DNA of 64,000 nucleotides from Sphingobium baderi (GTDB taxonomy: Bacteria; Pseudomonadota; Alphaproteobacteria; Sphingomonadales; Sphingomonadaceae). Position numbers and translations under genes: made by a program. Shown here one piece after another: positions 1 to 64,000 of the stretch. The notes under the pieces were generated by a model. That model did not search any database. It was not told the DNA's origin and saw nothing but the letters and a program-made list of their open reading frames with translations. Each line of letters begins with the position of its first letter. Position 1 is the stretch's first letter. The stretch covers positions 1,568,501-1,632,500 of the forward strand of contig NZ_CP013264.1 of NCBI RefSeq assembly GCF_001456115.1, read 5' to 3'.

Positions 1-782
1 TCGCTGGCGCCGTAGAGATTTTCTATGCGTTTACGGGTTGTGAAACGGGCGTGCCCGTTTTCCAGCGGTGTGACGACGAAGCTCTTTGAATCGAGGAACG
101 GCGCTATGGTTTTCTGATGGACAGTCGCGACATGATAGATTTCCAGAAAATTGTCATAAGCTGTCTTCCAGTTGCACGCGATCTCCGTCCGCAATGTGCG
201 CTTGACCACCATGCGCTCGAACGGGAAGCTCTCCGCTTGTGCGGCGAGCGGGGCGATGAAGTCGGCCAAAGGCTCCGCCGCTTCGTCGAAATTGATGAAG
301 ATGAAACCGCGCCATAGCTCGCAGCGCACCTGGAGCAGCGGCTTTTCCGCCTTGTTCAAACAGGCGAAGTTATGTGCTTCCGGTACGGACCTGAGTTCGC
401 CGTCGCTGGCATAACCCCAGGCATGATAGGGGCAGATGAAGCGCTTTGCGATGCCCGCCGGTTCAGTCACCAACGCCGCGCCGCGATGGCGACAGGCGTT
501 CTTGAATGCGCGGATGGTCCGGTCCTTGCCTCGGCTGAGAATGACAGAGCGATCCATCTCGGTGAACAGCTTGTAAGCGCCGGGTTCAAGCAATTCGCTT
601 TCATGACCGGCATAGAGCCATGTCTTGTTGAAAACATACTGCATTTCCAGAGCAAAGAAGGCCGGATCGCAGTAGCGGGCGGTTGGCAAATCGGGCAGCG
701 CGGGGAAATCCGCCGGATAAGTGATGCGCTTTGCTTCCCGTTCGACGCGCTCAATGAGCGTTGCGGCCGCTTGGCTGTCCAT
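1..782 (-). CDS. Rieske [2Fe-2S] oxygenase alpha subunit, 3' end cut by window edge
   Basis: The first 260 residues of an aromatic-ring-hydroxylating oxygenase large subunit can be read; the frame stays open to base 1. The Rieske ligands are C97, H99, C117 and H120 (CRHRG ... CPYHAW). The start of the catalytic domain carries NFLEIYHVATVH, whose H217 and H222 should bind the mononuclear iron. The ATG at 782 is preceded by AGGAG about nine bases upstream. The enzyme should use dioxygen and electrons from a ferredoxin to hydroxylate or demethylate an unknown substrate in the cytoplasm. The next gene upstream is a TonB receptor on the same strand, so uptake and attack may be linked. It is the first of three Rieske oxygenases here. 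Family is certain; substrate is unknown. Confidence 0.93.
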   Translation of the reverse strand, partial: MDSQAAATLIERVEREAKRITYPADFPALPDLPTARYCDPAFFALEMQYVFNKTWLYAGHESELLEPGAYKLFTEMDRSVILSRGKDRTIRAFKNACRHRGAALVTEPAGIAKRFICPYHAWGYASDGELRSVPEAHNFACLNKAEKPLLQVRCELWRGFIFINFDEAAEPLADFIAPLAAQAESFPFERMVVKRTLRTEIACNWKTAYDNFLEIYHVATVHQKTIAPFLDSKSFVVTPLENGHARFTTRKRIENLYGAS

Positions 783-950
783 GTCACTCCACTCCTGAAT
801 TCAACGGCACTATCCCTGCGTGCTTTCCGGCATCTTACCAGTGGGGGCGATAGGGTAACAGCGCCGAAGATTGACGCACCGTCCGTCTTGCGCGGCGCTG
901 GGCGAGTTATTGCGATTGCTCGTCTTGAATAGTCATACGTGGCTTGAGTT

Positions 951-987
951 GCGAGGGAAGGGCGCGGCAACGGCGTCCTTCCCTCGC
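951..987 (-). terminator. Hairpin after the TonB receptor gene
   Basis: Perfect 11-bp inverted repeat (arms 951-961 and 977-987, GCGAGGGAAGG and its complement) with a 15-base loop, starting 19 bases after the TonB receptor stop codon. There is no T-run after it on the minus strand, so it may end transcription only weakly or protect the 3' end of the message. Confidence 0.45.
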
Positions 988-1005
988 CATCGCTGACGAA
1001 AGACT

Positions 1006-3690
1006 TCAGCGTTCCGCCGAGCGACCGAACCGTGCCCGAAGCTGCACACCGTACACGCGCGGATCGCCATAGACATAAGGTGTCGTACCGAGCTGGGAGC
1101 TGACGAGGTTGCCCGCGCCGGTCCTGTATGTCTCGTTGAACAAGTTCTTCACGAAAATGCTGAGGTCGACTGCATTGTCCATGATATTGTTCCAGTCGAG
1201 ACGCAGATTGACGATGGCGTAGGGAGATTGCTCCTCTGGCGTGAGCGAGAAAAGAGCATCGTCCGAGACGCTCGTACGAGACTGATACGACACATTGCCA
1301 GCCAATATGAAGTCACCCGTGTCACCTGCATCATATTGATATCGCGCCGCGACGTCCAACTTGTGCTTTGGCGCACCCGTTATGGGGGTACGAGATCGTT
1401 CTATGATCGCTCCGTCTGACGGACGGACGATCACGCCCGGAAAACTCCTGAACTTGGCATCGAGATAGGCGTAATTGACATTGACCGTGAAGGCGGGGGT
1501 GAAACGGATGACTTGTTCGAGTTCAAGGCCGCGCGATCGCAATTTTGCGGCATTCTCGATCTGGTTCGATGCGGTCTGGCCGTTGAAGAAGGAAGTGGCG
1601 CGATGCAGGCCGGAGAAATCCGCCTGGAACAGCGCCAGATTGGTCCGCATGCGGATGCCGCCCAGATTATAATCTGCCTTGATGCCCAATTCATAGTCAG
1701 TGACTGTTTCAGGCTTGAACGTCGGCAAAGCCGCTGCCACCCCGTTCTGGGCCGGCAGGATCGACTGGATGTTGATGCCTCCCTGCTTGAAGCCCTTGCG
1801 CGTGGTGCCATAAACCATGACATCCGGCGAGAATTTATAGTCGAGCGAAAAAGTATAGCTGTCCGCCGTTTGCTTGAGGGAAGCGGGGATCGGATCGTCC
1901 GTCGTGATAGCCGGGTTGTCCGGTGCGACGATCACGCCCGTGGGGGGGAGAAGCGCGTTCACCGCCAGAAGCGATTGTTTGACAACGCTGTACCGATAGC
2001 CGCCGGTCAAACGCAGGCCTTCGAAGCCGAAGGCGGCGAAATCGATGGTCGCCTGCCCGAAATAACCGGTTTGCGAAGATTTATAGTCGCGATTGTAGCC
2101 AGTCGATATGCCCGGAAGTCCCGCCGGAACCGTGAAGGCGCCGTTCAGCGTCTGGAAGATGGCCGGATAGTTGAGATAGGCGTTCACGTTGGAATGTTCC
2201 GTGAAGTAGCCGATCATCCAGTCATGGCTGCCGCCGATCTGGCCGGACACCTGTGCTTCTTCCGACCATACGTCGAACCAGTCATTCTTGCCGGCGCCAT
2301 AATCCCTGACATTGACCTGTCCGGTGCAAAGCGTGGGCGTGCAGTTCGGGTTGCTGACATCGAGGTCGTTATAGACCACGCCTGAGCCGACGCCGCCCTG
2401 AATCTCCCGGACAACTTCGGAGTGAAGATTGCGTGTCGTGGAAAAGATGTTCTTGAAGCTGGTGTCGCCCAGGAATCCAAGCTCGCCGAAATTCAGCTCG
2501 GTAGTGTTGATCAGCTGTTGGACCTGTGAACGAAGAAAGTTCGGCCTTGTGGTCGCAAGCCGCCGGACGCTTCCGCCCGCCGCGATGCGCGCTGCTTCTC
2601 CGTCAAGGCTGGCGCGGACGCCGTTGATGAGGGCAATTCGCTCGTTAATGCAGTTCGCAACCGACTTGCCGCTGGCTGCATAGAGCGCCGTGATGCCGGG
2701 ATTGGTGCAAAGGCCAGCCACCGATATATAACCATAACCGCTGGCGGTCGCCTCGGTTACTCCAGGCGTAACGCCCAGGATGCCGGCTCCCACCCGCGTG
2801 TCGAGCAGCGATCCGGTTATGACCGATCCGCCGGGCAGGCGCGGATCCACAACGCGGCGTGCCACGCCATTGGGTTCGTAGGTGCCAAGAACGCTCGCCG
2901 TTCCATTCTCCTTGATGTTCACATCCGAGAAGATGGTGGTGCTCGTCAGCCAGTCGGTCGGTCGCGCCAGCACGCTGATCCGGTAGGACGAACGGTCGCG
3001 GTCATCCAGATCCTGTCCGGTTGTAAGACTTTTCGAGAAGCCGTCATGATAGCTGTAGTTGCCGGCCACGCGGATCGCGAGCCGGTCCTCAAAGATCGGC
3101 ACGTTCACCGCGCCGGTAAACTCCCGGGAACTGTAGTTGCCCAAGGCTGCCTCGAAGAACCCGTCAAACTCGCCCGAAGGCGCCTTGGGGGTCAGCAACA
3201 CCGCGCCGCCAGTCGTTGAGCGGCCGAACAGAGTACCCTGCGGGCCCTTCAGAACCTGGACTGACTCCAGATCGTAGAAAGTGATGTTGGACCCCCCGGA
3301 GGCGGAGTTGGTTTGCTGCGGCACATCGGCGAAATAAGTGACCACCGATGGCGAGCTCCCGAAGGTCGCGCCCTGGCCACGGATGAAGTAAAGCACGTCG
3401 TTACGTTGCGAACTGCCGGTGGCGGCGACAATGCCGGGCGTCGAATTGCCGAGATCATATGGCGTGGTAATCGCCTTTTCACGCAGGACATCGGCCGTAA
3501 TCGCAGTGATCGCTACAGGAACGGACTGAAGGCTTTCAGCCCGCCGGCGCGCGGTGACGACGATATCCGATATTTCGTTATCGCTTACAGATTGAGTGGA
3601 GGTATTGCTTTGTGCATAAGCACCCGGAGACGCTGCGAATATTGCACTGATACCGGCAAGCAGAGCCTTTTTGGGAATTTCCCTCATCAT
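1006..3690 (-). CDS. TonB-dependent outer-membrane receptor
   Basis: An 894-residue receptor of the type abundant in sphingomonads. It has a signal peptide (MMREIPKKALLAGISAIF, cleavage near AYA-Q), then ISDIVVTARRR and a plug domain with the motif LKGPQGTLFGRSTTGGAV, then a 22-strand-type barrel to the C-terminus. The start is placed at ATG 3690 (or ATG 3687) because GGGGAGG lies directly before it; a longer frame to 3786 has no such site and would bury the signal peptide. It should import a substrate across the outer membrane using TonB energy, probably the compound handled by the neighbouring oxygenases. It lacks the usual C-terminal phenylalanine, ending RSAER after RARFG. Substrate unknown. 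Confidence 0.93.
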   Translation of the reverse strand: MMREIPKKALLAGISAIFAASPGAYAQSNTSTQSVSDNEISDIVVTARRRAESLQSVPVAITAITADVLREKAITTPYDLGNSTPGIVAATGSSQRNDVLYFIRGQGATFGSSPSVVTYFADVPQQTNSASGGSNITFYDLESVQVLKGPQGTLFGRSTTGGAVLLTPKAPSGEFDGFFEAALGNYSSREFTGAVNVPIFEDRLAIRVAGNYSYHDGFSKSLTTGQDLDDRDRSSYRISVLARPTDWLTSTTIFSDVNIKENGTASVLGTYEPNGVARRVVDPRLPGGSVITGSLLDTRVGAGILGVTPGVTEATASGYGYISVAGLCTNPGITALYAASGKSVANCINERIALINGVRASLDGEAARIAAGGSVRRLATTRPNFLRSQVQQLINTTELNFGELGFLGDTSFKNIFSTTRNLHSEVVREIQGGVGSGVVYNDLDVSNPNCTPTLCTGQVNVRDYGAGKNDWFDVWSEEAQVSGQIGGSHDWMIGYFTEHSNVNAYLNYPAIFQTLNGAFTVPAGLPGISTGYNRDYKSSQTGYFGQATIDFAAFGFEGLRLTGGYRYSVVKQSLLAVNALLPPTGVIVAPDNPAITTDDPIPASLKQTADSYTFSLDYKFSPDVMVYGTTRKGFKQGGINIQSILPAQNGVAAALPTFKPETVTDYELGIKADYNLGGIRMRTNLALFQADFSGLHRATSFFNGQTASNQIENAAKLRSRGLELEQVIRFTPAFTVNVNYAYLDAKFRSFPGVIVRPSDGAIIERSRTPITGAPKHKLDVAARYQYDAGDTGDFILAGNVSYQSRTSVSDDALFSLTPEEQSPYAIVNLRLDWNNIMDNAVDLSIFVKNLFNETYRTGAGNLVSSQLGTTPYVYGDPRVYGVQLRARFGRSAER

Positions 3691-4033
3691 CGTCCTCCCC
3701 ATGATCGAATCATTTCTCGTGACTTGTCGCCGCGCCTGCAATGTGAGTGGAAGGGCAGCCGGTCTGATCTTCTTGATTGTTATCAATCCTGCACAACCGC
3801 GCGGCGTAATGCAACGTAAAAATCATGCACGAAAATTCAAAGTTTGATTGAGAAGTCAAGGTGGAGCGGAAATCAAGGCTTTGATCTTCCCTTTTCTAGG
3901 ATTATGGCGGCAGGCATTGCACGGCGCAGAGGAGGGCGTGTCGCTCCTAATGCGTAAAGATATATATGGGCTAAAAGGCTCGATGCGATCTGGCTTCATC
4001 ACTGCGGCAACGCCTTGCATCGAATGGGTTGGG

Positions 4034-4046
4034 CATATCATATATG
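4034..4046. promoter_or_regulatory. AT-rich palindrome CATAT-CAT-ATATG
   Basis: A 13-bp inverted repeat with 5-bp perfect arms and a 3-bp centre, 344 bases upstream of the TonB receptor start. It resembles in size and composition the palindrome at 15996-16008. GntR/FCD proteins bind short palindromes of this kind and one is encoded at 18730-19482, but a link is only a guess. Confidence 0.25.
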
Positions 4047-4320
4047 GCGTGTCGAATAATGCACGACGTGGCGGATTGTCATTCGGGGCCGCAGATGGCC
4101 GCCCAACAGGGCGATGTCGACGCTGCCGTGAAGGTCGCTCGTCAACCTGTAGACTGCGTTGCTATCAAGCAGTCCGGCTGGAACCGGAAGGGGAGCAAAT
4201 TAGCTATCCAGAAATACATTGAATAAGGCGTGTGACGGTGAAGCTTTAGTTCGCAGTCCGGGATCGCTCTGGCTTTGGCCGGGCGGTCATTATTTCTGTA
4301 TCCCGCACCAATTTCCCGGG

Positions 4321-4342
4321 GCATCATCTATATAGATCATGC
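4321..4342. promoter_or_regulatory. 22-bp palindrome in the intergenic stretch
   Basis: Arms GCATCATCTAT and ATAGATCATGC form an inverted repeat with one mismatched pair; the central 12 bases ATCTATATAGAT are fully self-complementary. Such length and symmetry fit an operator for a dimeric regulator. It lies about 630 bases upstream of the TonB receptor start and directly after the stop of a short minus-strand frame, so its target gene is unclear. Confidence 0.4.
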
Positions 4343-4483
4343 TCAACGCTCAGCGGGGTGGCGGTCGAACAGTTCCTGCTGATCCATGGCGCTGTGCCGG
4401 TAGCGTCCATGTGCGAAAGGCGGCATGACCGACGCATGATATTTGCGTGGCAAGCGCGTATCGATGAGGAAGGCGATCAGTTC
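4343..4483 (-). other. Short coding-like frame, possible gene remnant
   Basis: Directly after the SDR stop the minus strand reads about 46 sense codons, from GAACTGATCGCC to TGA at 4343-4345. It includes MPPFAHGRYRHSAMDQQELF, which looks protein-like. There is no clear start codon or ribosome site. It could be the tail of a decayed gene or a short ORF starting at the internal ATG (27 codons). I do not recognise it; weak support. Confidence 0.2.
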
Positions 4484-5307
4484 TTACCATCTCCATCCTG
4501 TGCTGCCATATGGGCAAACAGATCGCGGAACTCCGCCAGTGAAGGGGCGTGATTGGAATAGCCTCCATCGACATGCAAATTCTGACCGGTCGTATAGCGG
4601 GACTCATCCGACGCCAGAAATATGGCAGCCTTCGCGCAGTCTTCCGGCGCGCCGATGAATGGCGTCAGCTTGTGACGCAGCATGAGCTGGCGGATCGGTT
4701 CGGGCATATTGTCCTCCAATGCGCCTGAGAGCACCAAACCTACCATCAACACATTGGCGCGAATGCCGAATTTTCCATATTGCGCCGCAATATTGTAGGT
4801 GAGGTTGTGCACACCGGCTTTGGATGCGCCATAAGCGGTCTGGCCGATATCGCCTTGCAGCGCTTTGGTGGAACCAGTCGTGATGACGTTGCCACCACCC
4901 TGTCTCAGCATATGGGGGATCACATGCTTGGCGCAAAGCATGGGGCCGCGAAGATTCACGGCCATGGTGCGGTCCCATAGATCGACGTCCATGTTTACCA
5001 CATCACGATCCTGCATCATGATGTCGCCAGTCATCGCAGCATTGTTGTGCAAGACGTCGATTCGACTATAGGTCTGGATCGCATAATCGACCAGGCCCTT
5101 TACGGCGGTTTCATCCGAAATATCGGCTGCAAAGGGATGTGCATTGCCACCCGCGGCAACGATATCGGCCGCAACCTTCTCCGATGATTTGCTCTGGCTT
5201 GCGACAATGACTTTGGCGCCTTCCCGGGCATATGCCTCGGCACAGGCTTTACCGATTCCTGATCCCGCGCCGTTGATGAGGATGACTTTACCGTCGAGCC
5301 TTTTCAC
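4477..5307 (-). CDS. Short-chain dehydrogenase/reductase (SDR), last gene of the adh-Rieske operon
   Basis: A 276-residue classical SDR that should oxidise an alcohol or reduce a ketone with NAD(P). The Rossmann motif GAGSGIG is at residues 13-19, the NNAA motif at about 88-91, and the catalytic set is S146, Y159 and K163 (YGASK). It is a clear relative of the SDRs at 14272-15102 and 15114-15926 (shared layout NNAA.T...M and VDGG near the end, extended C-terminal tail). It lies 72 bases behind the PF10118-like gene on the same strand and should be the last enzyme of the six-gene operon that starts with the zinc alcohol dehydrogenase. Substrate unknown. Confidence 0.9.
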   Translation of the reverse strand: MKRLDGKVILINGAGSGIGKACAEAYAREGAKVIVASQSKSSEKVAADIVAAGGNAHPFAADISDETAVKGLVDYAIQTYSRIDVLHNNAAMTGDIMMQDRDVVNMDVDLWDRTMAVNLRGPMLCAKHVIPHMLRQGGGNVITTGSTKALQGDIGQTAYGASKAGVHNLTYNIAAQYGKFGIRANVLMVGLVLSGALEDNMPEPIRQLMLRHKLTPFIGAPEDCAKAAIFLASDESRYTTGQNLHVDGGYSNHAPSLAEFRDLFAHMAAQDGDGKN

Positions 5308-5379
5308 GTTTCTGTGTATCCCTCTGAAAATTGGACGCCCGTTTGCAAAAGATGCAGGTCAGGATGGCAGGGACGAAAT

Positions 5380-6255
5380 TCAGGCTGCGACGACTTCCCT
5401 ATCGGCGTCATATTTCTTTTCGAACTGCTCCAGATAGGCACGATAGCCTTGAGGTTCCCGTCGCTTGGCGGGGTCGTAGAAGGGTGAGCAAATCTGGAAG
5501 AAGAAACTCACGAAGTGGCGGCCCATCACTTTCCGGGCATATTTGTCGCGCACGAGTGATTCTTTCAATTCGGCTGGCGTCATCTTCGCGCGATCATGCT
5601 CCAGCAGTTTCTTTGAAACCATCATCTGAAATCGACCGAGATGGACCAACGCATAGAAGTAACCATATATTCGATAGAAATAGGCGAAGATCGGATTTAG
5701 GCCGCTGAGTTCATGATAGACATCCGAGCATACGGTACGATGCTCGAACTCTTCGGCCAAATGCCATCGCCACATGTCCGTGGGCTCCGCATCGGCGCCC
5801 TCCAGCAGTTCATTATAATCCTCGAAATAGAGCTGGCAGGCCGTCGCGCTCAGCGACTCGAAGCCTTCGCAATAGGCGAGATTGAAGCGCAGTGATTTCG
5901 TTTCAAGAAATCGCTTATATGTCGCCTCATAGTCTCTCTCAATCGGCTTCAGCCAGGCATAGCCCAGTTCGTGCATACGCCTGTTGAAGGCGATGTGTTG
6001 CTTGCAATGCTGCATCTCCTGCTTGATGAAGATATCCAGCTCTTCTACCAGGCGCGTCTTGGAGGGCTCGATAAGGGGCTTCGCCTTTATCATCACCTTC
6101 AAGAGATAGGGTTCGATATAGGCGGGAATCAGCGAGGCCGCGTTGGCACGCTGTGCAAACTCCCCATTGGGAGCCCAACGCGCGCGAATGTTCGAGAAGT
6201 CGAACTTGGGGAACCTGACTTTCATCTTATTGCCTTTATGCACCTTGGGAGCCAT
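5380..6255 (-). CDS. Ferritin-like metal-dependent hydrolase family protein (PF10118-like)
   Basis: A 291-residue protein that resembles the predicted metal-dependent hydrolase family PF10118. It is mainly helical and carries a spaced set of metal-ligand candidates: E80, H83 and H87 (QEMQHCKQH), E130 (YCEGFES), and E168/E169 with H172 (HLAEEFEH). That pattern is typical of a di-iron four-helix bundle. The true reaction is not established for this family. A second ATG (6225, MKVRFPKF) is preceded by AAAGG and may be the real start. It sits 32 bases behind the Rieske gene in the same operon, so it may act on the Rieske product or help supply iron; both are inference. Confidence 0.8.
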   Translation of the reverse strand: MAPKVHKGNKMKVRFPKFDFSNIRARWAPNGEFAQRANAASLIPAYIEPYLLKVMIKAKPLIEPSKTRLVEELDIFIKQEMQHCKQHIAFNRRMHELGYAWLKPIERDYEATYKRFLETKSLRFNLAYCEGFESLSATACQLYFEDYNELLEGADAEPTDMWRWHLAEEFEHRTVCSDVYHELSGLNPIFAYFYRIYGYFYALVHLGRFQMMVSKKLLEHDRAKMTPAELKESLVRDKYARKVMGRHFVSFFFQICSPFYDPAKRREPQGYRAYLEQFEKKYDADREVVAA

Positions 6256-6287
6256 CGCAAGACGCCGAATATACCCTCGAGCCTGCT

Positions 6288-7553
6288 TTATTCCGCCGCT
6301 TCCGCGCTATGTTGCCCGGGAAGCATCCCGCCGCCCGCCAGATAGGCTTCGTAGTCACGCGTGAACATGCGGAGCAATGGTTCGTTCTCGCCGAAATTCT
6401 GTACCTTTTTGCCGCCGGTTTCCAGCCCGATCTGCTGGAGGCGTGACATCGCCATATCCTCGACAACGACATCGCGCGTCGCCGCCAGCGTGTGGGCCAT
6501 CGCGAATTCCTCGCGCAGGTTCTTCGGCGCATGACGGCTATAGATTCGTACTTCCATCCGCATGCGGTTGTGGCTCAGCGGCCAGAACTGATAGAATAGA
6601 TATCCGTTTGCCAACGGCTGAAGCGAAATATTTGGAAAGATCGTGATGGTCTCGGTTCCGAAGTTCGGGATATTGAGCCGATTGATCCCCGGATGCTCGT
6701 AGAAACCCGCCCGGCCCTCGGCGATGGCCTGTTGATCGGGGGCGGATGTCGGCAGCATCTGGGAATAGACCCAGCTCAGGACCGGCGCGTCCGGGTTATA
6801 GTCGAAATTGCGCTGCACCGTTCCCGCGCTGTGCGGCCCGAACTGTTTGATGTCGAGATAGTTGAGATGTGGGTTCTCTTGAGGAACCACAGCCGGACGC
6901 AGCGTCTTTTGATGCAATATGGCGACATGGTAACCCTCGTTGAAGGCATTGACGAGGTTCTTCCAATTGCAGTCGATCTCATCGGTCACTTGCACGTAGA
7001 AGGGGAACTGGTCGAACGGCGCTCCATCCAGCATCACGTCCAGGCCTGCGAGGAATTCGCGGAGCGAAACTTCCGGCGTGTCGGCGAAATTCAGGAAGAT
7101 AAACCCGTTCCATGTGTCGAGATGGATCGGCGCAAGTCCGTTCTTGGCCTTGTCCACATGTGGGAAGTCCTGTGCAGATGGCACCGCGTTTAGGGAGCCG
7201 TCGATGCGATACAGCCATGCGTGATAGGGACAGCGGAACGTCAGCGCATTGCCCCGCTCCTCGCAGACAAGCGCCACTCCCCGATGCGAGCAACTGTTGT
7301 GGAAGGCGCGGACCTGCCCGTCCTTTCCGTGTGCGATGATGACATTCGCGCTGAGGGTCGGTATTTTACGCACCACGAAATCGCCGGGATTTCCAACCTC
7401 CTCGACCCGTCCGACCATGAGCCATGCGCGTCGAAAGATCATCGCCTGCTCGCGCTGGAAATATTCCGGCGAGGTATAATATTCCACCGGCACTGTGCCA
7501 TCGACGAGGCCCATGTCGTGGGCCTTGGTCATATATTGGCTGATGTCGACCAT
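6288..7553 (-). CDS. Rieske [2Fe-2S] oxygenase alpha subunit
   Basis: A complete 421-residue Rieske oxygenase. Rieske ligands are C88, H90, C108 and H111 (CSHRG ... CPYHAW). The mononuclear iron histidines are H209 and H214 in NEGYHVAILH. Length and motifs fit the monomeric-type alpha subunits that act on aromatic acids, phenols, quaternary amines or similar compounds. It lies in the middle of the six-gene operon after two small paralogous genes and before the PF10118-like gene. No beta subunit, ferredoxin or reductase gene is nearby, so it must borrow electrons from partners encoded elsewhere. It differs clearly from the Rieske proteins at 1-782 and 11250-12527. Confidence 0.95.
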   Translation of the reverse strand: MVDISQYMTKAHDMGLVDGTVPVEYYTSPEYFQREQAMIFRRAWLMVGRVEEVGNPGDFVVRKIPTLSANVIIAHGKDGQVRAFHNSCSHRGVALVCEERGNALTFRCPYHAWLYRIDGSLNAVPSAQDFPHVDKAKNGLAPIHLDTWNGFIFLNFADTPEVSLREFLAGLDVMLDGAPFDQFPFYVQVTDEIDCNWKNLVNAFNEGYHVAILHQKTLRPAVVPQENPHLNYLDIKQFGPHSAGTVQRNFDYNPDAPVLSWVYSQMLPTSAPDQQAIAEGRAGFYEHPGINRLNIPNFGTETITIFPNISLQPLANGYLFYQFWPLSHNRMRMEVRIYSRHAPKNLREEFAMAHTLAATRDVVVEDMAMSRLQQIGLETGGKKVQNFGENEPLLRMFTRDYEAYLAGGGMLPGQHSAEAAE

Positions 7554-7586
7554 ATGTTATCCTCTTCCGCCAAGCGGTTTGCCGCT

Positions 7587-7934
7587 TCAATGTGGCCGGT
7601 AGCCTACCCATTCCATTTTGACGCTGTGCGGGAATGGAGCATAGGGCACATGCGGCTGTTCGAAGATTTCCACCGCCTGCGCGGCCTCAGTCAGGCCCAA
7701 TATCACGCGCAGCAGCAATGCCTCCTGCTCCGGCAGCGCAATCGGATCGAACCCATCGAGATAGGAAAATATCTCCTCCAGACGAGGAGCGAGCGCGGCG
7801 TGGAACGCTTTCAAATCGGAATAGGCCAGTTCCTGCCGTTTCCTGTACCGTTCATCCTGCGTGTGCAGATTGCCCCAGGTAGCCACGAAAGGCTGTAGGA
7901 AGGCAAATTGCTCTGGAAGCTGCAATGTCGTCAT
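7587..7934 (-). CDS. Small protein of unknown family, tandem paralogue A
   Basis: 115 residues, no signal peptide or membrane segment, mostly helical by eye. It is a clear paralogue of the next upstream gene (8008-8352). Shared blocks include TWG.L, ERY..RQ, DLKAF, APRL.EIF, LD.F, LP..EALL, LGLTEAA, and the near-identical end VPYAPFPH...EW..Y. I do not recognise a named family. It lies 33 bases before the Rieske gene in the same operon, so a role tied to the oxygenase (subunit, electron-transfer helper or substrate carrier) is possible but unproven. Confidence 0.8.
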   Translation of the reverse strand: MTTLQLPEQFAFLQPFVATWGNLHTQDERYRKRQELAYSDLKAFHAALAPRLEEIFSYLDGFDPIALPEQEALLLRVILGLTEAAQAVEIFEQPHVPYAPFPHSVKMEWVGYRPH

Positions 7935-8007
7935 GATGATGCTCGATCAGGTCTGGAATAAGATGGCTGGCGGCGAACTTTGAGGGATGCCCCCGGACGC
8001 TGCAAAC

Positions 8008-8352
8008 CTATTTATACTCGTTCCATTCGATGGCCATGTGATGCGGGAAGGGGGCATAGGGCACGCCCGGTTGATCGAACACCTCGATCGCCATCGCTGC
8101 CTCGGTCAGGCCCAAGGCGGTACGGTAGAGGAGAGCCTCTGAAGCTGGCAGGCGGTCCATCGGGAACTTGTCCAGATGGTCGAAAATCTCTTTCAGGCGC
8201 GGCGCAGTGGCGTCGTAGAAAGCCTTCAGATCCTTCATGCTGCTCTGCTGGCGGAAGAGGTAGCGTTCCGCCTGATCCTCAAGCTTGCCCCACGTTCCGG
8301 CATAGGGCGCAAGCGCTTCGAACCCTGCTGGAAGGGAAACTGCCTCAATCAT
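8008..8352 (-). CDS. Small protein of unknown family, tandem paralogue B
   Basis: 114 residues, paralogue of 7587-7934. The most conserved part is the C-terminal half: APRLKEIFDHLDKF, LPASEALL, LGLTEAA and VPYAPFPH followed by EW. The pair lies between the zinc alcohol dehydrogenase and the Rieske oxygenase, all on the minus strand with gaps of 234, 73 and 33 bases. No metal-binding cysteine pattern is present, so it is not a ferredoxin. Function unknown; a heterodimer with its paralogue is conceivable. Confidence 0.8.
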   Translation of the reverse strand: MIEAVSLPAGFEALAPYAGTWGKLEDQAERYLFRQQSSMKDLKAFYDATAPRLKEIFDHLDKFPMDRLPASEALLYRTALGLTEAAMAIEVFDQPGVPYAPFPHHMAIEWNEYK

Positions 8353-8586
8353 AAATCATCTCTCCCCAATTTCGCGCCATTCTCTATGGCTGGCGCTGAA
8401 ATCGTTCTTTCCGAGCAGCCCCGGTCGCTGGTCTGGGTGCCGGCGCCATGTGATACTGAGACTATGCACAATCCGGTCTGTATTGGCGAGGCTTCGATAT
8501 TGACGCCGCGTCCACTGCATCCAAAGAGAGGTGCGCGAGCGATCGGCATATCGGGTTGCGGCGCATCGACAGCCCGGAACATCAGG

Positions 8587-9612
8587 TCACCAAGGCTTGA
8601 TCATCACCTTGCAGTGATTGTTGCGGCCGCGCAGTTCCTCGAACATGGCAGGCGCATTGTCGAGCGGGACGGTGTCGGTAATCATGGCTCGCGGTTCCAC
8701 ATGCCCGTTGTCGAGCGCGCCGATGGCGATCTCGAACTCGCGTGTGTCGTACATGTTGGTATAGCGGATCGTCGCCTCTTTCATCATGGCTGGCATGGCC
8801 GAGAAGGTGTCTGGCATCCAGCAGAAGCCGGGTGCGGCGATCATGCCCCGGCGACGAACCGCGGAGACCGCCTGATCGAGCGAACCGGCGACGCCAGCAC
8901 ATTCGAATACAATGTCGGCGGGCCTCCCGAGCGCTTCCGCGCTTTGTTCCGCAAAGGTGCGCCCTTCCTCGGGCAGGATGAATGCGTCGACGCCAATTGC
9001 CCGCGCGATCTCCTCTCGGCGGTCAGAGGTGGCGGACATCACGACTCGTTCAGCGCCGGAAAGTCGCGCCCAATAAGCGGCGGCCAGCCCGATCGCCCCT
9101 GCGCCCATGACGAGCACGCGATCGCCGCTCTGGATTCCCGAAGCGCGCACGGCACGCAATGACACTGCCAGCGGCTCCACCAACGCTCCATCGTCGAAAC
9201 TCAGCGAACGTGGCAGGTTCACGCACCAGAGCGCGTTAGTCAGTAAATATTCGGCATAGCCCCCCGTCACTCCAAATGCGCCGAACATGCCGAATGCCGT
9301 GCAACCGACCGCGTCGCCCGTCTTGCAGGCCACGCATTCGCCACAGGTCAGGAAAGGCAAGACCGCGACATGATCGCCAATGGCAAGGTTCTCGACACCG
9401 GTGCCCGTCGCCACCACTTCGCCCGCAACCTCATGACCGGGAACCGCGCCGTCGTCGAAAGCGTAGCTGTGTCCTTCCGCCATGTGCAAGTCGCTGCCGC
9501 AGATGCCGCAACGATGCACTTTTACAACTACTTGCCCGGCCGCAGGCGTCGGATCGGCTACCAGTTCGATTCCGAGTCGTCGCCTGTCCGTGCGGAAAAC
9601 TGCAGCGCGCAT
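8587..9612 (-). CDS. Zinc-dependent medium-chain alcohol dehydrogenase
   Basis: A 341-residue MDR enzyme that should oxidise an alcohol with NAD(P). The catalytic zinc site begins at CGICGSD with the following GHEVAGEV; the structural zinc motif CGECVACKTGDAVGC is present; the Rossmann motif is GAGAIGLAAA. It is the first gene of the minus-strand operon running to 4477, and a TetR gene is divergent from it across 258 bases, which suggests TetR control. It resembles the L-threonine/sorbitol dehydrogenase-like branch, but the substrate cannot be assigned. Confidence 0.92.
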   Translation of the reverse strand: MRAAVFRTDRRRLGIELVADPTPAAGQVVVKVHRCGICGSDLHMAEGHSYAFDDGAVPGHEVAGEVVATGTGVENLAIGDHVAVLPFLTCGECVACKTGDAVGCTAFGMFGAFGVTGGYAEYLLTNALWCVNLPRSLSFDDGALVEPLAVSLRAVRASGIQSGDRVLVMGAGAIGLAAAYWARLSGAERVVMSATSDRREEIARAIGVDAFILPEEGRTFAEQSAEALGRPADIVFECAGVAGSLDQAVSAVRRRGMIAAPGFCWMPDTFSAMPAMMKEATIRYTNMYDTREFEIAIGALDNGHVEPRAMITDTVPLDNAPAMFEELRGRNNHCKVMIKPW

Positions 9613-9809
9613 TTCATCTTCCTCTCATATGCAGAGCCCCGCTCGGGGCGGTTGCTTTTGCGACGAGCGATGTGCCCATGGCGACATAAGGCGAAGCGCT
9701 TCGCTCCGCTCTTTCTGCTGCGAAACCCGACAGGCGTTTCATGTCAGCTCTTGCCCCTCCCCATTGGGAAAACTGCTCTTGGCTTGCGGCAGGGATGTGA
9801 TTTCTCCCG

Positions 9810-9830
9810 TGGCGCATTATATTGGCGCCA
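9810..9830. promoter_or_regulatory. Inverted repeat TGGCGC-N9-GCGCCA, candidate TetR operator
   Basis: A 21-bp site with perfect 6-bp arms and an AT-rich centre (ATTATATTG), about 40 bases upstream of the tetR start in the divergent adh/tetR gap. The AT-rich spacer could also serve as a -10 box. Position and symmetry fit an auto-regulatory TetR operator; not proven. Confidence 0.45.
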
Positions 9831-9870
9831 TGATCGGGACCCTTTTTTGCTGCCCGCTGTCCGGGCGTCC

Positions 9871-10521
9871 ATGTGTATGACCGACCCTGACCTGACAGGC
9901 AAGGCACGCGTTGCGCGCGATTCTTCCCGCACGATCGGGCAAATTCTTGCCGCTGCGCGACAGGAATTCATCACGAATGGCTTCGATGGCACCAAAATGG
10001 AGCATATCGCGCGTCGGGCCCAGGTCAGCAAGCAGCTCGTTTATTCCTACTTCAACGGGAAGGAGGAACTCTATGCCGAACTCTCCAAGGAGATTTCGCG
10101 GGAGGCGTACAGGCGGCTGCTTGTCATCGACTTCGACGCCATGGAACCGCAGGTGGCAATTCGCGCCTATATAGAAGGGGTCTATGACCACTTTCTTGAC
10201 GATCCGGCCATCGGATTGCTCACGGTCGACCAGAGCCTGCATGGGGGCGCTCACATCAGATTGCCGGGAGGCGAGACGCGGCGCATGCAACTCGACCTCT
10301 ACCAGCGCATCGATCGTGTGCTGAAAAGAGGCCAGGCAGATGGCATTTTCAGTGATTTCATCGGGTCGGACATGCTGGAATTCATGACGACGATCATCGT
10401 TTCGGGGTGCGTGTCTTCACGCGGAATGTTCGAGCGGTTTGTGGGTCGATCCGCAGAAACCGATGCAAATTATTGGCGTGCCCACTCAGTTGAATTCATC
10501 CTGCGCGCGTTGAGGGCATAA
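9871..10521 (+). CDS. TetR-family transcriptional regulator
   Basis: A 216-residue TetR repressor. The N-terminal helix-turn-helix covers about residues 22-68 (TIGQILAAARQEFITNGF, then MEHIARRAQVSKQLVYSYF, then NGKEELYAEL); the rest is a ligand-binding and dimer domain. The start is set at ATG 9871 (or 9877); the open frame reaches further upstream but has no TetR-like residues there. It is divergent from the adh-Rieske operon and upstream of the plus-strand NTF2/Rieske/SDR genes, so it may control either side. The inverted repeat at 9810-9830 is a possible operator. Inducer unknown. Confidence 0.9.
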   Translation: MCMTDPDLTGKARVARDSSRTIGQILAAARQEFITNGFDGTKMEHIARRAQVSKQLVYSYFNGKEELYAELSKEISREAYRRLLVIDFDAMEPQVAIRAYIEGVYDHFLDDPAIGLLTVDQSLHGGAHIRLPGGETRRMQLDLYQRIDRVLKRGQADGIFSDFIGSDMLEFMTTIIVSGCVSSRGMFERFVGRSAETDANYWRAHSVEFILRALRA

Positions 10522-10637
10522 GGCGGAATCAGCCGACTTCTCATTCGTGCAGAGGGCAGCAGTTGGCCAAGTTGGCATCGCGAGCGATCTTTGCGTAATA
10601 TCGGCCTGCCCACAGACAGGTGTCGACCAGTCGATGC

Positions 10638-10653
10638 CTATGGATAGCCATAG
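10638..10653. promoter_or_regulatory. Inverted repeat CTATGG-ATAG-CCATAG
   Basis: Perfect 6-bp arms with a 4-base spacer, ending about 25 bases before the ATG of the NTF2-like gene. It may be an operator or a hairpin in the leader of the message. Confidence 0.3.
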
Positions 10654-10678
10654 TCGATAACAAGTTTTCGGATGGAGG

Positions 10679-11086
10679 ATGTCGGTGACGATTGATCGCG
10701 ATGAAGCGATGCGCCTGGCCCAGTTTTGGGCAAGTGTTTCGGAAGAGCATAATACGGACAAGTTCCAGACTGTTCTGCATGATGATTTCACCATGTGGTA
10801 TAACTTCGATCCGCAATATCGCTCGCGCGCGGAATTCGTCGAGACGTTGAAGGCGGCGCATGCGATGTTCGAGAATCAGAAGAACGAAGACCTCAAGATC
10901 ACGATAACCGAGCGAGGCTTCATCTTGCAGGCGACGATGACCGGCGTTCTGGCCGGAGAGAACATCTCCTCACCCTATTGTTTCGTCGCCGAGGTTCGCG
11001 AAGGCAAGGTTTATCGGGGGGAGGAATATTTCGACACGGCACAACTCACCAAAAAGGCGGGCCGACCGGGAGAAGGTATGGTCTGA
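10679..11086 (+). CDS. NTF2/SnoaL-like protein
   Basis: 135 residues with the small cone-shaped NTF2 fold pattern (W near residue 17, HDDFTMWYNF near 38-47, GEEYFDT near the end). This fold includes ketosteroid isomerases, limonene-epoxide hydrolases and ring-hydroxylase beta subunits. GGAGG touches the ATG directly, with no spacing; the in-frame GTG at 10685 lies six bases after GGAGG and may be the true start. It shares the pattern E/D-Y-F/M/L-D near its end with the NTF2-like proteins at 17608 and 18043. It precedes the third Rieske gene by 163 bases, so a role in the same pathway is likely. Exact function unknown. Confidence 0.8.
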   Translation: MSVTIDRDEAMRLAQFWASVSEEHNTDKFQTVLHDDFTMWYNFDPQYRSRAEFVETLKAAHAMFENQKNEDLKITITERGFILQATMTGVLAGENISSPYCFVAEVREGKVYRGEEYFDTAQLTKKAGRPGEGMV

Positions 11087-11176
11087 AGGGGGCTGGCGCC
11101 GGGCCGAATGTTGACGGTGTGTAAAGCGGCGAACTTTGGATGTCCCTCGCGTCTCTGCTATATCGCTCTCGAACAA

Positions 11177-11200
11177 GATGAGCGGCGCCGACCGCTCATC
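11177..11200. promoter_or_regulatory. 24-bp perfect inverted repeat upstream of the third Rieske gene
   Basis: Arms GATGAGCGG and CCGCTCATC are perfectly complementary around a 6-base spacer. It ends 49 bases before the Rieske ATG. It could be an operator, or a leader hairpin. A second, smaller repeat (CGCCA-N6-TGGCG) follows at 11213-11228. Confidence 0.45.
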
Positions 11201-11249
11201 ATAGGAATCGCGCGCCACTCAATTGGCGACTGCGTAGAGGAGACCTGAT

Positions 11250-12527
11250 ATGGGTATGCAGCAGCCAGTCTTGACGCCTTTTGACCTGGGTACTGGTGAA
11301 CTGCGGCCTGACCCCTTCATCATGGAAACCGGCAAGGTCGATCTCGGCGTGTACTACAAGCAGGAGCGGTTCGAGGCGGAAAAGGAAATTTTCGGCCGCG
11401 TTTGGTTGAACGTCGCCGAGACGGCCGAATTGGTCAATCCCGGCGATTGGATTGTCCGCGAGGTCAAGGTGCGGTCGGTTTCGGTGATCATCGTGCGTGG
11501 CAAGGATGGTGAGATCCGCGCCTTTCACAATATATGTTCGCATCGCGGGATGAAGCTCGTCTGGGACGAGAAAGGCCGCGGGGGCAAGTTTTCCTGTCCC
11601 TATCACGCCTGGATGTTCGACTGGGCAGGGGATCTCATCAATATCCCTGACGAAGCCTGCTTCAGCTATGTCGACAAGAAAGAGAGCGGCCTTACCCCCA
11701 TCCGCTGTGAGACTTGGGAAGGTCTGATCTTTATCAACCTTGATCTGGAAGGTACGCAGTCGCTGGCCGACTATCTGGGGCCGCTGACCGAACGGCTCAA
11801 GAACGTCCCCTTTGCCAGCTATCCTTACACGGCTCGTGTCGGCTCGATGATTGACGCCAATTGGAAGCTCGCGATTGAGGCGCAATGCGAGGCTTATCAC
11901 GTCCGGGCACTCCACGCCCGTACCGTCAGCAAGATGCTGTCGTCGACGGACAACCCCTTTGTTCATCCGCTCCACGTCGAATATCTCGGCGCGCATCGGA
12001 TGAATTCCGTACCGCGCAATCCCGACTTCGAATTATCACCAGCCAAGCTCGTACAGGCATTTTCCTTCATGAACGCGCAGCAAATGGTGATCGCCGACAC
12101 CGGCGCTCAGGATAAGCCGGAGGAAACATTTGCCGGTCATGAGGATATAAACCCCACGCGCTCTAACTTCTGGGGTAACGATCAATTCGTGCTTTACCCT
12201 CACTTTATCTTTCACCTCTCACTTGGCGGCTGGTGGCTGCATCGTTTCTGGCCGATCGCGGCGAACAAGTGCTACTGGGAGGCGGTCTATCACTTTGAAC
12301 GGCCCCAGAGCCTGCGGAACCAGTTCGCTGTGCAATATTCACTGGCGCTGAATCGCGATACGTTGATGGAAGACAATCTCGCACTTGTGCAACAGCAGAT
12401 GGTGATGGAAAGCGGCGCGAAGAAAATCGTGCAGTTCGGTGAGCAAGAGGGCCTCTGCAAGCATCTGGCCGCAGTTTCGGAAGCTGCCGCGAACGATATC
12501 GCAGCCGCGAGGATCGCAGCGGAATAG
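11250..12527 (+). CDS. Rieske [2Fe-2S] oxygenase alpha subunit
   Basis: A complete 425-residue Rieske oxygenase, the third in the island. Rieske ligands are C97, H99, C116 and H119; the iron histidines are H217 and H222 in AQCEAYHVRALH. The start ATG has GAGGAGACC before it. The protein has a longer N-terminus and a different C-terminal half from the two minus-strand Rieske proteins, which suggests a different substrate or step. It follows an NTF2-like gene, a fold also used for Rieske beta subunits, but that protein is shorter than usual beta subunits. Two SDR genes follow on the same strand. No electron-transfer partner is adjacent. Confidence 0.95.
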   Translation: MGMQQPVLTPFDLGTGELRPDPFIMETGKVDLGVYYKQERFEAEKEIFGRVWLNVAETAELVNPGDWIVREVKVRSVSVIIVRGKDGEIRAFHNICSHRGMKLVWDEKGRGGKFSCPYHAWMFDWAGDLINIPDEACFSYVDKKESGLTPIRCETWEGLIFINLDLEGTQSLADYLGPLTERLKNVPFASYPYTARVGSMIDANWKLAIEAQCEAYHVRALHARTVSKMLSSTDNPFVHPLHVEYLGAHRMNSVPRNPDFELSPAKLVQAFSFMNAQQMVIADTGAQDKPEETFAGHEDINPTRSNFWGNDQFVLYPHFIFHLSLGGWWLHRFWPIAANKCYWEAVYHFERPQSLRNQFAVQYSLALNRDTLMEDNLALVQQQMVMESGAKKIVQFGEQEGLCKHLAAVSEAAANDIAAARIAAE

Positions 12528-12660
12528 ACTGGCTATCGGAAAAAGCCGCGTCGTCAAGCGAGTGCGCTGCTTTTCGACTGCACCGGTACAGATCGGATTC
12601 CGCGTCTGCTGGAAATGTGGCGGCTGTTCTTATGCGGTGCAATCCTACCAAAGGGCGAAC

Positions 12661-13470
12661 ATGGATCTCGGAATCGCAGGAAAAAGGGCGTTGGTGACTG
12701 GCAGTACGTCCGGCATCGGCGCGGCGACAGTCAGGATGCTTGCAAGCGAAGGGGTAAAGGTCGTCATCCATGGTCGTAACGCCGAGCGGGCGGAGGCCAT
12801 TCGCTTCGAAATCGAAGGAAATGGCGGCGATGTGGCGATTGCCTTGGGCGATCTCAGTAACGATCAATCAGCCGAAATGGTGATGCGGATGGCGCTATCG
12901 GCCTATGGCGGCATCGATATTCTTGTTAACAATCTGGGCCATTATGAGCCGTTCGCGCATGCCTGGACGGACGCGACACCTGATCAATGGGCCGAAACCT
13001 ACCAATCGAATGTCATTGCAGCGGTCCGGACGGTGCGCGCCTGCGTCGGTGGGATGAAGGCGGAGGGTTGGGGGCGCATCATCAATATTGCGAGTGGCGC
13101 CTATACCGAACCACCACCGGATTTCCCGACCTATGGCCCGTCTAAAGCGGCTCTCGTCAACATGTCGGTGGGACTCGCGAAGGCATTGGCGAACACCGGC
13201 ATTACGGTAAATACGATCAGCCCCGGCAATGTACTGACCGAAACCCTGAAGGGTTATCTGCCGGCTATTGGAGAGGCGAACGGCTGGGAGGAGAAGGACC
13301 TCGATGGCCTAGAGCGGCGGTTCGCCCGGCAATGGCGCAGCCTGGTCAACCGGACAGGGCGGGTCGATGAGATTGCCGCGCTCATCTGTTTTGTTGCGAG
13401 TGTCCATTCATCATACATCACCGGCACTAACTATCGGATCGACGGCGGTTCGCACGCCACGCTGAACTGA
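12661..13470 (+). CDS. Short-chain dehydrogenase/reductase
   Basis: A 269-residue classical SDR. GSTSGIG is at about residues 14-20, the NNLG motif at 90-93, and the catalytic set is S145, Y158 and K162 (YGPSK). The ATG at 12661 is chosen because the SDR fold begins there (MDLGIAGKRALVTG) and AAAGGG lies before it; the longer open frame upstream is not SDR-like. It follows the Rieske gene by 133 bases and precedes another SDR by 43, so the three probably form one transcript. Substrate unknown. Confidence 0.9.
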   Translation: MDLGIAGKRALVTGSTSGIGAATVRMLASEGVKVVIHGRNAERAEAIRFEIEGNGGDVAIALGDLSNDQSAEMVMRMALSAYGGIDILVNNLGHYEPFAHAWTDATPDQWAETYQSNVIAAVRTVRACVGGMKAEGWGRIINIASGAYTEPPPDFPTYGPSKAALVNMSVGLAKALANTGITVNTISPGNVLTETLKGYLPAIGEANGWEEKDLDGLERRFARQWRSLVNRTGRVDEIAALICFVASVHSSYITGTNYRIDGGSHATLN

Positions 13471-13513
13471 TGGCAAGTCGGCGGTCGAGCGTCTGGACAT
13501 AGGGGAGAGTGGA

Positions 13514-14236
13514 ATGAGACTTGAGGGCAAGGTAGCGATCATTACGGGCGCTGGCAGCGGCATGGGCGCCGAAGAAGCGCGAATGTTTGCAGCCGAAGGC
13601 GCGAAGGTCGTGATCACCGACATCGTCGGCGATGCGTCGCGCGAGATCGCCGGGCAAATTGGAGAAAGCGCCATCGCGATAGAGCATGACGTCGCGGACG
13701 AAGAGGGGTGGGCGGGAGTGGTCGCAAGCACCCTCGACACGTTCGGCAAGATCGACATTTTGGTGAACAATGCCGGCATCACAAAGGCTGACACCTTCGA
13801 CAACACCGACGCCGCGTTTCTCCGCAGGATGCTGGACGTCAATATCGTCGGCTCCTTCCTCGGCATGAAGGCCGTGTGCGGCCCGATGAAGACCAATGGT
13901 GGTGGCGCGATCATCAACATCGCGTCGGGTCTCGCCTTCACCAGCCTCCCTGGCTACTTTGCCTATGGCGTGTCCAAATGGGGCGTGCGCGGCATGACCC
14001 GGCTGGGAGCCAAGGAACTGGCGCCCGACAATATCCGCGTCGTGACGCTGACACCGGGTGCGGTCGAAACGCCATCTTTGGTGCCCTCCGTGCGGGAAAA
14101 CGCCAAATCGATAATCCCGCTTGGCCGGGTAGGTGGGGCTGATGAGTTCGCCCGCGTCGTCGTGTTCATGGCGTCGGACGATGCCAGCTATGTTTCGGGT
14201 GCCGAATTCCTGATCGACGGGGCCATGATCTGCTGA
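13514..14236 (+). CDS. Short-chain dehydrogenase/reductase
   Basis: A 240-residue classical SDR of the 3-alpha/20-beta-hydroxysteroid-dehydrogenase-like type. GAGSGMG is at residues 12-18, NNAG at 85-88, and the catalytic residues are S138, Y151 and K155 (YGVSK). AGGGGAGAG precedes the ATG. It ends the plus-strand unit that starts with the NTF2-like or Rieske gene. It should oxidise a secondary alcohol or reduce a ketone with NAD(H), judging from the aspartate after strand 2 (ITDIV). Substrate not assignable. Confidence 0.92.
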   Translation: MRLEGKVAIITGAGSGMGAEEARMFAAEGAKVVITDIVGDASREIAGQIGESAIAIEHDVADEEGWAGVVASTLDTFGKIDILVNNAGITKADTFDNTDAAFLRRMLDVNIVGSFLGMKAVCGPMKTNGGGAIINIASGLAFTSLPGYFAYGVSKWGVRGMTRLGAKELAPDNIRVVTLTPGAVETPSLVPSVRENAKSIIPLGRVGGADEFARVVVFMASDDASYVSGAEFLIDGAMIC

Positions 14237-14243
14237 CGGGAAA

Positions 14244-14269
14244 GCAGGCGGCGCGTCGCCGTCGCCTGC
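14244..14269. terminator. Hairpin between convergent SDR genes
   Basis: Inverted repeat GCAGGCG ... CGCCTGC with a 12-base loop in the 35-base gap between the plus-strand SDR (stop 14236) and the minus-strand SDR (stop 14272). It could end transcription from both sides; no clear T-run. Confidence 0.4.
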
Positions 14270-14271
14270 CC

Positions 14272-15102
14272 TTATATGGTCCCCCAATTCGCTCTACAAT
14301 GCGCCTCGAACTGTTCGCGATTGTCTGCAACATGGGCAAAGGCCTTGGTCACGCCGCCGTCGATCCGCAGGATCTGGCCCGTTACGAAACGCCCTTCGTC
14401 CGATGCCAGAAGCGCGACCATGGCGGCTATATCCTCGGAATATCCAAGTTCCGGCGTCAGGTGATGGCGCACCACGGCCTTGATCATCTCCGGCTGGTTG
14501 GCCCGGCTGTTTTCGGTCGGAACCATGCCTGGCGAGACGACGTTGCAGGTGATCCCCTGTTTGCCATATTGGGTAGCGACATAGAGCGTCAGCGTGTTGA
14601 CCGCTGCCTTGGCCGAAGCGTAGGCGGTGCGGGCGACATCGCCGAGAAGCGCTGCGCCCGAACTTGTATTGATGATCGCTCCGCGGCCTGATGCTATCAG
14701 CGCCGGCAGAGCATATTTGATCGCCAGAAACGTTCCCCGCGCGTTGCACAGGAAAGTGCGGTCCCAAATCTCTATGGGAAGGTCCATAGCGGGGCCGTCA
14801 TTCTCCAGCACAGCGGGGCGGGTGTCGGCGGCGTTGTTGAACAGCACCTCTACCTTGCCATAATGCGCCAGCGTATCGTCGATCAGCTTCTTTATGCTGA
14901 CCTCGTCGGCCAGATCGAACGGTAGCGCGATGGCGTCTCCGCCTTGTTCCCGGATATCCGCCGCGACTTTGTCCGCACCGGCAAGATCGATGTCCGCCAG
15001 CACGACCTGCGCGCCTTCCGAGGCGAGCCGCCGCGCGGTGGCGGCGCCGATGCCGACCCCGGCGCCTGTGACGATGGCGGTTCTGTCCGTCAGTCTACCC
15101 AT
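14272..15102 (-). CDS. Short-chain dehydrogenase/reductase
   Basis: A 276-residue SDR with GAGVGIG at 13-19, NNAA at 89-92, and S148, Y161 and K165 (YASAK) as the catalytic set. The start is ATG 15102 with GAGGAG before it; the open frame runs on into the upstream gene in another reading frame and should not be used. It is a close paralogue of 15114-15926 (both [26 protein letters not shown]) and a cousin of 4477-5307. The extended tail after the IDGG motif marks this subgroup. It lies 11 bases behind its paralogue, so they are co-transcribed. The aspartate of ADIDL after strand 2 points to NAD(H). Confidence 0.9.
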
Positions 15103-15113
15103 CTCGCTACTCC

Positions 15114-15926
15114 TCAGTTCTTGTAGGCGTCGATCCCGCCGCGCGTATCCGCGACATGGGGGAAATGCGTGGAGATGCCGCCATCGACTGGGATAATCTG
15201 TCCGGTAATAAACCGGCCGTCGTCCGATGCCAGCAATGCAATCATAGCCGCGATATCGTCCGGATCGCCCAAGCGTTCGGTAAGGTGGTGGGCAAGATAA
15301 AGATCCATATTGTGGCCTTGGTTCTGGCGCGTAGTTTCCGTCACCACGAGTCCAGGCGACACGGCGTTGCAGCGGATACCCTTTTTCCCATATTGCGCCG
15401 CGACATACTCGGTCAGCATGTTGATCGCGGCCTTGGAGGCCGCATAGGCCGGGCGGAACAAATCGGCACGCAGTGAGGCGCCTGAACTCGTGTTGATGAT
15501 GGACCCAGCACCCTGCTTCACCATATGCGGCAGCACATGCTTGATCATCAACATTGTGCCGCGCGCGTTGACCCGGAAGACGCTGTCCCAAATGTTCGCG
15601 TCCATAAACTCCATAGCAGCGTCCTGCGACATGATTTCGCCGCGTGTATCGGCGGCGTTGTTGAGCAGCACGTCGATACGTCCGTATACATTAGCGGTGT
15701 GTTCGATGGCGTGTTCGATGCTGCTCTCTTCGTTAAGGTCAAGATGGAGCGCAAAGCATATGCCACCTGTGGCGCGCACCTGCTCGGCCGTGCGCTCGGC
15801 GCCATCGACATCGATGTCGGCGAGGACGACCTTGCCGCCTTCGCCTGCAAGCCGTTGCGCGGCCGCCGCTCCGATGCCGCCATTGCTGCCGCTGATGATG
15901 GCGACCTTGCCCTCCATTCTCTTCAT
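15114..15926 (-). CDS. Short-chain dehydrogenase/reductase
   Basis: A 270-residue SDR, first gene of a two-gene minus-strand unit. GSNGGIG is at 13-19, NNAADTR at 89-95, and the catalytic residues are S148, Y161 and K165 (YAASK). The C-terminal end VDGG followed by [10 protein letters not shown] is shared with the downstream paralogue (ADNR at the same place). The pair may act on two stereoisomers or on two related intermediates. The gap to the divergent GPH transporter holds AT-rich palindromic sequence. Confidence 0.9.
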
Positions 15927-15995
15927 GAGACCTCCTCCGGGTTTTCGTGCTCAGGCTGGCAACGGACGGCGGACGCCACCGTCATCGCTTCCAAA

Positions 15996-16008
15996 ATCAT
16001 TATATGAT
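15996..16008. promoter_or_regulatory. AT-rich palindrome ATCAT-TAT-ATGAT in the SDR/transporter gap
   Basis: A 13-bp inverted repeat with perfect 5-bp arms, 70 bases upstream of the SDR start and 220 upstream of the GPH transporter. It could be an operator for a GntR-type regulator or part of a promoter. Similar in style to 4034-4046. Confidence 0.3.
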
Positions 16009-16227
16009 AGCATAATCCATGTACTATTCTGGAATATCGGGGAAGGCGGATCAAGGGCATTCATGATGGTCATTGAAAAAGCCGATCACCCATATCCTTT
16101 GACCATCCAGTCACGAGGGGCAGATCAACCATGATTGATCCATGAGTAGCTGACCCCGTCGAATGACAGGAGGAGGGCGTACGATACCGGATAGATTTCC
16201 CGAACAAACAGAATAGTGGATGCGTGA

Positions 16228-17571
16228 ATGGCCAGACATCTTTCTAACGGCACTCTTGCCGCCTTGGCGGCTCCGGCGCTTCCAATGGCCGCACTCACCT
16301 TGCCGCTGATCATCTACCTTCCCGAATATTACGCCCATCGGCTCGGGTTGAACCTGTCGATAGTCGGCCTGATCTTTACCGTTGTACGTCTGGCAGACCT
16401 GCTTTTCGATCCATTTGCCGGTAATCTGATGGACAGGACGCGGACCCGCTTCGGGCGATTCCGGCCATGGCTGCTTCTGGGTGGCCCGCTGGTGATGCTG
16501 GGCGCTTGGGTGCTGTTCATGGCGGACGAGGGCGTGGGGCCGCTCTATCTGTCGTTGGGTCTCGTCCTGGCCTATGCAGGATATTCGATCGTCATTCTCG
16601 CGCAGATGGGGATGGGGGCGGCCATCACGCCGGATTATCGGGAGCGGTCGCGCGTGTTCGCATGGTGGCAGATCTTCAACACCCTCGGGCTTATCCTCGT
16701 CATGCTGATGCCCATCCTCTTTGCGGAACGGATCTCTGATGACAGCAGCTTTACCGTTCGTACGATGGGCTGGTTCGTGTTGGGCGCCGTTCCCGTCACC
16801 ATAGGCGTCACGCTGTTTTATGTGCGCGAGGAGAAGGCTCCGCCGCTGGCCCATGCTGCGAAGCTGCGCGATTATACTGGCCTGTTCACTTTGGGGTCTG
16901 CTCGCCTCATACTCACGACGCAACTTCTTCTTGGCCTGGGGCTGGGCATCAGTGCTTCGGTTTTCCTCTTCTTCTTCACCATGCTGAAGAAGGTGCCTTT
17001 CGAATATGTCGGACTGCAATTCGTAGGGTTCTATCTGGTCAGCATTGTCGCGGCCCCAGGTTGGTCGATGCTCGCCAACCGCATTGGCAAGCACCGTGCG
17101 CTTATGGTGGGATCGGTAGGATTTGCTGCATATATGGTGCTCATGACTGCGATGCCGCCCGGCAATCTGTGGTATTTTGGCGGCATGGCAATCCTCGGTG
17201 GAGCGGCCGCCTGCGCTGCGGACATGTTGCCCCGCTCGATCATGGCGGATGTCTCCGACGAAGATCAGTTGGTAAGCGGTCAGGACCGAACAGGTCTCCT
17301 CTTTGCCCTGCTCACCGTAACGCACAAGTTCGGGCAGGCGCTGTCGATCGGCATCGTCTATTTCGCGCTGGATTTGATCGGCTTCAGGCCCGGCAGTGCG
17401 GACAATAGTACGGCCGCGCTTTCCGGCGTGACGATCCTCTATGGCTTCGTCCCCATGTGTCTCTATCTGCTGGCGGGGTTGACCGCGCGGATGATGCGGC
17501 TGACGCCGCAGCGCCATGCAGAAATCCGTTCTGAAATCGAGGCGCGCCGAGCGATTGACAGCCGGAGTTGA
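16228..17571 (+). CDS. GPH-family (MelB-like) MFS transporter
   Basis: A 447-residue inner-membrane protein with about 12 hydrophobic segments and the glycoside-pentoside-hexuronide:cation symporter pattern. Marks are DLLFDPFAGNLMDRTRTRFGR near residues 50-72 and DYRERSRVFAWWQIF near 130-145. It should take up a glycoside or, as often in sphingomonad catabolic clusters, an aromatic or terpenoid substrate with a cation. Divergent from the paired SDR genes and convergent with an NTF2-like gene, so it probably belongs to the island's pathway. Substrate unknown. Confidence 0.88.
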   Translation: MARHLSNGTLAALAAPALPMAALTLPLIIYLPEYYAHRLGLNLSIVGLIFTVVRLADLLFDPFAGNLMDRTRTRFGRFRPWLLLGGPLVMLGAWVLFMADEGVGPLYLSLGLVLAYAGYSIVILAQMGMGAAITPDYRERSRVFAWWQIFNTLGLILVMLMPILFAERISDDSSFTVRTMGWFVLGAVPVTIGVTLFYVREEKAPPLAHAAKLRDYTGLFTLGSARLILTTQLLLGLGLGISASVFLFFFTMLKKVPFEYVGLQFVGFYLVSIVAAPGWSMLANRIGKHRALMVGSVGFAAYMVLMTAMPPGNLWYFGGMAILGGAAACAADMLPRSIMADVSDEDQLVSGQDRTGLLFALLTVTHKFGQALSIGIVYFALDLIGFRPGSADNSTAALSGVTILYGFVPMCLYLLAGLTARMMRLTPQRHAEIRSEIEARRAIDSRS

Positions 17572-17607
17572 ACTATCGTCCGCCGGATAAAACTGAAAGA
17601 TTGGCGT

Positions 17608-18006
17608 TCAGGAAGGAGTGAAATCAATCGGTGGAAGCGACAGGCCATCCATATATTCGTCACATCGCGTGATCTGCTGGCCTCTTGTGTGGAAGACCAT
17701 GGCAAAGGGTACGTCGTTGCGGGTGACTCCGTTAACTGTGATGTCCGCCTTGCACCGCTGTAACACCCTGTTATCGTTCATGGGCGTAAGCTCGATATCC
17801 TTGAAGCGTATCCGCATGACCTTGAGTGCTTCGACGAGCATGTCGAATTCTTCGTCCTTGTTCAGTTCCTTCCGCACTGTGGCATGCCATTGGATGAAGT
17901 CGTCCGCCGCGACCGACTTCATGCCGTCGAGGTCGCGCTCTCCCCAATAATGATTCCACTTTTCTACGGCTGCAATCGCTTCGGACCTGCCTGATGCGTC
18001 GTTCAT
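17608..18006 (-). CDS. NTF2/SnoaL-like protein
   Basis: 132 residues with the NTF2 fold pattern (WNHYWGERDLDGM at 17-29, DDFIQWH, and the end block MVFHTRGQQITRCDEYMD). It is a paralogue of the adjacent gene 18043-18453, with the shared block VFHTRG followed by a cysteine-acidic-x-Tyr-x-Asp motif. The fold is used by small isomerases, cyclases, dehydratases and epoxide hydrolases, and also by oxygenase small subunits. The gap to the upstream paralogue is 36 bases. No catalytic assignment is possible from sequence alone. Confidence 0.8.
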   Translation of the reverse strand: MNDASGRSEAIAAVEKWNHYWGERDLDGMKSVAADDFIQWHATVRKELNKDEEFDMLVEALKVMRIRFKDIELTPMNDNRVLQRCKADITVNGVTRNDVPFAMVFHTRGQQITRCDEYMDGLSLPPIDFTPS

Positions 18007-18042
18007 GAAGAAGATCCTTCAAACTAATATTATGGAACGAGT

Positions 18043-18453
18043 TTAGAAGAAGCGGACCCCTTTCGGCCATTCCAGCTTCGGCAAGCCGGTGCTGTCGAGA
18101 TATGTCTCGCATCGCGAAACCCGACGACCGCGCGTGTGAAAGACGAGCAGCATCGGAATGCCGCGGAAATTGCCCTGATCCGTATCGAATGATGCCAGAT
18201 GCTGCTGAACCACGCCAAAAGATGTCAGATTTCGGCGCACATCATAATATTGGTTGTTACGCGTTACTGTCGTCAACCAATGGAAAGATTTGATCGCTGC
18301 TGCATGGGGGACTTCGATATGGTCGCAATTGTTCCACAAGACGAAGTCGCCGGTCAGAAAAGTGGCCTTGCGATCAATGTCATGCGCCAACCATGATGAG
18401 GTGAACCCCTCTACCGCGGCTGTCGCGTCGGCTTTATCCACAAGCGTGTTCAT
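18043..18453 (-). CDS. NTF2/SnoaL-like protein
   Basis: 136 residues, NTF2-like, first of a paralogous pair. The block VFHTRGRRVSRCETYLD near the C-terminus matches its neighbour at 17608-18006. The pair and the NTF2-like gene at 10679 give the island three such proteins. The order (two NTF2-like genes downstream of a GntR regulator on the same strand, with a 276-base gap) suggests a separate promoter. Confidence 0.8.
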   Translation of the reverse strand: MNTLVDKADATAAVEGFTSSWLAHDIDRKATFLTGDFVLWNNCDHIEVPHAAAIKSFHWLTTVTRNNQYYDVRRNLTSFGVVQQHLASFDTDQGNFRGIPMLLVFHTRGRRVSRCETYLDSTGLPKLEWPKGVRFF

Positions 18454-18729
18454 TCCTTCTCCTCTCCGGCGGCGAGCAACCTGGCGTCGAATGCCATGTT
18501 GACACCCTCGTTCTGGTCCTCATGCTCTGCGTTGCCTGCTTGTCCCGGCAGGTTATCGCTATTCATTGGCGTTCGTGGCCAGCACGCTGACATTGCGACT
18601 TCCAGATCACCGCCGGAGGAGCATCATTCCAGTATTGCCATCACATTATGCACGATATGTTGCATCGTCCAGCGAAATTCCAGCGGCTTGCGCGAGCGTT
18701 CAGGCTCCAACGACGTTTCTTTCCGACAG

Positions 18730-19482
18730 CTACGTTGTTCGTCGCCGTCGCCGCCGCGGGGCTGCGCCATCCTTGCCGGGAAGGGGCGCTTCAAGGTTCG
18801 ATTCAATGAAATCCACCACTTTGTGATGGGTTTCGCTCCAGAGCGTGGCGGCTTTGACGACATCGCGTTCAATGATGGCATCGATGAATTTCCGGTAGTC
18901 TTCATGCAGGCCACGTTCGAACATCGCGAGCTGGAGAAATGTCTGCCGGTAGCGGAGTTGTTGGGCGTAAAGCAGCGACCACGACCAGAGCAGCCATTTG
19001 TTGTCGCAGCAGGAGAATAGAGTGCGGTGGAACTGCTCGCGATGCTGGACATAGGAATTCATGCTGGCCGGTACGTCGCATGCCTCGCTCAGTATGCGGG
19101 AAGCGATGTGATAAGAGGACAGCAGGGCACCTTCCCACGCATAATCGCCATTTTTCACCGAAGAATCGAGCAATGTCAGCTCGATCGTCAGGCATGCATT
19201 CGCTAACTCGCGATAGCCCTCCGCCGAAACGGGGGCGGCGCGGAAGCCGCTATTGCGTTCTATCGTAACCAGTTCCTCGGCGGCCAGCCGCGACAATCCT
19301 TCCCGCACCGCGGCTTGGCTGACACCCAGATCGCGTTGCAGTTGCGAGATGTTGAGTCGTGAACCCGGCGGCAACTGGCACGATATCAACGCCGCGCGCA
19401 TCTCGACATAGGCGCGATGCGTGACGCTTCGATCCACCGCCGCATCACCCGCAGAACTGTGCGCTACCGAATTTTCGTACAT
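18730..19482 (-). CDS. GntR-family regulator with FCD domain
   Basis: A 250-residue regulator. The N-terminal winged helix spans about residues 20-90 (LPPGSRLNISQLQRDLGVSQ, AAVREGLSRLAAEELV). The C-terminal FCD domain (about 95-235) has histidines that can bind a metal (HREQFHR, ETHHK). FCD regulators usually sense organic acids and repress the catabolic operon next to them. It starts only four bases after the alpha/beta hydrolase stop, so it is co-transcribed with the hydrolase and epoxide hydrolase. The arginine-rich tail is unusual. Operator candidates are the AT-rich palindromes in the island. Confidence 0.9.
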   Translation of the reverse strand: MYENSVAHSSAGDAAVDRSVTHRAYVEMRAALISCQLPPGSRLNISQLQRDLGVSQAAVREGLSRLAAEELVTIERNSGFRAAPVSAEGYRELANACLTIELTLLDSSVKNGDYAWEGALLSSYHIASRILSEACDVPASMNSYVQHREQFHRTLFSCCDNKWLLWSWSLLYAQQLRYRQTFLQLAMFERGLHEDYRKFIDAIIERDVVKAATLWSETHHKVVDFIESNLEAPLPGKDGAAPRRRRRRTT

Positions 19483-19486
19483 TCAA

Positions 19487-20215
19487 TCAGAGCCTCGGTC
19501 GCAGAAATTCCACCGCACGTTCGGGTGCGCCGACGATGAAGGCGTGGTCGATTTCCGGCCCCATCGTTTCGACATTCCAGCCAAGCTTGCGGGCTTTTTC
19601 ATGCTGCGGTTCCATAACATCGCCGACAATACCCAGATAATCGACAGGCTTGTCAATAGCGTCACCACCGCTGGTCACTGGGCTGACCATACAGCGCAAG
19701 GGCATGTCGCTCAGGTGGGCCAACATCCATTCTTGCCGCTCGGTTGTCATTTTCATCGGCTTGTCTTGAGCGGCCGTCCGCTGCATCTCCGCAACGCCGG
19801 TTCCGATGGCGCCTTTGCCTGATGCAAGCAAGGCGTTGAGCCCCATGGCCTCTTCGTTCGACATATAGCCCATGGCCTCGCCAACGCTCTTGCCCGCTTC
19901 GGGGACGATCCCGTCAAAATATACGACGCGGCGGATGCGATCGCCGGCGCGAGCGATCACGCCCGGAGCTACGGACCCGCCATAGCTGAAGGGGACAAGC
20001 ACGACATCGCGGACGTCTTCAAAGGTCAGCATGTTCACTATATCCGTCACGTGCACCTCATGGGTCACGTCACGGCTGATCAGGTGTGAACGTTCGCCGA
20101 AACCGGTGAAGGTTGGCGTCAATATATGGTGACCTTCGCCGCGCAGTGTGGTGGCGATCTCATTCCACACCCATCCGCCCATGCCGCCGCCATGAAGAAA
20201 AACTATATTGGCCAT
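19487..20215 (-). CDS. Alpha/beta-fold hydrolase
   Basis: A 242-residue alpha/beta hydrolase of the small esterase/hydroxynitrile-lyase-like type. HGGGMGG (residues 8-14) forms the oxyanion site; the nucleophile is S77 in FSYGG, with F in place of the usual G-H before it; the histidine is in IDHAF near the C-terminus. The frame opens at 20245, but ATG 20215 is the better start: the fold begins there, AAAGG precedes it, and it leaves a 13-base gap to the epoxide hydrolase stop. It should cleave an ester or C-C bond. It is in one unit with the epoxide hydrolase and the GntR regulator. Confidence 0.87.
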   Translation of the reverse strand: MANIVFLHGGGMGGWVWNEIATTLRGEGHHILTPTFTGFGERSHLISRDVTHEVHVTDIVNMLTFEDVRDVVLVPFSYGGSVAPGVIARAGDRIRRVVYFDGIVPEAGKSVGEAMGYMSNEEAMGLNALLASGKGAIGTGVAEMQRTAAQDKPMKMTTERQEWMLAHLSDMPLRCMVSPVTSGGDAIDKPVDYLGIVGDVMEPQHEKARKLGWNVETMGPEIDHAFIVGAPERAVEFLRPRL

Positions 20216-20228
20216 TGTCTCATACCTT

Positions 20229-21455
20229 TCAGCGGATTGATCCACAGCGGTCGCGCGTTGGTTTGGGCAGTTCCTCGGTCAGTCTGGTTTTGGCGCCCCG
20301 GGTCGATTGATTGCGAAAGAAAGCGCGCACCACGCGCAGAAAATCTTCCTTACGCTGAAAAGCTGCGAAATGGCCCCCTGCGGGCAAGTCCTCCCATAGG
20401 TGGATATTGGGGTAGTTCCATTCGACCAGCGCCCGCGGCCAGCGGAATGGTTCGCCTGCAAATCTTGCAACCCCGGTGGGGATCTCGACGCGGGAATGGG
20501 TATATTGGGTGCGATAATTATTCTCGTGATAGAGCCGGAAACTGGACCCTGCGGTGCCGGTAAACCAATAGACGCTTAAATTGTCGAGAAGATGGTCGAT
20601 GTCGAACGCATCCTCTAGATTCCCGCCATGATCGGTCCACGACCAGAATTTGTCGATGATCCAACCAGCCAGCCCGGCAGGGGAATCGTTCATGGCGACG
20701 GCGAGCGTCTGTGGGCGGGTTGTCTGGATCTGGGCATAGGCGCCATCGATCATCAGGTGATGACGCAATTGATCCAATTCGTGCTGATCCGCTATACTCA
20801 ACCCCTCGACCGGGAGCATGGGATTGGCATTGCCGCCTGGCGCCATGTTTATATGCAAAGCCGCGACATTTTGCGGGAAATCCTGCGCCATGCGACTGGT
20901 TGTCAGAGATCCCCAGTCCCCACCTTGCGCGAAATAGCGTTCATACCCGAGCGCGCGCATGATGGCGTTCATCATGGAGGCTGCCTTGGCGATGTTCACA
21001 CCATGATTGCGCGTAGGCCCCGAGAAACCATATCCCGGCAGCGAAGGCACCACGACGTGGAAGGCGTCGGCCGGATCGCCGCCATGCGCCTCCGGGTCCG
21101 ACAGCGGCCCGATCAGATCGAGAAATTCGACCACTGAGCCCGGCCAGCCGTGAACGAGTATCAGTGGCCGCGCTGTCGGCACCCTGGATGGCACATGATA
21201 GAAATGGAGGCGCTCGCCCTCTATTTCAGACACATATTGTGGCCAGGCATTAAGGCGGGTGACATGGCCGTCGAAGTCGAAATCATGCTGCCAATAATCG
21301 CACAGTTTTTTGAGATATGCCCCGTCAACGCCATAACTCCAGTCCGAACCCGGTAGCCAGTCTGGCCAGCGTGTCTGCGCCAGGCGGTTACGCAAATCCG
21401 CAACCTCGTTCTCTGACAAGCTTGCGTGAAATGCTTGTATGGCGATGTCATTCAT
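20229..21455 (-). CDS. Epoxide hydrolase (microsomal-type alpha/beta hydrolase)
   Basis: A 408-residue epoxide hydrolase with the N-terminal EHN domain of the microsomal/juvenile-hormone group. HGWPGS (102-107) is the oxyanion motif, D180 in GGDWGS the nucleophile, Y309 a likely epoxide-binding tyrosine, and H362 in GGHFAAF the general base. It should open an epoxide to a vicinal diol. This fits an upstream flavin or Rieske monooxygenase that makes the epoxide. It is the first gene of a minus-strand unit with the alpha/beta hydrolase and GntR, and is divergent from the ABM gene. Confidence 0.93.
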   Translation of the reverse strand: MNDIAIQAFHASLSENEVADLRNRLAQTRWPDWLPGSDWSYGVDGAYLKKLCDYWQHDFDFDGHVTRLNAWPQYVSEIEGERLHFYHVPSRVPTARPLILVHGWPGSVVEFLDLIGPLSDPEAHGGDPADAFHVVVPSLPGYGFSGPTRNHGVNIAKAASMMNAIMRALGYERYFAQGGDWGSLTTSRMAQDFPQNVAALHINMAPGGNANPMLPVEGLSIADQHELDQLRHHLMIDGAYAQIQTTRPQTLAVAMNDSPAGLAGWIIDKFWSWTDHGGNLEDAFDIDHLLDNLSVYWFTGTAGSSFRLYHENNYRTQYTHSRVEIPTGVARFAGEPFRWPRALVEWNYPNIHLWEDLPAGGHFAAFQRKEDFLRVVRAFFRNQSTRGAKTRLTEELPKPTRDRCGSIR

Positions 21456-21696
21456 AAGGTTTCAACGATAAGAAATTGAGCCGCCACACAGCATATGTCG
21501 ATCCCGTTTAAGCAGCGGGCGCCCTTGCTCGTCTCTGATCCTGACTGGTTCATTTCGCCTCCGGGAGTTATCGCAGGTAACGTATCGTCAACAATATGTC
21601 GTTGCGGCTGCAAATGCCGTGGCTCATTAGGCATTGGATACGCCTTCCTCAGCTTGAAAGGGGAGGTTTCCGGCGAGCCGTTCTCAGGAGAAGAAT

Positions 21697-21984
21697 ATGG
21701 CCATGATGCGTTCCTATATAATGATCGCCGCACCCGGGCAGATTGACATTCTCGAGCAAGCCTTGCGAGAACTTGCGGCGAAGATATCGGCCTGCGATGG
21801 CACTGAAGGAACCGAATTGTATCAGGACCTCGATCATCCCGAGCACCTGACTTTCCTGGAGCGCTGGACCTCGCCTGAGGCACAGGAGGCTGCCGGCAAG
21901 GTCCTCGGCAAGGAGGCGTTCGCGCCTATCATGGCTGCACTTGCCGCTCCTCCGACCGCGACGTCGCTCGGCCGGCTGATCTGA
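21697..21984 (+). CDS. ABM-domain (antibiotic biosynthesis/quinol monooxygenase-like) protein
   Basis: 95 residues in the pattern of dimeric ferredoxin-like ABM proteins: an MMRSYIMIAAPGQ start strand, ELYQDLDHPEHLTFLERW in the middle, and SPEAQEA. Family members are cofactor-free oxygenases acting on quinols, or haem-degrading enzymes. CTCAGGAGAAGAAT before the ATG is a good ribosome site. It lies between the divergent epoxide hydrolase gene and the insertion sequence. Activity is a family-level guess. Confidence 0.8.
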   Translation: MAMMRSYIMIAAPGQIDILEQALRELAAKISACDGTEGTELYQDLDHPEHLTFLERWTSPEAQEAAGKVLGKEAFAPIMAALAAPPTATSLGRLI

Positions 21985-22072
21985 GCGCCGGAGGAGATGC
22001 GAGGCGATTGCTGTTGAGGTTGTGTATCAGGGCCACCGGAGCTGTCCTCACTCGGCAGCTTCCGTAACAGGC

Positions 22073-22087
22073 CGTTGACGAAGTCGG
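22073..22087 (+). repeat. Left inverted repeat of the IS
   Basis: CGTTGACGAAGTCGG; the partner on the other strand at the right end reads CGGTGACGAAGTCGG, with one mismatch. Confidence 0.65.
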
Positions 22088-22136
22088 CGGTGGCTGATTC
22101 AGTGCGGCAGTGGGATTGTCTGGCGGGTTAGCGGCG

Positions 22137-23501
22137 ATGGCGATGGGGCGTGATAGCGAGGTCCAGTCCGATTTGATCGTGACGTGGGCGGAGATACCGC
22201 GTTCACCGGGGCATGTTTTCTACGACAAGCTCCAGAAGCTGCTGGCCGAGGCGGGCTTCGATGGCTTTGTCGAGAAGACGTGCAAGCCCTATTATGCGCC
22301 GCGGATGGGAGCCCCGTCGCTGCCGCCGGGCCGCTATTTCCGCATGCTGCTGATCGGCTATTTCGAGGGCATCGACAGCGAACGCGGGATTGTCTGGCGC
22401 TGTTCGGATTCGCTGTCGCTGCGGGAGTTCCTGCGACTGTCGAGCCGCGACAAGGTCCCTGATCATAGCTGGTTGTCGAAGACGCGGAGCCGCCTGCCGC
22501 ACGAGGTACATGACCAGATCTTCGGCTGGGTACTGGCCCTCGTCGCCGGGCACGATCTGGTGAAAGGCGAGCGGATCGGCGTCGATGGCTCGACCATGGA
22601 GGCGAACGCCGCGCTGCGTACCATCGTGCGGCGTGACAATGGCGAGACCTACCGCGAGATGCTGGTGCGCATGGCGCAAGAGAGCGGCATCGACACGCCG
22701 ACGATCGACGACCTTGTCCGGCTCGATCGCAAACGCAAGGGCAAGAAGCTGTCGAATGCGGACTGGGCGAGCAAGACCGATCCCGACGCGAAGGTCGCGC
22801 GGATGAAGAACGGCTCGACGCGTCTGGCCTACAAGCCCGAACACGCGGTCGATCTCGACACGGGTGTTATCGTGGCAGCGCCGATCCACCCGGCCGACAA
22901 GGGCGACACGACAACGCTCGACGCCACGCTGGAGACGGCAGCACGCAACCTCGCCGACATTGGCCTGGCGCCGACGTCCGGGGATCCCTGCGATCTTGTG
23001 ACCGATAAAGGCTATCATTCGCGCGAGCTCCTCAAGGGTCTCGACGGCGACATCTGGAAGACGCGCATCGCCGAGCCGGCACCGCCGAATGGATATCTGC
23101 GCTGGCACGGCGACGAGGCTGCCCAGAAGGCCGTCTACGCCAATCGGTCTCGCCTGAAATCCGCCGTCGGACGCAAGGCGATGCGCAAGCGTGGTGAGAT
23201 GGTCGAGCGTAGCTTTGCCCACGTCCTGGATCGCGGCGGCATGCGCCGCGCGTGGCTGCGCGGGCGCGAGAATGTTCACAAGCGTTATTTGATCCACGTC
23301 GCCGGGTTCAATCTTGGCATTCTCATGCGCGCCCTGTTCGGTTGCGGCACTCCGAGGGGCGCCAGGGGCGCATCCAAGGCATTCTTGTTCGTAGTTCAGA
23401 CCGATGTTGCGCTCGTCATCGCCCTCGTCGCCGAGTTCGACGGAGAAAGGGCCATGCTCCTCATCGTTTTTACCCCTGAAGGCGCTGACAGACCCGGCTG
23501 A
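22137..23501 (+). CDS. Transposase, IS1182/IS5-like DDE type
   Basis: A 454-residue DDE transposase. It starts with a DUF772-type N-terminus (FYDKLQKLLAEAGFDGFVE, LPPGRYFRMLLIGYFEGIDS). The catalytic triad is likely D in GVDGSTMEANA, D in LVTDKGYHS, and E in RGEMVERSFAH. It ends with the usual NLGILMRALFG-GTPRG region and a variable tail. The frame is intact, so the element may be active. ATG 22137 or 22143 are possible starts; a GTG at 22110 extends the frame. The gene reads towards the luciferase-like gene on the opposite strand and overlaps its last 32 bases. Confidence 0.92.
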   Translation: MAMGRDSEVQSDLIVTWAEIPRSPGHVFYDKLQKLLAEAGFDGFVEKTCKPYYAPRMGAPSLPPGRYFRMLLIGYFEGIDSERGIVWRCSDSLSLREFLRLSSRDKVPDHSWLSKTRSRLPHEVHDQIFGWVLALVAGHDLVKGERIGVDGSTMEANAALRTIVRRDNGETYREMLVRMAQESGIDTPTIDDLVRLDRKRKGKKLSNADWASKTDPDAKVARMKNGSTRLAYKPEHAVDLDTGVIVAAPIHPADKGDTTTLDATLETAARNLADIGLAPTSGDPCDLVTDKGYHSRELLKGLDGDIWKTRIAEPAPPNGYLRWHGDEAAQKAVYANRSRLKSAVGRKAMRKRGEMVERSFAHVLDRGGMRRAWLRGRENVHKRYLIHVAGFNLGILMRALFGCGTPRGARGASKAFLFVVQTDVALVIALVAEFDGERAMLLIVFTPEGADRPG

Positions 23502-24582
23502 AAACCGACTTCGTCACCGCGCTGGTAAGCCTCTTTGCAAAGCTCCCGGTGTCCCATGCCTGAACCTTCGGCAGCACCTCCTTGCCGAACAACTCGAGGG
23601 ATGCGCGCTGTTGTTCGGGTGAGCCGACCACGAACGGCAAATCGCAGACGCCGACGCCAATGTCGCGCAAGGTCTGGAACTTTTCGATGAGCGTGTCGGG
23701 CGATCCCACGAAATAGGGCTTGGCAACCAGATCGAGGACCGGAGGACCGCCCAGCGTGGCCGACTGCAATTTGCCCTGCTCCTCGGCCTGCTGGCCGAAG
23801 AAGCTCTCCAGATCGGCATAGGCCTGCTGATCGCTGGGCGCGCAATAAATGATTCCGCGATAGATTACGTGATTGGGCGTAGGCTCCCAACCTTCCTTGG
23901 CGCATTCGGCGCGATAGAGGCCGATCCACTTCTTCACGACTTCTGGCGGCGCGAAGGAAAAACCGATACCGATCCGGCGCTTTGCAGAAAATACTACCGA
24001 ATCCTCACTATTCCCCGATCCGAATACTGGAGGATGCGGCTGCTGCGTAATACGCGGCCAGATCGACACGGTATCGAATTTATACTGATCGCCCTTCCAG
24101 GAAAATGGCTTTTCGGAAGTCCAGGCCTTCAAAATGAGATCAATGCCTTCCTGCGTCATCTTCTTGGTCAGTTCGGCCGGCGTATCGTAGGTTTTATGCT
24201 CGTTCGGTGTGCCCCGCAGGAACAGGACTTCCATGCGCCCACCACTCAAGGCGTCGAGCATGGCGACTTCTTCAGCGAGCCGGATCGGATTGTTCAGCGG
24301 CACGAGCGGGCCAAGCAGGGCGACACGCGCACGCTTGGTGCGCTGAATGATCGCAGATGCCATGATCATCGGATTCGGCGTCATCTGGTAAGGCGCGTAA
24401 TGATGCTCAGAGACGCTGATCCAATCGAAGCCGAGACGTTCAGCAAGTTCGACCATGTCGAGATATCGTGCATAGGATCTCTGCGCCACATCCGGCCTGC
24501 AGAACTCCGGAGATGCGGGCCAAATCTCTATCCCGGGCGCCGGCCCATCATATCCGGTCATGCAAAGATATGATAGCTTCAT
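23470..24582 (-). CDS. LLM-class (luciferase-like) flavin-dependent monooxygenase, 3' end altered by IS
   Basis: 370 residues, bacterial-luciferase-like TIM barrel. Marks: MKLSYLCMTGYDGP start, LAERLGFDWISVSEHHYAPY near 48-67, RLAEEVAMLDALSGGRMEVLFLRGTPNEH, and VFGSGNSEDSV. It should use reduced FMN (from a separate reductase) and oxygen to oxidise or cleave a carbon skeleton. The last ~15 residues (from VTKSVF) are encoded by the end of the insertion sequence, so the native C-terminus is lost or replaced. The barrel itself looks complete, so activity may remain. The promoter side holds the 11-mer ATCATGCACGA also found upstream of the TonB gene. Confidence 0.88.
   Translation of the reverse strand: MKLSYLCMTGYDGPAPGIEIWPASPEFCRPDVAQRSYARYLDMVELAERLGFDWISVSEHHYAPYQMTPNPMIMASAIIQRTKRARVALLGPLVPLNNPIRLAEEVAMLDALSGGRMEVLFLRGTPNEHKTYDTPAELTKKMTQEGIDLILKAWTSEKPFSWKGDQYKFDTVSIWPRITQQPHPPVFGSGNSEDSVVFSAKRRIGIGFSFAPPEVVKKWIGLYRAECAKEGWEPTPNHVIYRGIIYCAPSDQQAYADLESFFGQQAEEQGKLQSATLGGPPVLDLVAKPYFVGSPDTLIEKFQTLRDIGVGVCDLPFVVGSPEQQRASLELFGKEVLPKVQAWDTGSFAKRLTSAVTKSVFSRVCQRLQG
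23505..23519 (-). repeat. Right inverted repeat of the IS
   Basis: Reads CGGTGACGAAGTCGG on the minus strand and lies inside the 3' end of the luciferase-like gene. Confidence 0.65.
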
Positions 24583-25114
24583 CTGCCTCTCCTGATGTCA
24601 TTTCGAGAGGGACGTTTTACCCTTTTTTCGGGAAATGCAAGGAAATTATGCACAAATGGTATATCATGCACGATTATGCGTGGGGTGCCATTGCTGATGC
24701 CCAACGTCGCGAGTGGAGCAGGGAGTGCAAAAACACGCTTCTCCTCCGAATCGCATATGCATATTTCGGTACATTGGCTCTGGTTCGGAAACGCGATTTG
24801 ATGGCCAGATCACGAACGTGTGGACTTGGCTCTGTCCGGATCGAGATGTGCCCGTTGGACATCGGGGAGGAGTAGCAATTTGGGTTGACCGACCGATTTC
24901 GGTCAACGGCTGCTTCCTGCCATTACAAAGTTTCGGCAATGTCCCGTGCTGCGTCATTGCTGTCATCGCTGGATTCACGCAATTGTTTGATAGCAGTCTG
25001 GTTCCACGCTCGACCTCGCGAGAATGGAGCGAACATGAGCGATTTTACTCCAACGTGGTGATCATTCGGCGAAGCGATCGGCAACTTAGAAACCACGATC
25101 AGCTCGCTCGCTCT
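24583..25114. other. Gene-free stretch upstream of the LLM gene
   Basis: About 530 bases without a recognisable gene between two minus-strand genes. It must carry the LLM promoter. Visible signals are ATGGTATATCAT at 24656-24667 (near-palindromic), two copies of ATGCAC flanking it, and the 11-mer ATCATGCACGA at 24663-24673. A 156-codon plus-strand frame (24713-25183) shows no recognisable protein and overlaps the DUF1993 gene. Confidence 0.5.
24656..24673. promoter_or_regulatory. Candidate operator upstream of the LLM gene
   Basis: ATGGTATATCAT is close to a palindrome and runs into ATCATGCACGA, an 11-mer found also at 3822-3832 upstream of the TonB receptor. FCD-type GntR proteins often bind sites of the TGGTATACCA kind, which this resembles. 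The repeat upstream of two island genes hints at a shared regulator. Confidence 0.35.
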
Positions 25115-25678
25115 CTATTGCTCGGGCAAGGTGCCTGGGCGCAGATATGCGAACATGTGCGCGACATAGTCGGCCTTCCCTAGGTCAACGCCTCGGGCGC
25201 GCAGGATCGCGTAAGCGGTCATGACGTGGAAATAGAATTGCGGTAGCGCCCAGTCGCGGACATATTGCTCGGCAGTGAGATCGAACACCATGCCCTGCGG
25301 CAGCGTATGAGCAATGGGCGTCGCTGGATCGATCTCGGGCGCATCTGCTGCCGCCACCTCCACGATGCTGATGGTTGCGGCGATCCTTGCAAGCGCGTCG
25401 GCGATGGAGCCGGAGTGCTCGGCCGCGTTGCGTCCCTCATCCAGCAATACTTCGATTGATGGCGGGAAAGCTTCTTGCCGCAGCCGAAACACGCCCTCCT
25501 GTGCTTGCACGCAAGCGAAGCAGATCTGGGTTGAAAGTGGGAACATGTCGGGCGCAAGGCGAGCCGTGAGCAGCGTCTGCGCCACTTCCTGCCCCTTCTC
25601 GTCGACTTTGCGGAGCCAAGCCGCAAGCGCTCCCAGCATCTGGACGTAGGTAGGCGCGAGCATGTCTTTCAGCATCAT
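25115..25678 (-). CDS. DUF1993-family protein
   Basis: 187 residues resembling the DUF1993 family (DinB-like helical fold): MMLKDMLAPTYVQMLGALAAWL at the start, MFPLSTQICFACVQAQ in the middle, LPQFYFHVMTAYAILRARG and KADYVAHM near the end. ATG 25678 (or 25675) is chosen because the family begins there; the open frame upstream to 25846 is low-complexity. No biochemical role is known for the family. Histidines may bind a metal as in DinB-like proteins. Probably monocistronic; its link to the catabolic island is only by position. Confidence 0.82.
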   Translation of the reverse strand: MMLKDMLAPTYVQMLGALAAWLRKVDEKGQEVAQTLLTARLAPDMFPLSTQICFACVQAQEGVFRLRQEAFPPSIEVLLDEGRNAAEHSGSIADALARIAATISIVEVAAADAPEIDPATPIAHTLPQGMVFDLTAEQYVRDWALPQFYFHVMTAYAILRARGVDLGKADYVAHMFAYLRPGTLPEQ

Positions 25679-25930
25679 GATGATCTTTCTTCTTCTGCGG
25701 CCCTGGTTTGTCTGGCCGTTACGGTCTTTTAGCCAGGCCCAACCACCAGCGCCACATCCGCCTCGTTGAGGACGGGAGCGCAAGACATCGACCGGGAAGC
25801 AATCCTTCAGCGTCCATGTAAAAGTACCACGACTTGGTGACCACATTGCATTCGATTGGCAGCGCTCCAGCGCTAAACCGAGGCAACCCGCGATATCACA
25901 AGCGGGGACACGACATATGAGAAGTCGAAC

Positions 25931-26440
25931 ATGCCGATTTCAGCAAATTGGATGGTACGAAGTCCGGCGGCTGTCATTATCGCTGCGATGCTCTGGGGCG
26001 CGTCGGTGGGCGCCGGTCCAACCGAGGCCGCAGGGACGGCGCCCCCATCAACGCGGCCTAGCAACATCTTCGACTTGGGGGAACTTGATCGCCTGTCAGA
26101 TGAAGTCTGGAAGGAGAGCGGGCCATTTGGAATATTCCTCCAGGACGAGGTTTCGCACGAGAGTGACCGGATGAATGTCGATCCAACCTCGTGGGAGGAT
26201 CTGGCCTTTTACTCGGTGCTGAAATCGGGTGATACGGAAATTTACTTCGCGGCGATCACCATGTTCTCCGGAGGCAAGCCCCACATCGCGTTTCTGGTAA
26301 CTCGCGGCAAATATGGTGATCGAACCAAGATCGTGACCGACACCGAACTTTTGCGCGGTGCCAGTGCATCCGTCTCCAACTGGGTAATACCCGCTTTCGC
26401 TACCGCAACGGCAGGCCTCCCAATGTTCGACAGTCCATGA
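25931..26440 (+). CDS. Exported protein of unknown function
   Basis: 169 residues with a likely signal peptide (hydrophobic AAVIIAAMLWGASVGAG at residues 13-29, possible cleavage before GPTEAA). The rest has no motif I recognise; blocks are LGELDRLSDEVWKESG and HIAFLVTRGKYGDRTKIV. GAGAAG precedes the ATG. It lies 68 bases before the MFS pump on the same strand, so they may share a transcript. Function unknown. Confidence 0.65.
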   Translation: MPISANWMVRSPAAVIIAAMLWGASVGAGPTEAAGTAPPSTRPSNIFDLGELDRLSDEVWKESGPFGIFLQDEVSHESDRMNVDPTSWEDLAFYSVLKSGDTEIYFAAITMFSGGKPHIAFLVTRGKYGDRTKIVTDTELLRGASASVSNWVIPAFATATAGLPMFDSP

Positions 26441-26472
26441 ATTAGTGCTTGTGGATCAGGCGCCAGACGTAA

Positions 26473-28488
<2,016 letters not shown>

Positions 28489-28535
28489 GCGGATATCAGT
28501 ATCGTTTGGACATGAAGCTCAACAGCCATATCGGC

Positions 28536-28578
28536 CCCGGATTTGGTACATTGTATGATCGCCAGATGAAAATCCGGG
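28536..28578. terminator. Hairpin after the DHA2 exporter
   Basis: Perfect 9-bp arms CCCGGATTT and AAATCCGGG separated by 25 bases, 47 bases after the exporter stop and before argB. The long loop makes it a weak candidate terminator or leader structure. Confidence 0.25.
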
Positions 28579-28647
28579 CGCCTGATGAAATGGAGGAAAG
28601 ACCGCGCAAACTTGCGGCGGCGGGTCATTGGCCTTATGCGCGCGCGC

Positions 28648-29553
28648 ATGACCAATAAGCATGCTCCCGAACCCGCGATCCTCGCGAAGGCCGAAACCCT
28701 CGTCGAAGCGCTGCCCTATATGCAGCGTTATGCGGGCAAGACCTTTGTCGTGAAATATGGCGGTCATGCCATGGGCGATCCTGAAGCGGCGCGCGATTTC
28801 GCGGAAGATGTGGTGCTGATGAAGGCCGTCGGCATCAATGTCGTGGTCGTTCATGGCGGCGGGCCGCAGATCGGCGCGATGCTCAAGAAGCTGGGCGTCG
28901 AATCGCATTTCGTCAACGGTCTGCGCGTGACCGATGCGGAAACGGCGCAGATTGCCGAAATGGTGCTGGCGGGGTCGATCAACAAGGAAATCGTCGGCTG
29001 GATTTCCGGCGCGGGGGGCCGTGCGGTCGGCATTTCCGGCAAGGATGGCGGGCTGGTGCTGTGCGAGAAGGTGGGTGGCAGCCGTGCGCCCGATCCCAAT
29101 AGCGGGATCGAGCGGCATGTGGACCTGGGCTTCGTCGGCGATCCCGTGCGGGTGGACCGGCGTATCCTCGACACACTGTCGGGGGACGGCATCATTCCGG
29201 TGGTGGCGCCTGTGGGCATCGGTGCGGACGGCCACACCTATAATGTCAACGCCGACACCATGGCGGGCGCGATCGCGGCCGAGCTGGGCGCATCGCGCTT
29301 TTTCCTGCTGACCGATGTGGCTGGGGTGCTGGATAAAGAGGGGCATCTTCTCACCGACCTCGATCCGCAGGCGATCAAGGGATTGCAGCAGGACGGCACG
29401 ATTACAGGCGGGATGATCCCGAAGCTGGAAACCTGCGTGAAGGCGGTCGAAGGGGGCGTGGACGCCGCCGTCATTCTGGACGGGCGGGTGCCGCACGCGA
29501 TGCTGCTCGAAATATTCACGGATCGGGGCGCGGGCACGCTGGTTCGGCGCTAA
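28648..29553 (+). CDS. argB: N-acetylglutamate kinase
   Basis: A 301-residue amino-acid kinase that phosphorylates N-acetyl-L-glutamate with ATP, the second step of arginine synthesis. Motifs: VVKYGGHAM (K for ATP), [19 protein letters not shown], and the end [10 protein letters not shown]. The start is set at ATG 28648 (MTNKHAPEP) because homologues in this group begin near this point; upstream in-frame ATGs exist at 28585 and 28636. It stands at the border between the accessory island and the core region. The second half of the arginine pathway (argH) lies 8 kb away. Confidence 0.95.
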
Positions 29554-29664
29554 GGCAGGTTTTCCGGCGAAAATTGCCGACCGTTGGTGGAATAGGCCGT
29601 GCTGGCGGCTTGTGACGGGGCGCCTGCCTCGGCTAGAGGAAACATCCAGCATATTGGAGACTTC

Positions 29665-29955
29665 ATGGCCTACGCGCTCTATCAGATCATCGTCATCCTG
29701 CTCGACGTGTTGTGGTGGGTCATCATCATCCAGGCCATAATGAGCTGGTTGATCGCCTTCAACGTCATCAACACCTATAGCGACGTGGTCCGCACCATCA
29801 TGGTCGCGCTCGACCGGATCACCGCGCCGATCTATAATCCAATCCGAAAGGTGATGCCGGATCTGGGCGCGCTTGATCTGTCGCCGATGGTCGTGCTGTT
29901 GGCGATTCTCATCATCCGGCAGGCGATATTGCCGCCCCTGTTCGGGCTGGTGTGA
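29665..29955 (+). CDS. YggT-family membrane protein
   Basis: 96 residues with two hydrophobic helices (LYQIIVILLDVLWWVIIIQA and PMVVLLAILIIRQAILPPLF) and the family block DRITAPIYNPIRKVMP. YggT proteins are small inner-membrane proteins linked to envelope or osmotic stress; exact role unclear. TTGGAG precedes the ATG at 29665. Its stop overlaps the GTG start of the DUF167 gene, so the two are translationally coupled. Confidence 0.9.
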   Translation: MAYALYQIIVILLDVLWWVIIIQAIMSWLIAFNVINTYSDVVRTIMVALDRITAPIYNPIRKVMPDLGALDLSPMVVLLAILIIRQAILPPLFGLV

Positions 29956-30278
29956 CCGCCTGGAGTCGCGACGGTGATGACCTGCTGCTGCGCGTCAGGT
30001 TGACGCCGGGCGCGGCGCGGGAAGAGATTGGCGGCGTCTGGACGGATGAGAAAGGCGTGCTCTGGCTCAGCGCCCGCGTGCGGGCCGTGCCGGAAAAGGG
30101 CAAGGCCAATGCCGCGCTGATCGCTTTGCTGGGCAAGCGACTGGATTGGCCCAAAAGCGCGATTTTAGTGGAATCGGGTGACACCAACCGGCTAAAGCGG
30201 CTGCGGATGAAGGGTGGCGGCGAAGGGGCGGCGCTCCAGCGTCTTTCCGCCATGATCGAGGAACAGGGACAAGCATGA
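29952..30278 (+). CDS. DUF167 (YggU) family protein
   Basis: 108 residues of the YggU/DUF167 family: [30 protein letters not shown] and [16 protein letters not shown]. Starts with GTG overlapping the yggT stop (GTGTGA). The family is conserved next to yggT in many proteobacteria; role unknown. Its own stop overlaps the folD start. Confidence 0.9.
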
Positions 30279-31168
30279 CCATCGGCAAGATCATCGACGG
30301 TAAGGCCTTTGCTGCCACGCTGCGGACGCAGGTGGCGGACGGCGTGGCTGCCTTTGCGGAGCAGGCCGGTCGCAAGCCCGGGCTGGCTGTGGTGCTGGTG
30401 GGCGAGGATCCGGCCAGTTCCGTCTACGTCCGCAACAAGGGCAAGATGACGGTCGCGACGGGCATGGAGAGCTTCGAGTTCAAGCTGCCCGCGACCATTG
30501 GCGAGGAAGAACTGCTCGACCTGATCGAGGAACTGAACGCGGACGAACGGGTCGACGGCATATTGTGCCAGTTGCCGCTGCCGAAGCATATCGACGAGGC
30601 CGCCGTGATCGCCGCGATCAGCCCGGACAAGGATGTGGACGGCTTCCATGTCGTCAATGCGGGGCGGCTCGCGACCGGGCAGGAGGCGCTGGTGCCGTGT
30701 ACGCCGCTGGGTTGCATCATGTTGCTGAAGGACGAGCTGGGCGACCTCAGCGGACTGGAGGCCGTGGTGGTCGGGCGCTCCAATATCGTGGGCAAGCCGA
30801 TGGCGCAGTTGCTGCTCGCGGAAAACTGCACCGTCACCGTCGCACACAGCCGCACCCGCGACATCGCGAGCGTGGTGCATCGCGCCGACATCGTGGTCGC
30901 GGCTGTCGGGCGCGCGGAGATGGTGAAGGGCGAATGGATCAAGCCCGGCGCGACCGTGATCGACGTGGGCATCAACCGGATCGTCGATACCGAAGACGGC
31001 AAGAGCCGGATCGTGGGCGACGTCGCCACTGCCGAAGCACTGGCCCATGTGCGCGCCATAACGCCGGTGCCTGGCGGGGTAGGGCCGATGACGATCGCGG
31101 TGCTGCTGCGAAACACGCTGGTCGCGGCTCATGCGCGGGCGGGGTTGCCCAAGCCGGAGGGGCTGTGA
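30275..31168 (+). CDS. folD: Bifunctional methylene-THF dehydrogenase/methenyl-THF cyclohydrolase
   Basis: 297 residues. FolD interconverts 5,10-methylene- and 10-formyl-tetrahydrofolate with NADP in one-carbon metabolism. Motifs: [16 protein letters not shown] (catalytic lysine), [35 protein letters not shown] and the end [19 protein letters not shown]. Start and stop overlap the neighbours by a few bases (ATGA at the start, GTGA at the end). Confidence 0.97.
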
Positions 31169-31836
31169 AAGCACCCGCGGCGCTCCTGCTGGTCAGTGCG
31201 TTCGCGCTGGTCGGCGCGAGCCCGCCAATGCGATTCCAGCCCGATCCGAGTTCCGTGATCGCAGCGGAGATCGCCTTCAACCGGCTGGCGCAGGCGAAAG
31301 GGCAATGGACTGCCTTTCGCGAAACCTCAGCGGAGGAGGCGGTGTTGTTCGTGCCGCAGCGCGTGCTGGCGAAGGAGTGGCTGAAGAAACAGGCCGATCC
31401 GCCCGCTTCGGTGCAATGGTCGCCGTCTATCGTCTATGTGTCGTGCGACGGGCGGCTGGCGGCGAGCACAGGTAACTGGAAGCGCCCGGACGGGTCGGTC
31501 GGCTATTTCACGACCATCTGGCAGCGCGACAAGAAGGGCGCGTGGAAGTGGATCATGGATCATGGCGACACGCTGGCCAGTCCGCGCGAAGCGCCGGAAT
31601 ATCTGACCGGCAAGGTCGCGACCTGCAAGCGGCGCGGGCCAGGTGAGGGGCCGGCCGTTACTGCCGCTCCGCCACCGGGGCGCAAGGGCGAAGCGCCTCC
31701 CGCGCCGAAGGACGAAAGCCTGCTCTGGTCCGCCGATGTGGCGGGCGATGGCAGCCGCCATGTCACCGTGCGAATGTGGACCGGGGCCGATTATGAGACG
31801 GTGATCGATGACAGAGTGGGAGCGCCTGCATCATGA
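31165..31836 (+). CDS. Exported protein of unknown function (NTF2/DUF4440-like N-half)
   Basis: 223 residues from GTG 31165, which overlaps the folD stop and has GGAGGGG before it. A signal peptide ([18 protein letters not shown]) leads the protein to the periplasm. Residues ~25-130 ([40 protein letters not shown]) resemble NTF2-like stress proteins; the rest is a proline-rich linker and a short end domain. Coupled to folD and marC by overlapping codons. Function unknown. Confidence 0.75.
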
Positions 31837-32450
31837 GCGAGCTTTTCCTTTCCGCCTTCGTGACGCTGTTCGTGGTGATCGACCCGCCGGGTTGCGCGCC
31901 GATCTATGCGAGCCTCACCACCGGCGCGAGCGCGGCGCAGCGGCGGAGTATGGCGATTCGCGCGGTGGGCATCGCCGCGGCGATCCTGTTGATCTTCGCC
32001 CTGTGGGGCAAGCAGTTGCTCCATATCCTTGGCATCGAACTGGACAGCTTCCGCATTGCGGGCGGGATCATGCTGTTCATGATCGCCATGGACATGGTGT
32101 TCGAAAAGCGGACCGAACGGCGGGAAAGCCGGGCACAGAAGGTCGCCGAAACGCCGCAGGTGGAGGATGTTTCCGTCTTTCCCATGGCGATGCCGATGAT
32201 CGCGGGGCCGGGTTCCATCGCGACGGTGATGCTGATGATGTCGCGCGCCGAGGGCATGACGGAGCGGCTGGTGGTTCTGGGCGCGGTCGGGCTGACGCTG
32301 GCGTTGATGCTGGGATCGCTGCTGGCGGCGGGGCCGATCATGGCGCTGCTGGGGCAGAAGATCGAGGCGGTGATTACCCGCCTGCTGGGCGTGCTGCTGG
32401 CGGCGCTGGCGGCGCAGTTCGTGATCGATGGGCTGAAGTCGAGTTTTTGA
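31833..32450 (+). CDS. MarC-family integral membrane protein
   Basis: 205 residues with about six hydrophobic segments and MarC-family marks (FVVIDPPGCAPIYASLT at the start, FPMAMPMIAGPGSIATVML in the middle). The role of MarC proteins is unsettled; early links to antibiotic resistance were not upheld. Last gene of the coupled chain yggT-DUF167-folD-exported protein-marC; its ATG overlaps the preceding stop. Ends four bases from the convergent DUF3140 gene. Confidence 0.92.
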   Translation: MSELFLSAFVTLFVVIDPPGCAPIYASLTTGASAAQRRSMAIRAVGIAAAILLIFALWGKQLLHILGIELDSFRIAGGIMLFMIAMDMVFEKRTERRESRAQKVAETPQVEDVSVFPMAMPMIAGPGSIATVMLMMSRAEGMTERLVVLGAVGLTLALMLGSLLAAGPIMALLGQKIEAVITRLLGVLLAALAAQFVIDGLKSSF

Positions 32451-32454
32451 AGCG

Positions 32455-32805
32455 TCAAAGACTTTTTAGCGGATCATGCCCCCAGTTCATGAGGGAATAG
32501 CGCCAGCGTGACGTGAAGATGTTCGTCGGCTGCTGCGCCGTGTGGCGCTTCACGTAATTTATAACCTTTCGCATATGCGCGAAGTCGTCGTTGGTCAGTT
32601 CCTCAAAGGGTGTGTCCAGCAAGGCCACGATGCGACGGCCGCTGGCGTGACCAATGCTTTCCCGCGCTTTGCCGTCTGCGCCTTTCCACCCGACCGCCTT
32701 GCTTTCCGGCGTGTCGAGCCATTCTTCCAGCTCTTTGGCGCTCATATTGACGGCTGCCATGAAATCCCGGGCAACATGATTATGATCGAATGTCTTTGAG
32801 GCCAT
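32455..32805 (-). CDS. DUF3140-family protein
   Basis: 116 residues. Blocks ARDFMAAVNMSAKELEEWLDT, SIGHASGRRIVALL, DDFAHMRKVINYVKRH and SRWRYSLMNWGHDPL match the DUF3140 family, whose role is unknown. ATG 32805 with TGGGGA before it is a better start than 32826. It lies downstream of the OmpA-like gene behind a strong hairpin terminator. Confidence 0.85.
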   Translation of the reverse strand: MASKTFDHNHVARDFMAAVNMSAKELEEWLDTPESKAVGWKGADGKARESIGHASGRRIVALLDTPFEELTNDDFAHMRKVINYVKRHTAQQPTNIFTSRWRYSLMNWGHDPLKSL

Positions 32806-32832
32806 GGATCCCCATTCCATAAGCATGTGGGG

Positions 32833-32864
32833 AAAAAGGCCCCTCGCTCCATGGAGGGGCCTTT
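32833..32864 (-). terminator. Rho-independent terminator of the OmpA-like gene
   Basis: 11-bp perfect stem AAAGGCCCCTC/GAGGGGCCTTT with an 8-base loop (arms 32835-32845 and 32854-32864) and five T after it on the minus strand, starting a few bases after the stop codon at 32872. The stem is symmetric enough to act weakly on the other strand too. Confidence 0.85.
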
Positions 32865-32871
32865 GACAGGA

Positions 32872-33552
32872 TCAGGACCGCACGTCGGCTTCGGTGACGG
32901 GCGCGATCTTGATTTCCACGCGGCGGTTGGCGGCCTTGCCTTCCTCGGTCGTGTTCGACGCAATGGGCTGCGTCTCGCCGAAGCCGCGCGTTGCGATGCG
33001 GGCGGATTGGACGCCGTGGGATGTCAGATAATCGGCGACCGACTGGGCGCGCCGTTCGGACAGGCCCTGATTATAGCTGTCGCTGCCGTCACTGTCGGTG
33101 TGGCCGTACACGTCGATATAGGTTTTGGGATATTGCGCCAGCACCGATGACACATCGTTCAGCGTCGGCTGGAACTGCGGCTGCACGGCGGCGCTGTCGA
33201 AGCCGAAGGTGATGCCTGACGGCATCCGCAACAGCAGATTGTCGCCATCGCGGATCACGTCCACGCCGGTGCCGGCGGTTTCTTCCCGCAGCTTGCGTTC
33301 CTGCGCGTCCATATAGCTGCCAATGCCCGCGCCCGCGATGGCGCCGATGCCGGCGCCCAGGATCTTTTCCGTGCGATCATGGCGTCCGCCGACCAGATCG
33401 CCCAGCAGATAGCCGCCGAGCGCGCCGCCGATGCCGCCGATCGCGGCCTTTGAAATCTGGCGATTTCCGGTTTGCGGGTCGGTCGTGCATGCCGTGGTCG
33501 CCAGCATGGCGGCAACGCCCGCCGCGCTCATGATACGATAGGAAAGTTTCAT
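32872..33552 (-). CDS. OmpA-family lipoprotein
   Basis: 226 residues. A lipoprotein signal ends at LATTAC (C22). A glycine-zipper segment follows (AAIGGIGGALGGYLLGDLVGG, GAGIGAIAGAGIGSYMD, residues ~36-82). The C-terminal OmpA domain (about 100-220) has the peptidoglycan-binding pattern YGHTDSDGSDSYNQGLSERR. It should tie the outer membrane to the cell wall, as Pal/YiaD-type proteins do. It is divergent from the CNNM/HlyC gene and ends in a strong terminator. Confidence 0.92.
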   Translation of the reverse strand: MKLSYRIMSAAGVAAMLATTACTTDPQTGNRQISKAAIGGIGGALGGYLLGDLVGGRHDRTEKILGAGIGAIAGAGIGSYMDAQERKLREETAGTGVDVIRDGDNLLLRMPSGITFGFDSAAVQPQFQPTLNDVSSVLAQYPKTYIDVYGHTDSDGSDSYNQGLSERRAQSVADYLTSHGVQSARIATRGFGETQPIASNTTEEGKAANRRVEIKIAPVTEADVRS

Positions 33553-33704
33553 CGGTCCTGGTCCCTTGTCTTATGCGTCTCTGGTGACGATGCCGCTTGA
33601 AATGGTCGAGCGGTGAACTTTGTTCCACTATCGAACTGAACCGACGATGATGGGACTGTTGTGAAATTGAAAGAATAGGCGTTATAGGGTGGATATCGAC
33701 CGCC

Positions 33705-35021
33705 ATGGCCACGCTTTCCCCTCATTCACTGTCGCCCTTTCCCTGGGTCGATCTTTTCATCATCCTGGCGCTGGTGGCGCTTAATGGCGTGTTCGCCATG
33801 TCGGAACTGGCCATCGTGTCGGCGCGCAAGCCGCGCTTGCAGGCGATGGAGAAGGCCGGGCGTCGCGGCGCGCGATCGGCGCTGGCGCTGGCGGCCGATC
33901 CGGGCAAGTTCCTGTCCACCGTGCAGATCGGCATCACCCTGATCGGTATCATCGCGGGCGCCTATTCGGGGGCGAGCCTGGGCGGGCCGGTGGGCGAGCG
34001 GTTGCAGGCGCTGGGACTGTCTTCCAATGTGGCGGAGAAGCTGGGCTTTGCGTTGGTGATCGGCCTGACCACCTATGCTTCGCTGATCGTGGGGGAACTG
34101 GTGCCCAAGCAGTTCGCGCTGCGCCGCCCTGAAGTCATCGCCGCGCTGGTCGCCACGCCGATGATGTGGCTGGCGAAGCTGACCGCGCCGGTGGTGTGGG
34201 TGCTGGACGGGTCGAGCGCGCTGATCTTCCGTCTGCTGGGCATGACCCGCGAGTCCGAGGATCATGTGACGGCGGAGGAACTGCATCTGATCGTCGCGGA
34301 AGCCAGCCGGTCGGGCGTGATCGAGGAAAGCGAGCGGGCGATCATCTCCGGCGTGGTGCGGCTTGCCGACCGTCCAGTGCGCGAGGTGATGACGCAGCGC
34401 ATGGATGTCGACTGGATCGATATCGGCGCGGACGAAGCGACGATTCGCGCGCGCTTGCTGGAAACGCCGCATACGCGTCTGCCGGTGGGGCGCGGGTCGG
34501 TCGAGGATCTGGTCGGCATCGTGCAGGCGCGCGACATCATGGCGGCGCTGTTCCGGGGCGAGGCGCTGGATCTGGGCACGCTCATTCGTAAGGCGGAGGT
34601 CGTGCCGGATCAGGTCGATGCGATGGACGCGCTGGAAGTGCTGCGCCGGTCCGATGTGCCGATGGTGATGGTGCATGACGAATATGGGCATTTCGAGGGA
34701 ATCGTGACGCCCGCCGATCTGCTGTCCGCCATTGCCGGGCATTTCGCGTCGGACCGGGACACGGACGAGGAGCCGGATCTGGTCGAGCGCGAGGACGGCA
34801 GCCTGCTGGTATCGGGGCAGATGCCGGTGGACCAGCTGGCGGAGCGGATCGGCATCGACCTGCCGGAGGACCGCGACTATGCGACGGTCGCGGGCCATGC
34901 GTTGTGGCTGCTCAAGCGGCTGCCCGAGGTAGGCGATTATGTCGACGATCAGGGCTGGCGCTTCGAAATCGTCGATATGGACGGGCGCAAGATCGACAAG
35001 CTGCTCATAGCGGAGCGATGA
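33705..35021 (+). CDS. HlyC/CorC (CNNM)-family transporter
   Basis: 438 residues: N-terminal DUF21 membrane domain (FIILALVALNGVFAMSELAIVSARKPRL, about 1-190), a CBS pair (about 215-335, VREVMTQRMDVDW, GHFEGIVTPADLLSAI), and a C-terminal CorC_HlyC domain (about 345-430). Such proteins export Mg2+ or act in cobalt/magnesium resistance; the haemolysin name is historical. Its stop overlaps the ATG of the kinase gene. The direct evidence is the domain order. Confidence 0.92.
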   Translation: MATLSPHSLSPFPWVDLFIILALVALNGVFAMSELAIVSARKPRLQAMEKAGRRGARSALALAADPGKFLSTVQIGITLIGIIAGAYSGASLGGPVGERLQALGLSSNVAEKLGFALVIGLTTYASLIVGELVPKQFALRRPEVIAALVATPMMWLAKLTAPVVWVLDGSSALIFRLLGMTRESEDHVTAEELHLIVAEASRSGVIEESERAIISGVVRLADRPVREVMTQRMDVDWIDIGADEATIRARLLETPHTRLPVGRGSVEDLVGIVQARDIMAALFRGEALDLGTLIRKAEVVPDQVDAMDALEVLRRSDVPMVMVHDEYGHFEGIVTPADLLSAIAGHFASDRDTDEEPDLVEREDGSLLVSGQMPVDQLAERIGIDLPEDRDYATVAGHALWLLKRLPEVGDYVDDQGWRFEIVDMDGRKIDKLLIAER

Positions 35022-35845
35022 CCCAAGGCGACGGTCCCGCGCTGGATGCCGTGGCTGGGATGCTGGCGCGCGATATGGCCCAGGCGCCGGATCGTCTGTT
35101 CGTGTTGGGCATCTGCGGCGCGCAGGGAAGCGGCAAATCCACGTTGGCCGGGGCGCTCAAGGCGCGGATGGAGAAAGCGGGCGTGGCGAGCGCGATCTTG
35201 TCCATCGACGACCTCTATCTGCGCCGGGCGAAACGGGAGGAACTGGCGCAGACGGTTCATCCGCTACTGCGGACGCGGGGGGTGCCGGGGACGCATGACG
35301 TCGCGCTGGGGCTGGAGGTGATCGCCGGGCTGGAGCGGGGCGAGGCGGTGGCTTTGCCGCGCTTCGACAAGGCGACGGACGACAGGACGGATGAGGCCGA
35401 TTGGGAACGGGCGGCGGCGGGGACGCGGCTGCTTGTGCTGGAGGGCTGGTGCGTGGGTGCGCGGCCGGAGGCGGATGCGGCGCTCGCGAAGCCTGTTAAC
35501 GCGCTGGAGCGGGTGGAGGATGCGGGCGGCGTCTGGCGGCGCTTCGCCAATGACGCGCTGGCGGGGACGTATCAACCGTTGTTCGCCCGGCTCGACCGGC
35601 TGGTGCTGCTCGCCGCGCCGGGGTTCGGGGTAGTGCGGCGGTGGCGGGCGCAGCAGGAAGAGGAATTGCGCGCGCGGGCAGGGTCTGGCATCGCGAGCGT
35701 GATGGACGATGCCGGGATCGCGCGCTTCATCCAGCATTATGAGCGGCTGACCCGGCATATCCTGACCGAAATGCCGGACCGGGCCGACCTGACCATCGCA
35801 CTGGGGACGGATCGGGACGTGCGAGGCATCCATTCACGGCGGTGA
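35018..35845 (+). CDS. P-loop kinase, probable D-glycerate 3-kinase
   Basis: 275 residues with Walker A GAQGSGKS (34-41), ILSIDDLYLRRAKREEL after it, and LVLEGWCVGARP as in plant/yeast-type glycerate kinases and uridine-kinase-like proteins. It should transfer phosphate from ATP to D-glycerate, feeding glycolysis. The ATG overlaps the preceding stop (ATGA). It ends 87 bases from the convergent TlpA gene. Substrate by family resemblance only. Confidence 0.85.
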   Translation: MTQGDGPALDAVAGMLARDMAQAPDRLFVLGICGAQGSGKSTLAGALKARMEKAGVASAILSIDDLYLRRAKREELAQTVHPLLRTRGVPGTHDVALGLEVIAGLERGEAVALPRFDKATDDRTDEADWERAAAGTRLLVLEGWCVGARPEADAALAKPVNALERVEDAGGVWRRFANDALAGTYQPLFARLDRLVLLAAPGFGVVRRWRAQQEEELRARAGSGIASVMDDAGIARFIQHYERLTRHILTEMPDRADLTIALGTDRDVRGIHSRR

Positions 35846-35932
35846 AGCTTCGTCCGCGAGTCGCTGCGAGGCTCACCATGCGAAAGTTGCAGAGGTGGGC
35901 TTGACGCCGCATATGCCTCGCGGCGGAACAGG

Positions 35933-36553
35933 TCAGGATTGCATGGCCTCGGCGATCAGGGCGTGGGCTTCCTTGCCGTTCCAGTCCATTGCGCCGATGA
36001 CGCGGGCGACCTCCTTGCCCTGCGCGTCGTAGAGGATGGTGGTGGGCAACATGCCGGTGGCATAGTGGAAGCCAAGCTGGTTTTCAGGGTCTATCCAGCT
36101 TTTCAGGTGCCTGAAGCCCTGTTTCGCGAAGAAGGGCTGCACGATTTTTCCGCCCTGGCTGTCTTGCGAAACGGCAACGACGCTCAGCCCCTTGGGCCCA
36201 TAGGCGGCGGCGACCGCATCCAGCGTCGGCATTTCCGCGACGCAGGGCGCGCACCATGTTGCCCAGAGATTGACCAGCAACGGTTTTCCGGCGAAATCCG
36301 GCAAGGTCGTGTCATTGCCATCCAGCGTCTGGAAAGTCAGGTCCGGCGCGGGGGTTCCGGCCTTGGACCGATCCAGTGTATAGCTGAATTCGCCCTTGCC
36401 GCTTGCCGAGGAGCCGGTTGCTTCGCCGCTGGTGATCGGCGCGGGCGCTTCGCCGTTCGCTGCCGCTTGCCCCGCGGGCGGTGATTGCCTATCGCACGCG
36501 GCAAGGCTGGCCAGCAGGAGCAGTGTCATTACGCAGGGTAAGGAAGTTCGCAC
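35933..36553 (-). CDS. TlpA-like thioredoxin-fold lipoprotein
   Basis: 206 residues from GTG 36553, which gives a clean lipoprotein signal ([21 protein letters not shown]20); ATG 36529 would also work. A low-complexity linker follows, then a thioredoxin domain (about 65-205) with WCAPC at 100-104 and the cis-proline region GMLPTT. It should reduce or make disulfides in the periplasm (cytochrome c maturation or similar). It starts 19 bases from the divergent argH start, leaving no room for separate promoters in the gap. Confidence 0.88.
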
Positions 36554-36572
36554 GGGAGAAGGCTCCAACAGC

Positions 36573-37943
36573 ATGTGGGGCGGACGCTTCGCGGCGGGTC
36601 CGGCTTCGATCATGCGGGAGATAAATGCCTCCATCCCATTCGACAAGCGATTGTGGAAGCAGGACATCGCCGGGTCCAAGGCGCATGTCGCGATGCTGGC
36701 GAAGCAGGGCATCGTCGATGGCGATGACGCGCAAGCGATCACTGAGGGACTGAACCGCATCGCGGCGGAATATGAAGCGGACGGCGTGCCGGTCGACCTC
36801 GACCTGGAAGACATTCACATGGTCACGGAGTCGCGGTTGGCCGAATTGATCGGCCCGGTGGCGGGACGGCTGCACACGGCGCGGTCGCGCAATGATCAGG
36901 TGGCGACCGATTTCCGCCTGTGGGTGCGCGATGCGATGGATGAGGTGGGCGCGGGGCTGGCGGCGCTTCAGCTTGTCTTGCTGGCGCGGGCCGAGGAGCA
37001 TGCCGGTGCGGTGATGCCGGGTTTCACGCATCTGCAATCCGCGCAGCCAGTGACGCTCGGGCATCATCTGATGGCCTATCATGAAATGATCCGCCGCGAC
37101 CGCAGCCGTTTTGCCGATGCGCGCGTGCGAATGAACGAATGTCCGCTGGGTGCGGCGGCGCTTGCCGGGACGGGCTTTCCCATCGACCGCCATGCGACGG
37201 CGGCGGCGTTGGGTTTCGCCAAGCCGACCGACAACAGCCTCGACAGCGTTTCGGATCGGGACTTTGCGCTCGACTATCTGATGGCGGCGACGCAAGTGGC
37301 GTTGCATCTTTCGCGCCTGGCCGAGGAGTTCATCATCTGGGCGAGCCAGCCCTTTGGTTTCGTGAAGCTGCCTGACGCCTATTCGACGGGCAGCTCCATC
37401 ATGCCGCAGAAGCGCAATCCCGACGCAGCCGAACTGGTGCGCGGCCATGCGGGGCGGATCATGGGTTGCATGAATGCGCTCTGCGTCACGATGAAGGGCC
37501 TGCCGCTCGCCTATTCCAAGGATATGCAGGACGACAAGCCGCCGGTGTTCGAGGCGCATGACCTGCTGGGCCTTTCCATCGCGGCGATGACCGGGATGAT
37601 CGAAACCGTCACGTTCCGCACGGATCGGATGCGCGCACTGGCGGAAAGCGGTTTTGCGACGGCGACGGACTTGGCCGACTGGCTGGTGCGGGAGGCGGAC
37701 GTGCCCTTCCGTGAGGCGCATCATATTACCGGGCGCGCTGTGGCGGCGGCGGAGGATGCGGGGGCGTCATTGGCCGACCTGCCCATCGAGACGCTGAAAG
37801 CCATTGATCCGCGCATAGATGAGCGCATTTATGCGGTGCTGACGGTCGACGCATCGGTCGCCAGCCGGAAAAGCCACGGCGGCACCGCGCCGGAACAGGT
37901 GCGGGCGCGGATCGCGCAAGCCAGGCGGGAGAAGGAAGCATGA
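36573..37943 (+). CDS. argH: Argininosuccinate lyase
   Basis: 456 residues. ArgH splits argininosuccinate to arginine and fumarate, the last step of arginine synthesis. Marks: MWGGRFA start, [37 protein letters not shown], and the signature [12 protein letters not shown] (catalytic serine loop). The start ATG 36573 is the only reasonable one. It overlaps a small lipoprotein gene (ATGA), and lysA follows; this argH-lipoprotein-lysA order is common in proteobacteria. Confidence 0.97.
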
Positions 37944-38203
37944 CGATCAGGTTGCACAGAGGGCTGGCTCTGGCGGCTCTGGCTCTGGTGCTGGCGTCCT
38001 GCGGCGGACGTCAGCCGCTCAAGCCCATTGAGGGGCAGAGGCTGCCCGCCGTGCCGGTGGGCGCGGCGACGGCCCCGACCGCGCAGGATCTGACCACACC
38101 TTCGACACAGGCGCGGCCCGAACGCAATGTCGAACTGCTGACGCAATCGCGCCAGCGCAGCGACGACGAGTTCGACCTGCCGCCCGAACGCGACCCGCAA
38201 TAA
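37940..38203 (+). CDS. Small lipoprotein between argH and lysA (LptM/YifL-like position)
   Basis: 87 residues with a lipoprotein signal ending LVLASC (C about 21), then CGGRQPLKP and a disordered proline-rich tail. In many proteobacteria a small lipoprotein of this kind (YifL/LptM in E. coli, next to dapF) lies next to lysine-pathway genes; LptM helps LptD assembly in E. coli. The likeness is in position and the CG.K/R.PL pattern only. The ATG overlaps the argH stop. Confidence 0.8.
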
Positions 38204-38225
38204 GCCCCGACAGGACAAAGACACC

Positions 38226-39491
38226 TTGGACCATTTCGATTATCTGGACGGCGCCATGCATGTGGAGCAGGTGCCCATGGCCGCGATTGCCGATGCCGTG
38301 GGCACGCCGGTCTATGTCTATTCGACCGCGACGCTGACGCGCCATGTCGGCGTGTTTCGCGATGCGCTGAGCGCGCTCGACAATCCGTTGATCGCCTTTG
38401 CGGTGAAGGCCAATCCCAATGCGGCGGTGCTGGCGACGCTCGCGAAATTGGGGCTGGGCGCGGACGTGGTTTCGGGCGGAGAATTGCTGCGCGCCATCGC
38501 GGCGGGGATACCCGCCGACCGCATCGTCTTTTCGGGCGTGGGCAAGACGGCCGATGAAATGCGGCTGGCGCTGGAGCATGGTATTTTCCAGTTCAATCTG
38601 GAAAGCGAACCGGAAGCGGAGATGCTCTCCGACGTGGCCCTTTCCATGGGCAAGCGCGCGCCGGTGGCCTATCGCATCAACCCGGACGTGGATGCAGGCA
38701 CCCATGCCAAGATTTCGACCGGCAAGTCGGAGAACAAGTTCGGCATCCCCTATGACCGGGCGCTGGATTCCTATGCGGCGGCGCGTGATCTGCCCGGTTT
38801 GGACGTGCAGGGCGTGGCGGTGCACATCGGCAGCCAACTGACCGATCTCGCGCCGTTGGAGGCGGCCTTCGTCAAGGTCGGCGCGCTGATCGGCAAGCTG
38901 CGGGAGGCAGGGCATGACATTCGCACCGCCGATCTGGGCGGCGGGCTTGGCGTGCCCTATGATCCGTCCAAGCCCGTGCCGCCCAGCCCCGCCGACTATG
39001 GCGCGATGGTGACTGAGGTGACGCAGGGATGGAACGTCCGCCTGATGTTCGAGCCGGGACGCGTGATCGTCGGCAATGCGGGTGCTCTGCTGTCGCGCGT
39101 GGTGCGGGTGAAGCAGGGCGCGCAAGCGCCTTTCGTGATCGTCGATGCGGCGATGAACGACCTGTTGCGGCCCAGCCTCTATGATGCATGGCATGATATT
39201 CGCGCCGTGCAGCCCGCCGGCAGCAGGGGGGCTGCCAATGTGGTGGGGCCGGTGTGCGAGACGGGCGATACCTTTGCGATGCATCGCGACATGGATGTGG
39301 TGCAGGCGGACGATCTGGTCGCCTTCATGACGGCGGGGGCCTATGGCGCGACCATGGCGAGCACCTATAACAGCCGCGCGCTGACGCCCGAAGTGCTGGT
39401 GTCGGGCGACAAATGGGCCGTGGTGCGCGCGCGTCCGCCGATCGAGACGTTGATTGCCGGGGACAGCATCCCCGATTGGGTCAGAGACTGA
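38226..39491 (+). CDS. lysA: Diaminopimelate decarboxylase
   Basis: 421 residues. LysA decarboxylates meso-diaminopimelate to lysine with PLP. PLP lysine K61 in FAVKANPNAAV; HIGSQL, GGGLGVPY, EPGRVIVGNAG and CETGD motifs follow. The start is TTG 38226 (MDHFDYLDGAMHVE), which matches the length of homologues and has AGGAC before it; the next ATG at 38256 would cut 10 residues. A TTG start may lower translation. The stop overlaps the next gene (TGATG). Confidence 0.96.
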   Translation: MDHFDYLDGAMHVEQVPMAAIADAVGTPVYVYSTATLTRHVGVFRDALSALDNPLIAFAVKANPNAAVLATLAKLGLGADVVSGGELLRAIAAGIPADRIVFSGVGKTADEMRLALEHGIFQFNLESEPEAEMLSDVALSMGKRAPVAYRINPDVDAGTHAKISTGKSENKFGIPYDRALDSYAAARDLPGLDVQGVAVHIGSQLTDLAPLEAAFVKVGALIGKLREAGHDIRTADLGGGLGVPYDPSKPVPPSPADYGAMVTEVTQGWNVRLMFEPGRVIVGNAGALLSRVVRVKQGAQAPFVIVDAAMNDLLRPSLYDAWHDIRAVQPAGSRGAANVVGPVCETGDTFAMHRDMDVVQADDLVAFMTAGAYGATMASTYNSRALTPEVLVSGDKWAVVRARPPIETLIAGDSIPDWVRD

Positions 39492-40258
39492 TGCACAGCC
39501 TGCCCGTCTTTCTGCGATTACGCGGACGGGCCGTGATCCTGATCGGCGAGGGTGAGGCGGCGGACGCCAAGAGACGGCTGCTGGAGCGGGCCGGGGCGCG
39601 TGTCGTGGGGGAAGAGGCGGAGGCTGCCCTTGCCATCGTCGCGAATGGGGATGAAGCGGCCGTGGCGCGGCTCAAGGGACGGGGCGTGCTGGTGAACGCG
39701 ACTGATCGGCCGGAACTGTGCGACTTCACCTTGCCTGCCATTGTGGATCGCGACCCGGTGCTGATCGCCGTCGGGACGGGTGGCGCTTCGGCAGGGCTGG
39801 CGAAAGCCTTGCGGCAACGGATCGAGACGCTGCTGCCCGCGCGGCTGGGGGCTTTGGCGACGGCATTATTTGAAGCGCGGGAAGCGATTCGGATGCGATG
39901 GCCCGATGCGGCGGCGCGGCGGCACGCCATTGATGCTGGCCTGGCCGAGGGCGGGCCGATCGACCCGTTGCAGGGCGATGCGGACAAGAGCGTGGCGACC
40001 TGGCTGGCGGGAGACATTGACCGGGACGCACGCGGGCTGGTGGCGATCCGCCTTGCTTCCACCGATCCCGATGATCTGACGCTGCGGACGGCGCGGCTGC
40101 TGGGCGCGGCGGACCGAATCTACCATAAGCCGGATGTCCCGGTAGCGATATTGGATCGCGCCCGCGCTGACGCAGCGCGGATCATCGCGGATGCGAAGCC
40201 CCATGGGCAGGAGCAAGGGCTGACTCTCTGGCTGGAGATGGCAGAGCGGCGTTGTTAG
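39491..40258 (+). CDS. Siroheme synthase N-domain (precorrin-2 dehydrogenase/ferrochelatase) with decayed methyltransferase tail
   Basis: 255 residues. Residues 1-150 match the CysG/Met8 N-domain (MHSLPVFLRLRGRAVILIGEGEAADAKRRLLERAGARV, LVNATDRPELCDFTLPAIVDRDPVLIAVGTGGASAGLA), which oxidises precorrin-2 with NAD and inserts iron to make siroheme for sulfite/nitrite reductase. Residues ~182-232 (DPDDLTLRTARLLGAADRIYH, VPVAILDRARADAARI) resemble the start of a uroporphyrinogen methyltransferase (CysG C-domain), but the SAM-binding GxGPGD is lost and the rest is missing. The methyltransferase must be encoded elsewhere. Tail-to-tail with the response regulator, four bases overlapping. Confidence 0.88.
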   Translation: MHSLPVFLRLRGRAVILIGEGEAADAKRRLLERAGARVVGEEAEAALAIVANGDEAAVARLKGRGVLVNATDRPELCDFTLPAIVDRDPVLIAVGTGGASAGLAKALRQRIETLLPARLGALATALFEAREAIRMRWPDAAARRHAIDAGLAEGGPIDPLQGDADKSVATWLAGDIDRDARGLVAIRLASTDPDDLTLRTARLLGAADRIYHKPDVPVAILDRARADAARIIADAKPHGQEQGLTLWLEMAERRC

Positions 40259-40878
40259 TGGCGCGCCGCGTTCAGCCTTGCGATCTCGTCATGCAGAGCC
40301 TGTATCGAGGAGACGAGGCGAGCGCGGTCGGCCTGCAATTCATTCAGGGCTTCGCGCGTTTCCCCCAGTTCCACCGCGCGGCGGGCGATGCGGGCATCGA
40401 GTTCCGCATTGTGGCGGTTAAGCGCGCCCACCTCTTCCGCCCGGACGCATAGATGCCGCAGGCGGGCGTCGAGGAGGTCGAAATCCAGCGGTTTGGCGAT
40501 ATGGTCGTCCGCTCCGGCTGCCAATGCCTCTACCGCCAGCGGTCGTTCGAGGCGACCTGCCATGGTCACGAAACAGGCATGGGGGGACAGCGCCGACGCG
40601 CGAATCTTGTCCATCGTCGCGACGGCGGGCAGCATCGTCAAACCCATGTCGAGCAGAATGATGTCGACCGGCCGCGTGATGAGCAGGCTGAGCGCTGTCA
40701 GTCCATTCTCCGCCAGTCCCACATCATAGCCCAGATGGGAAAGACGACGGGCTATGACCGCGCGCGCCATGGGATTTTCGTCAACGATGAGGATACGCAG
40801 CCGCCGCTCGATACGCGGAGCGCCTTCATCCATCGGATTGCGCGTGCCGTTGCGCTGGCTGCGTCTGAAAATCTGCAT
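40255..40878 (-). CDS. Response regulator with C-terminal coiled coil
   Basis: 207 residues. Receiver domain (about 27-145): acidic pair D33/E34, phospho-aspartate D77, T105 and K129. No DNA-binding domain follows; instead a helix-rich, coiled-coil-like tail (residues ~145-205, NRHNAELDARIARRAVELGE) that could bind a partner or dimerise. Two-component partner unknown. Its promoter region (74 bases) lies after the tetR gene. Confidence 0.88.
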   Translation of the reverse strand: MQIFRRSQRNGTRNPMDEGAPRIERRLRILIVDENPMARAVIARRLSHLGYDVGLAENGLTALSLLITRPVDIILLDMGLTMLPAVATMDKIRASALSPHACFVTMAGRLERPLAVEALAAGADDHIAKPLDFDLLDARLRHLCVRAEEVGALNRHNAELDARIARRAVELGETREALNELQADRARLVSSIQALHDEIARLNAARH

Positions 40879-40952
40879 GGCATCCCATCCTTAGCCTGAA
40901 GGAAGGATAGGAGCGGCGCGCAAAGAAATGGTTAATGCAGCGGCGTGCGCGA

Positions 40953-41609
40953 TCAGTCCGACTTCGGTTTAACGGGTGCATAGGCGCGCAGGAAGATGTC
41001 GACCGCGAAATCGGCATCGGCCGCTATCATTTCCGGCGTTGCGGTCACAATCTGACCCACCAGCAATTCCTGATGGCATCTGCACATCACCAGCGCCGTA
41101 AGGGCGCGCGCAGCGGCCTGCGGATCGGCTTTCCGCAAATGTCCTCGTTCCATGGCGCCCGACAGAAAGTCGGCGATCAATGCCCGGCTCAGGCGCGGTG
41201 CGCGTTCATAGAAGATCCTGCCCATTTCGGGGAAACGCCCTGCTTCGGACGAAACCAGCCTGTGCAGCGCAATGGCCTGGGGCGATGTTACCTTTTCCAG
41301 CAGGCTGAGGGACACCCGGCGCAACGTCGTTTCCAGATCGCCGCATGCATCGAGGATTTTGGAAAGATGAGCGCGATAGGCCGTCGTTACCTGTTCCAGC
41401 ACGGAGGCGAACAGTTCTTCCTTGGAAGGGAAGTGATTCCAGAGCGTCCCCTTTGACCCTCCCAGCGTGGCCGCTATCCCCGACATTGTGGTGCCGGCAT
41501 AACCATTTTCCAGAAAATATTGCGCGGCCACGTTCAAAATGGCGTCGCGCCGGTCCCGGCGGCGGGCCTCTCGGCGGGTCAGTACGGATGACAGCGAACC
41601 GGTCGACAT
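40953..41609 (-). CDS. TetR-family repressor of the efflux operon
   Basis: 218 residues. HTH about 18-65 (RDAILNVAAQYFLENGY, TTMSGIAATLGGSKGTLWNHF), then an effector domain of the AcrR C-terminal type. ATG 41609 is used; the frame reaches 41663, but two near-identical 19-bp sites around 41611-41629 and 41673-41691 sit in that stretch and look like operators. It is divergent from a three-gene efflux operon and should repress both, being relieved by a drug ligand. Confidence 0.93.
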   Translation of the reverse strand: MSTGSLSSVLTRREARRRDRRDAILNVAAQYFLENGYAGTTMSGIAATLGGSKGTLWNHFPSKEELFASVLEQVTTAYRAHLSKILDACGDLETTLRRVSLSLLEKVTSPQAIALHRLVSSEAGRFPEMGRIFYERAPRLSRALIADFLSGAMERGHLRKADPQAAARALTALVMCRCHQELLVGQIVTATPEMIAADADFAVDIFLRAYAPVKPKSD

Positions 41610-41610
41610 A

Positions 41611-41629
41611 ACCGTACCATAGAGTATGA
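41611..41629. promoter_or_regulatory. TetR operator candidate A
   Basis: ACCGTACCAT followed by AGAGTATGA, directly before the tetR ATG. It matches site B (41673-41691) in 17 of 19 positions in inverted orientation. The inner dyad is CGTAC-N6-GTATG. Confidence 0.75.
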
Positions 41630-41672
41630 TATTTTCGTTGACAAGGGCATGCAGCGGGGGCAAGGGCCATTT

Positions 41673-41691
41673 TCATACTAGATGGTACGGT
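41673..41691. promoter_or_regulatory. TetR operator candidate B
   Basis: TCATACTAG followed by ATGGTACGGT, the inverted near-copy of site A. It ends just before the efflux operon start. Centres of A and B are 62 bases apart, close to six helix turns, so both dimers would lie on the same face. Confidence 0.75.
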
Positions 41692-41696
41692 TTGAT

Positions 41697-43211
41697 ATGC
41701 CCATGAGTCGTCGTCCTTTCCCGGTTCGCGGCGCGCTGGCCACATTTGTGGCGGCCGCGCTGACGGCGTGTGCGGCGGTGCCCGATCTGGGGCAGAAACC
41801 GGAAGTTCGTTCGGCGCAAAGCGTGGCCGCTACACGCAGTCTGGCAGCCGATGCGCGCGCATGGCCGGGCGAGGGTTGGTGGACGGCTTATGGCGACCCG
41901 CAACTAACCGCCCTGATCGAAGAAGGGTTGCGTAACGCACCCGACATGGCGGCCGCCGCCGCGCGTTTCCGGCAGGCGCAGGCCATGGCGCAGCAGGCGG
42001 GCGCGCCGCTGCTGCCTTCGGTCGATCTGGATGCAAAGGCGGGCGCAACCAAGCAAAGTTATAATATGGGCATGCCCAAGGAATTTGTGCCCAGGGGTTG
42101 GCTAGGTACAGGGCAAGTCGGGCTGAATTTCGGGCTGGACCTCGATCTGTGGGGCAGGAATCGCGCTGCGCTGGCCGCCGCGACGTCGGAAGCGCGGGCG
42201 GCGGAAATCGACGCGCAGCAGGCCCGGCTGGCGCTGACGACGGGCATTGCGGACGCCTATGCCGATCTCTCCCGGCTCTATGATGAAGCCGATATTCAAC
42301 AGCGGGCGCTGGACATCCGGCTGGCGAGCCGCAAGCTGGTGGCCGACCGCCTGAGCAATGGTCTGGAAACCCGGGGCAGCGCGCGGCAGGCCGACGCGAC
42401 AGTATCGACGGCCAAGGCGCAACTGGCCGCCGCGAAAATGGCGATAGAATTGCGCCAGCATCAAATTGCGGCGCTGATCGGCGCGGGACCGGATCGCGGG
42501 CTGGAGATTGTCCGGCCGCAGGTGGACGGCCTGGAGCCGTTGGGCCTTCCCGCCGATGTCACGACCAATCTGGTGGCGCGCCGTCCCGACATTGCCGCTG
42601 CGCTCGCCCGCACGGAGGCCGCCGCCAAGCGGATCAAGGTAGCGCGGGCCGACTTCTTCCCCGCGATCCGGCTGAGCGCGCTGGTGGGCGTGCAATCGCT
42701 GGGATATGAGACGATATTCAGCGGCACGCAGCCGTCTGGCAATGCAAAACCCTTTGCCAACACCTTGTTCGACAAGGATTCCCTGTTCGGCAATGTCGGC
42801 CCCGCCATCAGCTTGCCGATATTCCACGGCGGCGCGTTGCAGGGGCAGTATCGCGGGGCGCGGGGCGCCTATGACGAGGCCGTTGCAGCCTATGACAAGA
42901 CGGTGCTGGCCGCCTATCAGCAGGTGGCCGATGCAGTCACCAGCCGCCGGGCGCTCGACCAGCGGTTGGGAGATGCCCGTGCCGCGATGATCGCATCGGA
43001 GGAAGCCTATGCCATCGCGCGCAAACGCTATGACGGTGGGCTTTCCACCTATCTTGACGTGCTGAACGTGGAGGACCAGTTATTGTCCGCGCGCCAGTCC
43101 GTCGCGGAACTGGAAGCGAGCGCCTTTTCGCTCGACATCGCCCTTATTCGTGCGCTGGGCGGCGGTTTTGCCGCAAGCGACGCTATTCCCAAGGACCGAC
43201 CCAATGGCTGA
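41697..43211 (+). CDS. Outer-membrane efflux lipoprotein (NodT/OprM-type)
   Basis: 504 residues. Lipoprotein signal ending LTAC, then the TolC-type repeat architecture: two OEP domains (LIEEGLRNAPDMAAAAARFRQAQA; DAVTSRRALDQRLGDARAAM, YDGGLSTYLDVLNVEDQLLSA). It forms the outer-membrane channel of a tripartite pump. ATG 41697 (MPMSRRPF) or 41703 are likely starts; ATG 41682 lies inside operator B. Its stop overlaps the start of the adaptor gene. Confidence 0.93.
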   Translation: MPMSRRPFPVRGALATFVAAALTACAAVPDLGQKPEVRSAQSVAATRSLAADARAWPGEGWWTAYGDPQLTALIEEGLRNAPDMAAAAARFRQAQAMAQQAGAPLLPSVDLDAKAGATKQSYNMGMPKEFVPRGWLGTGQVGLNFGLDLDLWGRNRAALAAATSEARAAEIDAQQARLALTTGIADAYADLSRLYDEADIQQRALDIRLASRKLVADRLSNGLETRGSARQADATVSTAKAQLAAAKMAIELRQHQIAALIGAGPDRGLEIVRPQVDGLEPLGLPADVTTNLVARRPDIAAALARTEAAAKRIKVARADFFPAIRLSALVGVQSLGYETIFSGTQPSGNAKPFANTLFDKDSLFGNVGPAISLPIFHGGALQGQYRGARGAYDEAVAAYDKTVLAAYQQVADAVTSRRALDQRLGDARAAMIASEEAYAIARKRYDGGLSTYLDVLNVEDQLLSARQSVAELEASAFSLDIALIRALGGGFAASDAIPKDRPNG

Positions 43212-44361
43212 CGCCACCCAGGAATTCACTGCCGAGACGGATCAGACCCCCGACGTCGATCAGGAAAAGCGGATGGCGACGCGCCGGAAATGGCTGCTTC
43301 GCCTGCTGATCGCCGTGCTGGTGCTGGGGGCGCTCTATGGCATGTGGTATGTGCTGGTTGGGCGCAATCATGTCAGCACCGACAATGCCTATGTGAACGC
43401 CGAGGTCGCGCAGGTGACGCCGCTGATCTCCGCGCAGGCGATAGAGGTCAATGTCACCGACACGCAGGCCGTGAAAAAGGGCGACATATTGGTGAAGCTG
43501 GACCCCACCAATGCGCGCATCGCGGTGGAGCAGGCACAGGCCGATCTCGCCGAAGCGCGCCGCCGGTTCCGGCAGACGTCGGCCACAAGCGGTGCCTTGT
43601 CCGCGCAGGTAACGGCGAGAGGCGCCGACATCGCGCAGGCGCAGGCGCAGCTTGCCACCGCGCAAGCGGATTTCGAGAAGGCGCGGGTGGATTTGCAGCG
43701 GCGTGAGGCGCTGGCGCCGGATGGCGCGGTGTCGGGCGATGAACTGACCAGCGCGCGCAAGGGTTATGCGGCGGCGAAAGCGGCGCTCGACCTGGCTCGT
43801 GCGGGTGTGGCGCAGGCGCAGGCGACTCGTGTAGCGGCTGCCGGAGAGCTGGCCGCCAATGACGCGCTGGTGAAAGGATCGACGGAGGACACCGATCCCG
43901 CCGTGCTCGCGGCCAAGGCGAAGCTCGACAGCGCGCAACTGGACCTTGATCGCACTATCATTCGCGCGCCGGTCGATGGCGTCGTGACAAAGCGGCAGGT
44001 GCAGGTCGGCCAGCGGGTGACGCAGGGCAGCCCGATCATGACCATCGTTCCGATTACGCAGGTCTATGTCGACGCCAATTTCAAGGAACGTCAGCTACGC
44101 TATGTGAAGGTGGGCATGCCAGCTGAACTGACGGCGGACATTTACGGCAGCGGCGTCGTCTATCACGGGCGGATCATCGGTTTTGCGGGCGGGACCGGAT
44201 CGTCCATGTCGCTGATCCCGGCCCAAAATGCGACCGGCAACTGGATCAAGGTGGTTCAACGCCTGCCGATCCGCATTGCCCTTGATCCCAAGGAACTGGC
44301 TGAACATCCCCTGCGGGTAGGGCTGTCCATGGAAGTTGACGTCGACATTTCGGGCGATTGA
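43204..44361 (+). CDS. EmrA/HlyD-type membrane-fusion protein
   Basis: 385 residues. One N-terminal TM (LLRLLIAVLVLGALYGMWYV, about 30-49), a biotinyl-lipoyl-like domain (STDNAYVNAEVAQVTPLISA), a long alpha-hairpin (about 110-220, QAQADLAEARRRF, ADIAQAQAQLATAQ), and the HlyD D23 region (APVDGVVTKRQVQVGQRVTQG). It links the inner-membrane pump to the outer channel. ATG overlaps the OMF gene. Confidence 0.94.
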   Translation: MADATQEFTAETDQTPDVDQEKRMATRRKWLLRLLIAVLVLGALYGMWYVLVGRNHVSTDNAYVNAEVAQVTPLISAQAIEVNVTDTQAVKKGDILVKLDPTNARIAVEQAQADLAEARRRFRQTSATSGALSAQVTARGADIAQAQAQLATAQADFEKARVDLQRREALAPDGAVSGDELTSARKGYAAAKAALDLARAGVAQAQATRVAAAGELAANDALVKGSTEDTDPAVLAAKAKLDSAQLDLDRTIIRAPVDGVVTKRQVQVGQRVTQGSPIMTIVPITQVYVDANFKERQLRYVKVGMPAELTADIYGSGVVYHGRIIGFAGGTGSSMSLIPAQNATGNWIKVVQRLPIRIALDPKELAEHPLRVGLSMEVDVDISGD

Positions 44362-44372
44362 GGAGAAGGCCC

Positions 44373-45905
44373 GTGAGCGGCTCTGAAGATACATTCTCGC
44401 TCCTGTCACCGCGCAAACGCCTGTTGGCGGGGCTGGTGCTGGCGCTGAGCAACTTCATGGTCGTGCTGGACCTGACCATCGCCAATGTGTCGGTGCCGCA
44501 TATTGCCGGCAATCTTGGCATCACGCCCGATCAGGGGACGTGGATCATCACATCCTATGCCGTGGCGGAAGCGATCTGTGTGCCGCTGACCGGATGGCTG
44601 GCGCAGCGCTTCGGCGTCGTGCGCGTCTTTATGGTAAGCATGATGGGTTTCGGCCTGTTTTCCCTGCTGTGCGGTCTGTCGATGTCGCTGGGCATGATCG
44701 TCATGTGCCGGATCGGGCAGGGCCTGTGCGGCGGACCGATCATGCCGATGTCGCAGACGCTGCTGATGCGGATATTCCCACCCGAACAGCGCGGCGGGAT
44801 CATGAGCATATGGGCCATGACGACGCTGCTAGGGCCTGCCATGGGTCCGATCGTTGGCGGTTATATCAGCGACAATTGGAGCTGGCACTGGATCTTCTTC
44901 ATCAACCTGCCGATCGCGGCGTTGTGCATCATGGCGGCCGCCGCGCTGCTGAAGCCGGTGGAAACCGAAACACAAAAGCTGCCGATCGACTTCGCCGGTC
45001 TGGCTTTGCTGATCTTCTGGATCGGGTGCCTTCAGATCATGCTGGACATTGGGCGGGACCGGGACTGGTTTGGCGATCCGCTGATCGTCATCCTGGCGAT
45101 AATGGCGGGAGTCGGTTTCCTCGTCTTCATCATATGGGAACTGACGGAGGAACATCCCATCGTCGATCTGCGCGTGTTCCGCCATGCCGGCTTTTCGTCC
45201 GGCGTGTTTACGCTAGCGCTGTGTTTCGGCGCCTATTTCGCCAGCATCGTCGTGGTGCCGCAATGGCTCCAGCTTTCCATGGGCTATACGGCGACCTCGG
45301 CGGGTATCGTCACGGCCTTTACCGCGATGACGGCGCTGATAACCGCGCCCATTGCGGGCCGCATGATCGGAAGCGTGGACGTGCGGATCATGATATCCGG
45401 TGGGGCGGCGTGGTTGGGTTTGGCGGCGTTCTGGCGCGCGCACTGGACCACAGGCGCCGATTTCTGGACTTTGTCCATGCCGCAGATCTTTCAGGGGTTC
45501 GCCATGCCCTTCTTCATGATCCCGCTGACGACGCTGACTTTGAGTTCGGTGGAACCATCGGAAACGGCATCGGCCGCGGGCATGCAGAATTTCCTGCGGA
45601 CCATGGCGATCGCGATTTCCACCTCTCTCGTGCTGACGATATGGGGCGACGGGCAGCGGGTGGCGCGCAATGAAATGGCGTCCACGCTCCAGGCGGGCGA
45701 TGTGCAGGCGCAACTGGGTGCAAGCGGCTTTTCCCTGGAAGAGACGCGGCAATACATCTCCAATCTGGTCGATCAGCAATCGATGGTCATCTCCATGAAC
45801 TATGTGTTCTTCCTGGCGATGATATTGCTGTTTATCGCCGCCGCCCTCGTCTGGCTGGCGCCCAAGCCAACCGGTGAGGTGGTCGATACGTCTGCGGTGC
45901 ATTGA
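44373..45905 (+). CDS. EmrB/QacA-type (DHA2) drug:H+ antiporter
   Basis: 510 residues, 14-TM MFS exporter. Motif D1 is LDLTIANVSVPHIAGNLG, the loop motif is GWLAQRFGVVRVF, and motif C is LGPAMGPIVGGYI. It completes the tripartite pump. The start is GTG 44373 with AGGAGAAGG before it. It should export hydrophobic drugs or metabolites using the proton gradient, under the divergent TetR. Confidence 0.95.
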   Translation: MSGSEDTFSLLSPRKRLLAGLVLALSNFMVVLDLTIANVSVPHIAGNLGITPDQGTWIITSYAVAEAICVPLTGWLAQRFGVVRVFMVSMMGFGLFSLLCGLSMSLGMIVMCRIGQGLCGGPIMPMSQTLLMRIFPPEQRGGIMSIWAMTTLLGPAMGPIVGGYISDNWSWHWIFFINLPIAALCIMAAAALLKPVETETQKLPIDFAGLALLIFWIGCLQIMLDIGRDRDWFGDPLIVILAIMAGVGFLVFIIWELTEEHPIVDLRVFRHAGFSSGVFTLALCFGAYFASIVVVPQWLQLSMGYTATSAGIVTAFTAMTALITAPIAGRMIGSVDVRIMISGGAAWLGLAAFWRAHWTTGADFWTLSMPQIFQGFAMPFFMIPLTTLTLSSVEPSETASAAGMQNFLRTMAIAISTSLVLTIWGDGQRVARNEMASTLQAGDVQAQLGASGFSLEETRQYISNLVDQQSMVISMNYVFFLAMILLFIAAALVWLAPKPTGEVVDTSAVH

Positions 45906-45916
45906 TGGGCGGTGGA

Positions 45917-45936
45917 GGCGGCTTGCAGGAGCCGCC
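45917..45936. terminator. Hairpin between convergent efflux operon and rsmA
   Basis: 7-bp stem GGCGGCT/AGCCGCC with a 6-base loop in the 36-base convergent gap; probable weak bidirectional terminator without a clear T-run. Confidence 0.4.
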
Positions 45937-45941
45937 GTCGC

Positions 45942-46790
45942 TTATGCCTGCATCTGGCCCAGATGGCGGGCGATCTCGACAAATTCCTCGACACTGACCG
46001 TTTCGGCGCGGCGTTGGGGATCGATGCCGACGGCCGCCAGCGCATCCAGCCCGCCGGGTAACCCTTTCAGGCTCTGGCGCAGCATCTTGCGGCGTTGCCC
46101 GAAGGCGGCGGCGGTCAGCCGTTCGAGATGCTTGAGCGATACCCCTTCCGGCGCAGCCTTGGGCGTGATGTGAACCACCGCCGACATGACCTTGGGCGGC
46201 GGAGTGAAGGCGCTTCGGTGCACCTTCATCGCGATGCGCGCGTCCGAGCGCCACTGGGCCAGCACGGCAAGGCGGCCATAATGATCGCCGCCCGGCTTTG
46301 CGACGATGCGTTCGGCGACCTCCATCTGGAACATGAGCGTGAGAGAGGTCCACCAGGGCGCCGGGCTCCAGCCCGCCGACAACCAGCCGATCAGCAGCGC
46401 GGTGCCGATATTATAGGGCAGGTTGGCGATGATATGGGGGTTCTTGCCCGCCTCGGCGTGCGCGTCGACCTCCATGGCGTCGCCGGAGATCACGCGAAGC
46501 TGTCCGGGGAAGGCCACCTCCAACTCGGCCAGCGCGGGAAGGCAGCGGGCGTCCCGTTCCACCGCGACCAGGTGCGCGCCCGCGCGCAGGATGGCGCGGG
46601 TGAGACCGCCGGGACCGGGGCCGACCTCGAACGCGGCCTGTCCTTTCAGCGGGCCGGGAATGGCAGCGATGCGGTCCAGAAGTTGCTCGTCCAGCAGGAA
46701 ATTCTGGCCGAGCGCCTTGCTCGCCTGAAGCCCGTGCGCGGCGATGACTTCGCGCAGGGGGGGGAGGGGCGGACAGAGATCAGCCGTCAT
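45942..46790 (-). CDS. rsmA: 16S rRNA (adenine1518-N6/1519-N6)-dimethyltransferase
   Basis: 282 residues. RsmA/KsgA dimethylates A1518 and A1519 of 16S rRNA late in small-subunit assembly. Motifs: [10 protein letters not shown] (25-34), [13 protein letters not shown] site (55-64), VERD, and NLPYNIGT (123-130). Its start overlaps the pdxA stop by 11 bases. Last gene of the lptD-surA-pdxA-rsmA unit, the same order as in E. coli. Confidence 0.97.
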
Positions 46791-47805
46791 GCGTCAGGCG
46801 GGCGCGAGCAGCTTCAGCGGCCATTTTGAGAGCGGCCATCATCGCCCCCGGATTGGCGCTGTCGGTGCCCGCAATGCCAAAGGCGGTGCCATGATCGGGC
46901 GATGTGCGGACGATCGGCAAGCCCAGCGTCATGTTGACCCCATCATCGAAATGCAGTGTCTTGAGCGGGATCAGCGCCTGATCATGATACATGCAAAGCG
47001 CCGCGTCATAGCTTTCGCGGGCGCGGGAATGAAACAGGCCATCGGCTGCGAAGGGGCCGCGAATATCCAGCCCTTCCGCTCGCAGCGATTCGACGGCGGG
47101 GCCGATGATGTCGATTTCCTCACGGCCAAGCGCGCCGCCTTCGCCCGCATGGGGGTTGAGGCCAGCGACCACAAGGCGCGGGCGGGCGATGCCGAAATTG
47201 CGGTGCAACCCTTTGGCCGTGGTCAGCGCGCGGGCGCGGATCAGGTCGATGGTGAGGGCGGCGGACACCTCCGCCAAAGGGATGTGGATGGTGATGGGCA
47301 CCACCTTCAGCGACGGTCCGGCCAGCATCATGACGGCATTATGCGGCGCCACGCCGCATCGTTCGGCGACAAATTCGGTCTGTCCCGGATGAGCGAAGCC
47401 GACGCCGTAAAGCTGTTCCTTGCCCACCGGCGCGGTCACTATGCCCGCCGCCGATCCACTGCGGGCGAGGCCAACGGCGACTTCCAGTGCTTGCAGCGCG
47501 GTGCGCGCGCCGTCGATGCTGGGATTGCCGGGCGCGATCTCGCCCGCTTCGACGACCTGAAGGCACGGCAGGGCGGAACCGAAGGCTTCGGCCGCTTCCT
47601 GCGGCGTGCTGATGGTTGCGATGGGGCCGAGCCACACCGCGCGCAGGGACGCCGCGTCGCCTACCGCGAAAAAGGGCGGCAGGCCGCGCGCTTCGCGCAT
47701 GACCCAGCTTTTGGCGACGATTTCCGGCCCGATCCCCGCCGGATCGCCGAGTGAAACGGCGAAGGGCGGCAGGCCGGCGGGATCAGTTATATTCGATAAT
47801 GGCAT
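46780..47805 (-). CDS. pdxA: 4-hydroxythreonine-4-phosphate dehydrogenase
   Basis: 341 residues. PdxA oxidises 4-phosphohydroxy-L-threonine with NAD in vitamin B6 synthesis. Motifs: [15 protein letters not shown] start, NPHAGEGG (metal histidine), [33 protein letters not shown]. The ATG at 47805 lies inside the surA 3' end (23-base overlap), with a different frame; upstream frame extension to 47916 is not PdxA-like. Confidence 0.95.
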
Positions 47806-49168
47806 CGCGTCGCAGATCGCGCAGGTAGATGCGGGCGCGCTTGTTGACCCGTTCCTCTTCCATCTGCGCCATGATCTGATCGGCGCTGGGCGCGCCGCCA
47901 GCGGCGGCATCGTCACGGCCGCACAATATCAGCACGCGCACGCCGTCATTGATGGAACCGAACGGAGGCGTCGATTCGCCGACCTGCAGGCCGAGGAGAA
48001 TGTCCTGCAATTGCGGCGGCAGATCACGGACCTTCACATTGTCATTGTCGATGACGTCCGCGCCGATCTTCGCACCCAGTTCATTGGCCTGGCCACAGCC
48101 CTTGATGCCCTTGACGGCCTCGGCGAAAGTGCCGGCCTTCTGGCTTGCCTGCTCTTTCGTCGTGCCTGCCGGGAAAGAGATGGAAAGCTGTTTCAGGCTG
48201 AGCAGCGAATCGCGCGGATCGGCGGTCAGGACCTTGCGCTTGTCCATCACGTAAAGGATCGACACGCCGCCGGGCACCTCGATGGGACCGGCAAGCTGGC
48301 CGATCTGCATTTCATTGGCGGCCTGCGCCAGTGCATCGGGCAACTGTGCCGGACGGACCCAGCCCAGATCGCCGCCGACCGCCGCCGTGGAGGCTTCGGA
48401 AAACTGGCGGGCATAAGCCTGGAAGCTGCCGCCCTTCTTGATCTGTTCGATGATGTTGCGGGCGTTTGCCTGAATTTGCGTCAGGTTTTCGGGCGTGGAG
48501 GACAGATAAATTTCGCCGATCCGAAATTCGTCGCTGCCCTTCGCGGCGTTGAGGCGATCGACGACCGACTTCACCTCTTCCTCGCTCACATTGACGAAGG
48601 GCTGAATGTTGCGGCGGAGCAGACGGCTCCACGCCATTTCGCCTTCGATCTGGCGCTTGATGCTGGCGGCCGCACTGCCCTGCGCGCGCAGATACTGGTC
48701 GAACTGAGCGGGGGACTGACGGAAATTGCCCGCAACCCGCTGATAGCTTTCCTCGATTTCCTCGGGCGCTACGCGAATGTCGTTGGCGGCGGCTTCCTGA
48801 ATCTGAAGCGTTTCGTCGATCAGGTTACGAAGCACCTGAACGCGCAGCCTGTCCTTTTCCTCGTCCGACACCTTGCCGCCATTGGCCGCGATGATCAGGG
48901 CGAGGCGCTGGTCCACGTCCGTGCCCGTGATGATCCGGCCGTTCACGATGGCCGTCGCCTTGCGGACATTGGGGTCGCTCTTGCCGAAGACGGTGACGTC
49001 CTGGGGCAGGTTGAGCTGCTGGCTTGCGACATTGTCATCGTCATTCACCGTCTGAGCGGTTGCGCCAGACACGCCCAGTCCCAATGAGGCGGTGGACAGC
49101 AAAACAGCGCGCAGGCCAGAAATAATGGCCCGGGAAATGCGATTTGACTTGGAAACGACAGGCTGCAT
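47783..49168 (-). CDS. surA: Periplasmic chaperone/peptidyl-prolyl isomerase SurA
   Basis: 461 residues. Signal peptide (RAVLLSTASLGLGVSGATA) after MQPVVSK, then a SurA N-domain (ATAIVNGRIITGTDVDQRLAL), a parvulin-type domain near residues 190-290 (RIGEIYLSS, GGDLGWVRPAQLPDAL) and a second region with a cysteine pair (GCG, LCG) near the end. SurA guides outer-membrane proteins, above all LptD, to the BAM complex. ATG 49168 with GGAGAG upstream is used; the frame to 49363 runs into lptD. Confidence 0.92.
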   Translation of the reverse strand: MQPVVSKSNRISRAIISGLRAVLLSTASLGLGVSGATAQTVNDDDNVASQQLNLPQDVTVFGKSDPNVRKATAIVNGRIITGTDVDQRLALIIAANGGKVSDEEKDRLRVQVLRNLIDETLQIQEAAANDIRVAPEEIEESYQRVAGNFRQSPAQFDQYLRAQGSAAASIKRQIEGEMAWSRLLRRNIQPFVNVSEEEVKSVVDRLNAAKGSDEFRIGEIYLSSTPENLTQIQANARNIIEQIKKGGSFQAYARQFSEASTAAVGGDLGWVRPAQLPDALAQAANEMQIGQLAGPIEVPGGVSILYVMDKRKVLTADPRDSLLSLKQLSISFPAGTTKEQASQKAGTFAEAVKGIKGCGQANELGAKIGADVIDNDNVKVRDLPPQLQDILLGLQVGESTPPFGSINDGVRVLILCGRDDAAAGGAPSADQIMAQMEEERVNKRARIYLRDLRRDAIIEYN

Positions 49169-49254
49169 CGTCGGCAAAACTCTCCAATACGGTCCGGCGC
49201 GTAATGCGCGGGTCCGCCTTAACCCCTGCTGAGCGCTGGCGGGAACGCCGATCC

Positions 49255-51519
49255 TTATATGCCAATATTGCGAAAAGCCAGCCGCAGTTGGAAAGCATTG
49301 CCCTTTCGCGCATCGCCGGTGGTCTGATAATCGCGCCGCCAGGTAAGGCCCAGCGTCAGGCAATCATCCTCATAAGCGATGCCGAGGCGGTGACGCACAG
49401 GTTCATAACCGTCCGCAAGACTGAGCGGATCTTCCTTCTTGTCGGTAAGGTCTATGACGGTCGATCCGAACACGGACCAGAAGCGAGCGAATTGGACGCG
49501 GCCGCCCAGACGCAGTTCCTCGCGATCCTGCAAATCCTCCAGTGCCAGCCCTGCATTGCGATTAAGCCGCAGATAGCCGACCATCGCATAGGTTTTCCTG
49601 CTGCCGACAGTGGCGTCGATTTCATTGCGGCGGATGGACAGGCCGTCCTTGTCCAATCGGAAGCGATGGGTAAGGCTGATGAAATCCTTGAAGCGGACGG
49701 TCGTGCGTCCCACGATGTCGGAGGTGCGGTCCGACAGGCCGGTCCCATCGGGTAAAATGCTTTCCCGACTGTCGAGGCGGTAGCTCTGGCCCACGATGCT
49801 TTCCAGCGTGAAATCAGGCAAAGTCAGACTATATTCCAGGCCATAGGTGATGCGGGTCGAATCCTCGAACCGGTCATAGCCCGCGAAACGGTTGAGCGCG
49901 AAGAGGTTGCTGTCCTCCAGGTCGACGGCGCGGGCGTCTTCATTGGGCACGGACAGATTTGCCAGATGCGGCGCGGCGACAATCTGGATGCGGGGCGTGA
50001 TGCGCTGCACGCCGCCGAAGGCTTCGCCCATGAAGGGCCAGCGCACGTCGATCGCCGCCGCCGCGATGCCGCGCGCCTTCCAGCCCGGATCACCGCGATA
50101 GCTGATCGTGTCGGTCAGCAGATTGTCGCTGCTGTGATAGACGTCGCCGCGCAGATAGGTGGTGAAGCTGACTTCCTGCCCCATGCCCGTCAGCTTGCGG
50201 AGGTTCCATTCAAAGGCGGCAAAGGCGCGCTGCGTGTCCTGTCCATGGGTGCGAGTGATGGCGAGCGTGTTGGCCTGCAACTGAATGCGTCCGCCCAGCA
50301 GGGGGTCGGCCATCCGCAGGCGATAATCCATCACGGGCAGCGCGATCGGCGTTTCTCCCTGCGAATCGCCGGCGCGCAACGTCTGCACCGCCCAGCCCGC
50401 GAGCGAGAAATAGCTGTTGGTCCCAATTTTCTGCACGCCCAGGGTGGAACGCAGGCGGTCGTCCCGGCTGATGTCGTAGCGGCGCAGGAAGGTGCGGTCG
50501 GTGGCCACGCGGATTGATCCGTTGACGCTCCATTCCGGCGTGATCTGCAATCCGCCGCTCGCGTCGATATAGCCACGAATATCGCGTTCCGACCCGGGCA
50601 TGCCGGTGGGGAATGTATCGGCGATGCCGACGCGCCGCCCATGGGTGACATAGCCGGTGATCTGATAGGCGCCCCGATCCCACAGGTGCCGGAACGTCGT
50701 TTCCAACATGGGCAGCGTGTCGGAATAAATGTGCGGCGTGACGGTCAGGTCGCGATTGGGCGCAAGTTTGAAATAATAGGGCAGCGCGACTTCAAAGCCG
50801 TTGGTCCGGTCATAGCGGATATTGGGGACGAGCAGGCCCGTGCCCCCATTGTCGCCCACCGGATGCGAAAAGCCCGGCAGGGGGATCAGGGGGAGACCGA
50901 ACAGTTCGACCGTCGCGCGGCTGTATGTCACGCGCTGGCGATTGGGGTCGTAGATGACCTTGACGGCGTTGATCTGCCAGGTGGGTTCCTTGGGGCAGCC
51001 ATCGCTGTCTTCGACCGAACAGCCGGTATAGGCCGCCTTGTGCAGCGTGTAGATGCCATTGACCCGCTCGCCCTTGACGGCGGCCAGCCGTCCGCCCGAT
51101 TCCAGCACCATCAGCATATTGTCGACCGCGCCGTCCTTCAGCGTGTCGGTCACGTCGAAACGGTCGCCATAGGCGGTATTGCCTTCCGGGTCGGTGACGG
51201 AGACATTGCCCTGCGCTTCCACCTGTCCCGTGTTGCGGTTCCACACCACCTTGTCCGCGCGCAGCCGGTTGCCTTCCCGCAGGAGTTGGACATTGCCATT
51301 GGCCGTGACGATTTCGCTCTGGCTGTCATAGACCAGCGCATCGGCGGCAAAGCCTATCTGGTCGTCCGTTTCCGGCACTGGGGCATCGGGCGCGCTGATC
51401 GGCGTCTGCGGTTCGTTGAGTTGCTGCGCCAGAGCATGAGCGGAAAAAACCGGCATGGGCAGCGCGGCGCCAACAAGCAGGGCAGCACGGAGGAAAGAGG
51501 AAGAACGGTTCGTCTGCAA
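49255..51519 (-). CDS. lptD: LPS-assembly protein LptD
   Basis: 754 residues from TTG 51519. TTG is chosen because it gives a clean signal peptide (MQTNRSSSFLRAALLVGAAL, cleavage near ALAQQ) and has AAAGG before it; no in-frame ATG lies in the right place. N-terminal OstA/LptA-like domain (about 60-200, ADALVYDSQSEIVTANGNVQ), cysteine pair (CSVEDSDGC), then the large barrel to the end, with a C-terminal-side cysteine (EDDCLTLGL). LptD with LptE puts LPS into the outer leaflet. First gene of the lptD-surA-pdxA-rsmA unit; divergent from pepA. Confidence 0.93.
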   Translation of the reverse strand: MQTNRSSSFLRAALLVGAALPMPVFSAHALAQQLNEPQTPISAPDAPVPETDDQIGFAADALVYDSQSEIVTANGNVQLLREGNRLRADKVVWNRNTGQVEAQGNVSVTDPEGNTAYGDRFDVTDTLKDGAVDNMLMVLESGGRLAAVKGERVNGIYTLHKAAYTGCSVEDSDGCPKEPTWQINAVKVIYDPNRQRVTYSRATVELFGLPLIPLPGFSHPVGDNGGTGLLVPNIRYDRTNGFEVALPYYFKLAPNRDLTVTPHIYSDTLPMLETTFRHLWDRGAYQITGYVTHGRRVGIADTFPTGMPGSERDIRGYIDASGGLQITPEWSVNGSIRVATDRTFLRRYDISRDDRLRSTLGVQKIGTNSYFSLAGWAVQTLRAGDSQGETPIALPVMDYRLRMADPLLGGRIQLQANTLAITRTHGQDTQRAFAAFEWNLRKLTGMGQEVSFTTYLRGDVYHSSDNLLTDTISYRGDPGWKARGIAAAAIDVRWPFMGEAFGGVQRITPRIQIVAAPHLANLSVPNEDARAVDLEDSNLFALNRFAGYDRFEDSTRITYGLEYSLTLPDFTLESIVGQSYRLDSRESILPDGTGLSDRTSDIVGRTTVRFKDFISLTHRFRLDKDGLSIRRNEIDATVGSRKTYAMVGYLRLNRNAGLALEDLQDREELRLGGRVQFARFWSVFGSTVIDLTDKKEDPLSLADGYEPVRHRLGIAYEDDCLTLGLTWRRDYQTTGDARKGNAFQLRLAFRNIGI

Positions 51520-51705
51520 AGGATGGGGCCTTTTCGCGGGCGCTTCTTTGCAGTCGCCTATCGCATTGCTTTGCCCGCGCCGCAATCGGTCGTGGCGGCT
51601 CTTTTGCTCTAAATCGGTCGAACGGCCTTTGCCAGACGAAGAAAGCCGCCTATCTGGCAGGCATAGGTCCGCGCAGGCCACATGAGATGAAGAAAAGGTT
51701 CCAGG

Positions 51706-53151
51706 ATGGATATCAGGTTCAACCCCTCCCGCCCCGACGCCGATACGCTGGTGTTCGCTGTATCGAAAGGCGCCGTTGAAACATTGCCGCTGACGGCATC
51801 GCCGACATTGATCGCGGGCGCTTCCGCGGCCCGCTTCACGGGCGAGGCAGGGACCAGTTTCGAGAGCTTCGCGGAGGAAGGCGGCAAGGTGCTGCGCGTC
51901 GTCCTGCTGGGCATTGGCGGGGGAAGCGAAGCCGATCTGGAACGCGCGGGCGGCGCGCTCACCGCGAAGCTGGCGACCAGCGGCGCGGTTCATGCCGCCG
52001 TTGAATTTCCCGGCGGCGTTACGGGCAAGGATGCGGCGCGGCTGGCCTTTGGTGCGCTGCTGCGCGGCTGGCGGATCGAGACCTATCGCACGCGCCAGCC
52101 GGAAAAGGCCAAGCCGACGCTCAAGATGGTGACGATCGTTTCCGCTGATGCCGGGTCGGAGTGGGATAAGCTGTCCGCGCTCGCGGCGGGCGTTGCCTTT
52201 ACCCGCGAACTGGTGTCCGAACCGGCGAACATCCTCTATCCGGAGAGCTTCGTCGAACGTTGCCAACATCTGAAGGAACTGGGCGTCAAGATCACCGTGC
52301 TGGACAAGGCGGCGATGACGGAACTGGGCATGGGCGCGCTGTTGGGCGTGGCGCAGGGTTCGGTGCGTGAGCCGCGCCTGCTGGCTCTGGAATGGGACGG
52401 CACGGACGGCGCGCAGAAAAAGCCGGCGGTCTTTGTCGGCAAGGGCGTCACCTTCGACACCGGAGGCATTTCCATCAAGCCCGCCGCGGGCATGGAGGAT
52501 ATGAAGTGGGACATGGGCGGCGCGGGCGCGGTCGCGGGCGCGATCAAGGCGCTGGCCGGGCGCAAGGCGAAGGCCCATGTCGTCGGCATTTGCGGCCTTG
52601 TCGAAAATATGCCCGATGGCGCCGCGCAGCGTCCGGGCGACATCGTGACATCCATGTCCGGACAGACGATCGAGGTGCTCAACACCGATGCGGAAGGACG
52701 CCTGGTCCTGTGCGACGCGCTGACATGGGCGCAAAAAACCTATGATCCCGAAATATTGGTGGACCTTGCCACGCTGACCGGGGCGATGATCGTGTCGCTG
52801 GGCAGCGAATATGCGGGCATCTTCGCCAATGACGATGGGTTGGCCGACGGCCTGATCGCCGCGGGCAAGGCTGCGGGCGATCCGCTGTGGCGTTTCCCGT
52901 TATCGGACGCTTATAACAAGCTGATCGACAGCCCGATTGCCGACATGAAGAATATCGGGTCGCGCTACGCCGGCTCGATCACGGCGGCGCAGTTCATCCA
53001 GCGCTTCGTCGACGATGGCGTCAAATGGGCGCATCTGGACATCGCCGGCATGGTCTGGGCGGACAAACCCGGCCCGGTGTGGGACAAGGGCGCGACCGGT
53101 TATGGCGTGCGTTTGATCGACCGCTTCGTGGCGGACAAGTTCGAAGGCTGA
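51706..53151 (+). CDS. pepA: Leucyl aminopeptidase (M17)
   Basis: 481 residues. PepA is a hexameric zinc/manganese aminopeptidase that removes N-terminal leucine and others from peptides; some also bind DNA. Metal and active-site motifs: GKGVTFDTGGISIKPA, MKWDMGGAGAV, and the M17 signature NTDAEGRLVL; the end block DLATLTGAMIVSLG follows. TTCCAGG precedes the ATG. Its stop overlaps the holC start (TGATG). Confidence 0.96.
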   Translation: MDIRFNPSRPDADTLVFAVSKGAVETLPLTASPTLIAGASAARFTGEAGTSFESFAEEGGKVLRVVLLGIGGGSEADLERAGGALTAKLATSGAVHAAVEFPGGVTGKDAARLAFGALLRGWRIETYRTRQPEKAKPTLKMVTIVSADAGSEWDKLSALAAGVAFTRELVSEPANILYPESFVERCQHLKELGVKITVLDKAAMTELGMGALLGVAQGSVREPRLLALEWDGTDGAQKKPAVFVGKGVTFDTGGISIKPAAGMEDMKWDMGGAGAVAGAIKALAGRKAKAHVVGICGLVENMPDGAAQRPGDIVTSMSGQTIEVLNTDAEGRLVLCDALTWAQKTYDPEILVDLATLTGAMIVSLGSEYAGIFANDDGLADGLIAAGKAAGDPLWRFPLSDAYNKLIDSPIADMKNIGSRYAGSITAAQFIQRFVDDGVKWAHLDIAGMVWADKPGPVWDKGATGYGVRLIDRFVADKFEG

Positions 53152-53588
53152 TGCAGGTCGATTTCTACCAGCTCAGCCGTGATCCCGTGGACCAGGTGCT
53201 GCCCGCCATCGCGGCGCGCGTGCTGGGTCTGGGGGAGCGGCTGCTGGTGGTGGCGGCTGAGCCGGAAAGGCTGGACCGGATTTCCGCGGGACTTTGGGGC
53301 GGGCCGCCCGACAGCTTCCTCGCCCATGGCCGCGCCGGCGATGGGCAGGAGGACATGCAGCCGATCCTGCTGTCGCAAACATGCGCGGCGGGCAATGGGG
53401 CGCGGCATGTGGCGCTGGCCGACGGGCGGTGGCGGGACGAGGCGCTGATGTTCGAGCGGGCCTTTCATTTCTTCGATGCTGACACGATCGAGTCGGCAAG
53501 GGAAAGCTGGCGGGCGCTGGCGAAGCGCGAGGGGGTGGAGCCCCGCTTCTGGCGCCAGGAAGGGCGAAAATGGGTCCGCGTCGCCTGA
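53151..53588 (+). CDS. holC: DNA polymerase III chi subunit
   Basis: 145 residues. HolC joins the clamp loader to SSB at the replication fork. Marks: [41 protein letters not shown] and [10 protein letters not shown] near the end. The pepA-holC order is common in proteobacteria. Start overlaps the pepA stop. Confidence 0.92.
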
Positions 53589-53679
53589 TGCGCGGCGAAC
53601 ACAGGCCCCTTGCAGCGGAAAGCCGCCCGGTCTAAAGGGCGCGCGATCTTATCCCAACAATTCGGAGTTTCCGGGTCTC

Positions 53680-54102
53680 ATGGCCGTCACGCGCACCTTT
53701 TCGATCATCAAGCCCGATGCGACCCGTCGCAACCTGACGGGCGCCGTCACCAAGAAGCTGGAAGAAGCGGGCCTGCGGGTCGTCGCCTCGCGGCGCATCC
53801 GCATGAGCCGCGAGCAGGCTGAAGGCTTCTACGCCGTGCATAAGGAACGGCCCTTCTTCGCCGATCTGGTCGCTTTCATGATTTCCGGCCCGGTCGTCGT
53901 GCAGGTGCTGGAAGGCGAAGACGCCGTGAAACGCAATCGCGACATCATGGGCGCCACCAACCCGGCCAATGCCGACGAAGGCACCATCCGCAAGGAATAT
54001 GCCGAATCGATCGAAGCCAATTCGGTCCATGGTTCGGACAGCGAGGAAAATGCCGCGATCGAGATCGCCTATTTCTTCAAGCCGGAAGAAATCGTCGGCT
54101 GA
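53680..54102 (+). CDS. ndk: Nucleoside diphosphate kinase
   Basis: 140 residues. Ndk balances nucleoside triphosphates by a phospho-histidine transfer. Motifs: [13 protein letters not shown] at the start, the catalytic H in NSVHGSDS near residue 118, and [17 protein letters not shown] 53680 is the family start; the open frame upstream is not Ndk. Followed by a strong terminator. Confidence 0.97.
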
Positions 54103-54127
54103 TCCGCGCAGCATCGCAAAAAAGGAA

Positions 54128-54158
54128 GGGTCGGGCGATAGCCCGGCCCTTTTTCTTT
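54128..54158 (+). terminator. Rho-independent terminator of ndk
   Basis: 9-bp stem GGGTCGGGC/GCCCGGCCC (one T-G wobble pair in RNA) with the tetraloop GATA and then the run TTTTTCTTT, 25 bases after the ndk stop. Confidence 0.88.
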
Positions 54159-54323
54159 GGTTATTATGCGCTGCGCGTCTTCCCCACCTTTCCTTGGAAC
54201 GCTCCTTTTCATTTCGCATGGCGATGCTATCATGGCTCCACGGGCCTTATGCGGGCGCCCGTCCAGACGATGGCCGTCCAAGTCCGCTCCTGAAAACCGC
54301 GTATTTGCGGTTGGGAGCTGTTC

Positions 54324-55514
54324 ATGACTGAAGACAAAGCCTGTTCGCCGCCGCCGCTTTCTCTTCCCGGTCTTTTCATCAGGTTCCTGCGCTTCGGCTG
54401 CCTGGCCTTTGGCGGCCCGGTCGCGCAGATCGCGATGATCCGGCAGGCGCTGGTCGAGGAGGAGCATTGGCTGAGCAGCCAGCGGTTCAACCGTCTGCTG
54501 GCCGTCATGCAGATATTGCCGGGGCCCGAAGCGCACGAGTTGTGCGTCCATATGGGCATGATGGCGCGCGGTCGGCTGGGCGGTTTCCTCGCGGGGCTGG
54601 GCTTCATGTTGCCCGGGTTCGTGCTCATGCTGCTGTGCGCCTTCGCCTATGTGCGGTTCGTGGCGGGTGTTGGCGCGTTCGACGGCGCATTGCTGGGCGT
54701 GCAACTGGCTGTGCTAGGCGTGATCGCCCGCGCCGTGCAGCGGATCGCGGTGCATATATTGGTGGACCGGATGCTGATCTTGCTGGCGGCGATTTCCGCC
54801 ACCGCCACGCTGGCGGGGCTGCCGTTCTGGGGGCCCTTGCTGGCGACGGGGCTGGTCTATGCATGTGTGCGAAGCCTCCCGCTCGCTGGCGTCTTGGTCA
54901 TCGGGCTGTGCGTGGGCGGATGGCTCATCCTGCCTCATGGCGGTATGCCTTTGCCAGCCGAAGCGGTGCGCGCGACGGCGGCGGGAGCGGTCGCGTTGTT
55001 CCTGACCGGGCTGAAGGGTGGATTGCTGACCTTTGGCGGGGCCTATACCGCCATCCCTTACGTGCGCCACGACACGGTGGGTCGGGGCTGGATTTCCGAC
55101 GGGGCCTTTCTGGATGGCGTGGCGCTGGCCGGAACATTGCCCGCGCCGCTGGTGATATTCGGAACGTTCGTTGGCTATGTCGCGGGTGGCTGGGCCGGAG
55201 CGATCGCGGTGACGGCAGGCATTTTCCTGCCCGCCTTCGCCTTTTCCATGATCTTCTTCGAAAGACTGGAGGCGGTGGTCGAAAATGCGCTGCTGCACCG
55301 CTTTCTGGACGGGGTGGGGGCTGCGGTGGTCGGCACGATCGTGGCGACTTTGTTGCAGTTGGGCGCTTCGACCTTCGCCCGTACGGAGGATTGGGCGTTC
55401 GCCATCCTGCTGGTCGGGGCGAGCCTGTTCGCCGCTTGGCGGCTCAAGGGCAAATGGGTGACGCCCGCCATCGTCGCATCGGGCGCGGCGATCGGCTGGG
55501 CGGTCTGGCGGTAG
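54324..55514 (+). CDS. chrA: Chromate efflux transporter (CHR family)
   Basis: 396 residues with about 10-12 hydrophobic segments in two homologous halves, the two-domain (long-chain) CHR layout. Half-one marks: RFGCLAFGGPVAQIAMIRQALVEE, MQILPGPEAHEL; half two: KGGLLTFGGAYTAIPYVRHD and GTLPAPLVIFGTFVGY. It should export chromate by chemiosmosis and confer chromate tolerance. No chrB regulator is adjacent. It ends six bases from the convergent GST gene. Confidence 0.92.
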   Translation: MTEDKACSPPPLSLPGLFIRFLRFGCLAFGGPVAQIAMIRQALVEEEHWLSSQRFNRLLAVMQILPGPEAHELCVHMGMMARGRLGGFLAGLGFMLPGFVLMLLCAFAYVRFVAGVGAFDGALLGVQLAVLGVIARAVQRIAVHILVDRMLILLAAISATATLAGLPFWGPLLATGLVYACVRSLPLAGVLVIGLCVGGWLILPHGGMPLPAEAVRATAAGAVALFLTGLKGGLLTFGGAYTAIPYVRHDTVGRGWISDGAFLDGVALAGTLPAPLVIFGTFVGYVAGGWAGAIAVTAGIFLPAFAFSMIFFERLEAVVENALLHRFLDGVGAAVVGTIVATLLQLGASTFARTEDWAFAILLVGASLFAAWRLKGKWVTPAIVASGAAIGWAVWR

Positions 55515-55520
55515 GAAAAG

Positions 55521-56204
55521 TCAGGCGGGGCCGCTGCTGTGAGGAGGCGCCTCGAAGCGATCAATCACCCATTCTTCCGCCTGCGCGCCGCCGATCCATT
55601 CCTGCATCCACGGATGGGCGATGACCGCGTGCATATAGGCCTGGGCAAAGCGGGCGACGGGGAGTTGATAGGTGATGAAGCGCGTGACGATCGGCGCGAA
55701 CATCACGTCGGCTGCGCCGAATGCGCCGAACAGGAAATCGCCTTCGCCGCCATAGCGGGCGCGCGCCTGTGCCCAGAGTTGCATGATGCGCGCAATGTCC
55801 TGCGTCACGGCTTCGGATGGCGGGACGGCATCATAGATCTGGCGGATATTCATGCTGTGCTCGCGGCGGAGCGCGGCGAAGCTGCTGTGCATTTCCGCCG
55901 CCATGGAACGAGCCATGGCGCGGGCAGCGGGATCGGCGGGCCAGAACTGGTCGCCGCCCGACTTTTCATTCAGATATTCGATGATCGCCAGGCTGTCCCA
56001 CACGACGATGTCGTCGCCGTCCCAGAGGATCGGCACCTTGCCGGAGGAAGGCGCGAACTCATCGCCTTCGCGCCGCTTTTCCCAGGCTTCGTCATAGAGG
56101 GGGACGACCACTTCCTCGAACGGGAGGCCCGATAGTTTGCACGCCAGCCAGCCGCGCAGCGACCAGCTCGAATAGGCTTTGTTGCCAATGAACAGCTTCA
56201 TCAT
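55521..56204 (-). CDS. Glutathione S-transferase-like protein
   Basis: 227 residues. N-terminal thioredoxin-like domain (MKLFIGNKAYSSWSLRGWLA, KVPILWDGDDIVVWDSLAI; serines near residues 12-15 as possible active residues) and a helical C-domain. The start KLFIGNKAYSSWS is typical of a maleylacetoacetate-isomerase-near GST group. Probably a detoxifying or isomerising enzyme. Downstream of the PQQ dehydrogenase gene on the same strand (71-base gap). Substrate unknown. Confidence 0.88.
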   Translation of the reverse strand: MMKLFIGNKAYSSWSLRGWLACKLSGLPFEEVVVPLYDEAWEKRREGDEFAPSSGKVPILWDGDDIVVWDSLAIIEYLNEKSGGDQFWPADPAARAMARSMAAEMHSSFAALRREHSMNIRQIYDAVPPSEAVTQDIARIMQLWAQARARYGGEGDFLFGAFGAADVMFAPIVTRFITYQLPVARFAQAYMHAVIAHPWMQEWIGGAQAEEWVIDRFEAPPHSSGPA

Positions 56205-56275
56205 GGCCCCAGCTTTAGTCGGCGGGGACAGAAAGTCGAGAGCGTGAAGGCGTCAATATGACGGCAGGAGCGATG

Positions 56276-58669
56276 TCAGGGCAGGACGTAGGCGATCACT
56301 TCGTCACCGATGGGCGTTTCCATGAAATGATGCCCGCCGGCCATGATGACCAGATATTGCTTGCCATTCTGGCTGTAGGTCATGGGCGTTGCTTGACCGC
56401 CAGCGGGCAGCGTATCCGTCCACAAAGTCCTCCCGGACCGCAAGTCGATGGCCCGGATCAGATTGTCGGTTGCGGCCGCGATGAAGATCAGGCCGCTCGC
56501 CGTCACGACCGATCCGCCATTGTTGGGCGTACCGATGGTCAGCGGCAACATGGACGGTATGCCGAATGGCCCGTTGGTCCGCGCCGTGCCGAAGGGCCGG
56601 TCCCAGATCGTCTTCCCCGTCGCCATGTCGATGGCCCGGATACCGCCATAAGGGGGCTGCTTGCACAGCATGCCCGTGAAGGGCAGGCGCCATCCGGCGT
56701 TGACGTCGACCGCATAGGGCGTGTGCGCCTGCGGATCGCCCGCGCCTTCCGCCCCGCCGATCCGCCCGCGCGCCTGATCGCGCGGCGCCCACCCCTTCTT
56801 GTTCGCTTCCGCGCGCGGGACAAGGCGAACATAGTTGGGCATGTCGTTATAATTGGCGACGATCACACCGCGCGCGGGATCGACTGCGACCCCGCCCCAG
56901 TCCGTGCCGCCATTATAGCCGGGATATTCGATCGAACGGCGATCCGCCTCCGGCGGCGTGAAGAAGCCCTTGTAGCTCGCCCGGCGGAACTGGATGCGGC
57001 AGATCATCTGGTCGATGGGCGACATGCCCCACATGCTCCGTTCGGTCAGGTCGGGCTGACGCAATGTATGATAGAGGGAGACGATTTGCGTGGGCGCGCG
57101 CTGTTCGGGTTCGACCCCGCCGCCCGGTGCGCGGATCGTTCCGATGGGCGTGAGAGGCTGCCCGGTGCGCCGGTCGAGGATGTAGATGTCGCCCTGCTTG
57201 CTGGGCAGCACCATGGCAGGCACTGCGCCTCGGGCAGTCGGAAAGTCGATCAGCGTCGCCTGCGCGCCGAAATCATAATCCCACACATCCTTGCGAACGG
57301 CCTGGAACGACCAGCGCGGCTTGCCCGTCGCCACGTCGATGGCGACGAGGGAGGTAGCGTAGCGGTTTTCCTCCGGCCGGCGCAGGCTGCTGTAATAATC
57401 CGCCGCGGCATTGCCCATCGGCAGATAGACGAGGCCCAGTTGCTCGTCTCCCGATGCGATGGTCCACATATTGGGCGTGCCGCGCGTATAGCTCTGTCCG
57501 GCGGGCGGCGGGCCGCTGCGTTCCGGGTGCATCATGTCCCAGGCCCAGCGCATCTGGCCGGTGACGGCGTCATAGGCTTGGATCACGCCGGAAGGCGCCC
57601 AGCGGTCCTGCCCGTCGAGCACCTGATGGCCAGTGACGATGGTGCCGCGCACGATCGTTGGCGGCGAATTGATCGACACATAGCCCGGAGGCACCTGACC
57701 CATGCCGTCGGTGATCCGCACTTGCCCGTTCTGGCCGAAGTCCCGGCATAGTTGGCCCGAGCGGGCGTCGAGCGCGATGATGCGGGCGTCCAGCGTGCCC
57801 AGGATGATGCGCTGCGCGCAGGCTGTATTCGCTGCCGCGTCCGGCACCGCGAAATAGCTGACGCCCCGGCACGCGGCCGTATAGGGAATGGCATCGTCCG
57901 AAACCTTGGGATCGAAGCGCCACTTCTGCTGCCCCGTTGCAGGGTTCAGGGCGATCACCATGCTTTTGGGCGTGCAGACATAGAGCGTGTCGCCGATCTT
58001 GAGCGGCGTGTTCTCCGCGCCATAGGTGCTGCGGATCTGCGCCGACTGCGGGAGGTCGCCGGTGTGGATCGCCCATGCGCGCTGGAGACCGGCCACATTG
58101 GCGGGCGTGATCTGGTTCAGCGGCGAATAGCGCCTTGCGCTGTTGGTGCCGCCATAGGCGGGCCAGTCGGCGCCGGTCGCGCCGAGCGACGGATCGGCCA
58201 TCGCATAACGACTGCCGGGCAGTTGGCCCTGCATGGCCGGAATATAGTTGCCTGCAATACCCCAGCCGAAGATCAAAGCAGCCACAAGCACCACCGCGAC
58301 ACTGATCCCGGCGTTGCGCCACCGGTGACGCGCGCGCGTCATGGTCGGCATGATGAGCAGGAGCGCGATCAGCAGCACCAGCGGCGCGACCACACGCGGC
58401 ACAAGCGCCCACGGTTGCAACCCCACTTCCCACAGCGCCCATAGCAGGGTGACGACGAAAATCGCGATGTAGAGCCATGCGCCCGCCATGCGCCCGCGCA
58501 GCAGCAGGACGCCTGAAACGATCATCGCAAGGCCGGTTGGAAGATAATAGGCCGATCCGCCTTCGATCAGCAGCCATGCGCCTCCTATGGCGAGAATGAG
58601 GCCGATGAGAGCGAGGAGGATCCCCAGGATGGAAGCCGGGAGGGAGCGCTGTTCGGAGGAATTCGTCAT
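56276..58669 (-). CDS. gcd: Membrane-bound PQQ-dependent glucose dehydrogenase family
   Basis: 797 residues. Four or five N-terminal TM helices (about 12-135, ILLALIGLILAIGGAWLL, LYIAIFVVTLLWALWEVG), then an eight-bladed PQQ propeller in the periplasm (DWPAYGGTNSARRYSPLNQI, GGTDWGGVAVDPARG, GSVVTASGLIFIAAATDN). The family oxidises glucose, quinate or shikimate and passes electrons to ubiquinone. Which sugar or acid is used here cannot be read. ATG 58669 chosen (MTNSSEQ); the frame continues to 58756 without a better start. PQQ genes are not in the window. Confidence 0.93.
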   Translation of the reverse strand: MTNSSEQRSLPASILGILLALIGLILAIGGAWLLIEGGSAYYLPTGLAMIVSGVLLLRGRMAGAWLYIAIFVVTLLWALWEVGLQPWALVPRVVAPLVLLIALLLIMPTMTRARHRWRNAGISVAVVLVAALIFGWGIAGNYIPAMQGQLPGSRYAMADPSLGATGADWPAYGGTNSARRYSPLNQITPANVAGLQRAWAIHTGDLPQSAQIRSTYGAENTPLKIGDTLYVCTPKSMVIALNPATGQQKWRFDPKVSDDAIPYTAACRGVSYFAVPDAAANTACAQRIILGTLDARIIALDARSGQLCRDFGQNGQVRITDGMGQVPPGYVSINSPPTIVRGTIVTGHQVLDGQDRWAPSGVIQAYDAVTGQMRWAWDMMHPERSGPPPAGQSYTRGTPNMWTIASGDEQLGLVYLPMGNAAADYYSSLRRPEENRYATSLVAIDVATGKPRWSFQAVRKDVWDYDFGAQATLIDFPTARGAVPAMVLPSKQGDIYILDRRTGQPLTPIGTIRAPGGGVEPEQRAPTQIVSLYHTLRQPDLTERSMWGMSPIDQMICRIQFRRASYKGFFTPPEADRRSIEYPGYNGGTDWGGVAVDPARGVIVANYNDMPNYVRLVPRAEANKKGWAPRDQARGRIGGAEGAGDPQAHTPYAVDVNAGWRLPFTGMLCKQPPYGGIRAIDMATGKTIWDRPFGTARTNGPFGIPSMLPLTIGTPNNGGSVVTASGLIFIAAATDNLIRAIDLRSGRTLWTDTLPAGGQATPMTYSQNGKQYLVIMAGGHHFMETPIGDEVIAYVLP

Positions 58670-58792
58670 GCTGGAAGTCTCTCGCGAAGGGAAGGCGGCG
58701 TTCGGGACGCTTCCGGTAAAAGAGACATGCCTTGCTTGTGTTCCGAACATGAACAAAAATTCACGCGTTTCGATCCGGCGCGCGGGGCGGCG

Positions 58793-60007
58793 TTATGCCC
58801 CCGCGCGCGTGGCGGGATTGGGCAGGAAGATGGCGAGCAGGCCGATGGCGGGCAGGAAAGCACAGATGGCATAGACCATTTCAATGCCCGTCCGGTCCGC
58901 CACTTCGCCCAGCACGGCCGCGCCGACCCCGCCCATGCCGAAGGAAAATCCGAAGAACAGGCCCGAGATCATGCCGATCTTTCCCGGCACCAGCTCCTGC
59001 GCGAATACCACGATAGCCGGGAAGGCCGAGGCAAGGATCAGGCCGATGACGACGGTCAGCGGTCCGGTCCAGAACAGGCTGACATGCGGCAGCAGCAGCG
59101 TGAAAGGCAGTGCGCCGAGAATCGAAAACCAGATCACATATTTCCGCCCGAACCGGTCACCCAGCGGACCACCCGCTATCGTGCCCACGGCAACCGCGCC
59201 CAGGAAAGCGAACAGGTGCAACTGGGCCACTTCGACGCTCACCGCGAAGCGATGGATCAGATAGAAGGTGAAGTAGCTGGTGAGGCTGGCCAGATAGACA
59301 TATTTCGAGAAGATCAGGGCGAGCAGGATCGCGATGCCGCCCAGCACCTTGCCTCGGGGCAAGGTTGGCATGACATGCCCGCTTGCATGGCCGCGCGAGA
59401 GGCGGGCAAGGCCATGGTGCTTGTACCACTGGCCGACATTCCACAGGATCGCGCAGGATAGCAGGGCGAGCATCGCGAAGAAGGCCAGGCTCGACTGGCC
59501 CCAGCGCACCACCACCACCGCCGCGGCAAGGGGGCCGAGCGCCGATCCCGCATTGCCGCCGACCTGGAACATCGACTGGGCAAGACCGTGCCTGCCGCCA
59601 GCCGCCATGCGCGCCACGCGGGAGGATTTGGGATGGAAGATCGACGATCCCATGCCCAGCAAGGCCGCGGCGACCAGCAGCAGCCAGTAGCTGTGCGCGA
59701 TCGAAAGCAGGACGAGTCCGGCCAGCGAAAATAATGTGCCGCCCGGCAAGGCGTTGGGCGTTGGGCGTTTGTCGGCATAAAGCCCGACCAGCGGCTGCAG
59801 GATCGACGCGGTCATCTGATAGACCAGTGTGACCAGGCCGATCTGGCTGAAGGAGAGGGCGAGTTCCGCTTTCAGGCCGGGATAGATGGCCGGCAGCAGC
59901 GACTGCATCATGTCGTTAAGCAGATGGCAGAAGCTGATCGCAACGATCACGCCGAATATGGTGGTGTTCGTATCGCTATGGAGCGGGGCTGCTTTGGTGG
60001 CGTTCAT
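58793..60007 (-). CDS. MFS transporter, fosmidomycin-resistance (Fsr) type
   Basis: 404 residues with 12 hydrophobic segments. The start SFCHLLNDMMQSLLPAIYP is the mark of the Fsr group of MFS exporters, and GDRFGRKYVIW the loop motif. It should export a drug or a toxic metabolite. ATG 60007 used (GTG 60016 is three codons upstream). A divergent AraC-type gene lies only 64 bases away and probably regulates it. Confidence 0.92.
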   Translation of the reverse strand: MNATKAAPLHSDTNTTIFGVIVAISFCHLLNDMMQSLLPAIYPGLKAELALSFSQIGLVTLVYQMTASILQPLVGLYADKRPTPNALPGGTLFSLAGLVLLSIAHSYWLLLVAAALLGMGSSIFHPKSSRVARMAAGGRHGLAQSMFQVGGNAGSALGPLAAAVVVVRWGQSSLAFFAMLALLSCAILWNVGQWYKHHGLARLSRGHASGHVMPTLPRGKVLGGIAILLALIFSKYVYLASLTSYFTFYLIHRFAVSVEVAQLHLFAFLGAVAVGTIAGGPLGDRFGRKYVIWFSILGALPFTLLLPHVSLFWTGPLTVVIGLILASAFPAIVVFAQELVPGKIGMISGLFFGFSFGMGGVGAAVLGEVADRTGIEMVYAICAFLPAIGLLAIFLPNPATRAGA

Positions 60008-60071
60008 GGTTCGCACTCGTCAGATGGAATGCGGTCGCCATAAACGCTCCCATTTTGTCCCGCATTCCTGT

Positions 60072-60902
60072 ATGGGTCTTTTTCTTTTGAGAGTGGGACA
60101 TTCTGTGTCTTGGTCCGACCCGGCCCTGGTCGAGCATATCGATCGTCCGATCGTGGGCATCGGCAATGAATATCCGCCGGCTTTCGAGTTGGACTGGCAT
60201 CGGCATCGTCGCGGCCAGTTGCTTTATGCCGCGCGCGGCGTGGTAGTCGTCAGCACACCCTATGGCGCTTGGGTGGCTCCCCCCGAGCGTGCGATCTGGA
60301 CCCCTGGCGGGGTCAGCCATTCGGTGCGGATGGTCGGCGCGGTCAGCACGCGCAGCGTCCTGATCGAGCCTGATGTCCACGGCTCGCTGGGCGATGCCAG
60401 CAAGGTGATTCAGGTCTCGCCGCTGCTCCGCAGCCTGCTGGAGGCTGCATGCGATATTGAACCGGAATATGAGGTCGGCGGGCGGGACGGCATGGTGATG
60501 GCTCTTCTGCTTGCCGAACTGGCCTGCGCGCCGACCGTGCCGCTGGCCGTTCCCTTTCCTAAACATGCCGCCATGGCGCGCAAATGCCAGATGTTCCTTG
60601 ACGCTCCGACGCCGCACGACACCATCGACCAGTGGAGCGCCGATCTGGGCATGGGGCGTCGGGCGTTCACGCGCGCATTCCGCAAGCAGACCGGCCTTAG
60701 TTTCCGGGCGTGGCGACAACAGGCATGCCTGCTCGTAGCCTTGCCGAGGCTGGCGGCGGGAGAGGCCGTGACCACCATCGCGCTGGACCTCGGCTACGAA
60801 AGCCCTGCCGCCTTTACGACGATGTTCAAGCGCCTGATCGGTGTGGCGCCCAGCCATTATCGGCCGACCGATGGAAAGCCCGAAAAAGCGAACGGGTCCT
60901 GA
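60072..60902 (+). CDS. AraC-family transcriptional regulator
   Basis: 276 residues from ATG 60072; a GTG at 60105 (MSWSDPALVEHID) fits the usual AraC N-terminus and may be the true start. N-terminal cupin-like domain (about 30-120: FELDWHRHRRGQLLYAARGV, WTPGGVSHSV), then two helix-turn-helix motifs (about 185-270: WSADLGMGRRAFTRAFRK; TIALDLGYESPAAFTTMFKRLIG). It likely controls the divergent Fsr pump. Confidence 0.92.
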   Translation: MGLFLLRVGHSVSWSDPALVEHIDRPIVGIGNEYPPAFELDWHRHRRGQLLYAARGVVVVSTPYGAWVAPPERAIWTPGGVSHSVRMVGAVSTRSVLIEPDVHGSLGDASKVIQVSPLLRSLLEAACDIEPEYEVGGRDGMVMALLLAELACAPTVPLAVPFPKHAAMARKCQMFLDAPTPHDTIDQWSADLGMGRRAFTRAFRKQTGLSFRAWRQQACLLVALPRLAAGEAVTTIALDLGYESPAAFTTMFKRLIGVAPSHYRPTDGKPEKANGS

Positions 60903-60903
60903 A

Positions 60904-60934
60904 GCGTTCGGCCAGACTATCCCCGGCCGAACGC
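60904..60934. terminator. Bidirectional hairpin between araC-type gene and phosphatase
   Basis: Perfect 10-bp arms GCGTTCGGCC and GGCCGAACGC around an 11-base loop, in the 43-base convergent gap right after the AraC stop. No T-run, but its position fits termination from both sides. Confidence 0.6.
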
Positions 60935-60945
60935 CAAGGCATCAT

Positions 60946-61995
60946 TCATTCCAGGTAATTGGCGCGCAGTGCCGCCAGGTCCACCTTCGTCACGCCGATT
61001 TCCTGTTCCAGATAGGCGTCGACCGAACCCCAGCGCTTATCGATTTCGTCAAAGGCGTGGCTCAGAAAGGCGGTGCCATCAGGGTCTTTGAGCGGTTGCG
61101 GTTTCGCGACGGCCGGGTCTTGCTGAAATTTGGCGAAATACATCGCCACTGGATTGTTCGCCTGGGCGACGGTGTCGATCTTCGGCATTTCCCACTCGGG
61201 ACGCCTGTAGGTGGTCGACAGATGATAATCGGCGATGATCGTATCGCGCGGGACGCCCAGTGCGGACAGGATCATGCCGGTTACGAAGCCGGTGCGATCC
61301 TGCCCCGCCGTGCAATTATAGGCGATGGCGCCCTTGTTCGCCTTCAGATCCTGGAAAATCAGCCGCAGTTGCGGCGCCATCATGGTCGGCATGGCCTGGT
61401 AGACGGCGGCGCCATTTTTCGGCACGCCATTGCCGGCCAGCGCCATCATCGAATAGCCGACAGCCTGATAGGGCACGCCATCGACGCGCGTGGGCGCGAT
61501 CACGCGTTCCTCGTTCGAACGCAGATCGACCAGATTGGCCAGCTTGAGCGACTGGATTTCCTTCACGTCGGCATCCGAGAGAAGCGGTTGGCCGCCCGAA
61601 CGATAGATGAGGCCCCAGCGCACATGCTTGCCGCCTGCCGCCGGATAGCCGCCAATGTCCCGAAAGTTCGATCCCTGCCGCAGCGGCAGCACCCGTTCGG
61701 CGACGCGCGCCAAGTCGCCGGACTGGCGATCTTTCAGCAGAAAATAGGCGCGTTCTCCTGCGGGGATCGTCACGGTTTCCGTCCCGTCGCGATCCGCTTT
61801 CGACACCAGCCTTGCCGTGCCGGGCGTCGCGGCCGGATCGTTGGACAGAAAGACGTCGACGGGGTTTTTGTCGGTCCAGGTGACCGTCAGCGTGTCGGGC
61901 GCCGTTCGCGTCACCAGCGGCGCGTCGACCGACGCTGCATAAGCGGAACCGGCATAGAGCAGCGCTATCAACGGCAAGATGATCTGATGTTTCAT
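60946..61995 (-). CDS. Exported tyrosine phosphatase (Y_phosphatase3-like)
   Basis: 349 residues. Signal peptide (IILPLIALLYAGSAYA, cleavage near residue 20). A beta-sandwich-like N-part (about 25-90) precedes the phosphatase domain, which opens with NFRDIGGYPAAGGKHVRWG and YRSGG. The active loop NCTAGQDRTG has C228 and R234. The family (PF13350-like) removes phosphate from phosphotyrosine or, in some members, phosphoinositides or other esters. Periplasmic. It lies downstream of the TonB receptor on the same strand behind a terminator-like hairpin. Confidence 0.9.
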   Translation of the reverse strand: MKHQIILPLIALLYAGSAYAASVDAPLVTRTAPDTLTVTWTDKNPVDVFLSNDPAATPGTARLVSKADRDGTETVTIPAGERAYFLLKDRQSGDLARVAERVLPLRQGSNFRDIGGYPAAGGKHVRWGLIYRSGGQPLLSDADVKEIQSLKLANLVDLRSNEERVIAPTRVDGVPYQAVGYSMMALAGNGVPKNGAAVYQAMPTMMAPQLRLIFQDLKANKGAIAYNCTAGQDRTGFVTGMILSALGVPRDTIIADYHLSTTYRRPEWEMPKIDTVAQANNPVAMYFAKFQQDPAVAKPQPLKDPDGTAFLSHAFDEIDKRWGSVDAYLEQEIGVTKVDLAALRANYLE

Positions 61996-62063
61996 GGGAT
62001 CGTTCCTGTATCCTGGCCTGTGCGACGACCGTGCAAGACTTTTATTGAATTTTGATGTCGAAA

Positions 62064-62096
62064 GGAACGATGTCGGCTCGTCGCCGCCATCGTTCC
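62064..62096 (-). terminator. Terminator-like hairpin after the second TonB receptor
   Basis: 14-bp stem with one mismatch (outer arms GGAACGATG/CATCGTTCC perfect, inner TCGGC/GCCGC with the mismatch) and a 5-base loop, 8 bases after the receptor stop codon; followed by TTT on the minus strand. Confidence 0.7.
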
Positions 62097-62103
62097 CATC
62101 CGG

Positions 62104-64000
62104 TCAGAAACGCAGATTGATTTCGCCGCCGAAAGTGCGCGGCTCATTGAAGAAGCCACTCAGGCCGGAAGTAGGGCTAAGCGATTTGTAGAACAGATGC
62201 TGTTCGTTGAAGAGGTTGCGGGCCCACAGCGCGAAGCTCATCCTGGCGTCCATGCTGCCCATGTCCACATCCGCGATGGCGAGGCGACCGTTGACGATGA
62301 ACGCTTTTTCGGTGCGCGGCTGGTAGATGTTCGCTGCATTATCCGGGCCGACATAGACGGGATCGGTCGCGTTGGAATAGAAGCCGCCATCATAATTGCC
62401 GTCCAGATGCGCCCGGATGGTGAAGCCATTGAATGGCAATTCATAGTCGATCGAGCCGCTCGCCGAATGCTTGGGCGTGTAGGTCTGGTAGATCGGCACC
62501 GCGACGGTGCTGATGACGCCCAGCGCATTGGGGTAGGGGTTCACGGTCGCGGGGATGCGGACATATTGATAGGAATAGGCGGCGGACAGCGTCAGACCCT
62601 CCAGCGGGTTGACGGTCAGTTCCGCTTCCACGCCGTGCAGGCCGCCCTTGCCCGGTGCGTTCACCGTGGACAGCGTCGTGCGCGTCTGTCGCACGCCGCC
62701 CGTTTCATAGGGGCGGCTGAAGTCTACCTGGATATTCTTGTAGGTGCCGGCATAGGCAGCGATGTTGAAGCGCGCATGATTGTCAAAAAACTCGGTCTTC
62801 GCGCCGATTTCGAAGATCGAAACCGACTCCGGGTTGAACGGATCATATTCCTGTGATCGGGAGTTGGCGCCGCCGGACTTATAGCCGGTGGACCATTTGC
62901 CGTAGACATGAACATCCTTCGTCAGGTCGATCGAAAGATTGACCATCGGATCGACGCGCGACCAGCTGGCGTCCAGCCCGATTTCGCCCGCCACGCCGTT
63001 CCGGTCGACCGGCAGCGCGCCGTTCACAATCTCCAGCGCGCCGTGCTTGCTGTCCTTGGTCCAGCGCAGGCCGCCGGTGAGATGCACGGCGTCGTCGAGA
63101 ATGTCGGGCGTCCATGTCGCCTGACCGAAGGCGCCGATGCTCTTTGTCGTGACATGGCTGGACCGGTCGATCCGCTGGGCAGCCGGATCGAGCGAGAGGA
63201 TGGTATAGGCCGATCCTTCGGCATTGGTGAACATGTTGGTGTTGTAGGCCTGTGCATTGTCACGCACGCGCTCGCGATAATAGAGCGCGCCTGCGACGAA
63301 TTTCACGCGACCGATATCGCCGATGGCCTGGATTTCCTGGCTCCACTGGTTTTGCCAGAAACCGGCGAGGCTGGCGCGGGCGAACTGGAAACCGGTAAAG
63401 CCGGTGGCGGGGTTCAGCGCGGACGCAGGGGTCGACATCGCCGTCGCGGCGGAGCCGTTGTCGAACTGGCTCTGCTCAAGCTTGCGGTAGGAGGTGATCG
63501 ACTTGAGCGTGAGTTCGGGCGCGGTGTCCCATTCCAGCGTCAGGCGATGGCCATGCACCCGGCCGACGCTCGGCAATTGCGTCACACCCACATTGGCGGT
63601 GCGGACGCGATCCGGCTGGACCGTGGCGGCGTCGGCCAGTACGTTGGTGCCGGGCCGGATCATATTCAGATAGAGCGAGGTCGACTCGTCCTTTGAAATG
63701 TCGAAGCTGTAGTCGGCGCTGAAGTCGGACGACGGCTTCCAAAGGGCTTCGACATGCAGACCGCGCTTGTCATACTGGTTGAAGCCTTCGGCGCCCGCGA
63801 GCGGGTTTTTCACCAGCGGGTTGCGATGGGCCACCACGCCGTCGATCTTGAGCGCGATATTGTTGAACGACGGCAGGTCCAGATGCACCTCGCCCTTGTA
63901 CATGCCGAAATTGCCGATGCCGCCGGTGGCGTTCATGTGCAATTCGCCGGTCGGCTTTTTCGTGACGATATTGACGGCGCCGCCTTCGGTATTGCGGCCG
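62104..64000 (-). CDS. TonB-dependent receptor, 5' part beyond window edge
   Basis: The C-terminal 632 residues or so of a TonB receptor; the frame is open to base 64000. The visible part starts inside the plug at GRNTEGGAVNIVTKKPTGEL, the usual plug-end motif, and goes through the barrel to GGEINLRF with the C-terminal phenylalanine typical of outer-membrane proteins. It should import an unknown substrate. The exported phosphatase lies downstream on the same strand. It is a different subgroup from the receptor at 1006-3690. Confidence 0.94.
   Translation of the reverse strand, partial: GRNTEGGAVNIVTKKPTGELHMNATGGIGNFGMYKGEVHLDLPSFNNIALKIDGVVAHRNPLVKNPLAGAEGFNQYDKRGLHVEALWKPSSDFSADYSFDISKDESTSLYLNMIRPGTNVLADAATVQPDRVRTANVGVTQLPSVGRVHGHRLTLEWDTAPELTLKSITSYRKLEQSQFDNGSAATAMSTPASALNPATGFTGFQFARASLAGFWQNQWSQEIQAIGDIGRVKFVAGALYYRERVRDNAQAYNTNMFTNAEGSAYTILSLDPAAQRIDRSSHVTTKSIGAFGQATWTPDILDDAVHLTGGLRWTKDSKHGALEIVNGALPVDRNGVAGEIGLDASWSRVDPMVNLSIDLTKDVHVYGKWSTGYKSGGANSRSQEYDPFNPESVSIFEIGAKTEFFDNHARFNIAAYAGTYKNIQVDFSRPYETGGVRQTRTTLSTVNAPGKGGLHGVEAELTVNPLEGLTLSAAYSYQYVRIPATVNPYPNALGVISTVAVPIYQTYTPKHSASGSIDYELPFNGFTIRAHLDGNYDGGFYSNATDPVYVGPDNAANIYQPRTEKAFIVNGRLAIADVDMGSMDARMSFALWARNLFNEQHLFYKSLSPTSGLSGFFNEPRTFGGEINLRF

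What the first reader, a model, noticed from the sequence alone, without database searches (positions are those of the whole stretch)
4477..9612. Six-gene operon joining a Rieske oxygenase with two unknown small paralogues and a ferritin-like protein
On one strand lie a zinc alcohol dehydrogenase, two ~115-aa paralogues of no family I recognise, a complete Rieske oxygenase, a PF10118-like putative di-iron protein and an SDR. No beta subunit, ferredoxin or reductase is present. Conserved small proteins directly before the oxygenase gene suggest a dedicated accessory, such as an unusual subunit, electron-transfer helper or substrate binder, and thus a possible new type of Rieske system. The metal-protein partner is also unusual.
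Basis: partly seen in the sequence, partly recalled or inferred. Interest (0 to 1): 0.72.

Follow-up and report, generated by a model that had tools for sequence, protein, structure and literature searches.

The report
New helper protein of Rieske oxygenases
A family of small, unnamed proteins is encoded almost always right beside one branch of Rieske oxygenases, enzymes that bacteria use to begin breaking down aromatic and other stable compounds, and it looks like an overlooked dedicated partner of those enzymes.

Summary
Six minus-strand genes lie at 4477-9612: alcohol dehydrogenase, two 54%-identical paralogues (114 and 115 aa), a complete Rieske oxygenase alpha subunit, a PF10118 protein and an SDR. 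The small proteins form a family with no convincing Pfam, NCBIfam or PDB relative; every database name seen was 'hypothetical protein'. The family is tied to one Rieske subfamily. Of 99 hits in the loci collected, 86 lie directly beside a same-strand Rieske gene and 7 are the second paralogue, one gene further out. Among 397 genomes, the 33 with the small family are the same 33 with that Rieske subfamily. From the Rieske side, 66 of 71 genes have a small gene within 200 bp. The two trees match (r 0.80; none of 2000 within-genome swaps reached it), and 30 of 82 pairs overlap by 4 nt. AlphaFold gives a confident four-helix fold; a read-through fusion of small B with its Rieske scored pTM 0.90, which my estimate gives for a docked pair, without a control. 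Most likely it is a non-catalytic subunit or dedicated chaperone, not an electron carrier. Function is untested. The six-gene operon is not conserved as a whole; the core is small A-small B-Rieske.

The parts
7587..7934 (-). small B (115 aa): member of the unnamed family, directly upstream of the Rieske gene and in its reading frame
   Evidence: No Pfam/NCBIfam/PDB-sequence match; 83 homologues; four-helix model, pLDDT 92.2
8008..8352 (-). small A (114 aa): paralogue, 54% identical to small B; A and B form separate clades over 7 loci
6288..7553 (-). Rieske oxygenase alpha subunit (421 aa); nearest solved relative by sequence and fold is CntA
   Evidence: PF00355 + PF00848; C88 H90 C108 H111 H209 H214 D366 invariant in an alignment of 58
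5380..6255 (-). PF10118 protein (291 aa) with two ExxH motifs (read from the sequence); the only PF10118 match found in this genome
   Evidence: within about 1.5 kb of the block in 4 of 7 A+B loci
4477..5307 (-). SDR (276 aa), variable neighbour
8587..9612 (-). zinc alcohol dehydrogenase (341 aa), variable neighbour; 234 nt before small A
1006..3786 (-). TonB-dependent receptor downstream; a close TonB receptor homologue lies within 7 kb in 38 of 82 pairs
11250..12527 (+). second Rieske alpha, nested in the same subfamily but without a small gene; SnoaL-like gene upstream (10679-11086)

Best explanation
The small proteins are a new family of non-catalytic, helical partner subunits of one branch of Rieske oxygenases. 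The alpha subunit carries the ligands for both catalytic metal centres. The small protein is made beside it, in about a third of cases from overlapping genes, and docks on it: four helices form the body, and the C-terminal tail (about residues 92-112) is predicted to become better ordered and form a strand on binding. Its most likely job is to complete the oxygenase component structurally (stability, oligomer shape, shaping the active-site entrance), the place that a beta subunit fills in alpha3beta3 enzymes. In the window's branch an old duplication gave two such partners, A and B, both kept. Shown here: the family, its linkage, co-occurrence, co-divergence, protein-level constraint and predicted fold. 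Inferred: physical binding, stoichiometry and the role in activity. The substrate is unknown.
For: Linkage: 86 of 99 small-family hits are directly next to a same-strand Rieske gene (two of these Rieskes are cut or split) and 7 more are small A, one gene further. In 82 distinct adjacent pairs, with start codons picked by rule, the gap is at most 60 nt in 80 and exactly -4 nt in 30. Co-occurrence: the 33 of 397 family genomes with the small family are the same 33 with the Rieske subfamily. Rieske side: 66 of 71 paired within 200 bp; the 5 unpaired ones are all in genomes that have a small gene elsewhere. Mirror trees: r 0.795; 1000 full permutations reached at most 0.109; 2000 swaps among paralogues of the same genome had mean 0.562, maximum 0.665. 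The 82 paired Rieskes sit in one clade that holds only 6 of 40 sampled unpaired ones. Converse check in plasmids with the Rieske as query: a small gene is adjacent in 16 of the 17 best rows (H60-H76 of 49 records), including an Azospirillum ORF that none of the four small-protein plasmid queries had found. Structure: small B alone pLDDT 92.2, pTM 0.80, residues 101-110 at 74; read-through fusion with Rieske pTM 0.90, residues 101-110 at 82 with a new strand 106-110, against about 0.73-0.78 by my estimate if undocked. dN 0.15-0.27 between small genes of A+B loci while dS is saturated. Not redox: no conserved Cys.
Against: No experiment. Tight linkage alone can produce mirrored trees. The loci were mostly collected through small-gene hits. 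The fusion fold had a covalent linker, only 6 jointly read rows, no mismatched control and no visible interface error; small residues 113-115 stay below pLDDT 50 in it. Three members have no same-strand Rieske within reach (L075, L104, and L085, where IS6100 copies flank the block), and L061 sits beside a P450 with the Rieske 4.4 kb off. Some subfamily Rieskes, including the window's second one, have no adjacent small gene. The census profile was built from paired Rieskes, at most 4 Rieske and 11 small candidates per genome were scored, and the cut-off was set at a score gap seen afterwards (387, then 321 for a fragment, then 280 bits).
Confidence: 0.6

Rival explanations
1. Dedicated assembly or folding chaperone: it binds the nascent or apo oxygenase (folding, Rieske cluster or iron loading) and leaves the mature enzyme.
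For: All linkage, coupling and co-divergence evidence fits equally. [quoted passage not shown]
Against: Most studied Rieske oxygenases are made without such a partner (recalled); co-divergence with each alpha paralogue inside one genome suggests a specific lasting fit; no metal-binding motif.
Confidence: 0.2
2. Effector or coupling protein, like MmoB of soluble methane monooxygenase (recalled): it binds transiently and gates oxygen activation, substrate entry or electron delivery.
For: Small, no sign of a cofactor, nearly one per subfamily Rieske gene, conserved W20, R29, R33 (69 of 69) and E89 (65 of 69), and a tail that is better ordered in the fusion model. It coexists with ferredoxin and/or reductase genes.
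Against: No effector of this kind for a Rieske oxygenase showed in the listings of my eight paper searches; the structure comparison was inconclusive.
Confidence: 0.12
3. Electron-transfer component replacing ferredoxin or reductase.
For: No ferredoxin or reductase was recognised in the window operon.
Against: Best Cys column 6 of 69, best His column 31 of 69; clusters with the small gene also hold ferredoxin and/or reductase genes in Acinetobacter, Paroceanicella, Rhodococcus, Cupriavidus and Azospirillum.
Confidence: 0.03
4. A bystander gene of the pathway (substrate carrier, lyase, regulator) that is merely co-transcribed.
For: One member lies beside a P450 and some have no Rieske in reach.
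Against: Other neighbours vary (homologues of the window's SDRs within 7 kb in 35 and of its TonB receptor in 38 of 82 pairs at E 1e-8), whereas the small gene stays adjacent on either side of the Rieske gene (57 after, 25 before); matching genome sets in 397 genomes.
Confidence: 0.05

Closest known systems
CntA/GbcA-type alpha-only Rieske monooxygenases
   Same: Among solved structures the window Rieske is nearest to CntA in sequence and fold (target-normalised TM 0.81-0.84 for CntA chains shown); GbcA is its best NCBIfam model, far below cut-off. The residue at the bridging position is Glu (E206, 90% or more of 58; 'bridging' recalled).
   Different: CntA works with the reductase CntB and, as far as I recall, has no small helical partner.
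alpha3beta3 ring-hydroxylating dioxygenases (beta subunit PF00866)
   Same: A small non-catalytic protein encoded beside alpha.
   Different: Beta subunits have an NTF2-like fold (recalled); the small proteins are modelled as helical and match no such Pfam model.
NdmCDE of caffeine degradation
   Same: A Rieske-type oxygenase with a non-catalytic third protein, NdmE (PMC10380055, passages).
   Different: NdmE is a GST-superfamily protein and NdmC lacks the Rieske cluster domain (same passages); here the alpha subunit is complete.
Skatole/indole-induced cluster of Acinetobacter piscicola p38
   Same: RHO alpha (gene1684, up with indole and skatole), styrene monooxygenase (1687) and ferredoxin (1690), both up with skatole, have the gene spacing of plasmid cluster L087, where a small gene follows alpha (PMC11434297, passages).
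   Different: That gene1685 is a small-family member is inferred from numbering only; the passages seen do not mention it.

Membership tests
Rieske oxygenase alpha subunit (window 6288-7553) | Rieske and catalytic domains | tested here: met
   PF00355 56.6 bits and PF00848 96.6 bits, above cut-offs
Rieske oxygenase alpha subunit (window 6288-7553) | Rieske cluster ligands C-x-H ... C-x2-H and 2-His-1-carboxylate (motifs recalled) | tested here: met
   C88, H90, C108, H111, H209, H214, D366 invariant in 58 sequences
Rieske oxygenase alpha subunit (window 6288-7553) | oxygenase activity | not testable with these tools
   needs an assay
RHO beta subunit (PF00866) for the small proteins | match to the Pfam model | tested here: not met
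   No Pfam match for either window protein at E 1; PF00866 not among the 12 families touched by any of 69 members at E 0.1
RHO beta subunit (PF00866) for the small proteins | NTF2-like alpha+beta fold (recalled) | tested here: not met
   Model of small B has four helices and no strand, pLDDT 92.2; a predicted model, not a solved structure
2Fe-2S ferredoxin for the small proteins | conserved Cys/His cluster ligands | tested here: not met
   Best Cys column 6 of 69; best His column 31 of 69
GST-like NdmE for the small proteins | GST sequence or fold | tested here: inconclusive
   One of 69 members touches GST_C_3 at E 0.031; structure comparison does not decide
MmoB-type effector for the small proteins | alters rate or coupling of the oxygenase without a cofactor | not testable with these tools
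   needs an assay

The most novel reading that the evidence does not exclude
A new class of obligatory helical partner (a 'gamma' component) defines a whole subfamily of Rieske oxygenases, seen beside Rieske genes from sphingomonads to Acinetobacter, Burkholderia, Azospirillum and Rhodococcus. It works as a coupling or gating protein whose tail folds onto the alpha subunit, and in the window's branch it has split into two specialised copies, A and B.
Probability: 0.25. Interest if true: 0.88.

Novelty: new variant of a known kind. Interest (0 to 1): 0.74.

Why it matters
Rieske oxygenases start the breakdown of many aromatic, heterocyclic and pollutant molecules. If a whole subfamily needs a 115-aa partner that annotation calls 'hypothetical protein', weak or failed expression of such enzymes on their own would have a simple cause, and a new kind of subunit would join the classification of these enzymes. 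The idea is directly testable by co-expression.

Tried and rejected

Spread: in a phylum draw only the window's own genome matched, 1 of 299, so the family is rare outside its bacterial family; other members came from plasmid records and from protein names of Rhodococcus, Mycobacterium and Cycloclasticus (no Rieske context seen for the last two).

Paper searches: (eight; CC-licensed PMC only). Their listings (titles and abstract starts) show no described partner of this kind; this is weak evidence that it is unpublished. Beyond listings I saw only passages of PMC11434297 and PMC10380055.

Unpaired Rieskes were checked for an unrecognised small neighbour: profile search with filters off found none above 6 bits in L151-L156 or at the window's second Rieske, though L156 begins at the Rieske gene; L061 has only the small gene 4.4 kb off. 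The window's second Rieske and L153 share a SnoaL-like gene upstream instead. A shared transcript by promoter/terminator scan: no signal above shuffles.
Full report
WHAT IS THERE. The six ORFs exist as described. The window lies in a 4.58 Mb genome, contig 1 at 1568501-1632500. A genome of the same genus, G237, has a contig of the same length (409,024) as Sphingobium fontiphilum NZ_JACIEB010000003.1, so the host is probably a Sphingobium relative (inference). Small A and B are 54% identical. The genome holds five small-family copies: the two here and one beside each of three other Rieske genes (L042, L043, L044).

A FAMILY TIED TO ONE RIESKE SUBFAMILY. The first protein search gave 83 homologues, a profile search 248, of which 120 were listed, and a profile of distant members 65. 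None listed has a precomputed Pfam domain and all source names seen are 'hypothetical protein'. In the loci I collected, the A2 profile hits 99 stretches: 86 adjacent to a same-strand Rieske gene, 7 small A copies one gene further upstream, 3 without a same-strand Rieske (L075, L085, L104) and 3 odd (L061 at 4.4 kb; two pieces of a broken copy in L097). The loci were mostly fetched through small-gene hits, and the counts include near-identical loci and two cases with a cut or split Rieske (L078 second copy, L105). After removing duplicates and cut Rieskes, 82 adjacent pairs remain: 57 with the small gene after and 25 before the Rieske gene, gap at most 60 nt in 80 of 82, exactly -4 nt (ATGA type) in 30.

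CENSUS. In 397 family genomes the small family occurs in 33 (75 places, at most 11 candidates scored per genome). A profile of 58 paired Rieskes (A3), run on a draw of the same size, shows a score gap: 71 genes at 387 bits or more, one contig-end fragment at 321, then 280 and lower. The 71 genes lie in 33 genomes, and the two sets of 33 are the same. 66 of 71 have a small gene within 200 bp on the same strand; the other five are in G094 (4.4 kb), G237 (two) and G172 (two). G172 also carries an orphan small gene (L075), which may serve in trans (inference). Limits: only 4 Rieske candidates per genome were scored, the profile is built from paired Rieskes, and the cut-off was set after seeing the gap. 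The window's second Rieske is not in the list, probably for the candidate limit. From the small side, 69 of 75 places have a listed Rieske within 600 bp; one of the six others (G088) does have one that the limit hid (L059).

CONVERSE CHECK. The window Rieske was searched in plasmids (49 records, best place of each). I checked the best 17 rows (H60-H76): in 16 a small gene is adjacent, by profile hit on the fetched locus or, for H63 and H65, by coordinates of the small hits. Most of these records had already come up with small queries; the new one is Azospirillum ramasamyi, where the 116-aa ORF directly after the Rieske gene scores E 2.7e-22 against the profile. The exception is N. resinovorum pSA2, whose Rieske scores lower with the subfamily profile (323 bits). 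Lower rows were not checked, except H87, a lin plasmid whose cut Rieske (397 bits) is parted from the small gene by IS6100.

CO-DIVERGENCE. Trees of 82 small proteins and their Rieskes correlate at r 0.795; full permutation maximum 0.109 (1000); swapping partners only among paralogues of one genome gives mean 0.562, sd 0.027, maximum 0.665 (2000), none reaching the observed value. Linkage itself can cause this, so it shows lasting partnership, not contact. In a tree with 40 unpaired Rieskes (picked by hand from listed PF00848 matches of 11 genomes) all 82 paired ones fall in a clade that holds 6 unpaired ones (support 0.75 at that node, 0.95 one node deeper, midpoint root). So the partnership looks ancestral to the subfamily, with some later losses (inference).

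TWO PARALOGUES. Seven loci (window, L006-L009, L045, L047) have A-B-Rieske in the same order; A and B each form one clade (supports 0.97, 0.95). That means one duplication with both copies kept. dN to the window copy is 0.15-0.27 for the small genes and 0.13-0.17 for the Rieske while dS is 1.1 or more, saturated, and in one comparison not computable, so constraint is clear but its ratio is rough.

STRUCTURE. Small B alone: helices 8-20, 26-35, 38-59, 69-91, then a looser tail (pLDDT 92.2, pTM 0.80; last blocks 89, 74, 74). Small B and the Rieske gene are in frame, separated by 33 nt after the stop codon, with a second stop codon in between, so the natural DNA can be read as one chain of 548 residues. 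With 88 aligned rows, six of them read this way (window included), the model has pLDDT 92.0 and pTM 0.90; residues 91-100 and 101-110 are at 94 and 82 and residues 106-110 become a strand; residues 113-127 (end of small B and linker) are below 50. My estimate of pTM for an undocked small protein is about 0.73-0.78, and 0.90 needs a mean error of roughly 2.5-5.5 A between the parts. The Rieske part resembles CntA most. W20, R29 and R33 are invariant in 69 sequences, E89 is kept in 65, and position 105 is hydrophobic in 99%. No conserved cysteine: not an iron-sulphur carrier.

CONTEXT AND FUNCTION. Clusters outside sphingomonads contain the small gene in addition to ferredoxin and/or reductase genes: Acinetobacter (alpha, small, SnoaL-like, indole/styrene monooxygenase, flavin reductase, SDR, ferredoxin, a 2Fe-2S protein of reductase size), Paroceanicella and Azospirillum (alpha, small, two cupins, NTF2/SnoaL-like, a ferredoxin-size Rieske protein), Rhodococcus and Cupriavidus (PDR/VanB reductase), Variovorax WDL1 (with a 2Fe-2S ferredoxin-domain protein and 2,5-dihydroxypyridine dioxygenase). 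In A. piscicola p38, RHO alpha gene1684 is upregulated with indole and with skatole, and ferredoxin gene1690 with skatole (PMC11434297, passages); the gene spacing matches the Acinetobacter plasmid cluster, so gene1685 is probably a small-family gene (inference). The window's own substrate is unknown; the TonB receptor and dehydrogenases suggest uptake and further oxidation of an alcohol product (inference).

OPERON. Within 7 kb of 82 pairs (some cut by contig ends), homologues of the window's TonB receptor at E 1e-8 occur in 38, of its SDRs in 35, of its ADH in 9 and of its PF10118 protein in 4, the window's own locus included. PF10118 has a single match in this genome and lies within about 1.5 kb of the A-B-Rieske block in window, L007, L008 and L009, on the other strand in the last three; L006 and L045 end at a contig edge near the small genes and L047 is a 7-kb contig.

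VERDICT. Its mechanism is open; a non-catalytic subunit is the best bet (0.6), then chaperone (0.2), then effector (0.12).

Noticed in passing
L085 (pISP4) 3937-8195 and L160 (pMI1) 63-5990: On lindane plasmids linC lies in a TonB receptor-linC-EthD-small gene block flanked by IS6100, with a cut Rieske gene beyond one IS6100: linC may have come from a Rieske/small cluster.
   Followed up: partly
window 10679-13470: The second Rieske, nested in the same subfamily, has a SnoaL-like gene upstream and an SDR downstream but no small gene; L153 (G237) has the same arrangement.
   Followed up: partly
L061 8500-10141: A small-family gene directly follows a cytochrome P450 gene; the nearest Rieske is 4.4 kb away.
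   Followed up: partly
L075 9642-9998, L151 and L152: Genome G172 has an orphan small gene and two unpaired subfamily Rieskes: possible partnership in trans.
   Followed up: partly
L104 6989-7330: A Cupriavidus necator C39 plasmid carries a small-family gene with no Rieske gene found within 7 kb.
   Followed up: no
L097 9248-9988: A small gene is hit in two pieces in different frames beside a partial Rieske: it looks like a broken copy.
   Followed up: no
L078 8553-10743: Apparent tandem repeat of SDR and small gene with a partial Rieske beside the second copy.
   Followed up: no
L105 5726-6971: Sphingomonas sp. NBWT7 plasmid: the Rieske gene before the small gene is annotated as two ORFs.
   Followed up: no
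window 3-782: A further Rieske alpha gene runs off the left window edge (PF00848 match at C1:1568149-1568721), so three Rieske genes lie within 13 kb.
   Followed up: no
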